This document shows, piece by piece, positions 1 to 48,124 of a stretch of 48,124 nucleotides of DNA. The first letter of the stretch is position 1. Every line of letters starts with the position of its first letter. This DNA is from Thermomicrobiales bacterium (GTDB taxonomy: Bacteria; Chloroflexota; Chloroflexia; Thermomicrobiales; CFX8), in NCBI GenBank assembly GCA_023954495.1, contig JAMLIA010000020.1, forward strand, positions 1 to 48,124, given 5' to 3'. The translations under genes and the position numbers were made by a program. The notes below the pieces were generated by a model, which worked only from the letters and a program-made list of their open reading frames with translations, was not told the DNA's origin and ran no database searches.

Positions 1-18
1 ATCTGTGACATCATGCGG

Positions 19-1533
19 CTAGTATGCGCCACGAGCAGTCAGGATGGCTGGAATTGTGCGCAGCATGATCGTGATATCCAGCCACGGCGACCAGTTCTCC
101 GCGTAATACAGGTCCAGCCGTACCATCTCGTCGAAAGTCAGATTGCTGCGACCCGACACCTGCCACAGACCGGTCAGTCCAGGTGTCACCAGTAAGCGCC
201 CGTGGTGCCACTCGTCGTACCCGGCCACCTCGGCCGGCACCGGCGGACGCGGACCGACGACGCTCATTTCGCCCTTGAGCACATTGAAGAACTGCGGTAA
301 CTCATCGAGGCTGGTACGCCGCAGAATCTTGCCAACCCGCGTCCGACGCGGATCATCCTTCAGCTTGGTCAGGCGGCTGTCCGCGTTATGCGCCTTCTGC
401 AATTCGGACTGCTGCTGTTCCGCGTCGCGCACCATTGTTCGGAACTTGTAGCAGACGAAGTGGCGACCATTGCGCCCGACGCGGACCTGCCGGAACAGAA
501 CAGGCCCTGGTGAGTCGACCCGAATCGCCAGCACCATCAGCGCCATCGGAATAGCGCCAATCACGAGCACCACCGATGAAACAAGCAGATCAATCGCCCG
601 CTTCAACGCGTAATTGAATCCAGCAATCTCAGCCGGCTTCAGCGCAATCAGCGGCAGACCAGCGACATCGTGAATGTTCACCCGATCCATCGCCAGCTCA
701 AAGAGGTCCGGCACAAGCTTGAACTCAACATCCGCCGCCCGACATTGATTCACGATGCCCATGATGCGAGCCTGCGACGTCGTCGGCAGGGCGATGATGA
801 CCTCATCAACGTCGTATTCGCGCACCAGCGCGCCAACGTCTCTTTCGACTCCCAGGTAGCGCGGTCGAATGACGCGGCGGTCAGTCGCAATCGCCCAGTC
901 ATCGGGCGGCGGCTCCTCGTCGACGAACCCGACCACCTGGTAGCCCAGCCGGGGCTGGCTCAGCAGCCACTGCATCAGGCGCTCGCCCGCGCGGCCTGCT
1001 CCAATGATCAGCACCTTGTCGACGCCGATACCGCGCATCCAAAGCCGTTCACGCGCGAAGCGCAAGAGCAGCCGTTTCCCGACTAGCAGGGCAATGATCA
1101 GCAGCCAGGCGTAGATAAAGAGCAAACGCGATGGGTAGAAGCGCTGCAGGAATGAATAGAGTACGACCAGCGCCATTGCCGTGGTAACGCCATTGGCTAT
1201 AGAAATCGCTTCGTCCAGGAACGTCGTCCAGCGCGGTTGACGATAGATCTTCCGCACGTGGAAGATCGCCACAATCAGAACCACAAGCATGAACACTTTG
1301 GAGAGGAAGAAGGAAAACGGTTGATACGCCCACGGCAGCACTTCGCCGCCGACATGCATGGAGTAGCGCAACCAGTACGCTGCGTAAAAGCCCACGAAGA
1401 CGAGTGCGGCGTCGGAAATGATCCGAGCCAGTACGACCAGCCAATACGGCGAGTCTCCGACCGTCCGCTGAGTGCGGGCCGGGTTCACTGCCAAGGAGAT
1501 CAGTGTCCCTCTGTCAAGCCGTCCGCTCGCCAC
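19..1533 (-). CDS. Exopolysaccharide polyprenyl glycosylphosphotransferase (WcaJ/CpsE type)
   Basis: Predicted membrane enzyme that moves a sugar-1-phosphate from a nucleotide sugar to undecaprenyl phosphate, the first step of exopolysaccharide repeat-unit assembly. Visible in the 504 residues: four hydrophobic segments (about 30-56, 73-92, 112-130, 137-152), a Rossmann-like middle domain starting at [10 protein letters not shown] (174-183), and a C-terminal bacterial sugar transferase domain from KRAIDLL (311) with FRTM (365-368), [18 protein letters not shown] (404-421), VVGPRPP (425-431) and [13 protein letters not shown] (451-463). The length is normal for the family. The GTG start at 1531-1533 follows a GAAGG Shine-Dalgarno. 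The stop lies 19 bases from the window edge, so the gene is complete. gmd about 5 kb away fits a polysaccharide role. The sugar specificity cannot be read. Confidence 0.93.
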
Positions 1534-1588
1534 GTTTACCTTCGCGTAACCTTGTCAACCGGGCGGTCTCGGTGGCGTCCAGCCAGGC

Positions 1589-1597
1589 AGTATAGCA
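1589..1597 (-). promoter_or_regulatory. Extended -10 element for the sugar transferase
   Basis: On the minus strand TGCTATACT matches an extended -10 (TGnTATAAT-like), about 55 nt before the GTG start. No convincing -35 is seen. The same TGCTATACT word precedes the tRNA-Lys gene at 27161-27169, which supports its use in this genome. Confidence 0.35.
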
Positions 1598-1690
1598 TAT
1601 GACCCTGATACGCCCTGGCTCAACGTGTGCGAACGTACGCTCACCTCATCCACAAACTGACAATCCGTGCTGCCTCGCCAGCGCCTGTTC

Positions 1691-1699
1691 TGCTAGGAT
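1691..1699 (+). promoter_or_regulatory. Extended -10 element for the HIT hydrolase
   Basis: TGCTAGGAT fits the extended -10 pattern TGnTAnnnT and lies 41 nt before the GTG start at 1741. No clear -35 box is present at the usual distance. Confidence 0.33.
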
Positions 1700-1740
1700 C
1701 TGCGCGGCGATCCTGTATGAATCATAGCGGAGGAAAGCGC

Positions 1741-2589
1741 GTGGAGCGCCTCTGGAGTCCGTGGCGAATGACCTACGTTGGCGGCAACAAGCAGCCCGAC
1801 TGCGTCTTCTGCAATGCGCTGACGGCGGCAGATGACCGCGAGTCGCTGGTCGTTCACCGAGGCACGAATGCGTTCATGATCCTGAACCTGTACCCGTACA
1901 ACTCCGGCCACTCGATGGTGGTGCCAAATGAGCACATCTCGGAGCTTGAGGATCTACCCGCCGCCACCCGCGATGAGATGTTCGCGCTGGCAGCAATTGC
2001 TACCGAGGCATCCCGCCGAGCGCTCGGCTGCGACGGATTCAACGTCGGCATGAATCTCGGCGCAGTCGCAGGAGCCGGCATCGCCGATCACTTGCACGTC
2101 CACGTCGTCCCACGCTGGAACGGCGATGCGAACTTCATGCCCATTGTCGGCGATACGAAGGTCTTGCCGGAGCTGCTGCCTGCGACCTACGCACGCATCC
2201 GCGGCGAGGTCGAGATCATCGTCGGCGCACGCGACGACAAGCCCATCACCCACGCCGGAGCCATTGTCATCGTGCCCGGGTCCGGTATCTTGCTTGCCGA
2301 CGCTGATCAAACGCCAGCACTCCCGACCGCCAAAATTTCCTCCACGGAGACCGCCGCTCTGACAGCGCTGCGATCTATACAGGAATCGCTGCACACCAAC
2401 GCAACGGTCGCAGGTTGGGCCGGAGTCGTGGATCACGGCGATCGACGCACGATCTATCTGCTCGCCACTGCAACCACGAACAAACAACGAGCGCTCCCGC
2501 TCGATAGCGTCACCACAACCTGGTCGGACACCGCCGAGCGACAGCTCCTGTCCGACAACGCTCCGGTTTTCAGAGTGATTGCGCAATGA
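1741..2589 (+). CDS. HIT family nucleotide hydrolase with C-terminal extension
   Basis: Histidine-triad protein of the Ap4A hydrolase/phosphorylase branch, expected to cleave dinucleoside polyphosphates or nucleotide conjugates in the cytoplasm. The start is GTG at 1741: GGAGGA sits 6 nt upstream and the protein opens with VERLWSPWRM, the usual start of this branch. CVFC (21-24) is the likely zinc pair and HLHVHVVPRW (117-126) carries the triad with catalytic His119/His121. A normal member would end near residue 165; this one is 282 residues long. The additional ~120 residues contain a hydrophobic AGAIVIVPGSGILLA stretch and a YLLATAT strand but resemble no domain I recognise. The stop overlaps the start of the SGNH gene (ATGA), so the two are probably co-translated. 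Confidence 0.9.
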   Translation: MERLWSPWRMTYVGGNKQPDCVFCNALTAADDRESLVVHRGTNAFMILNLYPYNSGHSMVVPNEHISELEDLPAATRDEMFALAAIATEASRRALGCDGFNVGMNLGAVAGAGIADHLHVHVVPRWNGDANFMPIVGDTKVLPELLPATYARIRGEVEIIVGARDDKPITHAGAIVIVPGSGILLADADQTPALPTAKISSTETAALTALRSIQESLHTNATVAGWAGVVDHGDRRTIYLLATATTNKQRALPLDSVTTTWSDTAERQLLSDNAPVFRVIAQ

Positions 2590-3585
2590 GCCGTCGCGCA
2601 ATGCTCCTGGACAATCGCGCTGCTGCGTTGTCGTCACCGCGCCAGCCACTGACATAGCCTGGAGGCAGCATCGGCCGGCGCATACATCGCGCTTGGTGAC
2701 TCGATCGCGTTCGGCACCGGCTCCAGCCTGCCCCGAACGCGCGGCTACGTGGCGCTGGTCCATGACCTGCTCACGCAGCACGACGGCACGGAGATCTCGC
2801 TCAACAACCTGAGCCGTCCCGGCGAGACAGCCGATTCCTTCCAGAACAATGGTCAGCTGGCCCAGTTGCAGAACCTGATCACTCAGCTAGCCGACGCTGG
2901 CACACCGATCGCCGCTGCCACCCTCTCGCTCGGTGGCAACGAGATGCTTGACGCGCAGGGCGAAGACGCGACCGCGCGCCAGTCGCAGCTCGACGCATTC
3001 AGCACCTCCTACCCCGCCGCCCTCGCTGAAATTCGTAACCTGGTCGGCGAGCGGGTGACAATCGTCGTCACCACCTATTACGACCTGACGAGTGGCAATC
3101 CGAACGAACCGCAGTCCGATGCCTGGTGGGTGCAGCAGTTCAACGACATCATCAAGCAATCTGCGGCTGCATCAAACGCACAAGTAGCTGATGTCGCCAC
3201 CGTATTCGAGGACCACATCGCCGACTTCACCCTCTGGCCAATCGACGTACATCCGAACAACGCCGGGCACATAGCCATCGCGAACGAAGTCTGGCGCGCG
3301 TTTGGCATCGACACCGTCACGCCAACGATCGACCTGGCGCCTACCATCGACGCATCTCGGTCAACGCCATCAATCCACTTCACTGGCACGGATGACACCG
3401 GCATCGTAGACATCACCATCAGCGCCGAATTCGCAACCACCTACGGCCCGTTTTCCACCGACGAGAGTGCGTACGTCGTACTGATCATCGTTTCCGATGG
3501 CTCGCAGCAAGCGCAGGTCACTGTCGAAGCACGCGACGCAGCCGGAAATGTGTCGACCGCATCAACCACCGTCCGGATCCCCTGA
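2586..3585 (+). CDS. Secreted SGNH/GDSL hydrolase, 5' end frame-disrupted
   Basis: SGNH esterase/lipase family. As read, the longest frame opens at GTG 2749, but this excludes the catalytic serine: in the same frame, codons from about 2689 read AYIALGDSIAFGTG, the GDS block I, after an in-frame TGA at about 2650. The other blocks are intact: LNNLSRPGET (Gly block), LSLGGNEM in place of GxND, and IDVHPN with the DxxH pair. The C-terminal ~80 residues look like an Ig-like beta domain (DAAGNVSTASTTV). Upstream, switching among three frames from ATG 2586 gives MSRRAML, then TIALL, then VVVTAPATDIA, then EAASAG, which reads as a signal peptide. At least three indels are therefore inferred between 2608 and 2665. 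The ATG overlaps the HIT stop. Either sequence errors or a recently broken gene. Confidence 0.75.
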
Positions 3586-3592
3586 CGCGGTC

Positions 3593-4927
3593 TCACTCGC
3601 GAATCAGCGAGATATCCCCGATCGGTGCCTCAAATTGCGCGGCAAGGTGCGCGATCGGACACTCAAAGCAACGCAACTCCCGACAGCCGTTCCGTCCGAT
3701 CTGGTGCAGTCCCTGCACCTCAATCGCCCGCTTGACGACAAACGGCATGTCCCCGCAGATCTGCTGCAACGTTTGCCGGGCGATCACATCGTCGGGTCGC
3801 CCCGGCATTGTCTCCCAGACCTCGCCGATGCGCTCTGACAGCCCCTGCTCGCCCATCACGTCGGCATACGCCGCCAGGAACGGAGCGATGACATTGACCG
3901 CGATCTGGTCGGCGCGCGACTGACCCAGACGCGGTGACGCCAAGCGCAACCATCGCCGCCAGGCATCCGGGCGCTCCAGAGGGACACTAAGCACGGTCGC
4001 CAGCAACCCATCGCCCGCAGAAGAGCGCATGCAATCAGCAAACGACGCGAGACGACGCACCGGATGGTTCGTCGGACGAACCCGGTTCAGCTCCCAGACA
4101 GCATCGTCCACGCTCGCCAAGTGCCATTCGGCCATCAAGCGCATGCCCGCAGACTCAACAGTTTGCACCTCATCTGCGCTGAGATCAGCCGTTGCCGCAT
4201 GTTGCGGCGTGAGCGGCAGGAATCCACCGACACCAAGCAATACGCCGCGAACTGCGTCGCCTCCCGCCGCCGCTGCGCGCTCCAGCATCGGTAACGGCAG
4301 CCGATCGGCAACGGCGGCCATACCGGCCCGATTCTGCGACAGCCCCAGTGCATCCAGCATCCCGCGCTTGAGCACCTCACCGGCTGTCTCGTCCTCCAGA
4401 GCCTGCCGAAACGCCAGCCGCTTCGCCGTCATCCTGCGCCAGCCCTCGCGGGCCAGCAGCTCATGCACGACCTGCTCCCGCCCGCCGGCCAGCGTCGGCA
4501 GGCACGGACGCGAGCCAGTTGGGCCTAGCACGACCGACCGAATATCGACGCGCATCTGCTCAATTGGCGCGGTCAGGAAGTCGCCCAGGCGAACCGTTGG
4601 AATTGCCACGCCGCGTGGGCCACACGCGCCGACCGCGTCATACTCAAGCACGACATGCAGGACAACATCGTCGTATGCCGGATCGCTCTCGTGGCCGTGT
4701 CGCCACCAGTCCGACGACCGCAAATGCAGCTCGACCGATCCGCGAACGAGTCTGTCGTCGATCTCCAGCATGGCATCCCGAAAATCCGGACCGTTCGAAA
4801 ACGTCCAGACGCCGCGATAGACGACCCGCAGACGACCGCCTTCGACCGTCCGCATCTCGTCCGCGAACATCCCTTCCTGCCACGCCCGTGCCAGGATCGC
4901 CTCGGTCAGGCCACGCTCTTCGCCCAC
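3593..4927 (-). CDS. DUF2851 family protein
   Basis: Conserved protein of unknown biochemical role, found in Bacteroidota and Chloroflexota. The 444 residues show the family signature: [18 protein letters not shown] followed by [23 protein letters not shown] (about residues 35-80), then [12 protein letters not shown], and a C-terminal cysteine cluster ([15 protein letters not shown]) that could bind a metal. The N-terminal half resembles a restriction-nuclease-like fold by eye, which is only an impression. It is convergent with the SGNH gene, whose stop lies 7 bp away. The gene is divergent from gmd. No function is assigned beyond family membership. Confidence 0.85.
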
Positions 4928-5023
4928 CTGTATGACCTTCGTTCATTTGGATTCGTCTGCGGCGCAGTCTATCATCGGTTGCTGGCAGACTTGCCAACAG
5001 ACGCGAGCAAAGGACACAGCGGA

Positions 5024-6028
<1,005 letters not shown>

Positions 6029-6060
6029 TCCGCAACCCCGCCACCTACGACATGATTGCA

Positions 6061-6100
6061 GAAGACCGCGTCGGCCAATTGACGCGGTCTTCCGGTTTTT
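6061..6100 (+). terminator. Rho-independent terminator of gmd
   Basis: Perfect 12-bp stem GAAGACCGCGTC/GACGCGGTCTTC around an 8-nt loop, followed within 3 nt by a run of five T. It sits 33 bp after the gmd stop. Confidence 0.85.
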
Positions 6101-6249
6101 GCGCTCGCGTTCGCGCGCACCTCAATGGAATATCAACGCCAAGGGCAACGTAACGCCGGAGGGTTCCGCATCCGCGCCCGCTGCCAGGATGAGTAGTCGG
6201 CCGCACCGTTTCTGTCATGACGGTAGCTTGCTCTCCTCTGGCACCTTGA

Positions 6250-6345
6250 GTAGTCGACCGCAGTGAAAGTGTCGGGAGCGGCAGGCCGCGCCGAATCCTG
6301 TCATTTCACGCCCGGAGGGCACCCGGCAGCGAGAATCTCCCCGGC
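6250..6345 (+). repeat. Dispersed repeat, variant B
   Basis: Core cctgtcatttcacgcccgg followed by a cacccggcagcgagaatct segment. It matches the copy at 45290-45361 position by position with scattered substitutions. The 5' part (CCGCAGTGAAAGTGTCGG) is shared with the copies near 45480 and 46220. Confidence 0.65.
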
Positions 6346-6384
6346 CCGAAACAGACGAGTGCGGCCGCGCCCCAATCCCTTCCT

Positions 6385-6420
6385 CTGTCATCCTGAACGG
6401 AGTGAAGGATCCATTCCTCC
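6385..6420 (+). repeat. Dispersed repeat, forward copy
   Basis: ctgtcatcctgaacggag plus tgaaggatcc: a diverged forward copy that is inverted relative to the next copy 20 bp downstream. Pairing of the two would give a long imperfect hairpin. Confidence 0.6.
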
Positions 6421-6439
6421 TCGTATGGCTGCCTCAAAC

Positions 6440-6476
6440 GGGTGGGAGATTTCTCACTGCGGTTCGAAATGACAGG
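6440..6476 (-). repeat. Dispersed repeat, reverse copy
   Basis: Minus-strand copy. Its 33 bp at 6444-6476 are identical to 45384-45416 in the second island, about 39 kb away. Confidence 0.8.
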
Positions 6477-6581
6477 GTTCGGGGATGGCTGTCGAATCGG
6501 ACGGCTCGACAAGCGGGAACTGCCGGCCGCTCACTCCCCCTGTCCAGCATAAAGTTCCTGGCGCGGCAGACTGCCCCTTGT

Positions 6582-6645
6582 CCTGTCATCTCGAGCCGCA
6601 GTGACAGATCTCCCACCCGCCCGCCTCAGTCCAGATCGGAAGAGC
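6582..6645 (+). repeat. Dispersed repeat, long forward copy
   Basis: Starts cctgtcatctcgagccgcag and continues through gatctcccacccg to a tcggaagag tail. The same core and tail recur at 46265-46327, so the homologous unit here is at least 60 bp. Confidence 0.75.
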
Positions 6646-6697
6646 ACCCCCCTCAGCCGCAACGGGTCAATCGCTCGATCCACATTTCATTGACTGC

Positions 6698-6726
6698 TTG
6701 ACAAAGGCGAACAGCCGTTCTACTAT
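6698..6726 (+). promoter_or_regulatory. Sigma-70 type promoter of the small membrane protein gene
   Basis: A perfect TTGACA (-35) at 6698-6703, an exactly 17-bp spacer, and TACTAT (-10, 4 of 6) at 6721-6726. This is the clearest promoter in the window. Transcription would start near 6733, about 44 nt before the ATG at 6777. Confidence 0.8.
6709..6720. promoter_or_regulatory. Candidate LexA (SOS) operator inside the promoter spacer
   Basis: GAACAGCCGTTC is the GAAC-N4-GTTC core bound by LexA in Firmicutes and Actinobacteria. It lies wholly between the -35 and -10 boxes, where repressor binding would block RNA polymerase. Whether LexA of this lineage reads this core is not known from the sequence. 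Confidence 0.5.
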
Positions 6727-6736
6727 GTACGTACAT
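6725..6736. promoter_or_regulatory. 12-bp perfect palindrome at the promoter
   Basis: ATGTACGTACAT, overlapping the end of the -10 box and the expected start site. It is followed by two direct TTTGTTC words at 6736-6742 and 6749-6755. It could be a second operator; no regulator is identified. Confidence 0.35.
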
Positions 6737-6776
6737 TTGTTCGGCTCGTTTGTTCTAAGGTCAAGGAGTCACCGAA

Positions 6777-6968
6777 ATGTCGCAGCAGATGACCCGCCAG
6801 ATCGCTCTCATGACCATCTTCGCCACCTGCATTCTGATCGTAGCCCTGCTGGTCGGCTTCGGCCTCGGCGCGAACGCCGACGCCGCGCTCTCGCAGGCCG
6901 CACCGCTCGCCATCATTTGCGGCATCGCCGCCGCTGTCCTTCTGATCGAGCCGACCCGCTCGCGATAG
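6777..6968 (+). CDS. Small two-helix membrane protein, possibly SOS-regulated
   Basis: 63 residues, not recognised as a named family. Two hydrophobic segments are evident: about 9-31 (ALMTIFATCILIVALLVGFG) and 40-58 (AAPLAIICGIAAAVLLIEP), joined by a short polar turn, with a basic tail TRSR. AAGGAG at 6763-6768 is 8 nt before the ATG, an excellent ribosome site. A consensus promoter with a LexA-like operator precedes it, and there is no close downstream partner, so it is probably a single-gene transcript. SOS-induced small membrane proteins in other bacteria delay division (YneA, SidA) or depolarise membranes (TisB). Such a role is an inference from the operator alone. Confidence 0.7.
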   Translation: MSQQMTRQIALMTIFATCILIVALLVGFGLGANADAALSQAAPLAIICGIAAAVLLIEPTRSR

Positions 6969-7239
6969 TTATCGGTCGAGCAACGGCTAAGGCGGTACTT
7001 GAAAGGTGCGTGTGCAACATCGAACGCCACTGCATTTCCTACCGTGCGAACCGTCATAAACGCACCGCGCCGTCCTACGGCCAGCCAGCACACCGAGCAG
7101 CAGCCACACCACGAATGGCTGGTCAATCCGCCGAGTCGCCAATCGCCGTATATCAAGTCGAATGCGTGCGAAACACACAAGCGTTCCCTCAGACAATCGC
7201 CGCAGTCAAACACCGCTGCCTGAAGCTATGAGGGACCCA

Positions 7240-8004
7240 ATGCCTCACATTCGCGCACACAATGACGTACGATGGACGCTCTTGCTAGTGGCGCTCGCGA
7301 CCCTTTTGACTGCCGCCTGTGGAAGCAACACGCCCGGCAACCAATCAGCTCCAGCACCATCAATCCCGACCGGATCGAGCGCGGGCTCCACGCAAACCAG
7401 CGCCGCTGCCACCACGGAGCCAACATTCACCCAGAACGAGCCTCTGACGATCGACATCTCGTCGCAAGAGGATCCGCCGACCGATCCCGCAATGCTGGTC
7501 AGTTTCTCCGAGCTTGTCATCTCTGGCATAGTCACGGATTTCTTGCCGCCAATGTGGACAACCCCTGATGGCGTACGCCCTGAAAACGTGCTGGACAGAG
7601 CTGCGAATCCTGGAACCATCCTGACTCCAGTGGTGATTGAGCTCGATGCCGATCCGTACTTGGACGTTACTAACCAATTTGACGGCTCACATTCAGTCGT
7701 TATCTTTGTCGAAGGCGGAACGCTGGATGGTGTGACCATTCAACACAATGGCCGATACTTCCACTACGAGTCAGGTGATCACGTTGTCGTAGGGCTGATT
7801 CCCATAGATAGCCCATTTCCTGTCGCAGCCTACGGGCGAGCATTCACCTCTATGATCCCTGACGGCTTCAGCACAGCCTGGTTGCCGACCGCACGCTACG
7901 TCCTTGGGGGTGGCCTCGCGAAGAACGGTCCGATCGTCCTCAATCGAGACGAGTTCTTCGCTCAGCTGGATTCCGCTATCACGGACCGCACCTTGAACCC
8001 ATAG
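7240..8004 (+). CDS. Putative lipoprotein of unknown function
   Basis: 254 residues from ATG 7240 (GAGGG upstream; ATG 7228 in the same frame is an alternative). The N-terminus is a lipoprotein signal: basic HIRAHNDVRW, hydrophobic TLLLVALATLLTAAC, with LTAAC as lipobox. A Ser/Pro/Thr/Ala-rich linker of ~45 residues follows. The mature domain from about residue 75 (DISSQEDPPTDPAMLVSFSELV) has many beta-type strands, including SHSVVIFVEGGTLDGV and GDHVVVGLIPI. No catalytic motif is visible. It probably sits on the outer face of the cytoplasmic membrane. No operon partner is clear. Confidence 0.75.
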   Translation: MPHIRAHNDVRWTLLLVALATLLTAACGSNTPGNQSAPAPSIPTGSSAGSTQTSAAATTEPTFTQNEPLTIDISSQEDPPTDPAMLVSFSELVISGIVTDFLPPMWTTPDGVRPENVLDRAANPGTILTPVVIELDADPYLDVTNQFDGSHSVVIFVEGGTLDGVTIQHNGRYFHYESGDHVVVGLIPIDSPFPVAAYGRAFTSMIPDGFSTAWLPTARYVLGGGLAKNGPIVLNRDEFFAQLDSAITDRTLNP

Positions 8005-8102
8005 GCAATCCACGCGACGACAAATGAATGCCCTTGTCGCACTTCAAATTCCTCGCAACTCACCCCGTCAACACACGACAAACCGCGTCGGCTGTGGCTC
8101 AA

Positions 8103-8132
8103 TTGACGATGGTTCGCTGCGCGTGGTAGCGT
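8103..8132 (+). promoter_or_regulatory. Possible promoter of the argG leader transcript
   Basis: TTGACG at 8103-8108, an 18-bp spacer, and TAGCGT at 8127-8132 preceded by TGG (extended -10 pattern). The -10 is poor (3 of 6), but the position, about 40 nt before the leader ORF, is suitable. Confidence 0.35.
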
Positions 8133-8170
8133 CAGCGGGGCGTTTTACGGCTCGAATCGGAGCGTGGATC

Positions 8171-8269
8171 GTGAATCAACGCAAACTCAGACGCAACGAT
8201 CGCCGCAGGATCAGGAGGCGCATAGCCTCGCCGTCCCGTGTGGAAGGCATGCCCGTCATTGCTCACTGA
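8171..8269 (+). CDS. Arginine-rich leader peptide upstream of argG (candidate)
   Basis: A 32-codon ORF starting GTG at 8171, with GGAG at 8159-8162 eight nt upstream, ending at TGA 8267-8269, 28 nt before the argG ATG. Ten residues are arginine, nine of them within the first 17 codons, including two triplets (RRR, RRR). Four of the ten are AGA/AGG codons, which the surrounding genes rarely use. The following gene makes the direct precursor of arginine, so ribosome stalling on arginine codons could report charged tRNA-Arg and control argG translation. No terminator or clear anti-Shine-Dalgarno hairpin is visible; GAGGC/GCCTC at 8215-8229 is the only good stem. Out-of-frame GC-rich DNA is often arginine-rich, so coincidence is possible. 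Confidence 0.4.
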   Translation: MNQRKLRRNDRRRIRRRIASPSRVEGMPVIAH

Positions 8270-8297
8270 GGTATGGAGTTGAAGGAGTCCCGTTTCG

Positions 8298-9524
8298 ATG
8301 TCAGACAAGCCCCAGGTCACGAAGACCGTCCTTGCCTATTCCGGCGGTCTGGATACCTCGATCATCATTCCCTGGCTGAAGGAGAACTACGGCGGCGAAG
8401 TCGTCGCGTTCGCAGCCGACGTCGGCCAGGAGGCTGAGCTCGACGGCCTCGAAGAGAAGGCCATCCAGAGCGGCGCGTCAAAACTGTACATCGCCGATCT
8501 CAAAGAAGAGTTCATCCGGGACTATGCCTTCCCGACTCTGCGTGCCGGTGCGCTTTATGAGCGCAAGTACCTGCTCGGCACCAGCTTCGCCCGCCCGGTC
8601 ATCGCCGCCCACCAGGTCGCCGTCGCCAAGAAGGAAGGCGCGGATGCGCTGGCTCACGGCTGCACCGGCAAGGGCAACGATCAGGTGCGCTTTGAGCTAA
8701 CCTATCAGGCGCTGGCACCCGAGATGGCCGTCATCGCACCGTGGCGCGAATGGGACATCCACTCCCGCGAGGACGCGATCGAGTACGCTCGCATGCACGA
8801 GATCCCCATCCGCCAGTCGAAAGAAAACATCTACTCCCGAGACCGCAACCTCTGGCACTTCTCCCACGAGGGCGGACAGCTCGAAGATCCCTGGCTGGAG
8901 CCACCGTCCGAGATCTTCGGAATCACGGTCGCTCCGGAGGATGCGCCCGACGCAGCGCAGGAGATCACGATCGGTTTCGAGCAGGGCACACCGATTTCAG
9001 TCGATGGTCAGGTTCTCGGTCCGGTCGAGATTGTCGATTTGCTGAACGAGCTGGGCGGCAAGCACGGCGTCGGTCGGATCGACCTCGTCGAGAACCGCCT
9101 CGTCGGCATGAAGAGCCGCGGCATCTACGAGCAGCCGGGTGCGACGATCCTCTCAGTCGCCCACAAGGAGCTTGAGTCGGTCACGCTCGATCGCCAGACA
9201 CTGCATTACAAGGATCTGGTCGGCGAGCGCTATGCTGAGCTCGTCTACGACGGCCTCTGGTTCACGCCGCTGCGCGAGGCGATCGATGCCTTCGTCAACG
9301 TCACCCAGAAGCGCGTCACCGGGGATGTGCGTGTGAAGCTGTACAAGGGCAACACGATCGTCACCGGTCGCCGCTCGCCATACTCGCTCTACTCCGAGGA
9401 CTTCGCGACCTTCGGAGCCAGCGCCGATTACGACCATGCCGACGCCGAGGGCTTCATCACCCTGTTCGGCCTGCCGCTCAAGATCACGGCGCTCAGCCCG
9501 TCGCCTGAGAACAGCAAGAGCTAG
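8298..9524 (+). CDS. argG: Argininosuccinate synthase
   Basis: Cytoplasmic enzyme that joins citrulline and aspartate using ATP to form argininosuccinate, the penultimate step of arginine synthesis. The 408 residues have the N-type ATP pyrophosphatase P-loop AYSGGLDTS (13-21), [11 protein letters not shown], the conserved [15 protein letters not shown] segment and the [20 protein letters not shown] citrulline/aspartate-binding region. Length and order are typical of the family. AAGGAG at 8282-8287 precedes the ATG by 10 nt. No other arginine genes are adjacent. An arginine-rich leader ORF upstream suggests attenuation-type control. A 40-bp palindromic terminator lies just after the stop. Confidence 0.97.
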
Positions 9525-9546
9525 CACGCGTCTCAAACGCCGAGAG

Positions 9547-9586
9547 CATCAAAGGAGCCGGACCAATTGGTCCGGCTCCTTTGATG
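9547..9586. terminator. Bidirectional terminator between argG and the ABC permease
   Basis: A perfect 40-bp palindrome: 18-bp arms, each starting CATCAAAGGAGCCGGACC on its own strand, around AATT. It sits between two convergent genes. T-runs are short, but AAAGG/CCTTT at the base serves both directions. Confidence 0.75.
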
Positions 9587-9610
9587 TTGCCATCGTGGTT
9601 GCCGAGTCGA

Positions 9611-10519
9611 TTACTCGCGCTGGCGCGGATCGAGCGCGTCGCGCAGACCATCGCCGATCAGGTTGAACGCCAACACTGTCAGGAAGATCATGATGCCTGG
9701 CGAGATCGCGATGTGCGGATAGTTGCGCAGGAAGTCGCGACCATCAGACAACATGCTGCCCCAGGCCGGCGTCGGGCGCTGAATGCCGAAGCCGAGGAAG
9801 GACAGCGACGCTTCCAGCAGGATGACAATACCGACCGACAGGCTGGCCAGCACGATGACCGGACCCAAAACAGACGGGACGATGTGGCGGAAGATCACAC
9901 GCCGGTCGGTCGCTCCCGCCGTCCGGGCAGCCAGCACGAATTCACGTTCACGCAAACTGAGAACGTCAGCGCGCACAACGCGGGCATATGACGCCCACGA
10001 TGTCATGCCGATCACAATCACAACCGTCCACAGGCTCGGGCCGAGCACAGCAGCCAGAGTAATCAGCAAGATCAGCAGCGGGAACGCCAGAATAGCGTCG
10101 ACAACACGCGATAGCAACGAATCAACCGTACCGCCGAAGTAGCCAGCGACTGCGCCGACGGTAATGCCAATGAGGAGCGAAATCGACGTCGCTGCCAGCG
10201 CGACGACGAAGGCCACGCGCGTCCCGCGGATAAGGCGGCTGAGAATATCCCGGCCGAGGTCATCCTGGCCGAGTGGATGTGCCCAGCTCGGGCCGGCACC
10301 GCGCTGCGCAGGTGCAATGGCTGTGTAGCTATACGGCTCGAAAACACCGGGAATAATCGCAATCACGCCGAGGATCGCGATAAACACGAGTGCAACAACA
10401 CCCGGTTTGAACCGCTTGAATCGTCGCCAAGATCGCGATAGCTCACTGCGACGGTTCTTCTCTGCGTCGCGGATCCCGGCTTCTTCCAGGGTTTCGTTGG
10501 TAGAAGTGGTCGTCTCCAT
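9611..10519 (-). CDS. ABC transporter permease, DppC/OppC type
   Basis: Second membrane subunit of a peptide/nickel-family importer. 302 residues with an N-terminal cytoplasmic tail, a hydrophobic segment at about 38-58, then the periplasmic loop ending in AHPLGQDDLGRDILSRLIRGTR, a DppC hallmark, and further membrane helices. The EAA coupling loop lies around GATDRRVIFRHIVP, and LEASLSFLGFGIQRPTPAWG is the family C-terminal signature. ATG at 10517-10519 has AGGAG 8 nt upstream. It follows DppB-like permease by 23 bp in the same direction and is the last gene before a strong terminator. The locus contains no ATP-binding subunit. Confidence 0.93.
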   Translation of the reverse strand: METTTSTNETLEEAGIRDAEKNRRSELSRSWRRFKRFKPGVVALVFIAILGVIAIIPGVFEPYSYTAIAPAQRGAGPSWAHPLGQDDLGRDILSRLIRGTRVAFVVALAATSISLLIGITVGAVAGYFGGTVDSLLSRVVDAILAFPLLILLITLAAVLGPSLWTVVIVIGMTSWASYARVVRADVLSLREREFVLAARTAGATDRRVIFRHIVPSVLGPVIVLASLSVGIVILLEASLSFLGFGIQRPTPAWGSMLSDGRDFLRNYPHIAISPGIMIFLTVLAFNLIGDGLRDALDPRQRE

Positions 10520-10542
10520 GGTCGTTTACTCCTGCTCGCTTC

Positions 10543-11478
10543 CTACTTGTTCAGCCGGATGCGCGGATCAATGACCGCGTAGAGAAGATCCGTCAGGATG
10601 TTTGCGAGGAGGACGAACACGGTTAGCAGGACGACGATCGCTTGCACAACCTGGAAGTCAAAGCGGTTGACTGAGTCGAGGAACAACGAGCCAAGTCCCG
10701 GCCAGGCAAAGATCGACTCAACAACGACCGAGCCGCTGATGAGGAATCCAGCCCGCACACCGAGGATCGTGATGATCGGCAGAAGCGCATTGCGAACTGC
10801 GTGCCCGACGATCACGGCGTACTCGGAGAGTCCCTTCGATCGCGCGGTCTTTACGTAGTCCTGCTCAAGGACTTCGAGCATCGTTCCGCGCATCATGCGC
10901 GTCAGGAGCGCCAGCTCGTTGAGTGACAACGCGAGGACCGGCAGGATATACGCTTTCCAGCCGCTCGAACCGAACGGCGGTAACCAGCCTAATTTGAGCG
11001 AGAAGAAGATGATTGACATCAGCGCGACCCAGAAGACAGGCAACGCCACGCCCGCGCTTGCGATCACCATGACAGCCGAGTCGTAGGCGGAATAGCGCTT
11101 AATTGCCGCCAACATTCCGGCTGGAATGGATATGATGATCGCTATGACGTACGCAATGAGGTTCAACTTCAGCGTGGGAATCGCGGCGCTGAAAATCATG
11201 CCGCTAACCGGCGAGCCACGTCGGACGATGGACTCACCCAGGTCGCCAGAAACGAAGTTCTTTAACCACGTGAAGTACTGCTCATACCACGGGCGATCCA
11301 TGCCCCACTTGTGCAGGATAGCCGCGCGTTGCTCGGCCGACATCTGCACGTTGCCCTCGCCGAGCATCAGGTCAATCGGGTCGCCGGGTGCTGCCTGAAG
11401 GATCGCAAACGCGAAGAACGTGATGATAAATACCACCACGACCCCCTGCAGCAGTCGACGAATGATGTAGCTAACCAT
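10543..11478 (-). CDS. ABC transporter permease, DppB/OppB type
   Basis: First membrane subunit of the same importer; 311 residues. It opens MVSYIIRRLLQGVVVVF, the characteristic start of DppB/OppB/NikB proteins, followed by LQAAPGDPIDLMLGE and the WGMDRPWYEQYFTWLKNFVSGDLG loop. Several hydrophobic helices and the LTRMMRGTMLEVLEQDYVKTARSKG EAA-type loop (broken here for reading: LTRMMRGTMLEVLEQDY then VKTARSKG) are present, with FAWPGLGSLFLDSV near the end. The gene lies 83 bp after the receptor gene and 23 bp before DppC, so one operon is likely. Confidence 0.93.
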   Translation of the reverse strand: MVSYIIRRLLQGVVVVFIITFFAFAILQAAPGDPIDLMLGEGNVQMSAEQRAAILHKWGMDRPWYEQYFTWLKNFVSGDLGESIVRRGSPVSGMIFSAAIPTLKLNLIAYVIAIIISIPAGMLAAIKRYSAYDSAVMVIASAGVALPVFWVALMSIIFFSLKLGWLPPFGSSGWKAYILPVLALSLNELALLTRMMRGTMLEVLEQDYVKTARSKGLSEYAVIVGHAVRNALLPIITILGVRAGFLISGSVVVESIFAWPGLGSLFLDSVNRFDFQVVQAIVVLLTVFVLLANILTDLLYAVIDPRIRLNK

Positions 11479-11561
11479 CGCGGCTCGTTCCAGTTCCCGT
11501 TAACTCGGCAAGCTGCCGGAATCGCGTGCAGCGACTCCGACAGCTAACCGGTGAGATCAGA

Positions 11562-13373
11562 TCAGGCCTCTTCGATCCACATCTTGTAGGCCATGTTGTA
11601 GACTTGGCTACCCGAGAGCAGCGGCTCTTCTGGCAGACCCTTCACCCGAGTGGTGAAGAACACGAACCAGTCCCAATACTGCACGAACAGAATCGGCACA
11701 TCTTCGCAGAAGATCTCCTGGACGCGCTTGTAGATCACCTTGCGCTTCTCAGGATCTGGCTCGGCCAGTCCATCTTCAAGCAGCTGATCCATCTCCGGGT
11801 TGGAGTAGTGCGTGCCAAGAGACACGCCAGACCAATCGGAGTGCATCACCGCGGTGGCATCCGGGTCGCCACCAGAACCGCCCCACGTCCAGTTGTGCAT
11901 ACCCATCTGGAGCTTGTTGGAACGGACATCTTCAGTCATGGCAGTCGATTCGACAATGTCAAACTTCCCACCGACCTGGGTGACCCACTGCTGGAACGCC
12001 TCGACGATCGGACGCCGTGCCTGATCGCCCGAGATCATGCCGCACTTCCACTCCAGCCGAACGCCATCCTTTTCACGGACGCCGTCGCTGCCCATGGTCC
12101 AGCCGGCCTCGTCCAGCATCTGGTTGGCCGTATCCGGGTCGTAGTCGTACTTCATGACATCGGTGTCGTCGTGATAATACGCGACTGCCGGCGACAGGTT
12201 GGTCGTGGCTTTCACTGCCAGCCCGCGCCAGATGTCGTTCACGATCGTGTCCCGATCCAGGGCAAACATCATCGCTTGGCGAACGACCTTGTCCTTGAAC
12301 TGATCGCTCGTCGTGTTGATCTGGAAGTTGTTGCAGGCAGTGCTTGACGTGATCGAGACATAGAAATTGCCGCTGTCGCGCAGGCGGATGTTGTCATCCG
12401 TGTTGAGCGACCAGACCGACGAATCGGCCTCACCAGTTTCCAGCGCAATCGCGCGCACCGATGGCTCCGGAACGGTGTTCAGGCGATAGCCATCAAGGAG
12501 CGGGCGACCACGAAAGTGATCCTCGAACGCCTCGAGTTCAACGAACGATGCAGGATCGTAGTCCTTCATCTTGAACGGACCGGTACCAACCGGGTTCGTG
12601 CTGTACTCGGCATCGCCGATCGGCTCGTGAACGTGCTTCGGAACGATGAACGACGAACCGGCCTTGGTGAGGAACGCAGCATTCGGCGCGTCAAGGCTGA
12701 CGACAACGGTCATGTCATCCGGTGCCTCAACGCTGGTTATGCCAACAAAGCGGCTACCGGTCGTCATCGCGTTGTCCGGATTGCCGTAGTATTCGAAGGT
12801 GTACACAACATCCTCAGCCGAGAACGTCTCACCATCATGGAACGGGACATCGGATCGCAGCTTGAATGTGTAGACGGTGCCGTCATCGCTGATCTCATAC
12901 GACTCGGCGAGCGTCGGCTGATACTCGAACCACGGGTCCATTTCGGTAAGTGCGTTATGGATCTGCGTGATGCAGGCCCAGTTGACCGTCGGACCGATGT
13001 AGTCCGGGCTCAGGCCATCGACGCCCTCGTGGCCCATCACAATCAGCATGCCGCCTTGCTTGCCTTCGCCACCGGTGGATTCGGTCGCCTCGGCTGCAGG
13101 CTCCTCGGTCGCCTCGGCTGCAGGCTCCTCGGTCGCTTCGGCTGCCGGCTCTTCGGTTGCCTCGCCGCTGGTATCGGCAGTCGGCTCGGCGGCATCAGCG
13201 GTCGTCGCTGTTGCTGCCGGCGTATCGTCATCGTCGTCACCACCGCAAGCGGAGAGCACCGAGCCGGCCAACGGCAAGGCAGCACCCATGACGACGGCGC
13301 GTTTCAAAAACCCGCGGCGCGAGGTCGGTCCCACGCGCTCAAGCAAATCGGACATGCGTGTTAGTCGATCCAC
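11562..13373 (-). CDS. Family 5 extracellular solute-binding lipoprotein, copy 1
   Basis: Receptor of a peptide/nickel-type ABC importer (SBP_bac_5). The GTG at 13371-13373 is chosen because the protein then opens VDRL like its paralogues (LDRL, MDRL), with AGGAGGGG just upstream; TTG 13379 is an alternative. Signals: twin-arginine TSRRGFLKRA, hydrophobic VVMGAALPLAGSVLSAC with lipobox LSAC, a polyaspartate turn, then a Thr/Glu/Ala linker containing three EEPAAEAT units encoded by a DNA tandem repeat. The mature part carries the family motifs (GLSPDYIGPTVNWAC, YTFKLRSDVPFHDGE, WRGLAVKATTNLSPA) and ends near VFFTTRVKGLPEEPLLSGSQ. It is next to both permeases and is likely their primary receptor. 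Confidence 0.92.
   Translation of the reverse strand: MDRLTRMSDLLERVGPTSRRGFLKRAVVMGAALPLAGSVLSACGGDDDDDTPAATATTADAAEPTADTSGEATEEPAAEATEEPAAEATEEPAAEATESTGGEGKQGGMLIVMGHEGVDGLSPDYIGPTVNWACITQIHNALTEMDPWFEYQPTLAESYEISDDGTVYTFKLRSDVPFHDGETFSAEDVVYTFEYYGNPDNAMTTGSRFVGITSVEAPDDMTVVVSLDAPNAAFLTKAGSSFIVPKHVHEPIGDAEYSTNPVGTGPFKMKDYDPASFVELEAFEDHFRGRPLLDGYRLNTVPEPSVRAIALETGEADSSVWSLNTDDNIRLRDSGNFYVSITSSTACNNFQINTTSDQFKDKVVRQAMMFALDRDTIVNDIWRGLAVKATTNLSPAVAYYHDDTDVMKYDYDPDTANQMLDEAGWTMGSDGVREKDGVRLEWKCGMISGDQARRPIVEAFQQWVTQVGGKFDIVESTAMTEDVRSNKLQMGMHNWTWGGSGGDPDATAVMHSDWSGVSLGTHYSNPEMDQLLEDGLAEPDPEKRKVIYKRVQEIFCEDVPILFVQYWDWFVFFTTRVKGLPEEPLLSGSQVYNMAYKMWIEEA
13081..13152. repeat. Three tandem 24-bp units in the receptor linker
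   Basis: Units at 13081, 13105 and 13129. The first two are identical and the third has three changes. In frame they encode EEPAAEAT-type repeats of a flexible linker, so copy number can vary without a frameshift. Confidence 0.9.
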
Positions 13374-13539
13374 GCTCAATCACCCCTCCTGAGAATGTCC
13401 AACGGTTCGTGTCGTTCGGTTGGTTCGTCACCTGTTGCAACCGAGAAGAGATTGACTGCCGGGCACCTCCCCTCTGCCGTCCCCTTAGAAGTGGAAGATC
13501 TCCCTACGGTCTCTCCCTGTGTGCGTCGAATACTTGTCG

Positions 13540-14853
13540 TCACATTCGTATGACGCCAAGCTCCCCCTCGACCACGACCTGTGTACCAAATTGCTCAGAG
13601 AGCTTCTGGAACCGATTGAGGATACCAGTTGCAACCGCCCCAGTTGCAAGGCGCGGTCGCCCTCGCTGGTGGGTTGCCTCACCAAGCCCGAGCCAAACTG
13701 GATAGATCGTTATCTCTCTGAGGGTCGATCCGTCCCAGTGACAGACCGGGACGATCGTCTCCCAGTAGCGCTGATCGGCCGGGAATCCCTTAGTGTCGCC
13801 CTCGGATCGCTGCGCGTAGACCTGTCCAGGTGTCGTCGTCGGCTCAATCCGAAATGTCTCATACGAATCCGACGGCAGCTTGTACGTCAGCTCGTTCTGG
13901 CCAACGAAGTTGCCGAGGCTGTAGAACACCGGCTTGCCGTCGATGATCTCGACGCCGCGCAGCAGATGCGGACCGTGGCCAACCACGACGTCTGCGCCGG
14001 CCGCGATGACGCTGCGGGCAAATGCTCGGATGAAGTCGGCCGGCTCCTCCTTCGTCTTGCCTTGTTCGTGCGCATGAATGCTGGCAACCACAAGGTCAGA
14101 TCGACCGGCAGCTTCGGCAACCCAGGCGCAGATCTCATCCAGATCGCGCTGGTTCGGTGCCGTCTCAATCCGCGTCGAGTCACCGGCGCGGAAGTTGGCA
14201 TCGAGGAACGGCAGGATGTCTTCGGATGCTGGTGGGAAGCCGAACCCCAGCCGGATGCGATCCAGACGGCGTTCCTCGAGCCCGAGGTTGGTGACGACAC
14301 GGCGCAACGCCGCCAGATCGTCCTCTGGAACGATATACGTCGTGGAGTAGCGCAGCGGGTTGATTCCGGGACGCCCGGCCATGTCGGGCCGCTGGACGCT
14401 CGCTTGCTGCCCCTTGCCAAACGTCGAGGCACAGGCCACCAATCCGACCGACCCGGCGCTCGTGTCCAGATAGGCAGGCATGCGCGCTTCGCCCAGATTG
14501 CGGCCTATGCCTGCCCAGACAATGTCATGTGCGTTGAGGATGTCGATCGTCGTCAGCAGGCCCGACACACCATAGTTCAGGCTGTGATTGTTCGGCATGG
14601 CAAAGAGATTGATTCCGGCGGCCACCAACTCATCAATCACCCACTCATGCGCCCCGAGGTGCGAGCCCCCGCTGTCTTCGACGGGATAGCCCTCAAAGTT
14701 GTTGGGCAACGACTCCAGATTGGTAAAGGAGACGTCGCTCTCCCGGAGAACCTGCAGCAACGCTTGCGTTGGCTCATCCTGATACACGCTGATGCTGCGG
14801 GCGATCAGGCTATCACCCGTCAGCGCCATGCGCAGCGCCTGTTGTTCGGTCAT
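13540..14853 (-). CDS. CapA family protein (poly-gamma-glutamate capsule / metallophosphatase-like)
   Basis: 437 residues of the PGA_cap family, a calcineurin-like metallophosphoesterase relative often linked with polyglutamate export but also found in soluble forms. Motifs: MALTGDSLIAR (9-19), SFTNLESLPNN, ANH-like MPNNHSLNYGVSGL, and the C-terminal VVGHGPHLLRGVEIIDGKP followed by VFYSLGNFV. No signal peptide or membrane anchor is visible, so it may be cytoplasmic. It lies between receptor copies 1 and 2 on the same strand, which suggests a link with the transported compound. ATG at 14851-14853. Confidence 0.88.
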   Translation of the reverse strand: MTEQQALRMALTGDSLIARSISVYQDEPTQALLQVLRESDVSFTNLESLPNNFEGYPVEDSGGSHLGAHEWVIDELVAAGINLFAMPNNHSLNYGVSGLLTTIDILNAHDIVWAGIGRNLGEARMPAYLDTSAGSVGLVACASTFGKGQQASVQRPDMAGRPGINPLRYSTTYIVPEDDLAALRRVVTNLGLEERRLDRIRLGFGFPPASEDILPFLDANFRAGDSTRIETAPNQRDLDEICAWVAEAAGRSDLVVASIHAHEQGKTKEEPADFIRAFARSVIAAGADVVVGHGPHLLRGVEIIDGKPVFYSLGNFVGQNELTYKLPSDSYETFRIEPTTTPGQVYAQRSEGDTKGFPADQRYWETIVPVCHWDGSTLREITIYPVWLGLGEATHQRGRPRLATGAVATGILNRFQKLSEQFGTQVVVEGELGVIRM

Positions 14854-14951
14854 CCAGCGTTTTCCCCTCAGTCTGGCCGATGAACTGGCGCGGAATCAGC
14901 AACCAGGAACCGTGCCCTTGCCGCCGATTTCCCGTCCAACAGCACAAAAAT

Positions 14952-14981
14952 GCCTGGGGTCGCGTTACCGCGTCCCCAGGC
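14952..14981 (-). terminator. Terminator of receptor copy 2
   Basis: Hairpin GCCTGGGG-x-CGCG around a 4-nt loop (12 paired bases with one T opposite T), followed on the minus strand by ATTTTTG. It is 20 bp after the stop, so copy 2 may be transcribed separately from capA. Confidence 0.82.
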
Positions 14982-15001
14982 TGGTGACGATAAACCGGAA
15001 T

Positions 15002-16825
15002 TTAGTCCTCGTCAATCCACAGCTTGTTGGCCATGTTGTAGATCTGGCTGCCGGCTAGCAGCGGCTCCTCCGGCAGGCCCTTCACACGCGTCGTGAAGAA
15101 GACGAACCAGTCCCAGAACTGAATGTAGAGGATCGGCACGTCTTCGCAGAAGATCTCCTGCACACGCTTGTAGATGACCTTGCGCTTCTCCGGATCCGGC
15201 TCCGCGAGGCCATCCTCCAGCAGCTGGTCCATCTCCGGGTTTGAGTAATAGGTACCAACCGACGGGCCCGACCAGTCCGAGTGCAATACGGCGGTCGCGT
15301 CCGGGTCGCCACCGTCGCCGCCGTACGTCCAGTTGTAGAGCGCCATCTGATTCTTGTGCTCACGCACCGAACCGATGATGTCAGTCGTTTCGATGATGTC
15401 CATCTTGCAGCCAATCTGGCTGACCCACTGCTGGACGGCCTCAGCGATTGGGCGGCGTGCCTGATCGCCCGAGATGATGCCGCAATTCCACTGCAGCTTG
15501 ATGCCATCCTTCTCGCGGATGCCATCACCGCCAACAGTCCAGCCGGCCGCATCCAGCGCGGCAGCTGCCTTGTCGAGATCATAGTCGTACTTGGCCACAT
15601 CCGTGTCGTCGTGGTAGTACGCCAGCGCCGGGGACAAGTTCGTTGTCGCTTTCACTGCCAGTCCGCGCCAGATGTCATTGACGATCGAATCACGGTCAAC
15701 GGCATACATCAGCGCCTGGCGGACAGCTTTGTCCTTGAACTGATCCGAAGAGCAGTCCATCGGCATGTGGTTCACCGCCGTGCTGGACGTGATCGACGTC
15801 CAGTACTCACCACTGTCGCGCAGCCGAATATTGTCGTCCGTGCTGAGGGACCAGACCGACGAATCCGCCTCGCCCGTCTCCAGCGCGATCGCGCGCACCG
15901 ACGGCTCCGGCACGGTATTCAGGCGGTAGGCATCGAGGTATGGGCGGCCACGGAAGTGGTCGTCGAACGCCACCATCTCGACAAACGACGCCGGGTCGTA
16001 TTCCGAGAGCTTGAACGCGCCAGTTCCGATCGGCTGGCGGCTGTACTCCTCGTCGCCAATCGGCTCGTGGATGTGCTTCGGCACGATGAAGCCGGAGGCT
16101 CCCTGCGTCAGGAACGCCGCGTTCGGCGTCTTCAGATTGATGACGACAGTGTTGTCATCCGGCGCGTCGACAGTGTCGATCGAGATGAAGTTGCTGCCGG
16201 TCGTCATGGCGTTGTCGGGGTTCGCGTAGTACTCCAGCGTGTACTTCACATCGGCCGACGAGAAGATCTCGCCGTCGTGGAACGGCACGTCCGGATGCAG
16301 CTTGAAGGTGTAGATCAGGCCATCGTCGCTGATCTCGTAGGAGTCTGCGAGGATCGGCTGATACTCGAACCACGCATCCATCTCCACCATGGCGTTGTGG
16401 ATCTGGGTAATGCAGGCCCAGTTCACCGTCGGGCCGATGTAGTCCGGGCTGAGGCCATCGACGCCCTCGTGACCCATGACGATCAGCTTGCCGCCCTGCT
16501 TCGGTTCACCCGCTGCGCCGCCGGTTGATTCGGTTGCTTCCGCTTCGGGCTCCTCAGTCGCCTCGGACGAGCTGCCCTCAGTCGCCTCCGCTTCTGGCTC
16601 TTCGGTTGCTTCGCCGCCGCTGGTATCAGCAGTTGCGTCGCTCGATGCAGCCGTCGTCGCCGTTGCTGCCGGCGTGTCGTCGTCATCATCCCCGCCGCAT
16701 GCGCTCAGCACCGAGCCGGCAAGTGGCAGCGCTGCGCCCATAATCGCAGCGCGCTTCAGGAATCCGCGGCGCGATGTGGCACCGACGCGATCCAGAAGTT
16801 CAGTCATGTTCTGCAATCGATCCAA
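15002..16825 (-). CDS. Family 5 extracellular solute-binding lipoprotein, copy 2
   Basis: Paralogue of copies 1 and 3. TTG at 16823-16825 is chosen as start: AGGTGG lies 6 nt upstream and LDRLQNM aligns with the starts of the other two copies. The frame stays open 21 codons further but without a better site. Twin-arginine ATSRRGFLKRA, hydrophobic AAIMGAALPLAGSVLSAC with lipobox LSAC, polyaspartate, then a Glu/Ala/Thr/Ser linker. The mature domain shares long near-identical stretches with copy 3, such as IVPKHIHEPIGDEEYSRQP and YLDAYRLNTVPEPSVRAIAL. 607 residues. It has its own terminator, so the receptors may be expressed independently and feed one permease pair. Confidence 0.92.
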   Translation of the reverse strand: MDRLQNMTELLDRVGATSRRGFLKRAAIMGAALPLAGSVLSACGGDDDDDTPAATATTAASSDATADTSGGEATEEPEAEATEGSSSEATEEPEAEATESTGGAAGEPKQGGKLIVMGHEGVDGLSPDYIGPTVNWACITQIHNAMVEMDAWFEYQPILADSYEISDDGLIYTFKLHPDVPFHDGEIFSSADVKYTLEYYANPDNAMTTGSNFISIDTVDAPDDNTVVINLKTPNAAFLTQGASGFIVPKHIHEPIGDEEYSRQPIGTGAFKLSEYDPASFVEMVAFDDHFRGRPYLDAYRLNTVPEPSVRAIALETGEADSSVWSLSTDDNIRLRDSGEYWTSITSSTAVNHMPMDCSSDQFKDKAVRQALMYAVDRDSIVNDIWRGLAVKATTNLSPALAYYHDDTDVAKYDYDLDKAAAALDAAGWTVGGDGIREKDGIKLQWNCGIISGDQARRPIAEAVQQWVSQIGCKMDIIETTDIIGSVREHKNQMALYNWTYGGDGGDPDATAVLHSDWSGPSVGTYYSNPEMDQLLEDGLAEPDPEKRKVIYKRVQEIFCEDVPILYIQFWDWFVFFTTRVKGLPEEPLLAGSQIYNMANKLWIDED

Positions 16826-17129
16826 GCTATTCCACCTGTTCTGCGTATCGCTCACATTTCGACGTTCATGGTTTGAACGGAAAAACACCAGACCAGATCA
16901 GCCGCTAAGCCCCTCCCCACGACCACATCGGAACGTCGACATTATTCTCGATCTCCGGTGTTGGGTCTTCAGCGCCACATCCCACCCCCCGCACATGATC
17001 AGCCTTACACGGCTGCTGGCTCGAGATCGTGTCGCCTCGTCGTTCGCACATTCGTTGGAACTATCATCACACAAACAGAACCCGGGGTGCGTTGCCGCAT
17101 CCCCGGGCTTCGAACATCCGGTGGCTACC
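16826..17129. other. Intergenic region between receptor copies 3 and 2
   Basis: 304 bp. It contains the terminator of copy 3 (17081-17107) and the leader of copy 2. No promoter box stands out, and no other gene, repeat or RNA was seen. Confidence 0.5.
17081..17107 (-). terminator. Terminator of receptor copy 3
   Basis: Hairpin CCCGGGG-TGCG/CGCA-CCCCGGG with a 4-nt loop and a one-base bulge. On the minus strand TTCTGTTTGTG follows. It lies 22 bp after the copy 3 stop. Confidence 0.78.
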
Positions 17130-18977
17130 TCAGCCTTCGTCGATCCACATCTTCCAGGCAGTGTTGTAGATCTGGCTGCCGGACAGCAGCGGTTCGTCAG
17201 GCAGACCCTTCACGCGGGTGGTGAAGAAGACGAACCAGTCCCAGAACTGGATGAAGAGAATCGGCACATCTTCGCAGAAGATCTCCTGCACCTGTTTGTA
17301 GATGACTTTGCGCTTGTCCGGGTCCGGCTCGGCAAGACCCTGCTCAAGCAGCGTGTCCATGTCAGGATTCGAGTAGTAGGTGCCGACCGTTGGCCCGGAC
17401 CAGTCCGAGTGCAGCGTCGACGTCGGATCGGGATCGCCGCCTGAGCCACCATAGGTCCAGTTGTAGAGGCTCATCTGGTTAATGTGATCACGCATCGACT
17501 GGATGTTGCTCGTCGATTCCACGATCTCCATTTTGCAGCCAATCTGGCTGAACCACTGCTGGGCCGCTTCAGCGATCGGACGCCGTGCCTGATCGCCGGA
17601 GATGATCGCGCACGACCATTCGAGCCGGACGCCATCCTTCTCACGAATGCCGTCGGCCCCCGCAGTCCAACCCGCCTCGTCAAGAACTTGCGCAGCCTTC
17701 TCGAGGTCGTATTCGTATTTGGCCACATCCGTGTCATCGTGATAGAAGGCCAGCGCCGGCGAGAAGTTGGTGGTCGCCTTTACGGCCAGCCCGCGCCAGA
17801 TGTCGTTCACCACCGAATCGCGATCCAGTGCGTACATCAGCGCCTGCCGGACGGCCTTGTCCTTGAACTGATCAGACGTGCAGTCCATCGGCATGTGGTT
17901 CACCGCCGTGCTGGAGGTGATCGACGTCCAGTATTCGCCGCTGTCGCGTAGCCGAATGTTGTCGTCCGTGCTGAGGGACCAGACCGACGAATCCGCCTCG
18001 CCCGTCTCCAGCGCAATTGCACGCACCGACGGCTCCGGCACCGTGTTCAGGCGGTAGGCATCCAGGTATGGACGACCACGGAAGTGATCTTCGAACGCCA
18101 CCATCTCGACATGTGAAGCAGGATCGTAATCTGACAGCTTGAACGCGCCTGTGCCAATCGGCTGGCGGCTGTATTCCTCATCACCAATCGGCTCGTGGAT
18201 GTGCTTCGGCACGATGAACGCCGACGCGCCCTGCGTCAGGAACGCCGCGTTCGGCGACTTTAGGTTGATCACGACCGTTGCATCGTCCGGTGTCTCCACC
18301 GAGTCGATCGAGACGAAGTCGCTACCAGTCGTCATCGCGTTGTCAGGATTGCCGTAGTAGTCCATTGTGTACTTGACGTCCGCCGACGAGAACGGTTCGC
18401 CGTCCTGGAACGGCACGTCCGGATGCAGCTTGAAGGTGTAGACCATGCCGTCATCGCTAATCTCGTAGGAGTCAGCAAGCGTCGGCTGGTATTCGAACCA
18501 CGGGTCCATCTCAACCAGGGCGTTGTGAATCTGGCAGATGCAGGCCCAGTTGACTGTCGGGCCAGTGTAATCCGGGCTGAGGCCATCAACACCCTCATGG
18601 CCCATGACGATCAGCTTGCCACCCTGCTTCGGCTCACCGGAAGCCCCACTTGTGGCCTCGGTCGCCTCTGGCGCGGCAGCTGTCGGCGACGCCTCTTCCT
18701 CAGGCGCTTCAGTGGCTTCAGCTGCAGGTGTCGAGCCACCACCGGAAGGCCTCGGCGTCGGAATCGTCGTACGCGCCGGCATGGTTGATGTCGGACGCGC
18801 AGCGTTGCTCGACGAGTCTGACGAACTGTCGTCATCGCTATCGCCGCCGCAGGCACTCAGCACTGACCCCACGACCGGCAACGCTGCGCCCATTACGACG
18901 GCCCTCTTGAGGAAGGATCGTCGCGATGACGGCTTGATGCCGTTCAACACATCCTCTAATCTCGACAATCGATCCAT
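17130..18977 (-). CDS. Family 5 extracellular solute-binding lipoprotein, copy 3
   Basis: Third paralogue, 615 residues from ATG 18975-18977 (GGAGAG 7-8 nt upstream). Twin-arginine PSSRRSFLKRA, hydrophobic VVMGAALPVVGSVLSAC with lipobox LSAC. Its linker differs from the other two: Ser/Asp runs, then TTIPTPRPSGGG and Glu/Ala-rich sequence. The mature domain is close to copy 2 throughout and ends VFFTTRVKGLPDEPLLSGSQ. It is the most upstream gene of the locus and has its own terminator. The linkers have diverged more than the binding domains, as expected for tandem duplication with selection on the binding domain. Confidence 0.92.
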   Translation of the reverse strand: MDRLSRLEDVLNGIKPSSRRSFLKRAVVMGAALPVVGSVLSACGGDSDDDSSSDSSSNAARPTSTMPARTTIPTPRPSGGGSTPAAEATEAPEEEASPTAAAPEATEATSGASGEPKQGGKLIVMGHEGVDGLSPDYTGPTVNWACICQIHNALVEMDPWFEYQPTLADSYEISDDGMVYTFKLHPDVPFQDGEPFSSADVKYTMDYYGNPDNAMTTGSDFVSIDSVETPDDATVVINLKSPNAAFLTQGASAFIVPKHIHEPIGDEEYSRQPIGTGAFKLSDYDPASHVEMVAFEDHFRGRPYLDAYRLNTVPEPSVRAIALETGEADSSVWSLSTDDNIRLRDSGEYWTSITSSTAVNHMPMDCTSDQFKDKAVRQALMYALDRDSVVNDIWRGLAVKATTNFSPALAFYHDDTDVAKYEYDLEKAAQVLDEAGWTAGADGIREKDGVRLEWSCAIISGDQARRPIAEAAQQWFSQIGCKMEIVESTSNIQSMRDHINQMSLYNWTYGGSGGDPDPTSTLHSDWSGPTVGTYYSNPDMDTLLEQGLAEPDPDKRKVIYKQVQEIFCEDVPILFIQFWDWFVFFTTRVKGLPDEPLLSGSQIYNTAWKMWIDEG

Positions 18978-19234
18978 CGAGTTTCTCTCCCTGCTCCAAC
19001 TCTTGTCGAGGCCAACAAAACCGTCCTCGCCTGCGGGTCCGCAATGAACGACTTACGTGTATCTACGTTCTCATTCCATGTTCGGGCTCTTGATGGAACA
19101 AACCATCAGCAGCATCGCCGCAGGAGCGAACGCAGAATCCCGGGCTCACGCCCATATAGCCGTTCAGGCATTACCGTCGAACAAGCGCAGGATAGCACTA
19201 TTTGAGTACGCCGCACAGAGCAAGGCGGGGTGCG

Positions 19235-20101
19235 CTAATCAACTTCAGGATCTGGCGAACGACCGTCAAGACGCATCCAGCCACGCATGCGCTGGCTGAT
19301 GCGCTCGGCTGGCTCATCGACGATCTGCGTTTTCACGAGCGACCACGTGTTGTGATCGGTCCGATAGATCGAGCGCGTGCCTCGCCGATCCAGGAACGCG
19401 AACAGCTCCCCATACTGCAACTGGAACCAGTTGTGGCTCAGCCGCGGCAGGTTCTGGCCCCGCTCGCCATCCGGTGTGAGCTCGACTGCATGCAGGTAGA
19501 GTGGATGATAAGCACCGTCGATCTCCTCGTTGTCGATGTAGATCTCACGCGCCACAACCAGGCCGGGGTGATCGAGAATCATGTTAACGACGACAGCATA
19601 GTATTCAGGGTATCGAGCGGGCTTCTCGCGTGGCGTCAGCTTGCCGTCAGCGCTCTTCGTGAATCCGGGGTTGGGGACATTGCTCAGCACTGCCTGGATC
19701 GCAGCCTCCGGATCGTCTCGCAGCATCTGGCCCAGCTTCAGTCGCACCTTGCCGCCCGGAGTCGTGAGGTGCGGCCCGTCGTCCTCAGTGACCATCAACA
19801 TGCCGAACTCGTTCGCCGGCTGAAACCCGAACGCCTTGCCGGAAAACCGCCGGGTGATGACAAACCGATCCCAGCCGTTCTCAGGATGAAACACCGGGAT
19901 TACATCAATGCCGGACGAGAGGAACCGGTGCGCGACAATTTCGTTCGCGACAACCCAGGCTAGCGCGTACGACAAGCGATCCGGAGTGGCAGTGACGAAC
20001 GTTTCCGGCGTGATGTCCGGCCCCATCTTCGTCTGTGGCAGGTCGGCATGATTCCTGATCGCCGTATCAACGCGGTCCCGAATTGAAGTGGTTATCGTCA
20101 C
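19235..20101 (-). CDS. Conserved-looking protein of unknown function
   Basis: 288 residues starting with GTG (GAGGG upstream). I do not recognise the family. It has no signal peptide or membrane segment. Visible blocks: SYALAWVVANEIVAHRFLSS, IPVFHPENGWDRFVITRRF, TTPGGKVRLKLGQMLRDDPE, and an acidic/aromatic C-terminus LPRLSHNWFQLQYGELFAFL. It lies 83 bp downstream of mutY on the same strand, so co-transcription is possible. It was taken as a gene because it has a ribosome site, normal codon choice and no competing frame. Confidence 0.7.
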   Translation of the reverse strand: MTITTSIRDRVDTAIRNHADLPQTKMGPDITPETFVTATPDRLSYALAWVVANEIVAHRFLSSGIDVIPVFHPENGWDRFVITRRFSGKAFGFQPANEFGMLMVTEDDGPHLTTPGGKVRLKLGQMLRDDPEAAIQAVLSNVPNPGFTKSADGKLTPREKPARYPEYYAVVVNMILDHPGLVVAREIYIDNEEIDGAYHPLYLHAVELTPDGERGQNLPRLSHNWFQLQYGELFAFLDRRGTRSIYRTDHNTWSLVKTQIVDEPAERISQRMRGWMRLDGRSPDPEVD

Positions 20102-20184
20102 GCTGTCGCCCTCACGTAGCTACGAGAAATCCCAGTCACATCGCACTCACAACTCCGGCGGAGTCTACCAGAGCGCTTGAATCC

Positions 20185-21150
20185 TCAGTCCGGTAATCGG
20201 TACCGGCTGGATTCGGAAACGCGTTCCTGATCGTACGGTTCTGCGTCCTCGGCAACCGCAGATCCAGACATCACTAGCCCCTCAGACACCATCGCATCCA
20301 GCATGCTGGCGATTCGCGTCGCATGTGGCCGGTGTGCGCCGTCAGGCATCAAACGCTCGATCTCGGCTATTGACGCGCCCCGCCCATCAGTGTTGCGCAA
20401 GATGTCGAGGATCCGTCCTCGCACGTAGCGGTTCGTCGTCTCGAACCGTGGCTCCGACGCGGTCCTGCGGCGCGGCTGTTCGGTGAGAATGCCCGCTATC
20501 GTGGGGCGTGCCTGACAATCCGCTGCCAGCGGGCAGATGTCGCAGCGCACGGCTCTGGCGCGGCAGATCGTTGCGCCGAGCTCCATCAGCGCCTGATTCC
20601 ACTCGTATCCGTCGCCTGCTGGCACGACGTGCTGAGCGATCGCTTCCAGCTCTCGCGCAGTCATCTGCGGATCCGGCACATCCGGTCCGGCGATGACGCG
20701 ATGCAGTACGCGGCGGATGTTCGTATCAATGAAGCCAACGTCCTGCCGGTAGGCAAAGCAGGCGATCGCACCTGCCGTATACGGCCCGATCCCCGGCAGC
20801 TTCTTCAGCTCATCGACGCACGCCGGCAACGTCCCGCCGTACTCGTCCATGACCGCGCGCGCCGTTCGATGCAGTCCCAGCGCCCGACGGTTGTAGCCCA
20901 GCCCGGCCCACGCTCGAATCACCTCGCTGGGCGGGGCATCTGCCAGCGCGGCGATGTCCGGAAACAGAGCCAGGAACTCATGATACTTCGGCACCACGCG
21001 GTCAACCTGCGTTTGCTGAAGCATGACCTCGGACACGAGAATTCGATACGGATCGTGGGTGTCTCGCCAGGGCAGCTTGCGGTGCGCGGAGCGATACCAG
21101 GTGAGCAGGCGCTGGCGCACGGACTCGTCGTGAAAAGGCGTCAGATTCAT
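20185..21150 (-). CDS. mutY: A/G-specific adenine DNA glycosylase
   Basis: Base-excision repair enzyme that removes adenine opposite 8-oxoguanine. 321 residues from ATG 21148-21150; the frame extends 18 codons upstream without a better site. Catalytic Glu41 lies in ILVSEVMLQQT, the helix-hairpin-helix is LKKLPGIGPYTAGAIACFAY (115-134), and catalytic Asp142 follows in GFIDTNIRRVLHR. The iron-sulfur cluster cysteines are C196-x6-C203-x2-C206-x5-C212. Instead of a full NUDIX-like 8-oxoG recognition domain, the last ~90 residues look like a winged helix (RGRILDILRNTDG, MLDAMVSEGLV). It is divergent from the Gfo/Idh gene with 86 bp between. Confidence 0.95.
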   Translation of the reverse strand: MNLTPFHDESVRQRLLTWYRSAHRKLPWRDTHDPYRILVSEVMLQQTQVDRVVPKYHEFLALFPDIAALADAPPSEVIRAWAGLGYNRRALGLHRTARAVMDEYGGTLPACVDELKKLPGIGPYTAGAIACFAYRQDVGFIDTNIRRVLHRVIAGPDVPDPQMTARELEAIAQHVVPAGDGYEWNQALMELGATICRARAVRCDICPLAADCQARPTIAGILTEQPRRRTASEPRFETTNRYVRGRILDILRNTDGRGASIAEIERLMPDGAHRPHATRIASMLDAMVSEGLVMSGSAVAEDAEPYDQERVSESSRYRLPD

Positions 21151-21236
21151 CCTGTAAGTGTACGGTGGCCAACCAGCGCGATGCGATCGAGTATGATGCC
21201 GCACCAGCTCGCCACTGGACGAGAAGGGATCGATTC

Positions 21237-22340
21237 ATGAGTGACATCAAGCGACTACGCGTCGGCCTTATCGGCGCCGGCACGATCGCGTTCAGCGCGC
21301 ACCTCCCCGCGATCCGCCGACTGCACGATCAGGTTGAGCTGGTTGCGGTGGCCGACGTTCGCGCCGATAACGCCCAGCGCGCGGCAAACGAGTTCGGCGC
21401 GCAACAGCACTACACCGACTATCACGAGCTTCTCGCACGCGGTGATCTCGATATGGTCGACATCTGCACACCCGAATTCCTCCACGCTGAGCAGACCGAG
21501 GCCGCGGCAGCCGCAGGCTTGCACGTATTCTGCGAGAAGCCGATGGCGGCAACTGTCGCGGAGGCGGATCGGATGATCGACGCCTGCAAGCGTGCCGGAG
21601 TCCGTCTAATGATCGGCCACTCGCGCCGATTCACCGGTCGCTATCAGCAGATTCGCGCCGCCATTGATCGCGGCGATATCGGCGACGTGCGTTACGTCCG
21701 CGAAAACGAGCGCCGCCCACGCTCGATGTACGACAGCCTCAACCTCGGAACCGGCTACTGGAATCCGGAGGCCGATCGTCCGTGGCTCACGATGTCGAGG
21801 TACTCGCAGGGTGCTGCGCTGACCAACGCTGTCCACGAAACAGATCTCGCCCGCTGGTTCGTTGGCAGTCGGCCCGTCTCCGTCTTCGCCGAAGCGCGCA
21901 TCACCGAAGACGGCGCTGAGGTGCCCGATATGCTGTCGTACACCATCACATTCGAGAACGGCGCGATCGCGGCTGCCGAAGTCGTCAACCAGCTACCGCG
22001 CGGCTATGCGTACTTCCATATGATGGAGGTCCTCGGAACCGGCGGACGCATTCGCGCAACTGACCCGCTCATGGCACCGCTCACCGCAGCTGACGACGTT
22101 GGCCTCTCGCAACCGCTGAATTTCGATACGCTCCTGCACGTCGACTCCGCCTACGCCACCGAGCTGGCCGGATTCATCAAAGCCATTCGCGAGGACAGCC
22201 CGGTACCGATGCCGGCCGAAGAAGCGCGCGGGGCAATCGAGCTATCTGTCGCAGCAGTCCGTTCGAGCCAGACCGGCCAACCAGTCGCGTTGCCGCTCAA
22301 CGAAAAGAACGATGAGGTGTCGCATGAGTCAGTCGGGTGA
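21237..22340 (+). CDS. Gfo/Idh/MocA family oxidoreductase
   Basis: NAD(P)-dependent sugar or inositol-type dehydrogenase; the substrate is unknown. 367 residues from ATG 21237 (GAGAAGG upstream). The Rossmann motif is LRVGLIGAGTIAFSAHLPAI, followed by VAVADVRADNAQRAANEFG, the DIVDICTP-like block DMVDICTPEFLH and the conserved CEKPMAATVAEADRMI with its catalytic lysine. The middle domain has GDIGDVRYVRENERRPRS and HETDLARWFVG, containing the substrate-site histidine. The stop overlaps the start of the next gene by 17 nt, which implies translational coupling and probably a functional pair. Confidence 0.93.
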   Translation: MSDIKRLRVGLIGAGTIAFSAHLPAIRRLHDQVELVAVADVRADNAQRAANEFGAQQHYTDYHELLARGDLDMVDICTPEFLHAEQTEAAAAAGLHVFCEKPMAATVAEADRMIDACKRAGVRLMIGHSRRFTGRYQQIRAAIDRGDIGDVRYVRENERRPRSMYDSLNLGTGYWNPEADRPWLTMSRYSQGAALTNAVHETDLARWFVGSRPVSVFAEARITEDGAEVPDMLSYTITFENGAIAAAEVVNQLPRGYAYFHMMEVLGTGGRIRATDPLMAPLTAADDVGLSQPLNFDTLLHVDSAYATELAGFIKAIREDSPVPMPAEEARGAIELSVAAVRSSQTGQPVALPLNEKNDEVSHESVG

Positions 22341-23079
22341 GTGGATGATCCTTGGTGACACAAGCATCGCCAACTTGCTACGCCATGCCACCGGCTACGT
22401 CAACGCGGATCAGCCCATAACCATCACGACCGACGCCGGCGACGCTCCTGTCGGAGCAATCGGCGTTGGCCCGTCGGTTTACGCATCGACCGTGCAGCAC
22501 GTTGTCCCCTACTTCAACGCCTTCGAAGCGATCGACGACGTCCAGCGCGCCATCGCCGGCGGCTCAGTTGGCAAGGTCTACGGTTGCTACGCCAGCATGC
22601 GCGTGCCACGTGGCACATCGCCGGATGCCCTCGTGGCTGGTGCAGTCGGACCGATCCTCGCCGTCTGCCGCGATCTCCTGCCGCAGCCGGTCGCACGTGT
22701 GTGGGCCAGACGCGCGGCGCTCTTCGCGCCGGACGACGCCTGGTTCATCACGCTCCGCCTCGCCGACGAGACGATCGTAACCATCGAGGCGCTGGCGTCC
22801 GGCACCGCCTCGTCGCGGGAGATCCTGATCGAGGTCACCGGCTCGGAGCGCGTGCTGCGGGCAGAACCAACCGCGCAGGGCATCCGTGTCGAGCCGCTCG
22901 CACGCGAGCCGATGATCTGGCCATGGTGGGAGGACCTCGCCGAACGCTTCCTCGCCCTCGTCAACCGCCGCGCCGCGACACAGCAGTGGCTGAACGGCGA
23001 CGACCTGCGAGCGGTCTGGCAAGCAGCCCACCGCTCAGCCGTCTCCGGCGAGCCTGTGGAACTGAATCCCCGTTCGTGA
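22324..23079 (+). CDS. Gfo/Idh-like partner protein lacking the Rossmann motif
   Basis: 251 residues from ATG 22324, overlapping the preceding oxidoreductase. There is no GxGxxG nucleotide-binding motif. The AIAGGSVGKVYGCYASMRVP region resembles the 'I..G.IG.V' strand that opens the C-terminal domain of Gfo/Idh/MocA proteins, and the tail (FLALVNRR..WLNGDDLRAVWQAAHRSAVSGEP) matches the usual family ending. It looks like a Gfo/Idh protein reduced to its substrate/oligomerisation domain plus a short, degenerate N-terminus. A heteromeric role with the upstream enzyme is inferred. Alternatively it binds a ligand without catalysis. Confidence 0.72.
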   Translation: MSQSGEWMILGDTSIANLLRHATGYVNADQPITITTDAGDAPVGAIGVGPSVYASTVQHVVPYFNAFEAIDDVQRAIAGGSVGKVYGCYASMRVPRGTSPDALVAGAVGPILAVCRDLLPQPVARVWARRAALFAPDDAWFITLRLADETIVTIEALASGTASSREILIEVTGSERVLRAEPTAQGIRVEPLAREPMIWPWWEDLAERFLALVNRRAATQQWLNGDDLRAVWQAAHRSAVSGEPVELNPRS

Positions 23080-23135
23080 CGGCGAGGATGACTCAGATCG
23101 AGGGTGCGCGAGAGCGCTCCAACACGTTGCGCACC

Positions 23136-24107
23136 CTACGCCGCCAGAAACTCCCGAACCATTTCCATCGCCCGCGCCACATGCTCCGGGTCACCGCTAT
23201 CAAGCCAGTTTATGCCCTCGAAGCGCCTGAACCACGTCTCTTGATGACGCACATACGAGTGCACCATGATCTGCGTCTGCCGGATCGCCTCGTCAAGCGA
23301 CAACGATCCTTCGAGCATGGCCAGCGCCTCACGATACCCGTGCGCGCTCATTGACGGCGTCTCAGCTGTAACCCCGCGATCGGCCAGACGGCGCACCTCA
23401 TCCAGCCAGCCCGCCTCGTGCATCTCGCGAACACGCTGGTCGATACGCGCGTACAGCTCATCTCGGTCACGACGCAGACCGATTAGAAAGAATTGCCACG
23501 GCGGCGGAACACTCGCGCTGACCTCGCTCATCGGGCGGCCCAGGACCTCATACACCTCCAGCGCGCGGATCATGCGGCGTCGATTGTCCGGTCCGATTCG
23601 TTCCGCCGAGCATGGGTCGACATCCCGGAGCCGTGCGAACAGCACATCGGTTGCTTCTTGCTCCAGACGTGCGCGCAATGCCTCGTTTGGCGCGACAGGC
23701 GGCGGTCGCCAGCCTTCAATCAAACCGCGAAGGTACTGCGGTGTCCCGCCGGTGACGATCGGCACGTGCCCTCGGCGCGCAACATCCTCAATCGCCGTAT
23801 ACGCCAGATCGAGAAACGAACCGAGTGAGAACTGCTCCGTCGGCTCGAGGATATCGATCAGGTGATGCGGAACGCGCTCACGCTCCGCGACCGACGGTTT
23901 GGCTGTGCCAATATCCATCCCGCGGTAGAAGTACCGCGAGTCAGCATTGACAACTTCTCCGCAAGACAATTCGGCCAGACGCAGCGCAAGATCGGTCTTG
24001 CCAGTCGCCGTTGCGCCAAGGACGACAATCACGCGTAGCCCTGGCGTAAGATTCCGTCCATTGTCCACGTCAGCGCTGGTTACTAGACTGTTGCCGCCTG
24101 ACTCCAT
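23136..24107 (-). CDS. miaA: tRNA dimethylallyltransferase
   Basis: Transfers a dimethylallyl group to A37 of tRNAs that read UNN codons. 323 residues. P-loop GATATGKT (31-38), then the family blocks VVNADSRYFYRGMDIGTAKP, VPHHLIDILEP, VTGGTPQYLRGLIEGW and RRMIRALEVYEVLGRPMS, and near the end QTQIMVHSYVRHQETWFRR. Length is typical (about 300-320). It is divergent from mltG by 60 bp and convergent with the Gfo/Idh-like partner. Confidence 0.95.
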   Translation of the reverse strand: MESGGNSLVTSADVDNGRNLTPGLRVIVVLGATATGKTDLALRLAELSCGEVVNADSRYFYRGMDIGTAKPSVAERERVPHHLIDILEPTEQFSLGSFLDLAYTAIEDVARRGHVPIVTGGTPQYLRGLIEGWRPPPVAPNEALRARLEQEATDVLFARLRDVDPCSAERIGPDNRRRMIRALEVYEVLGRPMSEVSASVPPPWQFFLIGLRRDRDELYARIDQRVREMHEAGWLDEVRRLADRGVTAETPSMSAHGYREALAMLEGSLSLDEAIRQTQIMVHSYVRHQETWFRRFEGINWLDSGDPEHVARAMEMVREFLAA

Positions 24108-24167
24108 GAATTCGCGCCCGTTCCTGGTTTGATCTACCTGACAGCGCGATGAGCCCTGAATCTGGAC

Positions 24168-25223
24168 GTGCCTGTGTCATCACGCATTCGGCAGATCGTT
24201 GTCATTGGGTCGGTCGCCGTCCTCGCGCTGGCTATCATCTTCGTCACGCAGCTCATCATCGTTCGAGCACTGGATAGCGCCGCCGACTCGGCTGGTGAGA
24301 GTGTCTACTTCGCCGTTGAACCTGACGAGTCGGTCGATTCTATCGCCGACCGGCTGCAGGACGCCGGGCTGATCCGCTCGCCAACCTATTTCCGCTTCCG
24401 CGTCCGCATCGCCGGTCTCGGTGGCGACATCATCGCCGGTCGCTATCGAATCGATCCGGCCATGTCGACGACGCAGATTATCCACCTGATTACGTCGCGT
24501 GATGCCGCGCTCGCGCAGGAGATTCAGGTGCGGTTCATCGAAGGTTGGCGCACCGAGCAGTATGCCGAAGCGCTTGTCGATGCTGGCGTGATCGCATCGG
24601 CAGACGACTTCATGGCCGCCACCCGCGAACAGCGCTGGAACGATGAGTTCTCGTTCCTGCACACACGCCCGAGCGGCGTTGCGCTGGAGGGGTACCTGTT
24701 TCCTGACACCTACAACTTCCGTGTCGATTCCGCGCCTGAAGATATTTTGACCACCTTGCTCACCACATTTCAGGAGCGTGTCAGCCCCGAGAGCATCACC
24801 GAAACGGAGCAGATGGGCATCACGCTCCACCAGGTCATCACGATTGCGTCGATTGTTGAACGGGAGGCTGTCCTGCCCGAGGAGCGCCCGATCATCGCCT
24901 CGGTCTACTACAACAGGCTCCGCGAGGGAATGCCGCTGCAGGCCGATCCGACGGTGCAGTACGAGCTCGGCACGTCCGGCAACTGGTGGCCGGAGCTGAC
25001 GCCGGAAGACATCCAGCAGAACGGCCGCTACAACACCTATCTCAATCCAGACCTACCTCCCGGGCCGATCTGCAATCCCAGCCTGGCGTCGATCGAGGCG
25101 GCCCTGCGACCCGCGCAGACCGACTACCTGTTCTTTGTCGCTCGTGGCGATGGCTCACATGCCTTCGCGAACACCGCCGAAGAACATCAGCGCAATGTGG
25201 ATGAGTATGTGAGAGGGCAGTGA
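24168..25223 (+). CDS. mltG: Endolytic murein transglycosylase
   Basis: Membrane-anchored lytic transglycosylase that cleaves nascent glycan strands and sets their length. 351 residues from GTG 24168 (GTG 24174 is equally possible). One N-terminal membrane helix (about 9-33), a LysM-like segment (FAVEPDESVDSIADRLQDAG), then LEGYLFPDTYNF (173-184) and the catalytic Glu231 in TIASIVEREAVL, followed by VYYNRLREGMPLQADPTVQY and YNTYLNPDLPPGPICNPS. All are MltG/YceG hallmarks. aroE begins 4 nt after the stop, so the two form an operon; the mltG-aroE order is common in Gram-positive-type genomes. Confidence 0.95.
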   Translation: MPVSSRIRQIVVIGSVAVLALAIIFVTQLIIVRALDSAADSAGESVYFAVEPDESVDSIADRLQDAGLIRSPTYFRFRVRIAGLGGDIIAGRYRIDPAMSTTQIIHLITSRDAALAQEIQVRFIEGWRTEQYAEALVDAGVIASADDFMAATREQRWNDEFSFLHTRPSGVALEGYLFPDTYNFRVDSAPEDILTTLLTTFQERVSPESITETEQMGITLHQVITIASIVEREAVLPEERPIIASVYYNRLREGMPLQADPTVQYELGTSGNWWPELTPEDIQQNGRYNTYLNPDLPPGPICNPSLASIEAALRPAQTDYLFFVARGDGSHAFANTAEEHQRNVDEYVRGQ

Positions 25224-25227
25224 ATCG

Positions 25228-26067
25228 ATGTCAAACCTGCAACGCGTCGGTCTGATCGGCGATCCGGTTGAGCATTCGCTCTCGCCGGCATTCCAGCAAC
25301 CTGCATTCGATGCCCTCGGACTGAACGTCCGCTACGAGCTCTGGCCGACACCAGCCGCAGACCTCAGCGAGCGATTCGCCGACCTGCGCACTGGTGAAGC
25401 TCTTGGCGCAAACGTCACTGTGCCGCACAAAGAGGCGGCGTTCGCGGCGATGGACGAATTGAGCGATCGCGCGCGCCGTGCCGGTGCGGTCAACACGATT
25501 GTCCCCCGGGCCGGTTCGCTCTATGGCGACAACACCGACATCCACGGCTTCCTCGTCCCGCTCGTCGAGCGTGGCACCGAATTCCCCACGCTGGACGCCG
25601 TTATCCTCGGTGCTGGCGGCGCGGCGCGCGGCATTGTCGTCGCTCTGCTAGACGCCGGTGTGCGGTCAGTTCATGTCGTCAATCGGACGGTTGAACGTGC
25701 CGAACGACTCGCTGCCCAGCTCGACGACACGCGCATCATTCCGGCACCACTGTCCAACGCCATGGCCGCCGTCACGAACACTGGCTTGATCGTGAACGCG
25801 ACAGCCATCGGCTGGGACGGCAATGCGCTGCCAATTGAGGAGTCGGTTCTGCGAGCGGCCCCGACAGCAGCGCTGGCCTACGACCTGACCTACCGCGAGA
25901 CACCGTTCCTCCGCGCTGCCCGCGAAGCCGGGCTCGCAACGCTCGACGGTCTGCCGATGCTCGTCCACCAGGGTGCGAAGTCGTTTGAGCTCTGGACCGG
26001 GCAGCCCGCGCCCGTAGAAGTCATGTGGGAAGCAGCTGTCTCTGCCCGCGCGGAACGTGGCGGCTAG
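25228..26067 (+). CDS. aroE: Shikimate dehydrogenase (NADP+)
   Basis: Reduces 3-dehydroshikimate to shikimate in aromatic amino acid synthesis. 279 residues. Shikimate-binding SLSP (17-20), ANVTVPHKE with catalytic Lys68, GDNTD with Asp104, and the nucleotide-binding GAGGAARGI. Conserved ATAIGW and YDLTYRETPFL follow, then the terminal LPMLVHQGAKSFELW. It lies 4 nt after mltG. Its last 4 bp overlap the convergent DUF92 gene. Confidence 0.96.
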   Translation: MSNLQRVGLIGDPVEHSLSPAFQQPAFDALGLNVRYELWPTPAADLSERFADLRTGEALGANVTVPHKEAAFAAMDELSDRARRAGAVNTIVPRAGSLYGDNTDIHGFLVPLVERGTEFPTLDAVILGAGGAARGIVVALLDAGVRSVHVVNRTVERAERLAAQLDDTRIIPAPLSNAMAAVTNTGLIVNATAIGWDGNALPIEESVLRAAPTAALAYDLTYRETPFLRAAREAGLATLDGLPMLVHQGAKSFELWTGQPAPVEVMWEAAVSARAERGG

Positions 26068-26855
26068 CGATCGGATGTCGTGCGACTGGCCCCGCCGACG
26101 ATCCAGGCGACAAGCGCTCCGGCTAACGTGCACAATCCGTTCACGACATCGTTGTTGAGTCCGGGAACGCCACCGACGTGATCAGTCGCTGTTCCACATC
26201 GGTGAACCTTCGATTCGGTCGCCACGCCGCAGGCAGGACAGTACCGCTTCTCCTGCACCAGCTCGCCGAGCACGCTATCGACCAGTGACCCGGCGATGCC
26301 ACCGGCGATAACCGCAGCGCTCGGCCGGACGGTATCGCGGCCCCGGCTGTCTCCCGCCAGATGCACCAGACCGATGAGTCCGGCACCCAGCAGCGATCCC
26401 AGCGTCCCGCGCCACGTCACAGCGCCCGACGTTCCGGCAGGTACGACAGCACGCGATAGCACCATGCGCGGCAGCGATTCGGATGTTCGGCCAATCTCAG
26501 TCGCCCAGGTGTCGGCGGTCGCCGCCGCCAGCGAACCCGCCGCCAACGTCAGTCCGCTACGCCGCGACAGCAGCGCTGCACATGCCGCGACCCCGCCGTT
26601 CGCCGCCACCTGAACAGCATCGCGACGACTCCCGCGCGCCGCCAGCTCCGTTCCGGCGCGGCGCTGCGAGAGTGCGCTCGACGACACGAAGAACGCGCCA
26701 AGCACAGCCGCACCGCGCCACCCGCAGCGAGCGAGTACGGCAGACCCAACGCCACTGGCCGCCAGCGCTCCGTCCGTCGATAGCGCACCCGCCCTGTGCC
26801 CCGCAACACTGATTGCAGCCGACAGCGCTACCGCGGCGGCAGGGCGCAGCCCCAT
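26064..26855 (-). CDS. DUF92 family integral membrane protein
   Basis: 263 residues, mostly hydrophobic Ala/Gly/Val helices. DUF92 signatures: AATADTWATEIG, VTWRGTLGSLLGAG, AGSLVDSVLGELVQEKRYCP, and GLNNDVVNGLCTLAGALV at the end. The CPAC...HRC cysteine/histidine cluster between the last helices is also a family trait. Plant members of this family (VTE6) act as phytyl-phosphate kinases, so a prenyl- or alcohol-phosphate role is possible but not proven in bacteria. It follows the 85-residue gene by 6 bp on the same strand. Confidence 0.88.
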   Translation of the reverse strand: MGLRPAAAVALSAAISVAGHRAGALSTDGALAASGVGSAVLARCGWRGAAVLGAFFVSSSALSQRRAGTELAARGSRRDAVQVAANGGVAACAALLSRRSGLTLAAGSLAAATADTWATEIGRTSESLPRMVLSRAVVPAGTSGAVTWRGTLGSLLGAGLIGLVHLAGDSRGRDTVRPSAAVIAGGIAGSLVDSVLGELVQEKRYCPACGVATESKVHRCGTATDHVGGVPGLNNDVVNGLCTLAGALVAWIVGGASRTTSDR

Positions 26856-26861
26856 CTGACC

Positions 26862-27119
26862 CTACCCCTTCGGCTGCCGCGGACGCTTCATCAGCAGATA
26901 CTCGTCCTCGCGAACTTCGAATATCCAGCCTTCAACCTCGGCGAGCGCCGGAGAGCTTATCTCTGAATAGTGGATCAGCACGGTATGACCGTCGACCTCT
27001 TCCTCATCGGTAGAGTTCATCGCGAACGGATGACGAGGACTGCCAACGACCATCCGTGGTCCGCCGACGTTTTCAACCGCCTCAGTAATAAGCCGCAACG
27101 CCTCTGCTTCGTCCAGCAT
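26862..27119 (-). CDS. Small conserved-looking protein, unknown function
   Basis: 85 residues from ATG 27117-27119, with GGAGG 4 nt upstream. The frame continues upstream through the antisense of tRNA-Lys, so a longer call would be false. Acidic N-terminus MLDEAEALRLITEAVENVGG, then PFAMNSTDEEEVDGHTVLIH and WIFEVREDEYLLMKRPRQP. The SPALAEVEGWIFEVREDEYL segment suggests a small alpha/beta immunity-like or cysteine-free binding fold, but I cannot name it. It is in an operon with DUF92. Confidence 0.7.
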   Translation of the reverse strand: MLDEAEALRLITEAVENVGGPRMVVGSPRHPFAMNSTDEEEVDGHTVLIHYSEISSPALAEVEGWIFEVREDEYLLMKRPRQPKG

Positions 27120-27160
27120 CTCGCCTCCTCCGGCTGCCAGCAGGTACCTCAACAGTGCAA

Positions 27161-27169
27161 TGCTATACT
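27161..27169 (+). promoter_or_regulatory. Extended -10 element of tRNA-Lys
   Basis: TGCTATACT, with the TATACT -10 ending 6 nt before the mature tRNA. No clear -35 is seen. Confidence 0.5.
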
Positions 27170-27175
27170 CTCGAG

Positions 27176-27247
27176 GGCCCCGTAGCTCAGCGGTAGAGCA
27201 GTGGACTTTTAATCCATGGGTCCTGGGTTCGAATCCCAGCGGGGTCA
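27176..27247 (+). tRNA. tRNA-Lys(UUU)
   Basis: 72 nt cloverleaf: acceptor GGCCCCG/CGGGGTC with one G-T pair, D-arm GCTC-GAGC, anticodon stem GTGGA/TCCAT with loop CTTTTAA giving anticodon TTT, T-stem CTGGG/CCCAG around TTCGAAT, and discriminator A. CCA is not encoded. Confidence 0.97.
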
Positions 27248-27363
27248 CGCCGGTCCTCCGGTTATCCTTCTTATTTCCCAATGGCACCTGATGTTCGTGA
27301 GCGACTGGCGGTTCGCCGGTCGCACATCGTCGTACCGACCATCCGAAGGAAGCCGAGGACGCC

Positions 27364-27756
27364 ATGGAAATTCCGATCCAGATTGCCATTGCCGACTACC
27401 TGAGGGATCTGGCGCGCTGGCGCGAAGGACGCGCCGAGGAATACGACCGCGACCCGCGCAATCTGCGCTCGGCGGCGGGTCTCGTCGAGTTGGCCGACTA
27501 CATCCAGTCACTACCGGATGATGACACCCGACTTTCCGAACTGACGCGCCTGGCAGTCCACGGCGCGCGCTTCGAGCCTGGGCAGCAGGCCCATTTCGCG
27601 ATGGCTCGCTTTCGCTTCCACGAAGAACACGCGACGACCTCAGCGTTCCTCGATCGCATTGTCGAGCTGCAGCAGCTCGATACCAGCGAAGACGGAAACT
27701 TCGGCGGGCGCTTCGCCGAGGGGGACGAGCCATGGCGCAACTCAGAACGATCCTGA
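27364..27756 (+). CDS. Hypothetical protein
   Basis: 130 residues from ATG 27364 (AGGA-type site upstream in gaagccgaggacgcc). No recognised family. It is highly charged and predicted mostly helical: AIADYLRDLARWREGRAEEY, LRSAAGLVELADYIQSLP, RFRFHEEHATTSAFLDRIVE. There is no signal or membrane segment. It lies downstream of tRNA-Lys and is followed by a GAAA-loop hairpin. Consistent reading frame and ribosome site support it as a gene. Confidence 0.65.
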   Translation: MEIPIQIAIADYLRDLARWREGRAEEYDRDPRNLRSAAGLVELADYIQSLPDDDTRLSELTRLAVHGARFEPGQQAHFAMARFRFHEEHATTSAFLDRIVELQQLDTSEDGNFGGRFAEGDEPWRNSERS

Positions 27757-27794
27757 AGCCAAAATCAGTGTGCGATTCGGCCATGAGGATGTCT

Positions 27795-27820
27795 CGCGAT
27801 GCCGGAAACGGCACATCGCG
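27795..27820. terminator. GNRA-loop hairpin, possible weak terminator
   Basis: CGCGAT-GCCG-GAAA-CGGC-AC-ATCGCG: ten pairs, a GAAA tetraloop and a two-base bulge. No T-run follows. TACAAT immediately after (27822-27827) could be the -10 box of the Lrp gene, so this hairpin may instead be an operator-like site. Confidence 0.4.
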
Positions 27821-27912
27821 CTACAATGCCACGGTTCAGTCCGGATCGGCGAGACGATTTCGGGCACCCAGAGCGACCGGATGCAATCCTGCAAATGTGA
27901 GGAGCTCAAACG

Positions 27913-28404
27913 ATGGCTCGCCCGGTGGATCCCCTCGATCGCGCAATCATCAAGCGGTTGCAGATCGACGGGCGCATGTCGAGCGCCGAGATTGCCCGAC
28001 AGCTCGGCGTCGCCGAGCGAACTGTTCGTGCGCGAATTGATCGGCTAGTCAGCGACAACGTCATTCGCCTTGTCGCTTCAATCGTTCCATCGACCGTCGG
28101 TTATGCCGTTACGGCCGACGTCTTCCTTGAGGTCGAATCCGGCCTGATCCAGAGCGTCGCTGACCTCATCGCGCTGAAACCCGAGGTCGGCTACATCGGC
28201 CTGACGACCGGTGACCGGGACATCAGCCTGCAAATCCACGCCGAGTCTGTCGAGCAGCTCTACGACTTCGTCACGAACGAGCTCGGCACGATGCCCGGAG
28301 TGGTCAGGACCAACACGTTCATCATCCCCAAAATCCTGAAGACGCACTTCGATTTCGTTGGTCCTGGCATGAGAATCGACGAAGAGCTGGAGCACGTAAA
28401 CTAG
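27913..28404 (+). CDS. Lrp/AsnC family transcriptional regulator
   Basis: 163 residues from ATG 27913 (GAGGAG upstream). N-terminal helix-turn-helix: LDRAIIKRLQIDGRMSSAEI and ARQLGVAERTVRARIDRLVS, the AsnC signature. The C-terminal RAM effector domain covers VTADVFLEVESGLIQ to the end, with YIGLTTGDRDISLQI and the VRTNTFIIPKILK strand. A 49-bp gap separates it from the M20 amidohydrolase in the same direction. Such regulators usually sense amino acids, so it may control the amidohydrolase. Confidence 0.92.
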   Translation: MARPVDPLDRAIIKRLQIDGRMSSAEIARQLGVAERTVRARIDRLVSDNVIRLVASIVPSTVGYAVTADVFLEVESGLIQSVADLIALKPEVGYIGLTTGDRDISLQIHAESVEQLYDFVTNELGTMPGVVRTNTFIIPKILKTHFDFVGPGMRIDEELEHVN

Positions 28405-28452
28405 CGACTGCGAGCGGCGCAGGAATGACCGCAACGCGGAGAGGATGAGCCC

Positions 28453-29724
28453 ATGTCATTGTCGGACAACATTACCGTATCTGAGGAACTTGATGCCTGG
28501 CTGCGCGAGACGCGCCGCATGATCCATGTCAATCCCGAACTCCTCTGCGAAGAGGTCGCCACCTCCGAACTGGTGCAGAAGCACCTGACCGAAGTCGGCG
28601 TGTCGTATCGCAAGGGTGTCGGCGGCGATGGTCGGCCTCTGTACATGAAGCCTGAGCTGATCAAGCGCGCGGGCATAAAGACGTTCCCAATCACTGGTGG
28701 CACCGGCGTCCTGGCCGAGATCCGCGGCACGCGCGGCGCGGGTCCGGGCAAGTGCGTCCTGCTGCGCGCCGACATGGACGCGTTGCCGATGGACGAGCTG
28801 AATGACGTTGAGTACAAGTCCCAGAATCCGGGCAAGATGCACGCCTGCGGACACGACTGCCACACAACGATCCTGATGGGCGTCGCCGAAGTGCTGCAGT
28901 CGATGAGCGACAAGTTCGACGGCACCGTCAAGCTGATGTTCCAGCCGGGCGAGGAAGGCGCTGGTGGCGCGGTCGCCATGATCCACGACGGCATTCTCGA
29001 AGACCCGCCCGTTGATGCAGCTTTCGCTCTGCACGTCTCAACCGAGCACCCGGCCGGCGAGGTGTCGATGGGCCCCGGACCGCACGCTGCCGCCGCCGAT
29101 TCCATCGAGATCAATGTGACCGGCAAGGGCGGCCACGCCGCCTTTCCGCACACAACCATCGACGCCACGCTCGTCGCCGCGCAGATCCTGATCGCCCTCC
29201 AGACGCTCGTGAGCCGCGAGGTCGATCCGATCCAGACCGCCGTCGTCAGCATCAGCACGCTGCACGCAGGTACAGCCGGCAACGTCATCCCGCAAACCGC
29301 GCAGATGACCGGAACCGTCCGTACCTACGATCCGGCAATCCGCGACATGCTCGAGCAGCGCATGGGCGAGATGGTCCCGGCGATCGCCTCCGGATTCCGC
29401 GCCGAGGCCGAGCTGATCTACATGCGCGGTTATCCGGCTATGGTCAACGACCCGGAGATGACGCAGTTCGCGATGGAGACCTGCGAAGAACTGCTCGGCG
29501 ACGATAATGTCCACGTCAGCGCACCGATGATGGCCGGCGAGGATTTCGCCTATGTTACGGAACGCGTCCCCGGCTGCATGATCTCGCTCGGCGTTCGCAA
29601 CGATGAACGCGGCATGATCTACCCGCCGCACCATCCGCGCTTCGATGCCGACGAGGATGCCCTCGCCGTAGGCGTCCGCGTCCTGTCGGCAATTGCGCTG
29701 CGCTACCTCGGCGCTGATCTCTAG
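28453..29724 (+). CDS. M20 family amidohydrolase (N-acyl-amino-acid or hippurate hydrolase type)
   Basis: 423 residues. Metal-dependent hydrolase that removes acyl groups from amino acids. HVNPEL (25-30) is the HRxPEL-like opening. RADMDALPM (106-114), HACGHDCHTT (131-140) with the metal-binding Cys133/His135, and PGEEGAGGA with the catalytic Glu168/Glu169. The dimerisation domain follows (VTGKGGHAAFPHTTIDA) and the last metal region is MMAGEDFAYV. It probably forms an operon with the Lrp regulator. An insertion after residue 50 (GVGGDGRPLYMKPELIKRAG) is longer than in many relatives. Exact substrate unknown. Confidence 0.92.
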   Translation: MSLSDNITVSEELDAWLRETRRMIHVNPELLCEEVATSELVQKHLTEVGVSYRKGVGGDGRPLYMKPELIKRAGIKTFPITGGTGVLAEIRGTRGAGPGKCVLLRADMDALPMDELNDVEYKSQNPGKMHACGHDCHTTILMGVAEVLQSMSDKFDGTVKLMFQPGEEGAGGAVAMIHDGILEDPPVDAAFALHVSTEHPAGEVSMGPGPHAAAADSIEINVTGKGGHAAFPHTTIDATLVAAQILIALQTLVSREVDPIQTAVVSISTLHAGTAGNVIPQTAQMTGTVRTYDPAIRDMLEQRMGEMVPAIASGFRAEAELIYMRGYPAMVNDPEMTQFAMETCEELLGDDNVHVSAPMMAGEDFAYVTERVPGCMISLGVRNDERGMIYPPHHPRFDADEDALAVGVRVLSAIALRYLGADL

Positions 29725-29733
29725 CATCCTGTC

Positions 29734-29761
29734 GCAGGGCACCAGGTATCTGGTGCCCTGC
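29734..29761 (+). terminator. Terminator of the M20 gene
   Basis: Perfect 12-bp stem GCAGGGCACCAG/CTGGTGCCCTGC with GTAT loop, 10 bp after the stop. No T-run follows. Confidence 0.65.
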
Positions 29762-29908
29762 ACTCTGGTTCCGGCGGCTTCCGCCAAAATCCGCTACACT
29801 GACAATGCGTCGTAGCGTTCGCTTTCACGTCCAGGGCCGGTTGCATCTGCTTCCGACCCTTTCGCCGTAGCCATCGGCGAGTTGTCTCGGGCAGAACGGA
29901 CACCCGGA

Positions 29909-30454
29909 ATGTTGCTGTATTTCGCCATCGCGCTGGTTGGCTCACTATTCCTCATCCTGTCAGTGGTGCTTGGCGAAGTGTTCGACTTTGGCGGCGACCA
30001 CGCGGACGGTTTCGACGGCGACGCTCACCCACTATCCGGTAAGACGATCGCGGTTGCGCTGACCGCATTCGGCGCGACCGGGATGATCACCACGCAATAC
30101 GGCTGGAGCGCGATGATGAGCGCGATCACCAGCGCAGTTGCAGCGCTCCTGCTTGGCGCTGCCGCCTGGTGGATCATCACGTCGCTGTATCGCTCGACCG
30201 CATCGACCGATGTACGCATGTCATCACTTGTCGGCCATCGCGGCCAGATCACAATTCATATTCCGGCTGGTGACGTTGGAGAAGTGCTTGTCTCCGGCGC
30301 GGATAGCACCCGCCACCTGATCGCTCGCTCGCGCGATGGGTCGGCGATCCCAACCGGCACAGCAGTCCGCATCGTCGAGACGATCGGCAGCGCCGTGCTG
30401 GTCGAGCCGCTGAGCGCACCGACCGCCACGCCAATTGAGGACAGGAGCAATTGA
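29909..30454 (+). CDS. NfeD-like membrane protein
   Basis: 181 residues from ATG 29909. N-terminal helix MLLYFAIALVGSLFLILSVV, a Gly/Asp-rich loop, and two further helices (VALTAFGATGMITTQYG, AVAALLLGAAAWWIITSLY). A C-terminal OB-fold-like beta domain follows (MSSLVGHRGQITIHIPAGDV, GTAVRIVETIGSAVLVEPL). This is the short NfeD type (YuaF/NfeD1b) that works with flotillin. Its stop overlaps the flotillin ATG (TGATG), as expected for this conserved pair. Confidence 0.87.
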   Translation: MLLYFAIALVGSLFLILSVVLGEVFDFGGDHADGFDGDAHPLSGKTIAVALTAFGATGMITTQYGWSAMMSAITSAVAALLLGAAAWWIITSLYRSTASTDVRMSSLVGHRGQITIHIPAGDVGEVLVSGADSTRHLIARSRDGSAIPTGTAVRIVETIGSAVLVEPLSAPTATPIEDRSN

Positions 30455-32088
30455 TGGATTTTGTTGTCGTTACTCTGGGTGTACTGTTCGTCCTTGCCGC
30501 CCTCGTTGGGCTGGTCCTGCTGGTCAACTCCAACATCATCAAAGTTCCGCCCAGCACGGTCGCGATCTTCTCCGGTCGCAAGCGAACGGTCACCAACCCG
30601 GAAACTGGCGAACACCAGACCGTCGGGTACCGTATCGTCAAGGGTGGTTCCAGCGTTCGCATTCCCATCCTGGAGCGCGTCGACTACCTCTCACTCAACG
30701 TCATCACCATCCCGCTCAAGATCCAGTCTGCCTATACAAAAGAGGGCGTGCCGGTCGCGGTTGACGCCGTCGCGAACGTCAAGATCGGCGGCGACGATTA
30801 CTCAATCGGCAACGCGATCGAGCGCTTCCTCGGCATGCCGCACGATCAGATTCGCAACGTCATCTTCCAGACCATGGAAGGTCATCTGCGATCCATCCTC
30901 GGCACACTCACCGTCGAGGAGATCAACACCGACCGGCAAGCATTCGCTCAGCGAATGACCGCCGAGTCGGCCCAGGACCTTCGCCGCATGGGCATCGACA
31001 TCGACGTCCTGACGATCCAGCAGATCACCGACCCGAACGGTTATCTCGATGCACTCGGCCAGCGCCGAACTGCCGAGGTCAAGCGTGACGCCGAGATCGG
31101 TCGCGCCGAAGCCGAGCGCGATGCGCGAACGCGCTCCGCACTGGCCATGCAGCTCGCCGCCACCGCCGAAGCGCAGGCCGATGCCGAAACCGCCGCCGCC
31201 CAGCGCGATACCAACGTCGCCAAGGCCGGCTTCGATGCGTCGGTCCAGGCCGAGCGCTCGCGTGCATCACAAGCTGGCCCGCAAGCTGAAGCAGAAGCTC
31301 AGCGCCAGGTTGTCATTGCCCAGCAGCAGGTCGAGCTTGCCCGCACCGAAGCCGCCATCGCCGTTCAGGAGATGGAAGTCAAGCGCAAGGAGCGCGAGCT
31401 CGAAGCGACCGTGCTCAAGCAGGCAGACGCCGAACGACAAGCAACCATCGTCACCGCCGAGGGTGCCAAGCAGGCCGCCATTCTGCAGGCCGAAGGTGAG
31501 CGCCAGGCGATCGTCACCCGCGCCGAAGCACACTCGCGCGAACGAGAACTCCTCGGCACCGGTGAGGCAGCCCGCGTCCGGCAGGAAGGCTTCGCCGACG
31601 CGGAGGCCAAGAAGGCGCTCGCGGAAGCCACCCAGGCTGAGCTTACGGCTGAAGCGGAGGGCGCTCGCGCCAAACTGCTGGCCGAGGCCGAAGGTCGCCG
31701 CGCCGCATTGCTCGCCGAGGCCGAAGGTAAGCGGCAAATGGCCGATGCCCTCAACGCTTACCAGGCGACTGCCATGCAGCTGCTGATGTACCAGGCATTC
31801 ATCGACCAGCTTCCGAAGATCGTCGAAGCAGCCGCGATGCCGCTCTCGACCATCGACCGCGTCGTCGTCATCGACGGCGGCAACGGCGCGAACGGCGATG
31901 GCTCCGGCGCGCTTGGACGTTACGCGGGTGAACTTCCGCTGATCGTTGAGCGCATGACCGAAAGCTTTGCCGCAGTCACCGGCGTCGATCTCAAGCAGGT
32001 GTTCGCCGATCGCGTCGGAGCCGAGGCTGAAGGTGACACGCGCACCGTCATCGATCCGAACGCCAGCGACCGCGACGCGACTTCCTGA
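30454..32088 (+). CDS. Flotillin family (SPFH) protein
   Basis: Membrane scaffold protein organising lipid-raft-like microdomains. 544 residues from ATG 30454 (AGGAG upstream). One N-terminal membrane segment (about 5-25), an SPFH/PHB domain (about 30-210, with GVPVAVDAVANVKIGGDDYS and TVEEINTDRQAF), and then a long Ala/Glu/Arg/Gln coiled coil (about 215-450) with repeated EAEGxR units such as AEAEGRRAALLAEAEGKRQM. The C-terminus (LSTIDRVVVIDGGNGANG) is the flotillin oligomerisation tail. Overlapping start with NfeD indicates translational coupling. Confidence 0.95.
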   Translation: MDFVVVTLGVLFVLAALVGLVLLVNSNIIKVPPSTVAIFSGRKRTVTNPETGEHQTVGYRIVKGGSSVRIPILERVDYLSLNVITIPLKIQSAYTKEGVPVAVDAVANVKIGGDDYSIGNAIERFLGMPHDQIRNVIFQTMEGHLRSILGTLTVEEINTDRQAFAQRMTAESAQDLRRMGIDIDVLTIQQITDPNGYLDALGQRRTAEVKRDAEIGRAEAERDARTRSALAMQLAATAEAQADAETAAAQRDTNVAKAGFDASVQAERSRASQAGPQAEAEAQRQVVIAQQQVELARTEAAIAVQEMEVKRKERELEATVLKQADAERQATIVTAEGAKQAAILQAEGERQAIVTRAEAHSRERELLGTGEAARVRQEGFADAEAKKALAEATQAELTAEAEGARAKLLAEAEGRRAALLAEAEGKRQMADALNAYQATAMQLLMYQAFIDQLPKIVEAAAMPLSTIDRVVVIDGGNGANGDGSGALGRYAGELPLIVERMTESFAAVTGVDLKQVFADRVGAEAEGDTRTVIDPNASDRDATS

Positions 32089-32099
32089 TCGCTAGAAGA

Positions 32100-32134
32100 G
32101 CGAGTTGCGCCGCGCCATCCGTGGCGCAACTCGC
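32100..32134. terminator. Bidirectional terminator between flotillin and RidA
   Basis: Perfect 12-bp stem GCGAGTTGCGCC/GGCGCAACTCGC with an 11-nt loop between convergent stops. Confidence 0.65.
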
Positions 32135-32140
32135 GATTCA

Positions 32141-32599
32141 TCACTCGACTTCGACGATCATCTCAATCTCAACCGGAATATTGTTTGGCAGTCCGGCCAT
32201 GCCAACTGCCGAGCGCGCATGTCGCCCGGCGTCGCCGAAAATCTCGACCATCAGGTCAGAGAACCCGTTGATCACCTTGGGCTGATCGCCGAATCCCGGT
32301 GCAGAATTCACCATGCCCAGGACTTTGACAACGCGCTTGATGCGATCCAGATCACCCAGCGCCTCCTTCGCCGACCCGAGCAGATTCAGCGCCGCAATCC
32401 GCGCGGCGTCATAGGCATCCTCAACCGACACTTCAGTTGGAACCTGCCCAACGTAGGCTGGTTTGCCATCTCTGGTTGGGCCAGTGCCGGAGAGGTACAG
32501 CAGGTTGCCAACCTGCACATAGCGCACGTAGTTCGCGATGGGTGATGGAGATTCTGGAAGCTCAAGGCCCAGTTCAGCAATACGCGCTTCGATATTCAC
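32141..32599 (-). CDS. RidA/YjgF family protein
   Basis: 152 residues from GTG 32597-32599, with AGGAG 5 nt upstream; the frame runs on upstream but without a site. YjgF/YER057c fold: VRYVQVGNLLYLSGTGPTRD, YVGQVPTEVSVEDAYDAARI, AALNLLGSAKEALGDLDRI and the ending ARSAVGMAGLPNNIPVEIEM. It belongs to the longer subfamily with LPESPSPIANYV near the start, not the archetypal RidA: the usual active-site Arg is seen as ARSAVG. Imine/enamine deaminase activity is not certain for this branch. Confidence 0.9.
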   Translation of the reverse strand: MNIEARIAELGLELPESPSPIANYVRYVQVGNLLYLSGTGPTRDGKPAYVGQVPTEVSVEDAYDAARIAALNLLGSAKEALGDLDRIKRVVKVLGMVNSAPGFGDQPKVINGFSDLMVEIFGDAGRHARSAVGMAGLPNNIPVEIEMIVEVE

Positions 32600-32737
32600 G
32601 AACACTCCTGTCCCAATGGCAATCAACGACGCTGCAATCTTCGCCGACGCTCCGTATCCTTGGCAATCGTCTTGCGCGTGACCCGAAAGGCAGTCTTCGA
32701 CGGACGTCACTTCACGCCGGATATGGGAATGAGAACA

Positions 32738-33550
32738 ATGCCCAATCATCTACGCCACTACCGTCGCATACCGAACCGCCGTATGACCCCAGGCATCAAC
32801 CCTGCCCGACCGCTGGTCGTCATGCCAACCTACAACGAAGTCGACAATATTCGCGAGATGCTCCCGCAGATCATGACCCACCGTCAGTTCGAGGTCCTCG
32901 TTGTTGACGACAACTCGCAGGATGACACGCGCAACGCTGTTCGAGAGGCGATGCAAGCGTATCCAGGCCGCATTCATATGCTCGAACGCGACGACAAACT
33001 CGGCCTCGGCACCGCCTATATCGCGGGTTTCCGCTGGGCACTCCAGCGCGATTACACGCACATCTTCGAGATGGACGCCGACTTCTCGCACCACCCCGCA
33101 ACGTTGCCGCGTATGCTGCAGGCCAGTCGCCACGCCGATCTCGTCCTGGGCTCGCGCTATGTGCCGGGCGGTCGCACAGTGAACTGGTCGCCGGTTCGCA
33201 AAGCCATCTCGCGTGGTGGCTCGCTGTACGCCCGCAGCGTGCTCAGCCTGCCGATTCGCGACCTTACGGGCGGCTTCAAGTGCTTCCGCCGCCACGTGCT
33301 GGAATCGATCGACTTTGACAGCGTCAACTCGACCGGTTATGCCTTCCAGATCGAGCTCACCTATCGCGCGGCGCTGTCGGGTTTCCGACTCGTCGAGATC
33401 CCGATCACCTTCGCCGAACGCCTGCACGGATCATCAAAGATGAGCCCAACGATTTTCTTCGAAGCCATGTACCGGGTGTTGCAGTTGAGCCTGAGTTCAC
33501 ACCACCTCGGCACATCACGTGACACGACGATCAGCGTTCCTGCAGACTGA
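32738..33550 (+). CDS. Polyprenol-phosphate mannose synthase-like glycosyltransferase (GT2)
   Basis: Family 2 glycosyltransferase of the dolichol-phosphate mannose synthase branch, making a lipid-linked sugar donor at the inner membrane face. Motifs: LVVMPTYNEVDNIREMLP, VLVVDDNSQDDTRNAV, KLGLGTAYIAGFRWAL, the metal-binding EMDADFSHHP, LVLGSRYVPGGRTVNW, and DLTGGFKCFRRHVL. No C-terminal membrane helices, so it is the soluble form. The start is unsure: ATG 32738 (270 residues) is chosen, ATG 32783 just ahead of the domain is the alternative. The next gene may also act on glycans. Confidence 0.9.
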   Translation: MPNHLRHYRRIPNRRMTPGINPARPLVVMPTYNEVDNIREMLPQIMTHRQFEVLVVDDNSQDDTRNAVREAMQAYPGRIHMLERDDKLGLGTAYIAGFRWALQRDYTHIFEMDADFSHHPATLPRMLQASRHADLVLGSRYVPGGRTVNWSPVRKAISRGGSLYARSVLSLPIRDLTGGFKCFRRHVLESIDFDSVNSTGYAFQIELTYRAALSGFRLVEIPITFAERLHGSSKMSPTIFFEAMYRVLQLSLSSHHLGTSRDTTISVPAD

Positions 33551-33687
33551 GGGCCGCACACAAGGTCTCTCTCCTGCGTTGCACTGCATCCAATGCAGCC
33601 GCGCCCCCCGCACTCGTGGCACGATTCAGATAGCAAGAGGGCCGCACACGCGGCATCCCCGAGCACGATCGAGAACGGAGCCACCAA

Positions 33688-34302
33688 CTGAAAATCACGT
33701 TCTTCGTCAATAGCATTATCGGTTATGTCGATAATCCGGCGGCGCTCTATACGCGCGCGCTCGCCAACAGTCTCGCGATACTCGGCAACGACATTCGCGT
33801 CGTCGAGCCGCGCCAGAGTGAGCCGCTGGCGCGCACGCTTCGCACCGTCGGATCTGGCGCGTCCCGCCATGTCTACGAGCGCTTCCCCCTCGTGCAGTAC
33901 AGCACCTACGAGCCACGCTCGGGCGCGCAATTGCTGGAGTGGATGACGCGTGAGATCTCGCTGATCGATCTCGCAGTCGTCGTGCAGGGTGCCGACGCCG
34001 AGCTTACGCGCTGGGCCGCCAACATCACCCGCGAGGGTCTGTCGCGTGCCTACCTGGCCTGGCAGCCGGACGAGCTTACCGAAGCTCTCGCCAGCGAGCT
34101 TGAGATCGACAAGTTCGATTTCGTTTGCGGCCCTGCCCCGGTGACTGATCTACCGTGGGTTGAGGTGCAACGCGCGCTGGCCGAGCAGGATATCGACGGT
34201 GCAATCGAACTGGCACATGCAGGAGTCGCCGCAACCGACCGTGGCAACACCATAGACGCGGCTGCCGCGTTCGTCCGATCACTGGAAGACGCTATCGTCT
34301 GA
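33688..34302 (+). CDS. GT-B-like N-terminal domain protein, apparent CTG start
   Basis: About 204 residues. The frame is closed by TAG at 33631 and contains no ATG, GTG or TTG before the first protein-like codons. The likely start is CTG 33688, 7 nt after CGGAG. It would read (M)KITFFVNSIIGYVDNPAALY, like the first strand and helix of GT-B glycosyltransferases, then TRALANSLAILGNDIRVVEP, LAVVVQGADAELTRWAAN and a short second half with VTDLPWVEVQRALAEQD. It lacks the C-terminal donor-binding domain, so it may be a truncated or single-domain glycan protein. ATG 33892 would give only the last two thirds. Confidence 0.6.
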   Translation: MKITFFVNSIIGYVDNPAALYTRALANSLAILGNDIRVVEPRQSEPLARTLRTVGSGASRHVYERFPLVQYSTYEPRSGAQLLEWMTREISLIDLAVVVQGADAELTRWAANITREGLSRAYLAWQPDELTEALASELEIDKFDFVCGPAPVTDLPWVEVQRALAEQDIDGAIELAHAGVAATDRGNTIDAAAAFVRSLEDAIV

Positions 34303-34309
34303 GGCGCGC

Positions 34310-35500
34310 TTAGTCGGGCTTCGTTGCGAGCCAGGTTTCGAATTGCTCGCTGACCTGCTCTTGGTGCTTGAACCACCAGTCGAAGTTCACGATGAATTGC
34401 AGTGCGCGATTCTCTGGATAGGATGGCGCCTGGCGCGCGACATCGGCGTCCATAAGATCGAATGCATGCACGTTGACCGGACCAAACGGTGCCAGCGACG
34501 CGAACGCGGCGCAGACTTCTGGTCGTGTTGCGAAGTTGATGAAGTCCATTGCGACATCGCGGTTCTGGCTGCCCTTCGGGATGACCCAGGCGTCTCCGGA
34601 CAGCGCGCCGCCGTTCCACTGAATCTGCACCGGCACGCCATCCTGCCGCACCCGCTCGATGCGCGAGTGCCAGGCCGCAACCATGTCGATGTCGCCCGAG
34701 TTCAGCAGTTGCGCTGGTTGCGCGCCCTGCTCCCACCACAAGGTGATGGAGTCGCGAATCCGATCCAGCGAAGCGAATGCGCGATCGACATCAATCGGAT
34801 ACAGATCACTGAGCGAAACCCCATCGGCGATCAGCGCAAATTCCAGCGTCGTCTGTGCCTGACGATGCAGACCACGCGTTCCCTGCCAGCGCTCCAGGTT
34901 CCAGAAATCTTCCCAGCCACTCGGGGGCGCTGCGTCGGGCCAACGATCGCTCGAATAGGCGAGGATCGTTGAGTAGTATGCCGAGCCGATGGCATGGTCG
35001 AATCTGATGCCCTGATCAATCCCCATCGTCTGGATGACGTTGTAGTCGAGCTCTTCGAGCATGCCGAGATTGGCGAGCGGCAGCACGTCCTCTAGCAGCA
35101 CGTCGCAGACATCCCACGACACGTCGCCAGAGCCTACCTGATTCTTCAGTGCGTCGATGTCCGATTCGGCCACCGTCACCCGCGCGCCGGTCAGACGCTG
35201 AAATGGCTCGACGATCGCACGCTGCTGAGCGTCCTGATACTCGCCGCCCCAGCTCGTCACCGTTATCTCGCGCCCGGCCCAGATGGTCGGATTGTCGTAG
35301 CCCTCGACCGACGTGATCAGGCCCTCAACTGATACTTCGGTGGGTGTCGCCGTCGGTGTCTCGCCAACCGCCGTAGGTGATGCCTCTCCGCGGCAAGCGG
35401 CAAGCAGGCCGGCCCCCGTCAGGAGGCCGGCCGCACGCAGGATGGCTCGTCGGGAGTGTCGCCGACGGAGTGACGATTGCCATCCACCCCGGGGCGTCAC
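34310..35500 (-). CDS. PotD-like extracellular solute-binding lipoprotein
   Basis: Receptor of the polyamine/iron (family 1/PotD) ABC class. 396 residues. N-terminus RRRHSRRAILRAAGLL with a twin-arginine-like SRRAILR, then LTGAGLLAAC with lipobox LAAC, and a Pro/Thr linker. Mature part: TVTSWGGEYQDAQQRAIVEP, WDVCDVLLEDVLPLANLG, YYSTILAYSSDRW, GDIDMVAAWHSRIERVRQDG, GDAWVIPKGSQNRDVAMDFI. These match PotD/PotF-type periplasmic binding proteins. No permease or ATPase is adjacent. The ATG overlaps the accDA stop by 4 bp, an odd pairing. Confidence 0.9.
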   Translation of the reverse strand: MTPRGGWQSSLRRRHSRRAILRAAGLLTGAGLLAACRGEASPTAVGETPTATPTEVSVEGLITSVEGYDNPTIWAGREITVTSWGGEYQDAQQRAIVEPFQRLTGARVTVAESDIDALKNQVGSGDVSWDVCDVLLEDVLPLANLGMLEELDYNVIQTMGIDQGIRFDHAIGSAYYSTILAYSSDRWPDAAPPSGWEDFWNLERWQGTRGLHRQAQTTLEFALIADGVSLSDLYPIDVDRAFASLDRIRDSITLWWEQGAQPAQLLNSGDIDMVAAWHSRIERVRQDGVPVQIQWNGGALSGDAWVIPKGSQNRDVAMDFINFATRPEVCAAFASLAPFGPVNVHAFDLMDADVARQAPSYPENRALQFIVNFDWWFKHQEQVSEQFETWLATKPD

Positions 35501-37293
35501 CCGCCCTCTTCCTCGTGGTCTGGAGGCTGCTGGGCGTCGTCGCCGCCACCCAGACGGCCGCGAATCGAGCCGACAGTTCGCGCGACAATGTTGCCGAGCT
35601 CGACCGCCTCGCGATTCACGAATTCACGCCAGTACGAGTTCATCTGCCCCATCTGGCGGAACTTGCGATAGCGCTCGGACGCGAGCTTCCGCCCACTCGT
35701 GCCCTGTATTTCGGCCAGCGCCGCTACGAGCGCATCTCGCACCAGCGCCGCCGCGAGATCGGGATCGGTGTGCGCCCCGCCGGTTGGCTCGCGAATAAGG
35801 TCGTCTGCGACGCCAAGGCGCTTGCAGTCGGCGGCGGTGATCTTCAGTCGCTCGGCCACCTCGGGTGCTCGGCTGACGTCGCGATACAGGATGGCCGCAG
35901 CCCCCTCCGGAGCAATGACCGAGTAGATCGCGCGTTCCTGCATCAGGACACGGTCCGCAACACCGAGCGCCAACGCGCCGCCGCTGCCGCCCTCGCCGAT
36001 GATGACCGACACGATCGGCACCGGCAGCGCGCTCATCTCGGCCAGGCATTCGCTGAGCGCGGCTGCCAACCCGCGTTCCTCCGCCTCAATGCCCAGGAAC
36101 GCGCCCGGAGTATCGACGAAGGTCACCAGCGGGCAACGCAGCCGCTCCGCCAACCGCATCATCCGCAGCGCCTTGCGGTAGCCCTCCGGCAGCGCCTGCC
36201 CACCGCGTCGCTCCGGCTCACCGTGTCCACGCTCCAGTCCGACGAGCACGACACCACGACCGGCGATCTCGCCAAGCCCGGCGACCACCGCGCCATCGTC
36301 ACCATAGACACGATCGCCGTGCAGTTCCACGAACTGTGGACTGATGCGCTGGATGTAATCCAGCGTCGTCGGCCGATCCGCATGTCGAGCGACCTGCACA
36401 GCATCCCAGGCCGGCTGCTCATCCGAATCCGGCGGCTGCATTCGCGGAGTCGTGGATGACACGCGCGCGTCGGCGGCCAGCAACCGGAGCGTCATCGCCA
36501 GCGTGTTGCGCAGCCGTGGTCGCGCGACGATATCATCGACAAAGCCGCGATCGAACAGGAACTCGGCGCTATGCGAACGCCGCACGTCTTCGTCGGTGCC
36601 ATCCTTCGATACACCCTTGATGACACGAGGTCCGGCAAATCCGATCAATGCCTCTGGTTCGGCGAAGATGATGTCTCCCTGCGAGGCGAACGACGCATAG
36701 CCGCCACCCGTCGTCGGGTTCGTCAGCACCGAGATGTACGGGATGTGAGCGTCGTGCGCGCGCCGCGCTGCCGCAGCGGTCTTTGCCATCTGCACCAGGC
36801 TCAGCATGCCTTCCTGCATGCGTGCGCCACCACTCGCAGTCACCGTCACGATCGGAACCTTGCGCTCGATCGCAAGCTCAAACGCCTGCGCGACCTTCTC
36901 GCCAACGACGGAGCCCATGCTGCCGCCGAGGAATCCGAAATCGAGAATGGCGATGACAACTTCGCGGCCCTGAATCGTCCCGCGTCCCGTCACGACCGCT
37001 TCAGACAATCCGGTCTTTTCCCGAGCACGCTGGACCCGGTCGCTGTAGGGCTCCAAATCAGCGAATCCCAGAGGATCAACCGACAGGAGTCGGGTGTTGG
37101 TTTCCTCGAATGTGCCGCTGTCGAGCAGGGTCTCAATGCGAAGCATCGCGGAAATCGGCGCGTGAAACCGGCAGGTCGGGCAAACGCGATAGCGCTGCCA
37201 CTGGTCTGCGTTGCCGACGGTCGCACCGCAGCGCGGACATTGCTCAACCACAGTCTCTTCAACTCTGGCTACTGGATCGGATGCCACACTCAT
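35497..37293 (-). CDS. accDA: Acetyl-CoA carboxylase carboxyltransferase, fused beta-alpha subunits
   Basis: Single 598-residue chain combining AccD and AccA, which transfers carboxyl from biotin to acetyl-CoA in fatty acid synthesis. AccD part (about 1-275): zinc cysteines C19, C22, C38, C41 (CPRCG, CPTC), LDFGFLGGSMGSVVGEK, VTASGGARMQEG, TNPTTGGGYASFASQGDIIF. AccA part (about 310-598): TTLDYIQRISPQFVELHGDR, RKALRMMRLAERLRCPLVTF, VDTPGAFLGIEAEERG, VIIGEGGSGGALALGVADRV and YSVIAPEGAAAILYRD. Biotin carboxylase (accC) and carrier (accB) are not in this window. Fusion ensures equal subunit amounts. The stop overlaps the PotD-like gene. Confidence 0.95.
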   Translation of the reverse strand: MSVASDPVARVEETVVEQCPRCGATVGNADQWQRYRVCPTCRFHAPISAMLRIETLLDSGTFEETNTRLLSVDPLGFADLEPYSDRVQRAREKTGLSEAVVTGRGTIQGREVVIAILDFGFLGGSMGSVVGEKVAQAFELAIERKVPIVTVTASGGARMQEGMLSLVQMAKTAAAARRAHDAHIPYISVLTNPTTGGGYASFASQGDIIFAEPEALIGFAGPRVIKGVSKDGTDEDVRRSHSAEFLFDRGFVDDIVARPRLRNTLAMTLRLLAADARVSSTTPRMQPPDSDEQPAWDAVQVARHADRPTTLDYIQRISPQFVELHGDRVYGDDGAVVAGLGEIAGRGVVLVGLERGHGEPERRGGQALPEGYRKALRMMRLAERLRCPLVTFVDTPGAFLGIEAEERGLAAALSECLAEMSALPVPIVSVIIGEGGSGGALALGVADRVLMQERAIYSVIAPEGAAAILYRDVSRAPEVAERLKITAADCKRLGVADDLIREPTGGAHTDPDLAAALVRDALVAALAEIQGTSGRKLASERYRKFRQMGQMNSYWREFVNREAVELGNIVARTVGSIRGRLGGGDDAQQPPDHEEEGG

Positions 37294-37421
37294 TCACTCA
37301 CCTCATGTAACTGGCTCGCCGCTTGCGCCGATCTTATCAAAGAAGCAGGCGCTCTAATCGCAGGATGGGCATGCCCCAATCCACCGAATGCAACTCGGAT
37401 ACCAGCAGAGGCAGCGAGGTG

Positions 37422-38183
37422 CTACAGCAACCCTCGAAGCTTGCGAACACGCGCAATATCAACCGGATTTGCGACGACGCCGTCCGTCTTCAACCACGAC
37501 CCGACGATGACGCCCTCGGCCGGCGGCACGTAGTCTGAAACGTTGCCGGCTGTAATGCCCGACCCCACGTAAACGGGCACGCCGGATGCGTCGGCCGCCT
37601 CCCGGACATCGTCTGGACTAGCCACAGCACCGGTAGCACTGCCGGTCACGATAATGGCGTCCGCCAACCCGCGCTCAACGGCGTCGGAAACCGCATCGTG
37701 CATGCGCTGCGGTCCGAGCGCGACAGCATGCTTCACCAGCACGTCGGCATAGATCTTCACCGACTCAGCGCCGAGCGCGCGTCGCAGCCGCAAGGTCTCG
37801 GCCGCCTGTCCCTCAATCAACCCCTGATCGGTCAGCATCGCGCCGGTATGCACGTTGACTCGCACGAACGTCGCGCCAGAAGCAACCGCGATCGACAATG
37901 CTGCTGCAGCGTCGTTGCGCAGGACGTTCACACCCATCTCTACCGGGATGTCACGCCGCAGCTCACGACAGATCACAGCCATTGTGGCGACCGTTATCGG
38001 TGGAACGCTGCGCGCAAAGAACGGCGCGTCGTTAAAGTTCTCGACGATCACGCCGTCCGCACCGCCTTCAACCAGTGCAAGCGCATCGCGGCGGGCGAAG
38101 TCGATGCAGGTGTCGAGGTTGAGGCGGGATCGCGGACTGCCCGGCAGGGCCGGCAAGTGCACGACGCCGATCAGTTTTGGCAT
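37422..38183 (-). CDS. BtpA/SgcQ family protein
   Basis: 253-residue TIM-barrel-like protein. Family blocks: LIGVVHLPALPGSPR, DALALVEGGADGVIVENFND, VGVNVLRN-type MGVNVLRNDAAAALSIA, ATFVRVNVHTGAMLTDQG, DAIIVTGSATGAVASPDDVR, VPVYVGSGITAGNVSDYV, and GSWLKTDGVVANPVDIARV. BtpA is needed for photosystem I accumulation in cyanobacteria, but homologues in heterotrophs have no settled function; a sugar-phosphate or nucleoside role has been suggested. The ATG is 3 nt after the stop of a small membrane-protein ORF on the same strand. Confidence 0.92.
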   Translation of the reverse strand: MPKLIGVVHLPALPGSPRSRLNLDTCIDFARRDALALVEGGADGVIVENFNDAPFFARSVPPITVATMAVICRELRRDIPVEMGVNVLRNDAAAALSIAVASGATFVRVNVHTGAMLTDQGLIEGQAAETLRLRRALGAESVKIYADVLVKHAVALGPQRMHDAVSDAVERGLADAIIVTGSATGAVASPDDVREAADASGVPVYVGSGITAGNVSDYVPPAEGVIVGSWLKTDGVVANPVDIARVRKLRGLL

Positions 38184-38186
38184 GCG

Positions 38187-38351
38187 TTATGTCGTACTCA
38201 AATAGCCGAGGACAAATGCCCATGCTGATACACAGAGCATGATCCCGGCAAAAAACAAGTAACCGCCGCGGTCTCGCCGAGCGCGCTTCGACTTGACGAT
38301 CAGCTTCGTCCATATGAGCGTGAGTGCGGTGACCAGCGAGGCACCGGACAA
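38187..38351 (-). CDS. Small two-helix membrane protein upstream of btpA-like gene
   Basis: 54 residues from TTG 38349-38351, ending TAA at 38187-38189, only 3 nt before the BtpA ATG (translational coupling). Two hydrophobic segments: ASLVTALTLIWTKLIV and GYLFFAGIMLCVSAWAFVLG, joined by the basic loop KSKRARRDRG. This is a typical small inner-membrane hairpin. The frame upstream also reads plausibly (RRKKGHGWSHRL) but lacks a start codon, so the true start or an indel is uncertain. GGATGG is a weak ribosome site. Confidence 0.5.
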   Translation of the reverse strand: MSGASLVTALTLIWTKLIVKSKRARRDRGGYLFFAGIMLCVSAWAFVLGYLSTT

Positions 38352-38438
38352 ACGGTGCGACCATCCGTGGCCCTTCTTCCGTCGATGTCGCCACCGGGTA
38401 CAGGGCGTCTGGCCCGCAGGACGGGCGGGGAGTGTGCC

Positions 38439-38831
38439 GTGGATTCCGCAGAACCGCGCTTCAGCCTGGCAGAGCTTGAAGAATCAAGCGGACTAAATGA
38501 ACGCACAATTCGATACTACATCGCACAGGGACTGATGCCTGCGGCGATGGGCCGCGGTCGGTCGCGCTATTACACGCCGGAGCATCTCCAGATCCTGATG
38601 CAGATCGCGACACTGCGTGAGCAACGCCTGAGCATCGACGAGATCCGCGAACGGCTTGAGCAACCTGCCGCCCCGCCGGAGCTGGATAGCGACCGCTGGC
38701 AACGGGTGCGACTGCGCCACGACCTGGAACTGCACATTCGCGAGGACGCACCGACCGGAGTCCGCGAGCTCGCCGCGCGCATCGCCGCGCTGAGCGCAAG
38801 CTGGTTCGGCGAGGACGACGAGCACGAGTAA
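38439..38831 (+). CDS. MerR family transcriptional regulator
   Basis: 130 residues from GTG 38439, preceded by GGGGAG at a 6-nt distance. Winged helix-turn-helix of the MerR type: FSLAELEESSGLNERTIRYY followed by IAQGLMPAAMGRGRSRYYTP, then the long coiled helix LREQRLSIDEIRERLEQ. The C-terminal ~55 residues are short, without cysteines, so it is not a metal sensor. It is divergent from the BtpA operon and upstream of the adenine deaminase/hydantoinase genes, so it may control either side. Confidence 0.88.
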   Translation: MDSAEPRFSLAELEESSGLNERTIRYYIAQGLMPAAMGRGRSRYYTPEHLQILMQIATLREQRLSIDEIRERLEQPAAPPELDSDRWQRVRLRHDLELHIREDAPTGVRELAARIAALSASWFGEDDEHE

Positions 38832-38899
38832 GCCCGACGCACCCCGCGTACAATTCCCGCTGGTGCACAATCGCCTTTCGGTCTGGCAGGAATACGGTC

Positions 38900-39346
38900 G
38901 TGAGCGAATCCGAACACTATCTGGCACTTGCCCCCGTTGTCGATGTCTTCAACGCCGCCGGCTTCTACGCCTATCGGACGCTCGACGATCAGAATCGTTG
39001 GTCCGTCGCCATCGACATTGAGGAAGGGCATATCGACGTTCGCATCGGGCTCGACGGATTCGACCTGGATGTCTGGGCAACCTCTCCCGGCCTCTTCGTC
39101 GACGAAGAAGACCCTCGCCGGCAGCGCGCGCTGGAGCGTCTGGCTCGTATCTCCATCCCCGGCATCCGTCGCGGCTTCCTCGAAGAGAATCAGACGCTCG
39201 AATGGAGCGAACTGGAGCACGGACTCTCACTGCGTTCATCCTTCGGCGTCGCGTTTGCCGGAGCCGAACAGCTGCCCCGCCTTGCCATTGACCAACTCGG
39301 CGAGCTCAATCAGCACCTGCGCTTCATTGAGCGACGCATTGGCTAG
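38900..39346 (+). CDS. Hypothetical protein, possible YbjN/CesT-like fold
   Basis: 148 residues from GTG 38900 (CAGGA upstream). Not recognised with certainty. It has an alpha/beta layout, with acidic, beta-rich middle strands RWSVAIDIEEGHIDVRIGLD and a tail of helices (QLGELNQHLRFIERRIG). The pattern resembles the YbjN/type III chaperone-like fold, but this is a guess by shape. It lies 31 bp before the adenine deaminase start. Confidence 0.6.
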   Translation: MSESEHYLALAPVVDVFNAAGFYAYRTLDDQNRWSVAIDIEEGHIDVRIGLDGFDLDVWATSPGLFVDEEDPRRQRALERLARISIPGIRRGFLEENQTLEWSELEHGLSLRSSFGVAFAGAEQLPRLAIDQLGELNQHLRFIERRIG

Positions 39347-39377
39347 TCGAACAAACGACGAGACGAGGATTGCGAAC

Positions 39378-41076
39378 GTGACACCATCACTGGAGCAGTG
39401 GCAACGAGCGATTCGGATTGCCCAGCAGCTTGAGCATGCCGACGTTTGCCTGCGTGGCGGACAGGTGCTCAACGTCTTCACCGGCGAGCTGGAACGCGCC
39501 GACGTGGCGATTGCCGATGGACGGATCGTCGGTGTTGGCGATTACCCGGATGCCAACTCCAGCATTGACGTCCACGGCGCGGTCGTCGCCCCATCGTTCA
39601 TCGATGGCCACATCCACACCGAGAGCTCGCTGCTCTGGATCACGCAATTCGCGCGAGCCGTCGTCCCGCACGGTACCGGCGCAATCGTCACCGACCCGCA
39701 CGAGATCGTGAACGTCGCCGGGCTCGCCGGGTTCAACGCGCTCGTTGATGCATCGCGCAACTTGCCGATCGACATCCACTTCACCGTGCCGTCCTGCGTC
39801 CCGGCCAGTCCGCACGAGACATCCGGCGCGATCATGACCGCCGACCTGATCGCGAGCGCGCTAGAAAACGACGCCACCGTCGGACTCGGTGAGCTGATGA
39901 GCTTCCCCGGTGTGCTTGCGGGTGACGTCGAGATCCACGAGCGCTTACGGGTCTCGGACGGACGACTTCGCGACGGCCACGCGCCTGGCCTGCGCGGCCG
40001 TGATCTCGACGCCTACGCGCTCTCCGGCATCACCAGCGACCACGAGTCTGCCGAGCTTGAGGAGGGCCGCGAGAAGCTACGGCGCGGCATCTTCCTGATG
40101 CTCCGCGAAGGCTCCAGCGCACGTAACGCGCTCGATCTGCTGCCACTGGTCAATGACACCACCTGGCCGCGCTGCTGCTTCGCCAGCGACGACCGCGACT
40201 GCGCCATGCTCCTCGGTGACGGACACATGAACGCCACGCTGCGCAAGGTCGTCGCCGCCGGCCTCGACCCGATCCGGCGCCATCCAGATGTGCACCATCA
40301 CAACCGCCGAATACTGGCGACTCGATCGCACCGGTGCTATCGCGCCCGGCTTACTGGGCGAATCTGGTGATCCTGAACAATCTCACCGACTTCGGCGTCG
40401 AGCGCGTCTATTACCGCGGCAAGCTGGTGGCCGACGCGGGTAACGCAGCATTCGAAGTCGAAACCAGCATCCCAGACGAGCTGCGCAACACCGTCCATCT
40501 GCCGCAACTTACCGTCGCGGATCTTTGGCTGCCAGCCTCATCGGCAACACATGCCGTCGGTGCGATCGACGGCCAGATCGTTACCGAACTGCTCGCAGTT
40601 GAGCCAACCGTTGTTGACGGCGAGGCGGCACGACATCGACCGCGACCTTCCTTTGAAGCTCGTCTGCGTCGAGCGCCACGGCAAGACGGGCGGAGTTGGC
40701 GTCGGGTATGTGCGTGGCTTCGGCCTCCGCTCCGGCGCACTGGCCTCGTCCATCGCCCACGACGCGCACAACATCGTCGCCATCGGCACGAACGACGCTG
40801 ACATTCTCGCCGCGATTGCCGCCGTCGGCGAGGCACAAGGCGGGCTGGCTGTCGTGCACGACGGCGAGCTGATCGACCGACTGGCGTTGCCGGTCGCGGG
40901 AATCCTCAGCGATCAGCCTCTGGAGATCGCCGCTGAAATCTACGAGCGCCTGGAGCAGCGAGCATCGGGCGGACCTCGGCCTGACGCTGCACTCGCCCTT
41001 CGGTCTGCTGGCCTTCATGGCCCTGTCCGTCATCCCAGCCGCGCGTGTCACCGATCAGGGGTTCCTCGTCGTATGA
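39378..41076 (+). pseudogene. ade: Adenine deaminase, interrupted by four apparent +1 frameshifts
   Basis: Amidohydrolase that converts adenine to hypoxanthine. From GTG 39378 the first frame is intact to about 40277 and shows the family motifs: VVAPSFIDGHIHTESSLLW (His metal ligands), HGTGAIVTDPHEIVNVAG, VPSCVPASPHETSGA, GLGELMSFPGV, GITSDHES, and CFASDDRDCAMLLGDGHMN. Then the protein continues in other frames, each switch being explained by one extra base: near 40277 (to AIQMCTITTAEYW), 40351 (to ANLVILNNLTDFG), 40630 (to DRDLPLKLVCVERHGKTGG) and 40968 (to LTLHSPFGLLAFMALSVIP). The total corrected length is about 564 residues, normal for the family. The stop overlaps the next ATG. Sequence error is more likely than decay, since no stop codons or key-residue losses appear. 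Confidence 0.85.
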
Positions 41077-41433
41077 GTGCTGAACCAGTAGCGGACGTGC
41101 CCGAAACCGAGCGGACTGCCGAAGTCGACCGCCTGCTCATTCAATCTATCGGGCGCTGGGGTCTCATCACCGCCGTGGCTGTTGCTCGTCTTCGACGCGA
41201 TGGTGCTGCTCGGCTACCCGTTCCCGGATGCGCTGGAATCGGTGCGCGGCGTTGTTTACACCACCATCGCCGTTATCCTGTTGATCGCGGTCGCCTGGGT
41301 GACATTCCTCGGCTATCGGCTGGTCACGCTGCGCGTCGCAACGGCTCGGCGGCAGGTCTATCCCATCTTCCTCCCCATCACCGTCCTGCTAGCCAGCATC
41401 ATCGGATTCCTGTTGATGACCGTACCTAAGTAA
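41073..41433 (+). pseudogene. Small membrane protein, one apparent +1 frameshift
   Basis: ATG 41073 overlaps the ade stop. The first frame gives a charged N-terminus (DVPETERTAEVDRLLIQSIG) and RWGLITAVA. One extra G near 41176 shifts to the frame LLVFDAMVLLGYPFPDALES, with membrane segments TTIAVILLIAVAWVTFLGYR and FLPITVLLASIIGFLLMTV. Corrected length about 119 residues with three hydrophobic helices. Not recognised as a family. Its position between ade and hyuA suggests a role in nucleobase or hydantoin metabolism or uptake. Confidence 0.6.
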
Positions 41434-41463
41434 TCTGCAGGGGCTGAATCGAAAGTGGGGGAG

Positions 41464-43542
41464 ATGAGCGAGGATCCATCATCATTGAATATCGCGTTGT
41501 CATTCGACGTCGGCGGCACATTCACCGACTTCGTCGCGATTGATACCGCCACCGGCGCAATCGTCGCGCGGCACAAGGTGCTGACAAACGCGCGCTATCT
41601 GGAGGCAGGCGTTTGTCCGCGGCTGGCAGGAAATGGCCGCCGCCGGACTCGACGCCACCGCACCGGATTCGCAGTCCACTCAACAACGCTGGTGACGAAC
41701 CGCTGATCGAGCGCAAGGGCGCCCGAACGGCCCTGCTCACAACGCGCGGCTTTCGCGACATCCTCGAGCTCGCCCGCGAGCAGCTCTACGACATCTACGA
41801 CCTCTTCGCCCCGCCGCCCGAACCACTGATCGATCGCCCACTCCGCCTGGAGATCAACGAACGCGTGGATGCAAACGGCACCGTTCTCATCACTCCAGAC
41901 CAGCAATCAATCGACGCCGCCGTTAGCACTCTGCGCGCCGCGAACGTCGAGTCGGTCGCTGTCGTCTTTCTCCATGCCTACCAGAACCGGACAATGAGCG
42001 CGCAGTCGCCGCGATCCGCTCCGCTCTGCCGAACATCACGATCTCGCTCATCCGACATCGCCCCAATCGCCGGTGAATACGAGCGCACATCAACCACCGC
42101 CGCCGACGCCTTCACCAAACCACTCGTCCAGCGCTGGCTGTCGGCGAGCTGGAGCAGTCGCTCACCGAATCCGGTATCCCGGCCGCGCTCTACCTGATGC
42201 TCTCGTCCGGTGAACGCTCTCGGCCCCGACAGCGACCGCTCGCCCGATCCGCCTGCTCGAATCTGGCCCGGCTGCCGGCGCAATCGCCGCCGCCTACTTC
42301 GGCCGCCTCGCCGGCTACGAAGACGTGCTATCACTCGACATGGGCGGTACGACCGCCAAAGCCTGCGTCGTCGAAGGCGGTCGCCCCGAGCTGGCGCAGC
42401 TTCTGGAAGTCGCCCGTGCGGCGCTTCATGAAGGGCTCCGGTCTGCCGGTCGTCACGCCCGTCGTTGACCTGATTGAGATCGGTGCCGGTGGCGGATCGA
42501 TCGCCCGCAAGGACGATCTCGGCCTGCTGAAAGTCGGTCCCGACTCCGCCGGCGCAGATCCCGGTCCTGCCTGCTACGGGCTCGGCGGCACGCCTCGACC
42601 GTCTCCGATGCCAACCTCGTCCTCGGCTATCTCAACCCCGACTACTTCCTCGGCGGCTCAATCCCGTTGCGCCCGACCATGCGCGCGCTGCCGTCGCGTC
42701 GCTCGCGGCCGAACTGGACCTGTCAGTCGAGGCAACCGCCTGGGGCATCCACCGCGTCGTCAACGAGAACATGGCCGCGGCAGCACGCGTCCACATCATC
42801 GAGCGCAATCGCGACCCACGCTCAAGAAGACCATCGCCTTTGGCAGCGACCGGCGCATGCCGCCGCGGTCGCCTGCATCCTCGGCAGCCCTCGACTGTCA
42901 TCTTCCCGCCCGGCGCTGGCGTCGCATCGGCCTCGGCGCACTCGTCGCCCCGACGCCTTCCACGGCCGCACCTTCCATGACTGCGCTCGACAGCGCCGAC
43001 TGGGACGCCATCGCCGACGTATACGCCGAGCTTGAGACAACCGCATCAGAAGAGCTGGCCTGTGCTGGTGTCTCCCATCCGATGACATCCGCCACCGCTG
43101 GGCCGAAATGCGCCTCGAAGGCCAGTACCACGAGATCGCCGTCGACCTCCCATCCGGCAGTCTGGATGCTGCCAGCGTTCCGCCATCCGCGCCGCATCTG
43201 ACGCCGCCTACCAGCAGCAGTACGGGGCCGCATCCTCGAAGGCTGCCGATCGAGGTGCTGCACTGGCGTTTGTCCGCCATCGGCCCCGAGCAGCAGGTTG
43301 GCGCGGCCACGCTGCCAATGGGCGACATGACCGCAGACATCGCACTGAAGGGCAGTCGCCCTGTCTGGTTCGACAATCGCTACCGCGACACGCCGATCTA
43401 CGACCGCGATCTGCTCCAGCCCGGCATGCGCATCGTCGGCCCGGCTGTCCTGGAGGAACGCGAAGCGACAATCAGGATCGGACCCGGCGACGACGCTCGT
43501 GTCGACGAACATCTCGCCATCATCACGAGGATCGCACCGTAG
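41464..43542 (+). pseudogene. Hydantoinase/oxoprolinase subunit A (HyuA), many frameshifts
   Basis: ATP-dependent ring-opening hydrolase subunit acting on hydantoins, 5-oxoproline or similar lactams with subunit B. The start gives SFDVGGTFTDFVAIDTATG, the N-terminal ATPase motif, and later frames give [158 protein letters not shown] and, in the last frame, GPAVLEEREATIRIGPGDD. At least fifteen single-base indels of both signs are needed (for example near 41615, 41702, 41985, 42145, 42211, 42420, 42597, 42676, 42816, 42850, 42932, 43083, 43170). No frame-internal stops are needed to explain it. Confidence 0.8.
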
Positions 43543-43552
43543 GAGGAGCCCG

Positions 43553-45224
43553 ATGACCGTCCGACCGACAACACCCGACATAGACTTCGACCCCGTTTCG
43601 CTGGAGATCATGTGGAGCCGCCTCATCGGCATCGCCGACGAGATGTGGACCACCGTCCTGCGCACCGCCGTCTCGACGATCATCGGCGCGGCCCAGGACT
43701 TCGGCTGCGAGATCCTCGATGAGCGCGGCTTCTCGCTGGCCCACTCCTACCGCTCAATGCCCGTCTTCAACCTGATCATGCCCGAGCTGACCCGCGAGCT
43801 CATCCGCGCCTTCCCGATCGAGCGGATGCGCCCCGGCGACGTCTTCACAACCAACGACCCCTGGCTCTGCGCCGGGCACCTCGACGACATCGCCATCATC
43901 ACGCCGATCTTCCGCAATGGCACAGTCGTCGCTTTCGCCAACACCGTCGCCCACACCTCCTCCATCGGCGGCGCGCTCGACGGCATGGCCGTCCGCGACC
44001 TCCACGAAGAAGGGCTCTTCATCCCGCTGCTGCGCCTCTACGATGCTGGCACACCGAACGAGACGCTGTTCGCCTTCATCCGCAGCAACGTGCGTCAACC
44101 CGAAATGGTCCTGACCGGACATCGAGGCGCAGGTGACAGCCAATGTCGTCGCCGAAGAACGCATCCTCGCGCTGATGGACGAATACTGACTCGACTCACT
44201 CCGCGGCCTCGCCGACGCCGTGCAATCGCGCGCCGAAACCGCCATGCGCAACGCCATCGCCACCGTTCCCAACGGCACCTACAGCGCCGAGGAGATGGTC
44301 GAAGCCAACGGCGAGCCGCTGCCGCTTCGCGTCACCATCGAGGTCGCCGACGATCAGATCACGGTCGACTACTCCGGCAGCGCCGCCCAGACGCTGGCCG
44401 GGGGCATCAACTGCACCTTCACCTACACCCGCGCCCACACTGTCTACCCACTGAAGTGCCTGCTGACGCCGAACGTCCCGAATAACGAAGGCTGCTTCCG
44501 CCCGATCATCGTCCGCGCTCCCGAGCGCTCGATCCTGCACGCCCTCCCACCCGCCTCGGTCAACTCACGCACCAAAACCGGCTGGCACATCCACACGCTC
44601 GTCTTCCGCGCGCTGGCCGATGCGCTCCCCGAGCGCGTCCAGGCTGGCAACGGCCTGATGTTCACGATGCGCGGCTACTCCCGCGACGCCGACGGCACCC
44701 CACGCAACGCCCACTTCATCTGCGGCGGCGGTCGCGGCGCTGGATTCGGCCACGACAGCAACACCCGCAACTGCTTCCCGTCCAGCGCTGGCAACGTGCC
44801 GATCGAGATCTTCGAGTCGCGCCTGCCGCTGCTGGTCGAGGAGGACGCACTCGAGTCGTCCTCCGGCGGACAGGGCCAGTGGCGCGGCGCGCCGGGCCAG
44901 CGCGTGACACTCCGCCTGCATCCCGAGCACAAACGACCAGTCGCGCTCTATCTCCACCCGGACCGCCTGCGCTACCCCGCCCCCGGTATGTTCGGCGGCG
45001 AGCCCAGCCTGCGTAACCAGATCATCCTCAATGGCACCGACCTGGCTGCCAACGGCCGCCTCGACCACGGCGAAATCATCCTGGCCACCCCTGCCGACCG
45101 CCTCACCACCATCGTCGCCGGCGGCGCAGGCTACGGTCCACACACCGACCGCGACCCCGCCCTTGCCGCGCGTGACGAGGAGTTTGGGTATGTCGAGAGG
45201 GCTGCTGAAAAGCAGGAAGGCTAA
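43553..45224 (+). pseudogene. Hydantoinase/oxoprolinase subunit B (HyuB), one frameshift and one in-frame TGA
   Basis: Second subunit of the same enzyme. ATG 43553 follows AGGAGG and lies 10 bp after the HyuA stop. The first frame has DPVSLEIMWSRLIGIADEMW, SVSTI-like AVSTIIGAAQDFGCEILDE, RPGDVFTTNDPWLCAGHLDD and DLHEEGLFIPLLRLYDAG. An extra G near 44117 moves the reading to the frame that continues to the end, with VDYSGSAAQTLAGGINCTFT, GWHIHTLVFRALADALPERV, HDSNTRNCFPSSAGNVPIEI and SSGGQGQWRGAPGQRVTLRL. In that frame TGA at 44187-44189 replaces a codon that is Gly in relatives (DEY-Gly-LD). The part after 44190 is intact. Corrected length about 556 residues. Confidence 0.82.
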
Positions 45225-45289
45225 GGGCTCAAGGCTCGATGCAATCAGCCAAAACACTTTTGCGTTGAGTTGTGAGATGCAGTGAGTAT

Positions 45290-45361
45290 GTCATGACGAC
45301 AGCCACCCCGTGTCCTGTCATCTAACGCCCAGATAACACTCGGCAGCAAGAGCTTTCTCCT
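45290..45361 (+). repeat. Dispersed repeat, variant B
   Basis: cctgtcatctaacgcccaga with the cactcggcagcaagag segment; relative of 6250-6345. Followed 20 bp later by an inverted copy, the same arrangement as at 6385-6476. Confidence 0.65.
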
Positions 45362-45380
45362 GCGTTCATCTGCAGCCAAT

Positions 45381-45416
45381 CGGGGGAGATTTCTCACTGC
45401 GGTTCGAAATGACAGG
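45381..45416 (-). repeat. Dispersed repeat, reverse copy
   Basis: Its 33 bp at 45384-45416 are identical to 6444-6476. Confidence 0.8.
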
Positions 45417-45475
45417 ATTCGGAGCTGGCTGCCGGCCTGAGCGACTGACAATCTGGCGTTGACAGCCCATGAAGT

Positions 45476-45560
45476 AGTGGACCGCAGTGAAACTGTCGGT
45501 TCGACAGCCACCTCCGTGGCCTGTCATCTTGAGCCGCAGCGAAAGATCTCTCCCGGCGAG
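45476..45560 (+). repeat. Dispersed repeat, forward copy forming the left inverted arm
   Basis: Core 45520-45550 (31 bp) is the exact reverse complement of 46056-46086. The 5' part (GACCGCAGTGAAACTGTCGG, then CGACAGCCACC) matches the upstream parts of the 6250 and 46220 copies. Confidence 0.82.
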
Positions 45561-45583
45561 CACCAATCGCGCGCCGTGCGCGA

Positions 45584-45898
45584 TCATTCCTCGAACCACC
45601 CAGCACTCAAGTCCTCCCAGTCAGGATTCTCTGACTCAATCAGCTCGATCTTCCTGGATCGCAGCCAGTGTTTGAGTTGCTTCTCACGACTGATCGCATC
45701 ATTGACGTACGGGAACTCCTCGTAATAGACGAGGCGCGAGATGCCGTAGCGGCCTGTGAACGTATCCGCTCGTAGCTGCGCATGCTCCCTGATTCGCCGC
45801 TGGAGATCGTTGGTCACGCCAATGTAGAGCGTTCCTGATCGACCGCGCACGTTCGTCACGATGTAAACCCAGTAGGATCGTGGCTGTCGTGGTGACAT
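45584..45898 (-). CDS. GIY-YIG nuclease family protein (single domain)
   Basis: 104 residues from ATG 45896-45898 (MSPRQPRSYWVYIVTN). The single-domain GIY-YIG endonuclease type: VYI and LYIGVTNDLQRRIREH form the GIY...YIG motif with the catalytic arginine, and AISREKQLKHWLRSRKIELI carries the catalytic Glu. The usual ending NPDWEDL is present. Such stand-alone proteins are common, but their targets are mostly unknown. The frame extends upstream only as translated repeat DNA. The gene lies inside the repeat island and is bracketed by a perfect 31-bp inverted repeat (45520-45550 and 46056-46086), which suggests a mobile or repeat-associated unit. Confidence 0.9.
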   Translation of the reverse strand: MSPRQPRSYWVYIVTNVRGRSGTLYIGVTNDLQRRIREHAQLRADTFTGRYGISRLVYYEEFPYVNDAISREKQLKHWLRSRKIELIESENPDWEDLSAGWFEE

Positions 45899-46047
45899 GT
45901 GTTTGTGATCCAGATGCTGCTGGCGGCTTCCCTGGACAAGCCAAGAATATGACGATCCATAAGACGGGCAACGTAACTCGTATTCGGCTGTCTGTCGATA
46001 TGCAAACACCCGGCAACGCCTGGTCTCTCCTGCGTTTGACTTGCTCC

Positions 46048-46086
46048 AACGGGGGGAGATCTTTCGCTGCGGCTCAAGATGACAGG
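46048..46086 (-). repeat. Dispersed repeat, reverse copy forming the right inverted arm
   Basis: 46056-46086 is the exact reverse complement of 45520-45550. Together they flank the GIY-YIG gene in a 567-bp unit. Confidence 0.85.
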
Positions 46087-46154
46087 ATTCAGAAGCGGCT
46101 GCTGTACCGCACTGCCTGTCAGTCTGACACCCACGATCCACTCAAGATGCCACC

Positions 46155-46172
46155 TGCCTGCACAAGCAGGCA
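46155..46172. repeat. Short palindromic repeat
   Basis: TGCCTGC-ACAA-GCAGGCA, a 7-bp hairpin set in gccacc...tgacggc. It resembles the widespread palindromic element whose translations read 'MPACAGRWH'. Only one copy is seen in this window. Confidence 0.5.
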
Positions 46173-46264
46173 TGACGGCACCATCGACATAGGAGCGTCA
46201 GAGCACGAGCGGTAGTTACCACGCGAAAGTGTCTGGCTTGCTCGTTCGGCAGCCACCCCCGCCT

Positions 46265-46327
46265 CCTGTCATCTCGAACCGCAGTGAGAGATCTCCCACC
46301 CGCTCGATGCAGTCCCACTCGGAAGAG
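46265..46327 (+). repeat. Dispersed repeat, long forward copy
   Basis: cctgtcatctcgaaccgcag through gatctcccacccg to tcggaagag; aligns with 6582-6645 along its whole length. Confidence 0.75.
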
Positions 46328-46571
46328 ATTCCACGCTGCCGAGAGCCCTCCGGACGATAGATATCGCGGTTCGGGAACTGCTGCCGCACGCTGCCACGGC
46401 ACCGCACGACCTACTCAACATGAACTCCCTGACGAACAATCTCGTTCCGATCGCCATTGCGCGTTTGCGTTGCTGTGTCCACTATTGCTTTCACAATCGA
46501 GACTCATGGCACAAACTTTGCGCACAGGACTTATATCGTGTCACGGCTCTATTTCGAAAGGAGGCTGAGTC

Positions 46572-47222
46572 ATGGTGGCAACTGACCACCGACGAAGACT
46601 TTTGCGAGCTGGCGTTGTCTGCGCACTGGGCTTACTCATCGCAAGCTGTGGGGGCGACAGCGAGGCGAACACGCCGACTGCATCTGCAGAGTCAGCATCA
46701 CCGGCAACAACCACAGCGACTGCCGCCACGGCGGCCGTCATTGCATCACCGATAGCCAACGCCCCGACACCAGACGCAGACGGACTGTATCGTGACCTGA
46801 GCGCTGAGCAGGCTCAAGCCATCGTCCCGTTCGCCCTTGTGTGGCCAACAGACGTGCCTGAACCCCCGGCGCTGAATGGCATTCAGGTGGCGGAATCCCC
46901 GCCCACGCCCGCAGGCGACCGCGGATATCGAGTGATCAGCTTCTACAGTGGAGCCTCGCCAACTAGAACGTATCAGTATCTTCAATCGAACCGATCCCCT
47001 GCCAGCGTCCCTCGGCCCGACGCGACGCCGACCGAGATCGGCGACACCTCTGTCTCGATGACGACGCAGAATCGCCCCGATGGAAGCGCCGTTGTGTCAT
47101 GGGAATGGACGGCAGACGACATCTTCCGCCAGGTCGTCGTCTCAGCCCATGATGACAACGACATTGACGCGGGCACCGCGCTTGTACGGGGAATCATCGA
47201 AGCAGATGCACAGCCATCGTAG
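46572..47222 (+). CDS. Putative lipoprotein of unknown function
   Basis: 216 residues from ATG 46572, with AAAGGAGG 7 nt upstream. N-terminal DHRRRLLRAGVVCALGLLIASC carries a lipoprotein signal with lipobox IASC (positions about 8-26). A Thr/Ala-rich linker of ~45 residues follows, then a domain with VPFALVWPTDVPEPPALNGI, YRVISFYSGASPTRTYQYL and a final VVVSAHDDNDIDAGTALVRG. No known family is recognised. Exported to the outer face of the cytoplasmic membrane. It stands alone, convergent with the next gene. Confidence 0.78.
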   Translation: MVATDHRRRLLRAGVVCALGLLIASCGGDSEANTPTASAESASPATTTATAATAAVIASPIANAPTPDADGLYRDLSAEQAQAIVPFALVWPTDVPEPPALNGIQVAESPPTPAGDRGYRVISFYSGASPTRTYQYLQSNRSPASVPRPDATPTEIGDTSVSMTTQNRPDGSAVVSWEWTADDIFRQVVVSAHDDNDIDAGTALVRGIIEADAQPS

Positions 47223-47260
47223 TACCGTGCGACAACCGATCCAGGTCGCGCGACCTTTGC

Positions 47261-48124
47261 CTAAGTCATAATCGCTGGCTTGGGCCGGTAGTTGTAGGAC
47301 AGCTGCGGCAGTGGCTTCTCAAGCGCCTTCTTGACCATCGGGTTGTCCGGATTCAGCCGATACGTGTCGACAAGCGACTGCGTACCGTATTGCGGATGCG
47401 TCGCTCTAACGGCCTCATGAATCATAATTCCATGCTGCACGAACTCGGTCTTGATCAGATAGTTCGCTTCGTTGTTCCCCAGCTCGCTAATTCCTCGCAC
47501 CCGAATCTGGCCACGCAGCAAGTACACGAGCGAGCCGATCTGGACCGCCTCCTGCATCGTTTCCCCGTACACCTGCTCTTCGGCGGCAGCGATCAGGCGA
47601 ATCGCCATCTCGATCTCCGTGTCGCGTAGTCGATTGAACACTGACCGCCACGCGGCGAACGCTTCATCTTCGGGCTCAGGTTCATCTGGAAGCACAACCA
47701 CAACCGTGCCGTCAGGTGCTGTCCACTGGCGAATTACGTCAGCTCGCACTGCATCCTTGAAGAACAACGCTGGACGTTCATATCCGAGCGTACGCAGCTT
47801 CCGCCCTAACCGTTGTTCAAAGGCTTGCTGCACATCTGCTTCGCACGCGAAGTCAAAGCGCGAACGCACTTCGCGAACTGCCGGGGGCAGTTCCGCAAAA
47901 ACCTTGGATAAATCCTGCTGCCGCTCGTCCAGGATATCTGCCACCAGTGGATGATCTGCATCGAGGACGAGCCGCGTGAACTCATACTCGTCGCCCGTCT
48001 CGCGCGCCGTCCCAATCGCAGTCTGCCGATCGAGGATGCCCTCATCGGCGAGGCTGTTGACGAGTCGCCATACCTGACCGCTCGTGAGACCCGGCAGGAC
48101 ACTGTTACGCGTCAACACATCCGC
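47261..48124 (-). CDS. Incomplete protein, possible winged helix, unknown function
   Basis: The frame is open to the window edge (ADVLTRNSVLPG before the first visible GTG), so the 5' end is probably outside. The visible 287 codons begin with a segment resembling a winged helix (LPGLTSGQVWRLVNSLADEG, with ILDRQTAIG), then a long helical part (ILDERQQDLSKVFAELPPAV), a beta stretch TAPDGTVVVVLPDEPEPEDE, and a C-terminal half of mixed structure (IEMAIRLIAAAEEQVYGETM, GSLVYLLRGQIRVRGISELG). There is no signal peptide or membrane segment in this part. A DNA-binding or two-domain regulatory role is possible, but no family is recognised. Confidence 0.6.
   Translation of the reverse strand, partial: ADVLTRNSVLPGLTSGQVWRLVNSLADEGILDRQTAIGTARETGDEYEFTRLVLDADHPLVADILDERQQDLSKVFAELPPAVREVRSRFDFACEADVQQAFEQRLGRKLRTLGYERPALFFKDAVRADVIRQWTAPDGTVVVVLPDEPEPEDEAFAAWRSVFNRLRDTEIEMAIRLIAAAEEQVYGETMQEAVQIGSLVYLLRGQIRVRGISELGNNEANYLIKTEFVQHGIMIHEAVRATHPQYGTQSLVDTYRLNPDNPMVKKALEKPLPQLSYNYRPKPAIMT

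Follow-up and report, generated by a model that had tools for sequence, protein, structure and literature searches.

A single-domain GIY-YIG nuclease gene framed by TGTC-tagged hairpin repeats in a Thermomicrobiales genome, a candidate REP-like cassette

Near one end of a 48,124-nucleotide stretch of DNA from a Thermomicrobiales bacterium (the whole stretch that was analysed, hereafter the window), a short gene for a GIY-YIG nuclease stands alone between two inverted copies of a repeat that is also scattered through the intergenic spaces of the genome. The arrangement raises the question of whether gene and repeats belong to a single element, and whether the nuclease, rather than a transposase, could be the enzyme that spreads them.

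The gene, its arms and the repeat family

The left arm (45520-45550, plus strand) and the right arm (46056-46086, minus strand) are exact reverse complements of one another over 31 bp, as the first-pass annotation had stated. Each carries a TGTC tag at its outer end, and each represents the type of repeat here called A (GAGATCTTTCGCTGCGGCTCAAGATGACAGG), with a hairpin (ATCTT..AAGAT) that finds its support in covariation within the family. The enclosed gene, likewise correctly read in the first pass, occupies 45584-45898 of the minus strand, including the stop codon, and encodes a single-domain protein of 104 residues (MSPRQPRSYWVYIVTN...SAGWFEE) with a clear match to the Pfam profile PF01541 (E=8e-16; 58.6 bits against a cut-off of 22.6). 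Among 12 members of this GIY-YIG family, Y12, G27, R35, H39, E72 and N91 are invariant and Y25 is nearly so; judged by such alignment, the family retains the residues expected of an active enzyme. The open frame extends to 46141, across the right arm, and the ATG that gives the 104-residue product is the likely start. From this codon to the right arm runs a leader of 157 bp (45899-46055) bearing the loop segment TCTCCTGCGTTTGACTTGCTCCAACGGG, which it has in common with short doublets of the repeat elsewhere in the same genome.

Further copies of the repeat stand on both sides of this unit, a type B copy at 45384-45416 on the minus strand and a type C copy at 46265-46297 on the plus strand. Types A, B and C are the three main forms of the repeat and differ from each other at few positions. 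At the opposite end of the window, a short REPIN-like inverted doublet at 6386-6476 joins a TGTCAT...ATC element (6386-6411) to a type B mate (6448-6474), and a type C-like copy follows at 6582-6614 on the plus strand. An identical 33-mer 39 kb away had been attributed to the family of the arms; it does exist, at 6444-6476, and its identity is to the type B neighbour at 45384-45416 and not to the arms that bracket the gene. The earlier count of at least nine copies in the window also needs amendment, for 6 copies fit a degenerate 33-mer at up to 3 mismatches (0 expected from 100 shuffles) and 7 form the strict tagged hairpin, and nine are reached only when degenerate pieces, such as those near 6279, 45320 and 46115, are included. 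The TGTC tag is present in all copies in the window.

Two other features of the window concern protein genes. Hydantoinase B at 43499-45224 looks split over two overlapping frames, with positions 1-177 of the Pfam profile falling in 43499-44485 and positions 213-518 in 44220-45224, which appears to be a frameshift or an assembly error. Three adjacent paralogues of the family 5 solute-binding proteins, approximately 76-82% identical across long stretches, lie at 11562-18977.

Across the 3.36-Mb genome the repeats are abundant and mosaic, with 87 copies at up to 3 mismatches compared to 0 for a reversed-pattern control. The same genome holds five matches to PF01541, two of them long and UvrC-like (open frames of 688 and 611 aa) and three single-domain, and all three single-domain genes adjoin copies of the repeat. 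The arm subtype goes with the gene copy. Type A arms enclose the window gene and type B arms the gene on contig 8; on contig 32, where the gene is interrupted by a TGA codon, one arm is of type B and the opposite one is B-like with an altered loop. The cassettes of contigs 8 and 32 lie at unlinked loci, share 91% identity over 557 bp, and cease to match a few tens of bases beyond the arms. A variant of the repeat in which a longer GC-rich insert (CACTGCCGGGTGCCCCCAGGGCGGCAAATGACAGG) replaces the loop was seen in two copies (contig 32, around the interrupted gene; locus L033).

The hairpin itself is a conserved feature of the family. The stem AT-NNN...NNN-AT is preserved over 14 arm variants drawn from the genome of the window and its relatives, with 97% of cells able to pair and the AT/AT positions invariant. 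Compensatory change was found at four of the seven stem pairs, amounting to 25 double-change cells as opposed to 0-2 in controls with slid partners. In the type found in the window, the stem comprises 5 bp, a break and 2 bp, where the break is always GA opposite GA, an arrangement that can form sheared G-A pairs. By folding energy, individual arms are weak hairpins, no better than shuffles; covariation, not energy, is the informative test here.

Copies often occur as inverted doublets whose TGTC tags face outward, spaced 60-62 bp apart in the genome of the window and approximately 78 bp apart in the relative G011. The doublets of G011 are sharply bounded units of 102-107 bp with unrelated flanks, and the GIY-YIG gene of that genome sits at the loop position of such a doublet. 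Some doublets are central within an outer palindrome (p=0.001 in the relative G018, p=0.048 in G011 with 80-bp flanks), a placement that is suggestive, and no more, of target choice. Four TGTC doublets of G018 (L222, L226, L230 and L233) mark the centre of a larger palindrome whose outer arms resemble GGAGTTTGACGAATT, a picture that would result if one palindromic element had inserted into another.

Association of nuclease gene and repeat across genomes

Many of the genomes compared are fragmentary assemblies. Within the order, 16 of the 41 genomes have homologues of the nuclease, and in several relatives these carry stop codons and are pseudogenes. Many of the homologues with full flanks are enclosed by near-perfect, genome-specific inverted arms of the same superfamily, and the inverted-repeat score reaches at least 18 at 11 of the 20 GIY-YIG loci of these order-level relatives. 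The repeats occur in 15 of the 16 relatives that have the gene and in 10 of the 25 that do not (Fisher p=5e-4). A strict one-to-one co-occurrence of gene and repeat is ruled out by five relatives (G001, G015, G018, G025 and G039) that have many copies of the repeat and no detectable member of the nuclease family, and which require either loss of the gene or another driver. Tagged copies number 150 in G025 and 56 in G015, where the driver may have been lost or have diverged.

A wider set was drawn from the best 80 matches of a single scan, of which 75 loci had enough flanking sequence, spanning the Chloroflexi, Acidobacteria, Bacteroidetes, Alphaproteobacteria, Clostridia and others. A flanking inverted repeat scoring at least 18 was found at 40 of these 75 GIY-YIG loci, compared to 2 of 438 shifted intervals taken from the same contigs with gene classes unmatched. 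On the same contigs, strict tagged hairpins are 21.6 times denser within 500 bp of the GIY-YIG gene than elsewhere, and the tag is outermost in 52 of the 72 nearest arms (p=1e-4). The sequences of the arms differ strongly by lineage, for instance TGTCATTCCTGCGNAGGCAGGAATCCA in flavobacteria and CGTCATGGCCGGGCTTGACCCGGCCATCCA in Magnetospirillum, and in such genomes they are dispersed as well. Up to seven GIY-YIG paralogues were found per genome, and about half of the single-domain genes are without clear arms.

The association is specific to single-domain genes. In 15 further genomes, strong flanking inverted repeats accompany 21 of 47 single-domain and none of 20 multi-domain GIY-YIG genes, and tagged hairpins accompany 17 of the 47 and again none of the 20 (p=0.0014). 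The check on enrichment that had been set beforehand therefore found the repeats concentrated at single-domain GIY-YIG genes in the genome of the window (3/3), in the cross-phylum set and in these further genomes alike. Chance pairing and a general effect of gene flanks are excluded by the shifted intervals, by other genes and by the multi-domain GIY-YIG genes. The same observations bear on passive hitch-hiking, in which dispersed repeats recombine and at times carry the gene along with no role for the nuclease. Recombination would be expected among repeats so abundant and mosaic; still, the shifted-interval and multi-domain controls, the closeness of the arms to the gene with their tags turned outward, and an enrichment limited to one nuclease family over many phyla whose arms are otherwise unrelated in sequence all make this explanation very unlikely.

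RAYT-type genes provided a positive control. At the Y1_Tnp loci of order-level relatives, strong inverted repeats belonging to those loci were found in 16 of 25 cases and the TGTC tag in none, and 17 other loci in the same group of relatives had neither strong inverted repeats nor the tag. Two REP-like systems thus coexist in these genomes, each with an enzyme of its own. The earlier description of the window locus as a layout of the REP/RAYT type with a GIY-YIG enzyme in place of the transposase is apt. It might be supposed that a RAYT moves the tagged repeats too and that the GIY-YIG gene is a bystander, given that RAYT-type genes exceed the cut-off in 18 of the 41 genomes. This is hardly credible, as the tag is missing from all 25 Y1 loci, the genome of the window has no match to Y1_Tnp above the cut-off, and no RAYT was found beside CGTC-tagged REPs, which apparently lack a dedicated transposase, in the study that defined those repeats (Di Nocera et al. 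2013; PMC3733652). A RAYT as the mover of the TGTC-tagged repeat was rejected on the first two of these grounds. Beside the tagged repeats, no enzyme gene other than that of the GIY-YIG nuclease was found.

Occupied and empty sites

Whole cassettes, as well as short doublets, are present in some genomes and absent from the orthologous sites of others in genera outside that of the window. In the relative G028, a cassette lies in an intergenic gap of 954 bp, as opposed to 52 bp in its 91%-identical congener G018, although the exact ends of the cassette are not fixed by this comparison because the aligned gap takes in some DNA outside the arms. Conversely, a doublet of 148 bp is present in G018 and absent at the aligned site of G028. 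In Azospirillum lipoferum 4B (L370), the gap between sufB and sufC is 617 bp long and holds a cassette flanked on either side by a full doublet; in A. ramasamyi, A. oryzae and strain B510 (95-96.5% identical) it measures 87-129 bp, and the site is free of repeats in these close relatives. Shinella sp. PSBB067 (L375) has an independent cassette, bounded by different arms, directly after sufB. In these two organisms the sufB-sufC gap of the suf operon holds cassettes that differ in their arms and whose nucleases have diverged, and in Sphingomonas parapaucimobilis a gene for a DUF559 protein is annotated in the same gap. Sinorhizobium Ak57 and strain K101 both carry the cassette, and for this reason the pair is uninformative on insertion; in Sinorhizobium meliloti Ak57 (L369), the GIY-YIG gene is found amid CCTCATCCCTGTGCTCGTCACAGGGATCCAGC repeats; we take these to resemble the rhizobial RIME1 element.

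The unit was thus found as an insertion, a condition on which the first-pass annotation had made its proposal depend, between G028 and G018 and at sufB-sufC of Azospirillum, and not at the site in the window itself, where identity to the same-genus relative is only about 75% in the flanks that were compared and the spacer at the window copy is not alignable. With this and the enrichment at single-domain genes, the proposal withstood both of the checks set for it. Among the doublets of G011 and G018, no constant target-site duplication was seen.

The main rival to spread by the nuclease supposes that another agent has spread the repeats and that the nuclease either homes into them or works through them for the host, and the relatives G015, G018 and G025, with many repeats and no detected gene, would fit this rival. 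Taken as homing, it would have the nuclease recognise such repeats and its gene enter doublets through cutting and repair copying. GIY-YIG enzymes include homing endonucleases, which lends this explanation some plausibility, as do the gene at the loop position of a doublet and the repeats that occur without the gene. We nevertheless regard it as unlikely, since the close relatives of A. lipoferum have no repeat at sufB-sufC, so that the cassette must have come with its repeats, which counts against pure homing; the match between arm subtype and gene copy and the lack of any other enzyme gene found beside the repeats speak in the same direction.

Known systems and a proposed mode of spread

The CGTC-tagged REPs, which include dRS3 of Neisseria and RPE-4/6 of Rickettsia, are defined by a CGTC tag, also found as TGTC or CCTC, a stem starting with AT and a loop of 4-5 bases; most members end in a CCA tail, and they occur in high copy between genes, mostly as HH dimers (Di Nocera et al. 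2013; PMC3733652). The arms of the window have in common with them the CGTC/TGTC tag, the AT start of the stem, a loop of 4 bases and the inverted (HH) intergenic doublets, but the unbroken stem of 8-9 bp is replaced by one with the GA/GA break, and the CCA tail by CTC. The window arms are for these reasons a sister variant of the CGTC-tagged REPs rather than members. Closer agreement is found elsewhere: the arms of Magnetospirillum, Azospirillum and flavobacteria have unbroken stems, the alphaproteobacterial and flavobacterial arms end in ATCCA where the window type ends in ATCTC, and the published description applies to the arms that accompany the GIY-YIG genes in Magnetospirillum, Azospirillum and flavobacteria. 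Both A. lipoferum and S. meliloti are on the list of CGTC-REP carriers (PMC3733652), and the GIY-YIG genes of both stand among repeats of the CGTC type. While the CGTC-tagged REPs were published without a dedicated transposase, the repeats of the window are accompanied by a nuclease gene.

Three other kinds of element invite comparison. Like the REP/RAYT systems (REPtrons and REPINs), the window locus has an enzyme gene framed by a repeat that is also dispersed as inverted doublets, with the difference that an HUH Y1 transposase and a GTAG tag are found there and a GIY-YIG nuclease and a TGTC tag here. Insertion sequences are similar in the terminal inverted repeats that frame an enzyme gene and in the occupied and empty orthologous sites, seen here in relatives, whereas no constant target-site duplication was seen among the doublets of G011 and G018. 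With free-standing GIY-YIG homing endonucleases there is a common catalytic fold, and selfish spread is plausible for both; in place of an intron or a single conserved target, however, the cassette has its own multi-copy hairpins framing the gene, and it enters sites that lack those hairpins.

The closest known enzyme is perhaps Ssn. This family of site-specific GIY-YIG nucleases, the subject of a 2025 report in Nature Communications, reportedly cleaves single-stranded DNA at sites scattered through the genomes of Neisseria and other organisms, and the Neisseria enzyme reportedly modulates natural transformation. A relative of the window protein in N. gonorrhoeae, 48% identical over 93 positions, stands among copies of CGTCATTCCCGCGCAGGCGGGAATCTAG (dRS3-type, CGTC) and may be Ssn. 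Both are small single-domain GIY-YIG proteins tied to a multi-copy repeat; where Ssn and its sites reportedly form a pair that affects transformation, the window protein is a candidate nuclease of its own arms. The pairing of nuclease and repeat is, given the Ssn family, probably not new. We know of no claim in the Ssn work that gene and arms form a mobile cassette, or that the sites are the CGTC-REP superfamily, and a literature search returned no paper with both CGTC and GIY-YIG and none linking GIY-YIG to REPs; the mobility of the cassette as a unit and the cross-phylum link to the CGTC-tagged REPs appear to be new.

The gonococcal relative and the role ascribed to Ssn give some weight to a host-serving, site-specific nuclease of single-stranded DNA, with dispersed sites that would modulate DNA uptake or genome rearrangement and with mobility as a by-product. 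Such service is improbable, considering that patchy presence of the gene (16 of 41 relatives), pseudogenes (the TGA in the contig 32 copy and the stops in several relatives), up to seven paralogues per genome, and presence and absence at orthologous sites all have a selfish look.

A compact selfish cassette of the REP-like kind, with an Ssn-like nuclease that drives its spread, its own recognition hairpins as arms and the doublets as non-autonomous derivatives, is the reading we consider probable. The two TGTC-tagged REP copies that enclose the single-domain nuclease would be its recognition hairpin, and the scattered inverted doublets, each of two hairpins with tags outward and a loop of about 30 bp, would stand to it as REPINs do to RAYTs. 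The conserved hairpin, the recurrent pairing of gene and repeat and the reported behaviour of Ssn suggest that the nuclease recognises the tagged hairpin in single-stranded DNA, at a replication fork or during uptake, and introduces a nick at the tag or close to it. DNA that is released in this way, or that now has a 3' end, may then enter a new site by copying or joining, often at a further hairpin or the end of a gene, and presumably with no fixed target-site duplication. That the window protein would cut its arms, that the cut would drive movement and that movement would pass through such a DNA intermediate are steps suggested in this way, with the travelling cassettes pointing to the cut as the cause of spread.

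More tentatively, the GIY-YIG nuclease could be the dedicated mobilising enzyme of the whole superfamily of CGTC/TGTC-tagged REPs, in parallel to RAYT with the GTAG REPs, a superfamily that would then encompass Neisseria dRS3, the rhizobial, Bradyrhizobium and flavobacterial repeats, and those of the order to which the window belongs; to this extension we would allow slightly less than an even chance. The CGTC-tagged REPs are widespread small bacterial repeats, and the question of what moves them was left open in the paper that defined them (PMC3733652). The GIY-YIG family offers a named and testable candidate, found inside the repeats in phylum after phylum, specific to them, and travelling with them into empty sites. 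If this is true, many proteins annotated as 'GIY-YIG nuclease family protein' would be recast as components of selfish elements, the GIY-YIG nuclease would join the known enzymatic drivers of small mobile DNA, and bacteria would harbour a class of mobile element that needs the action of a GIY-YIG nuclease on hairpins in order to move.
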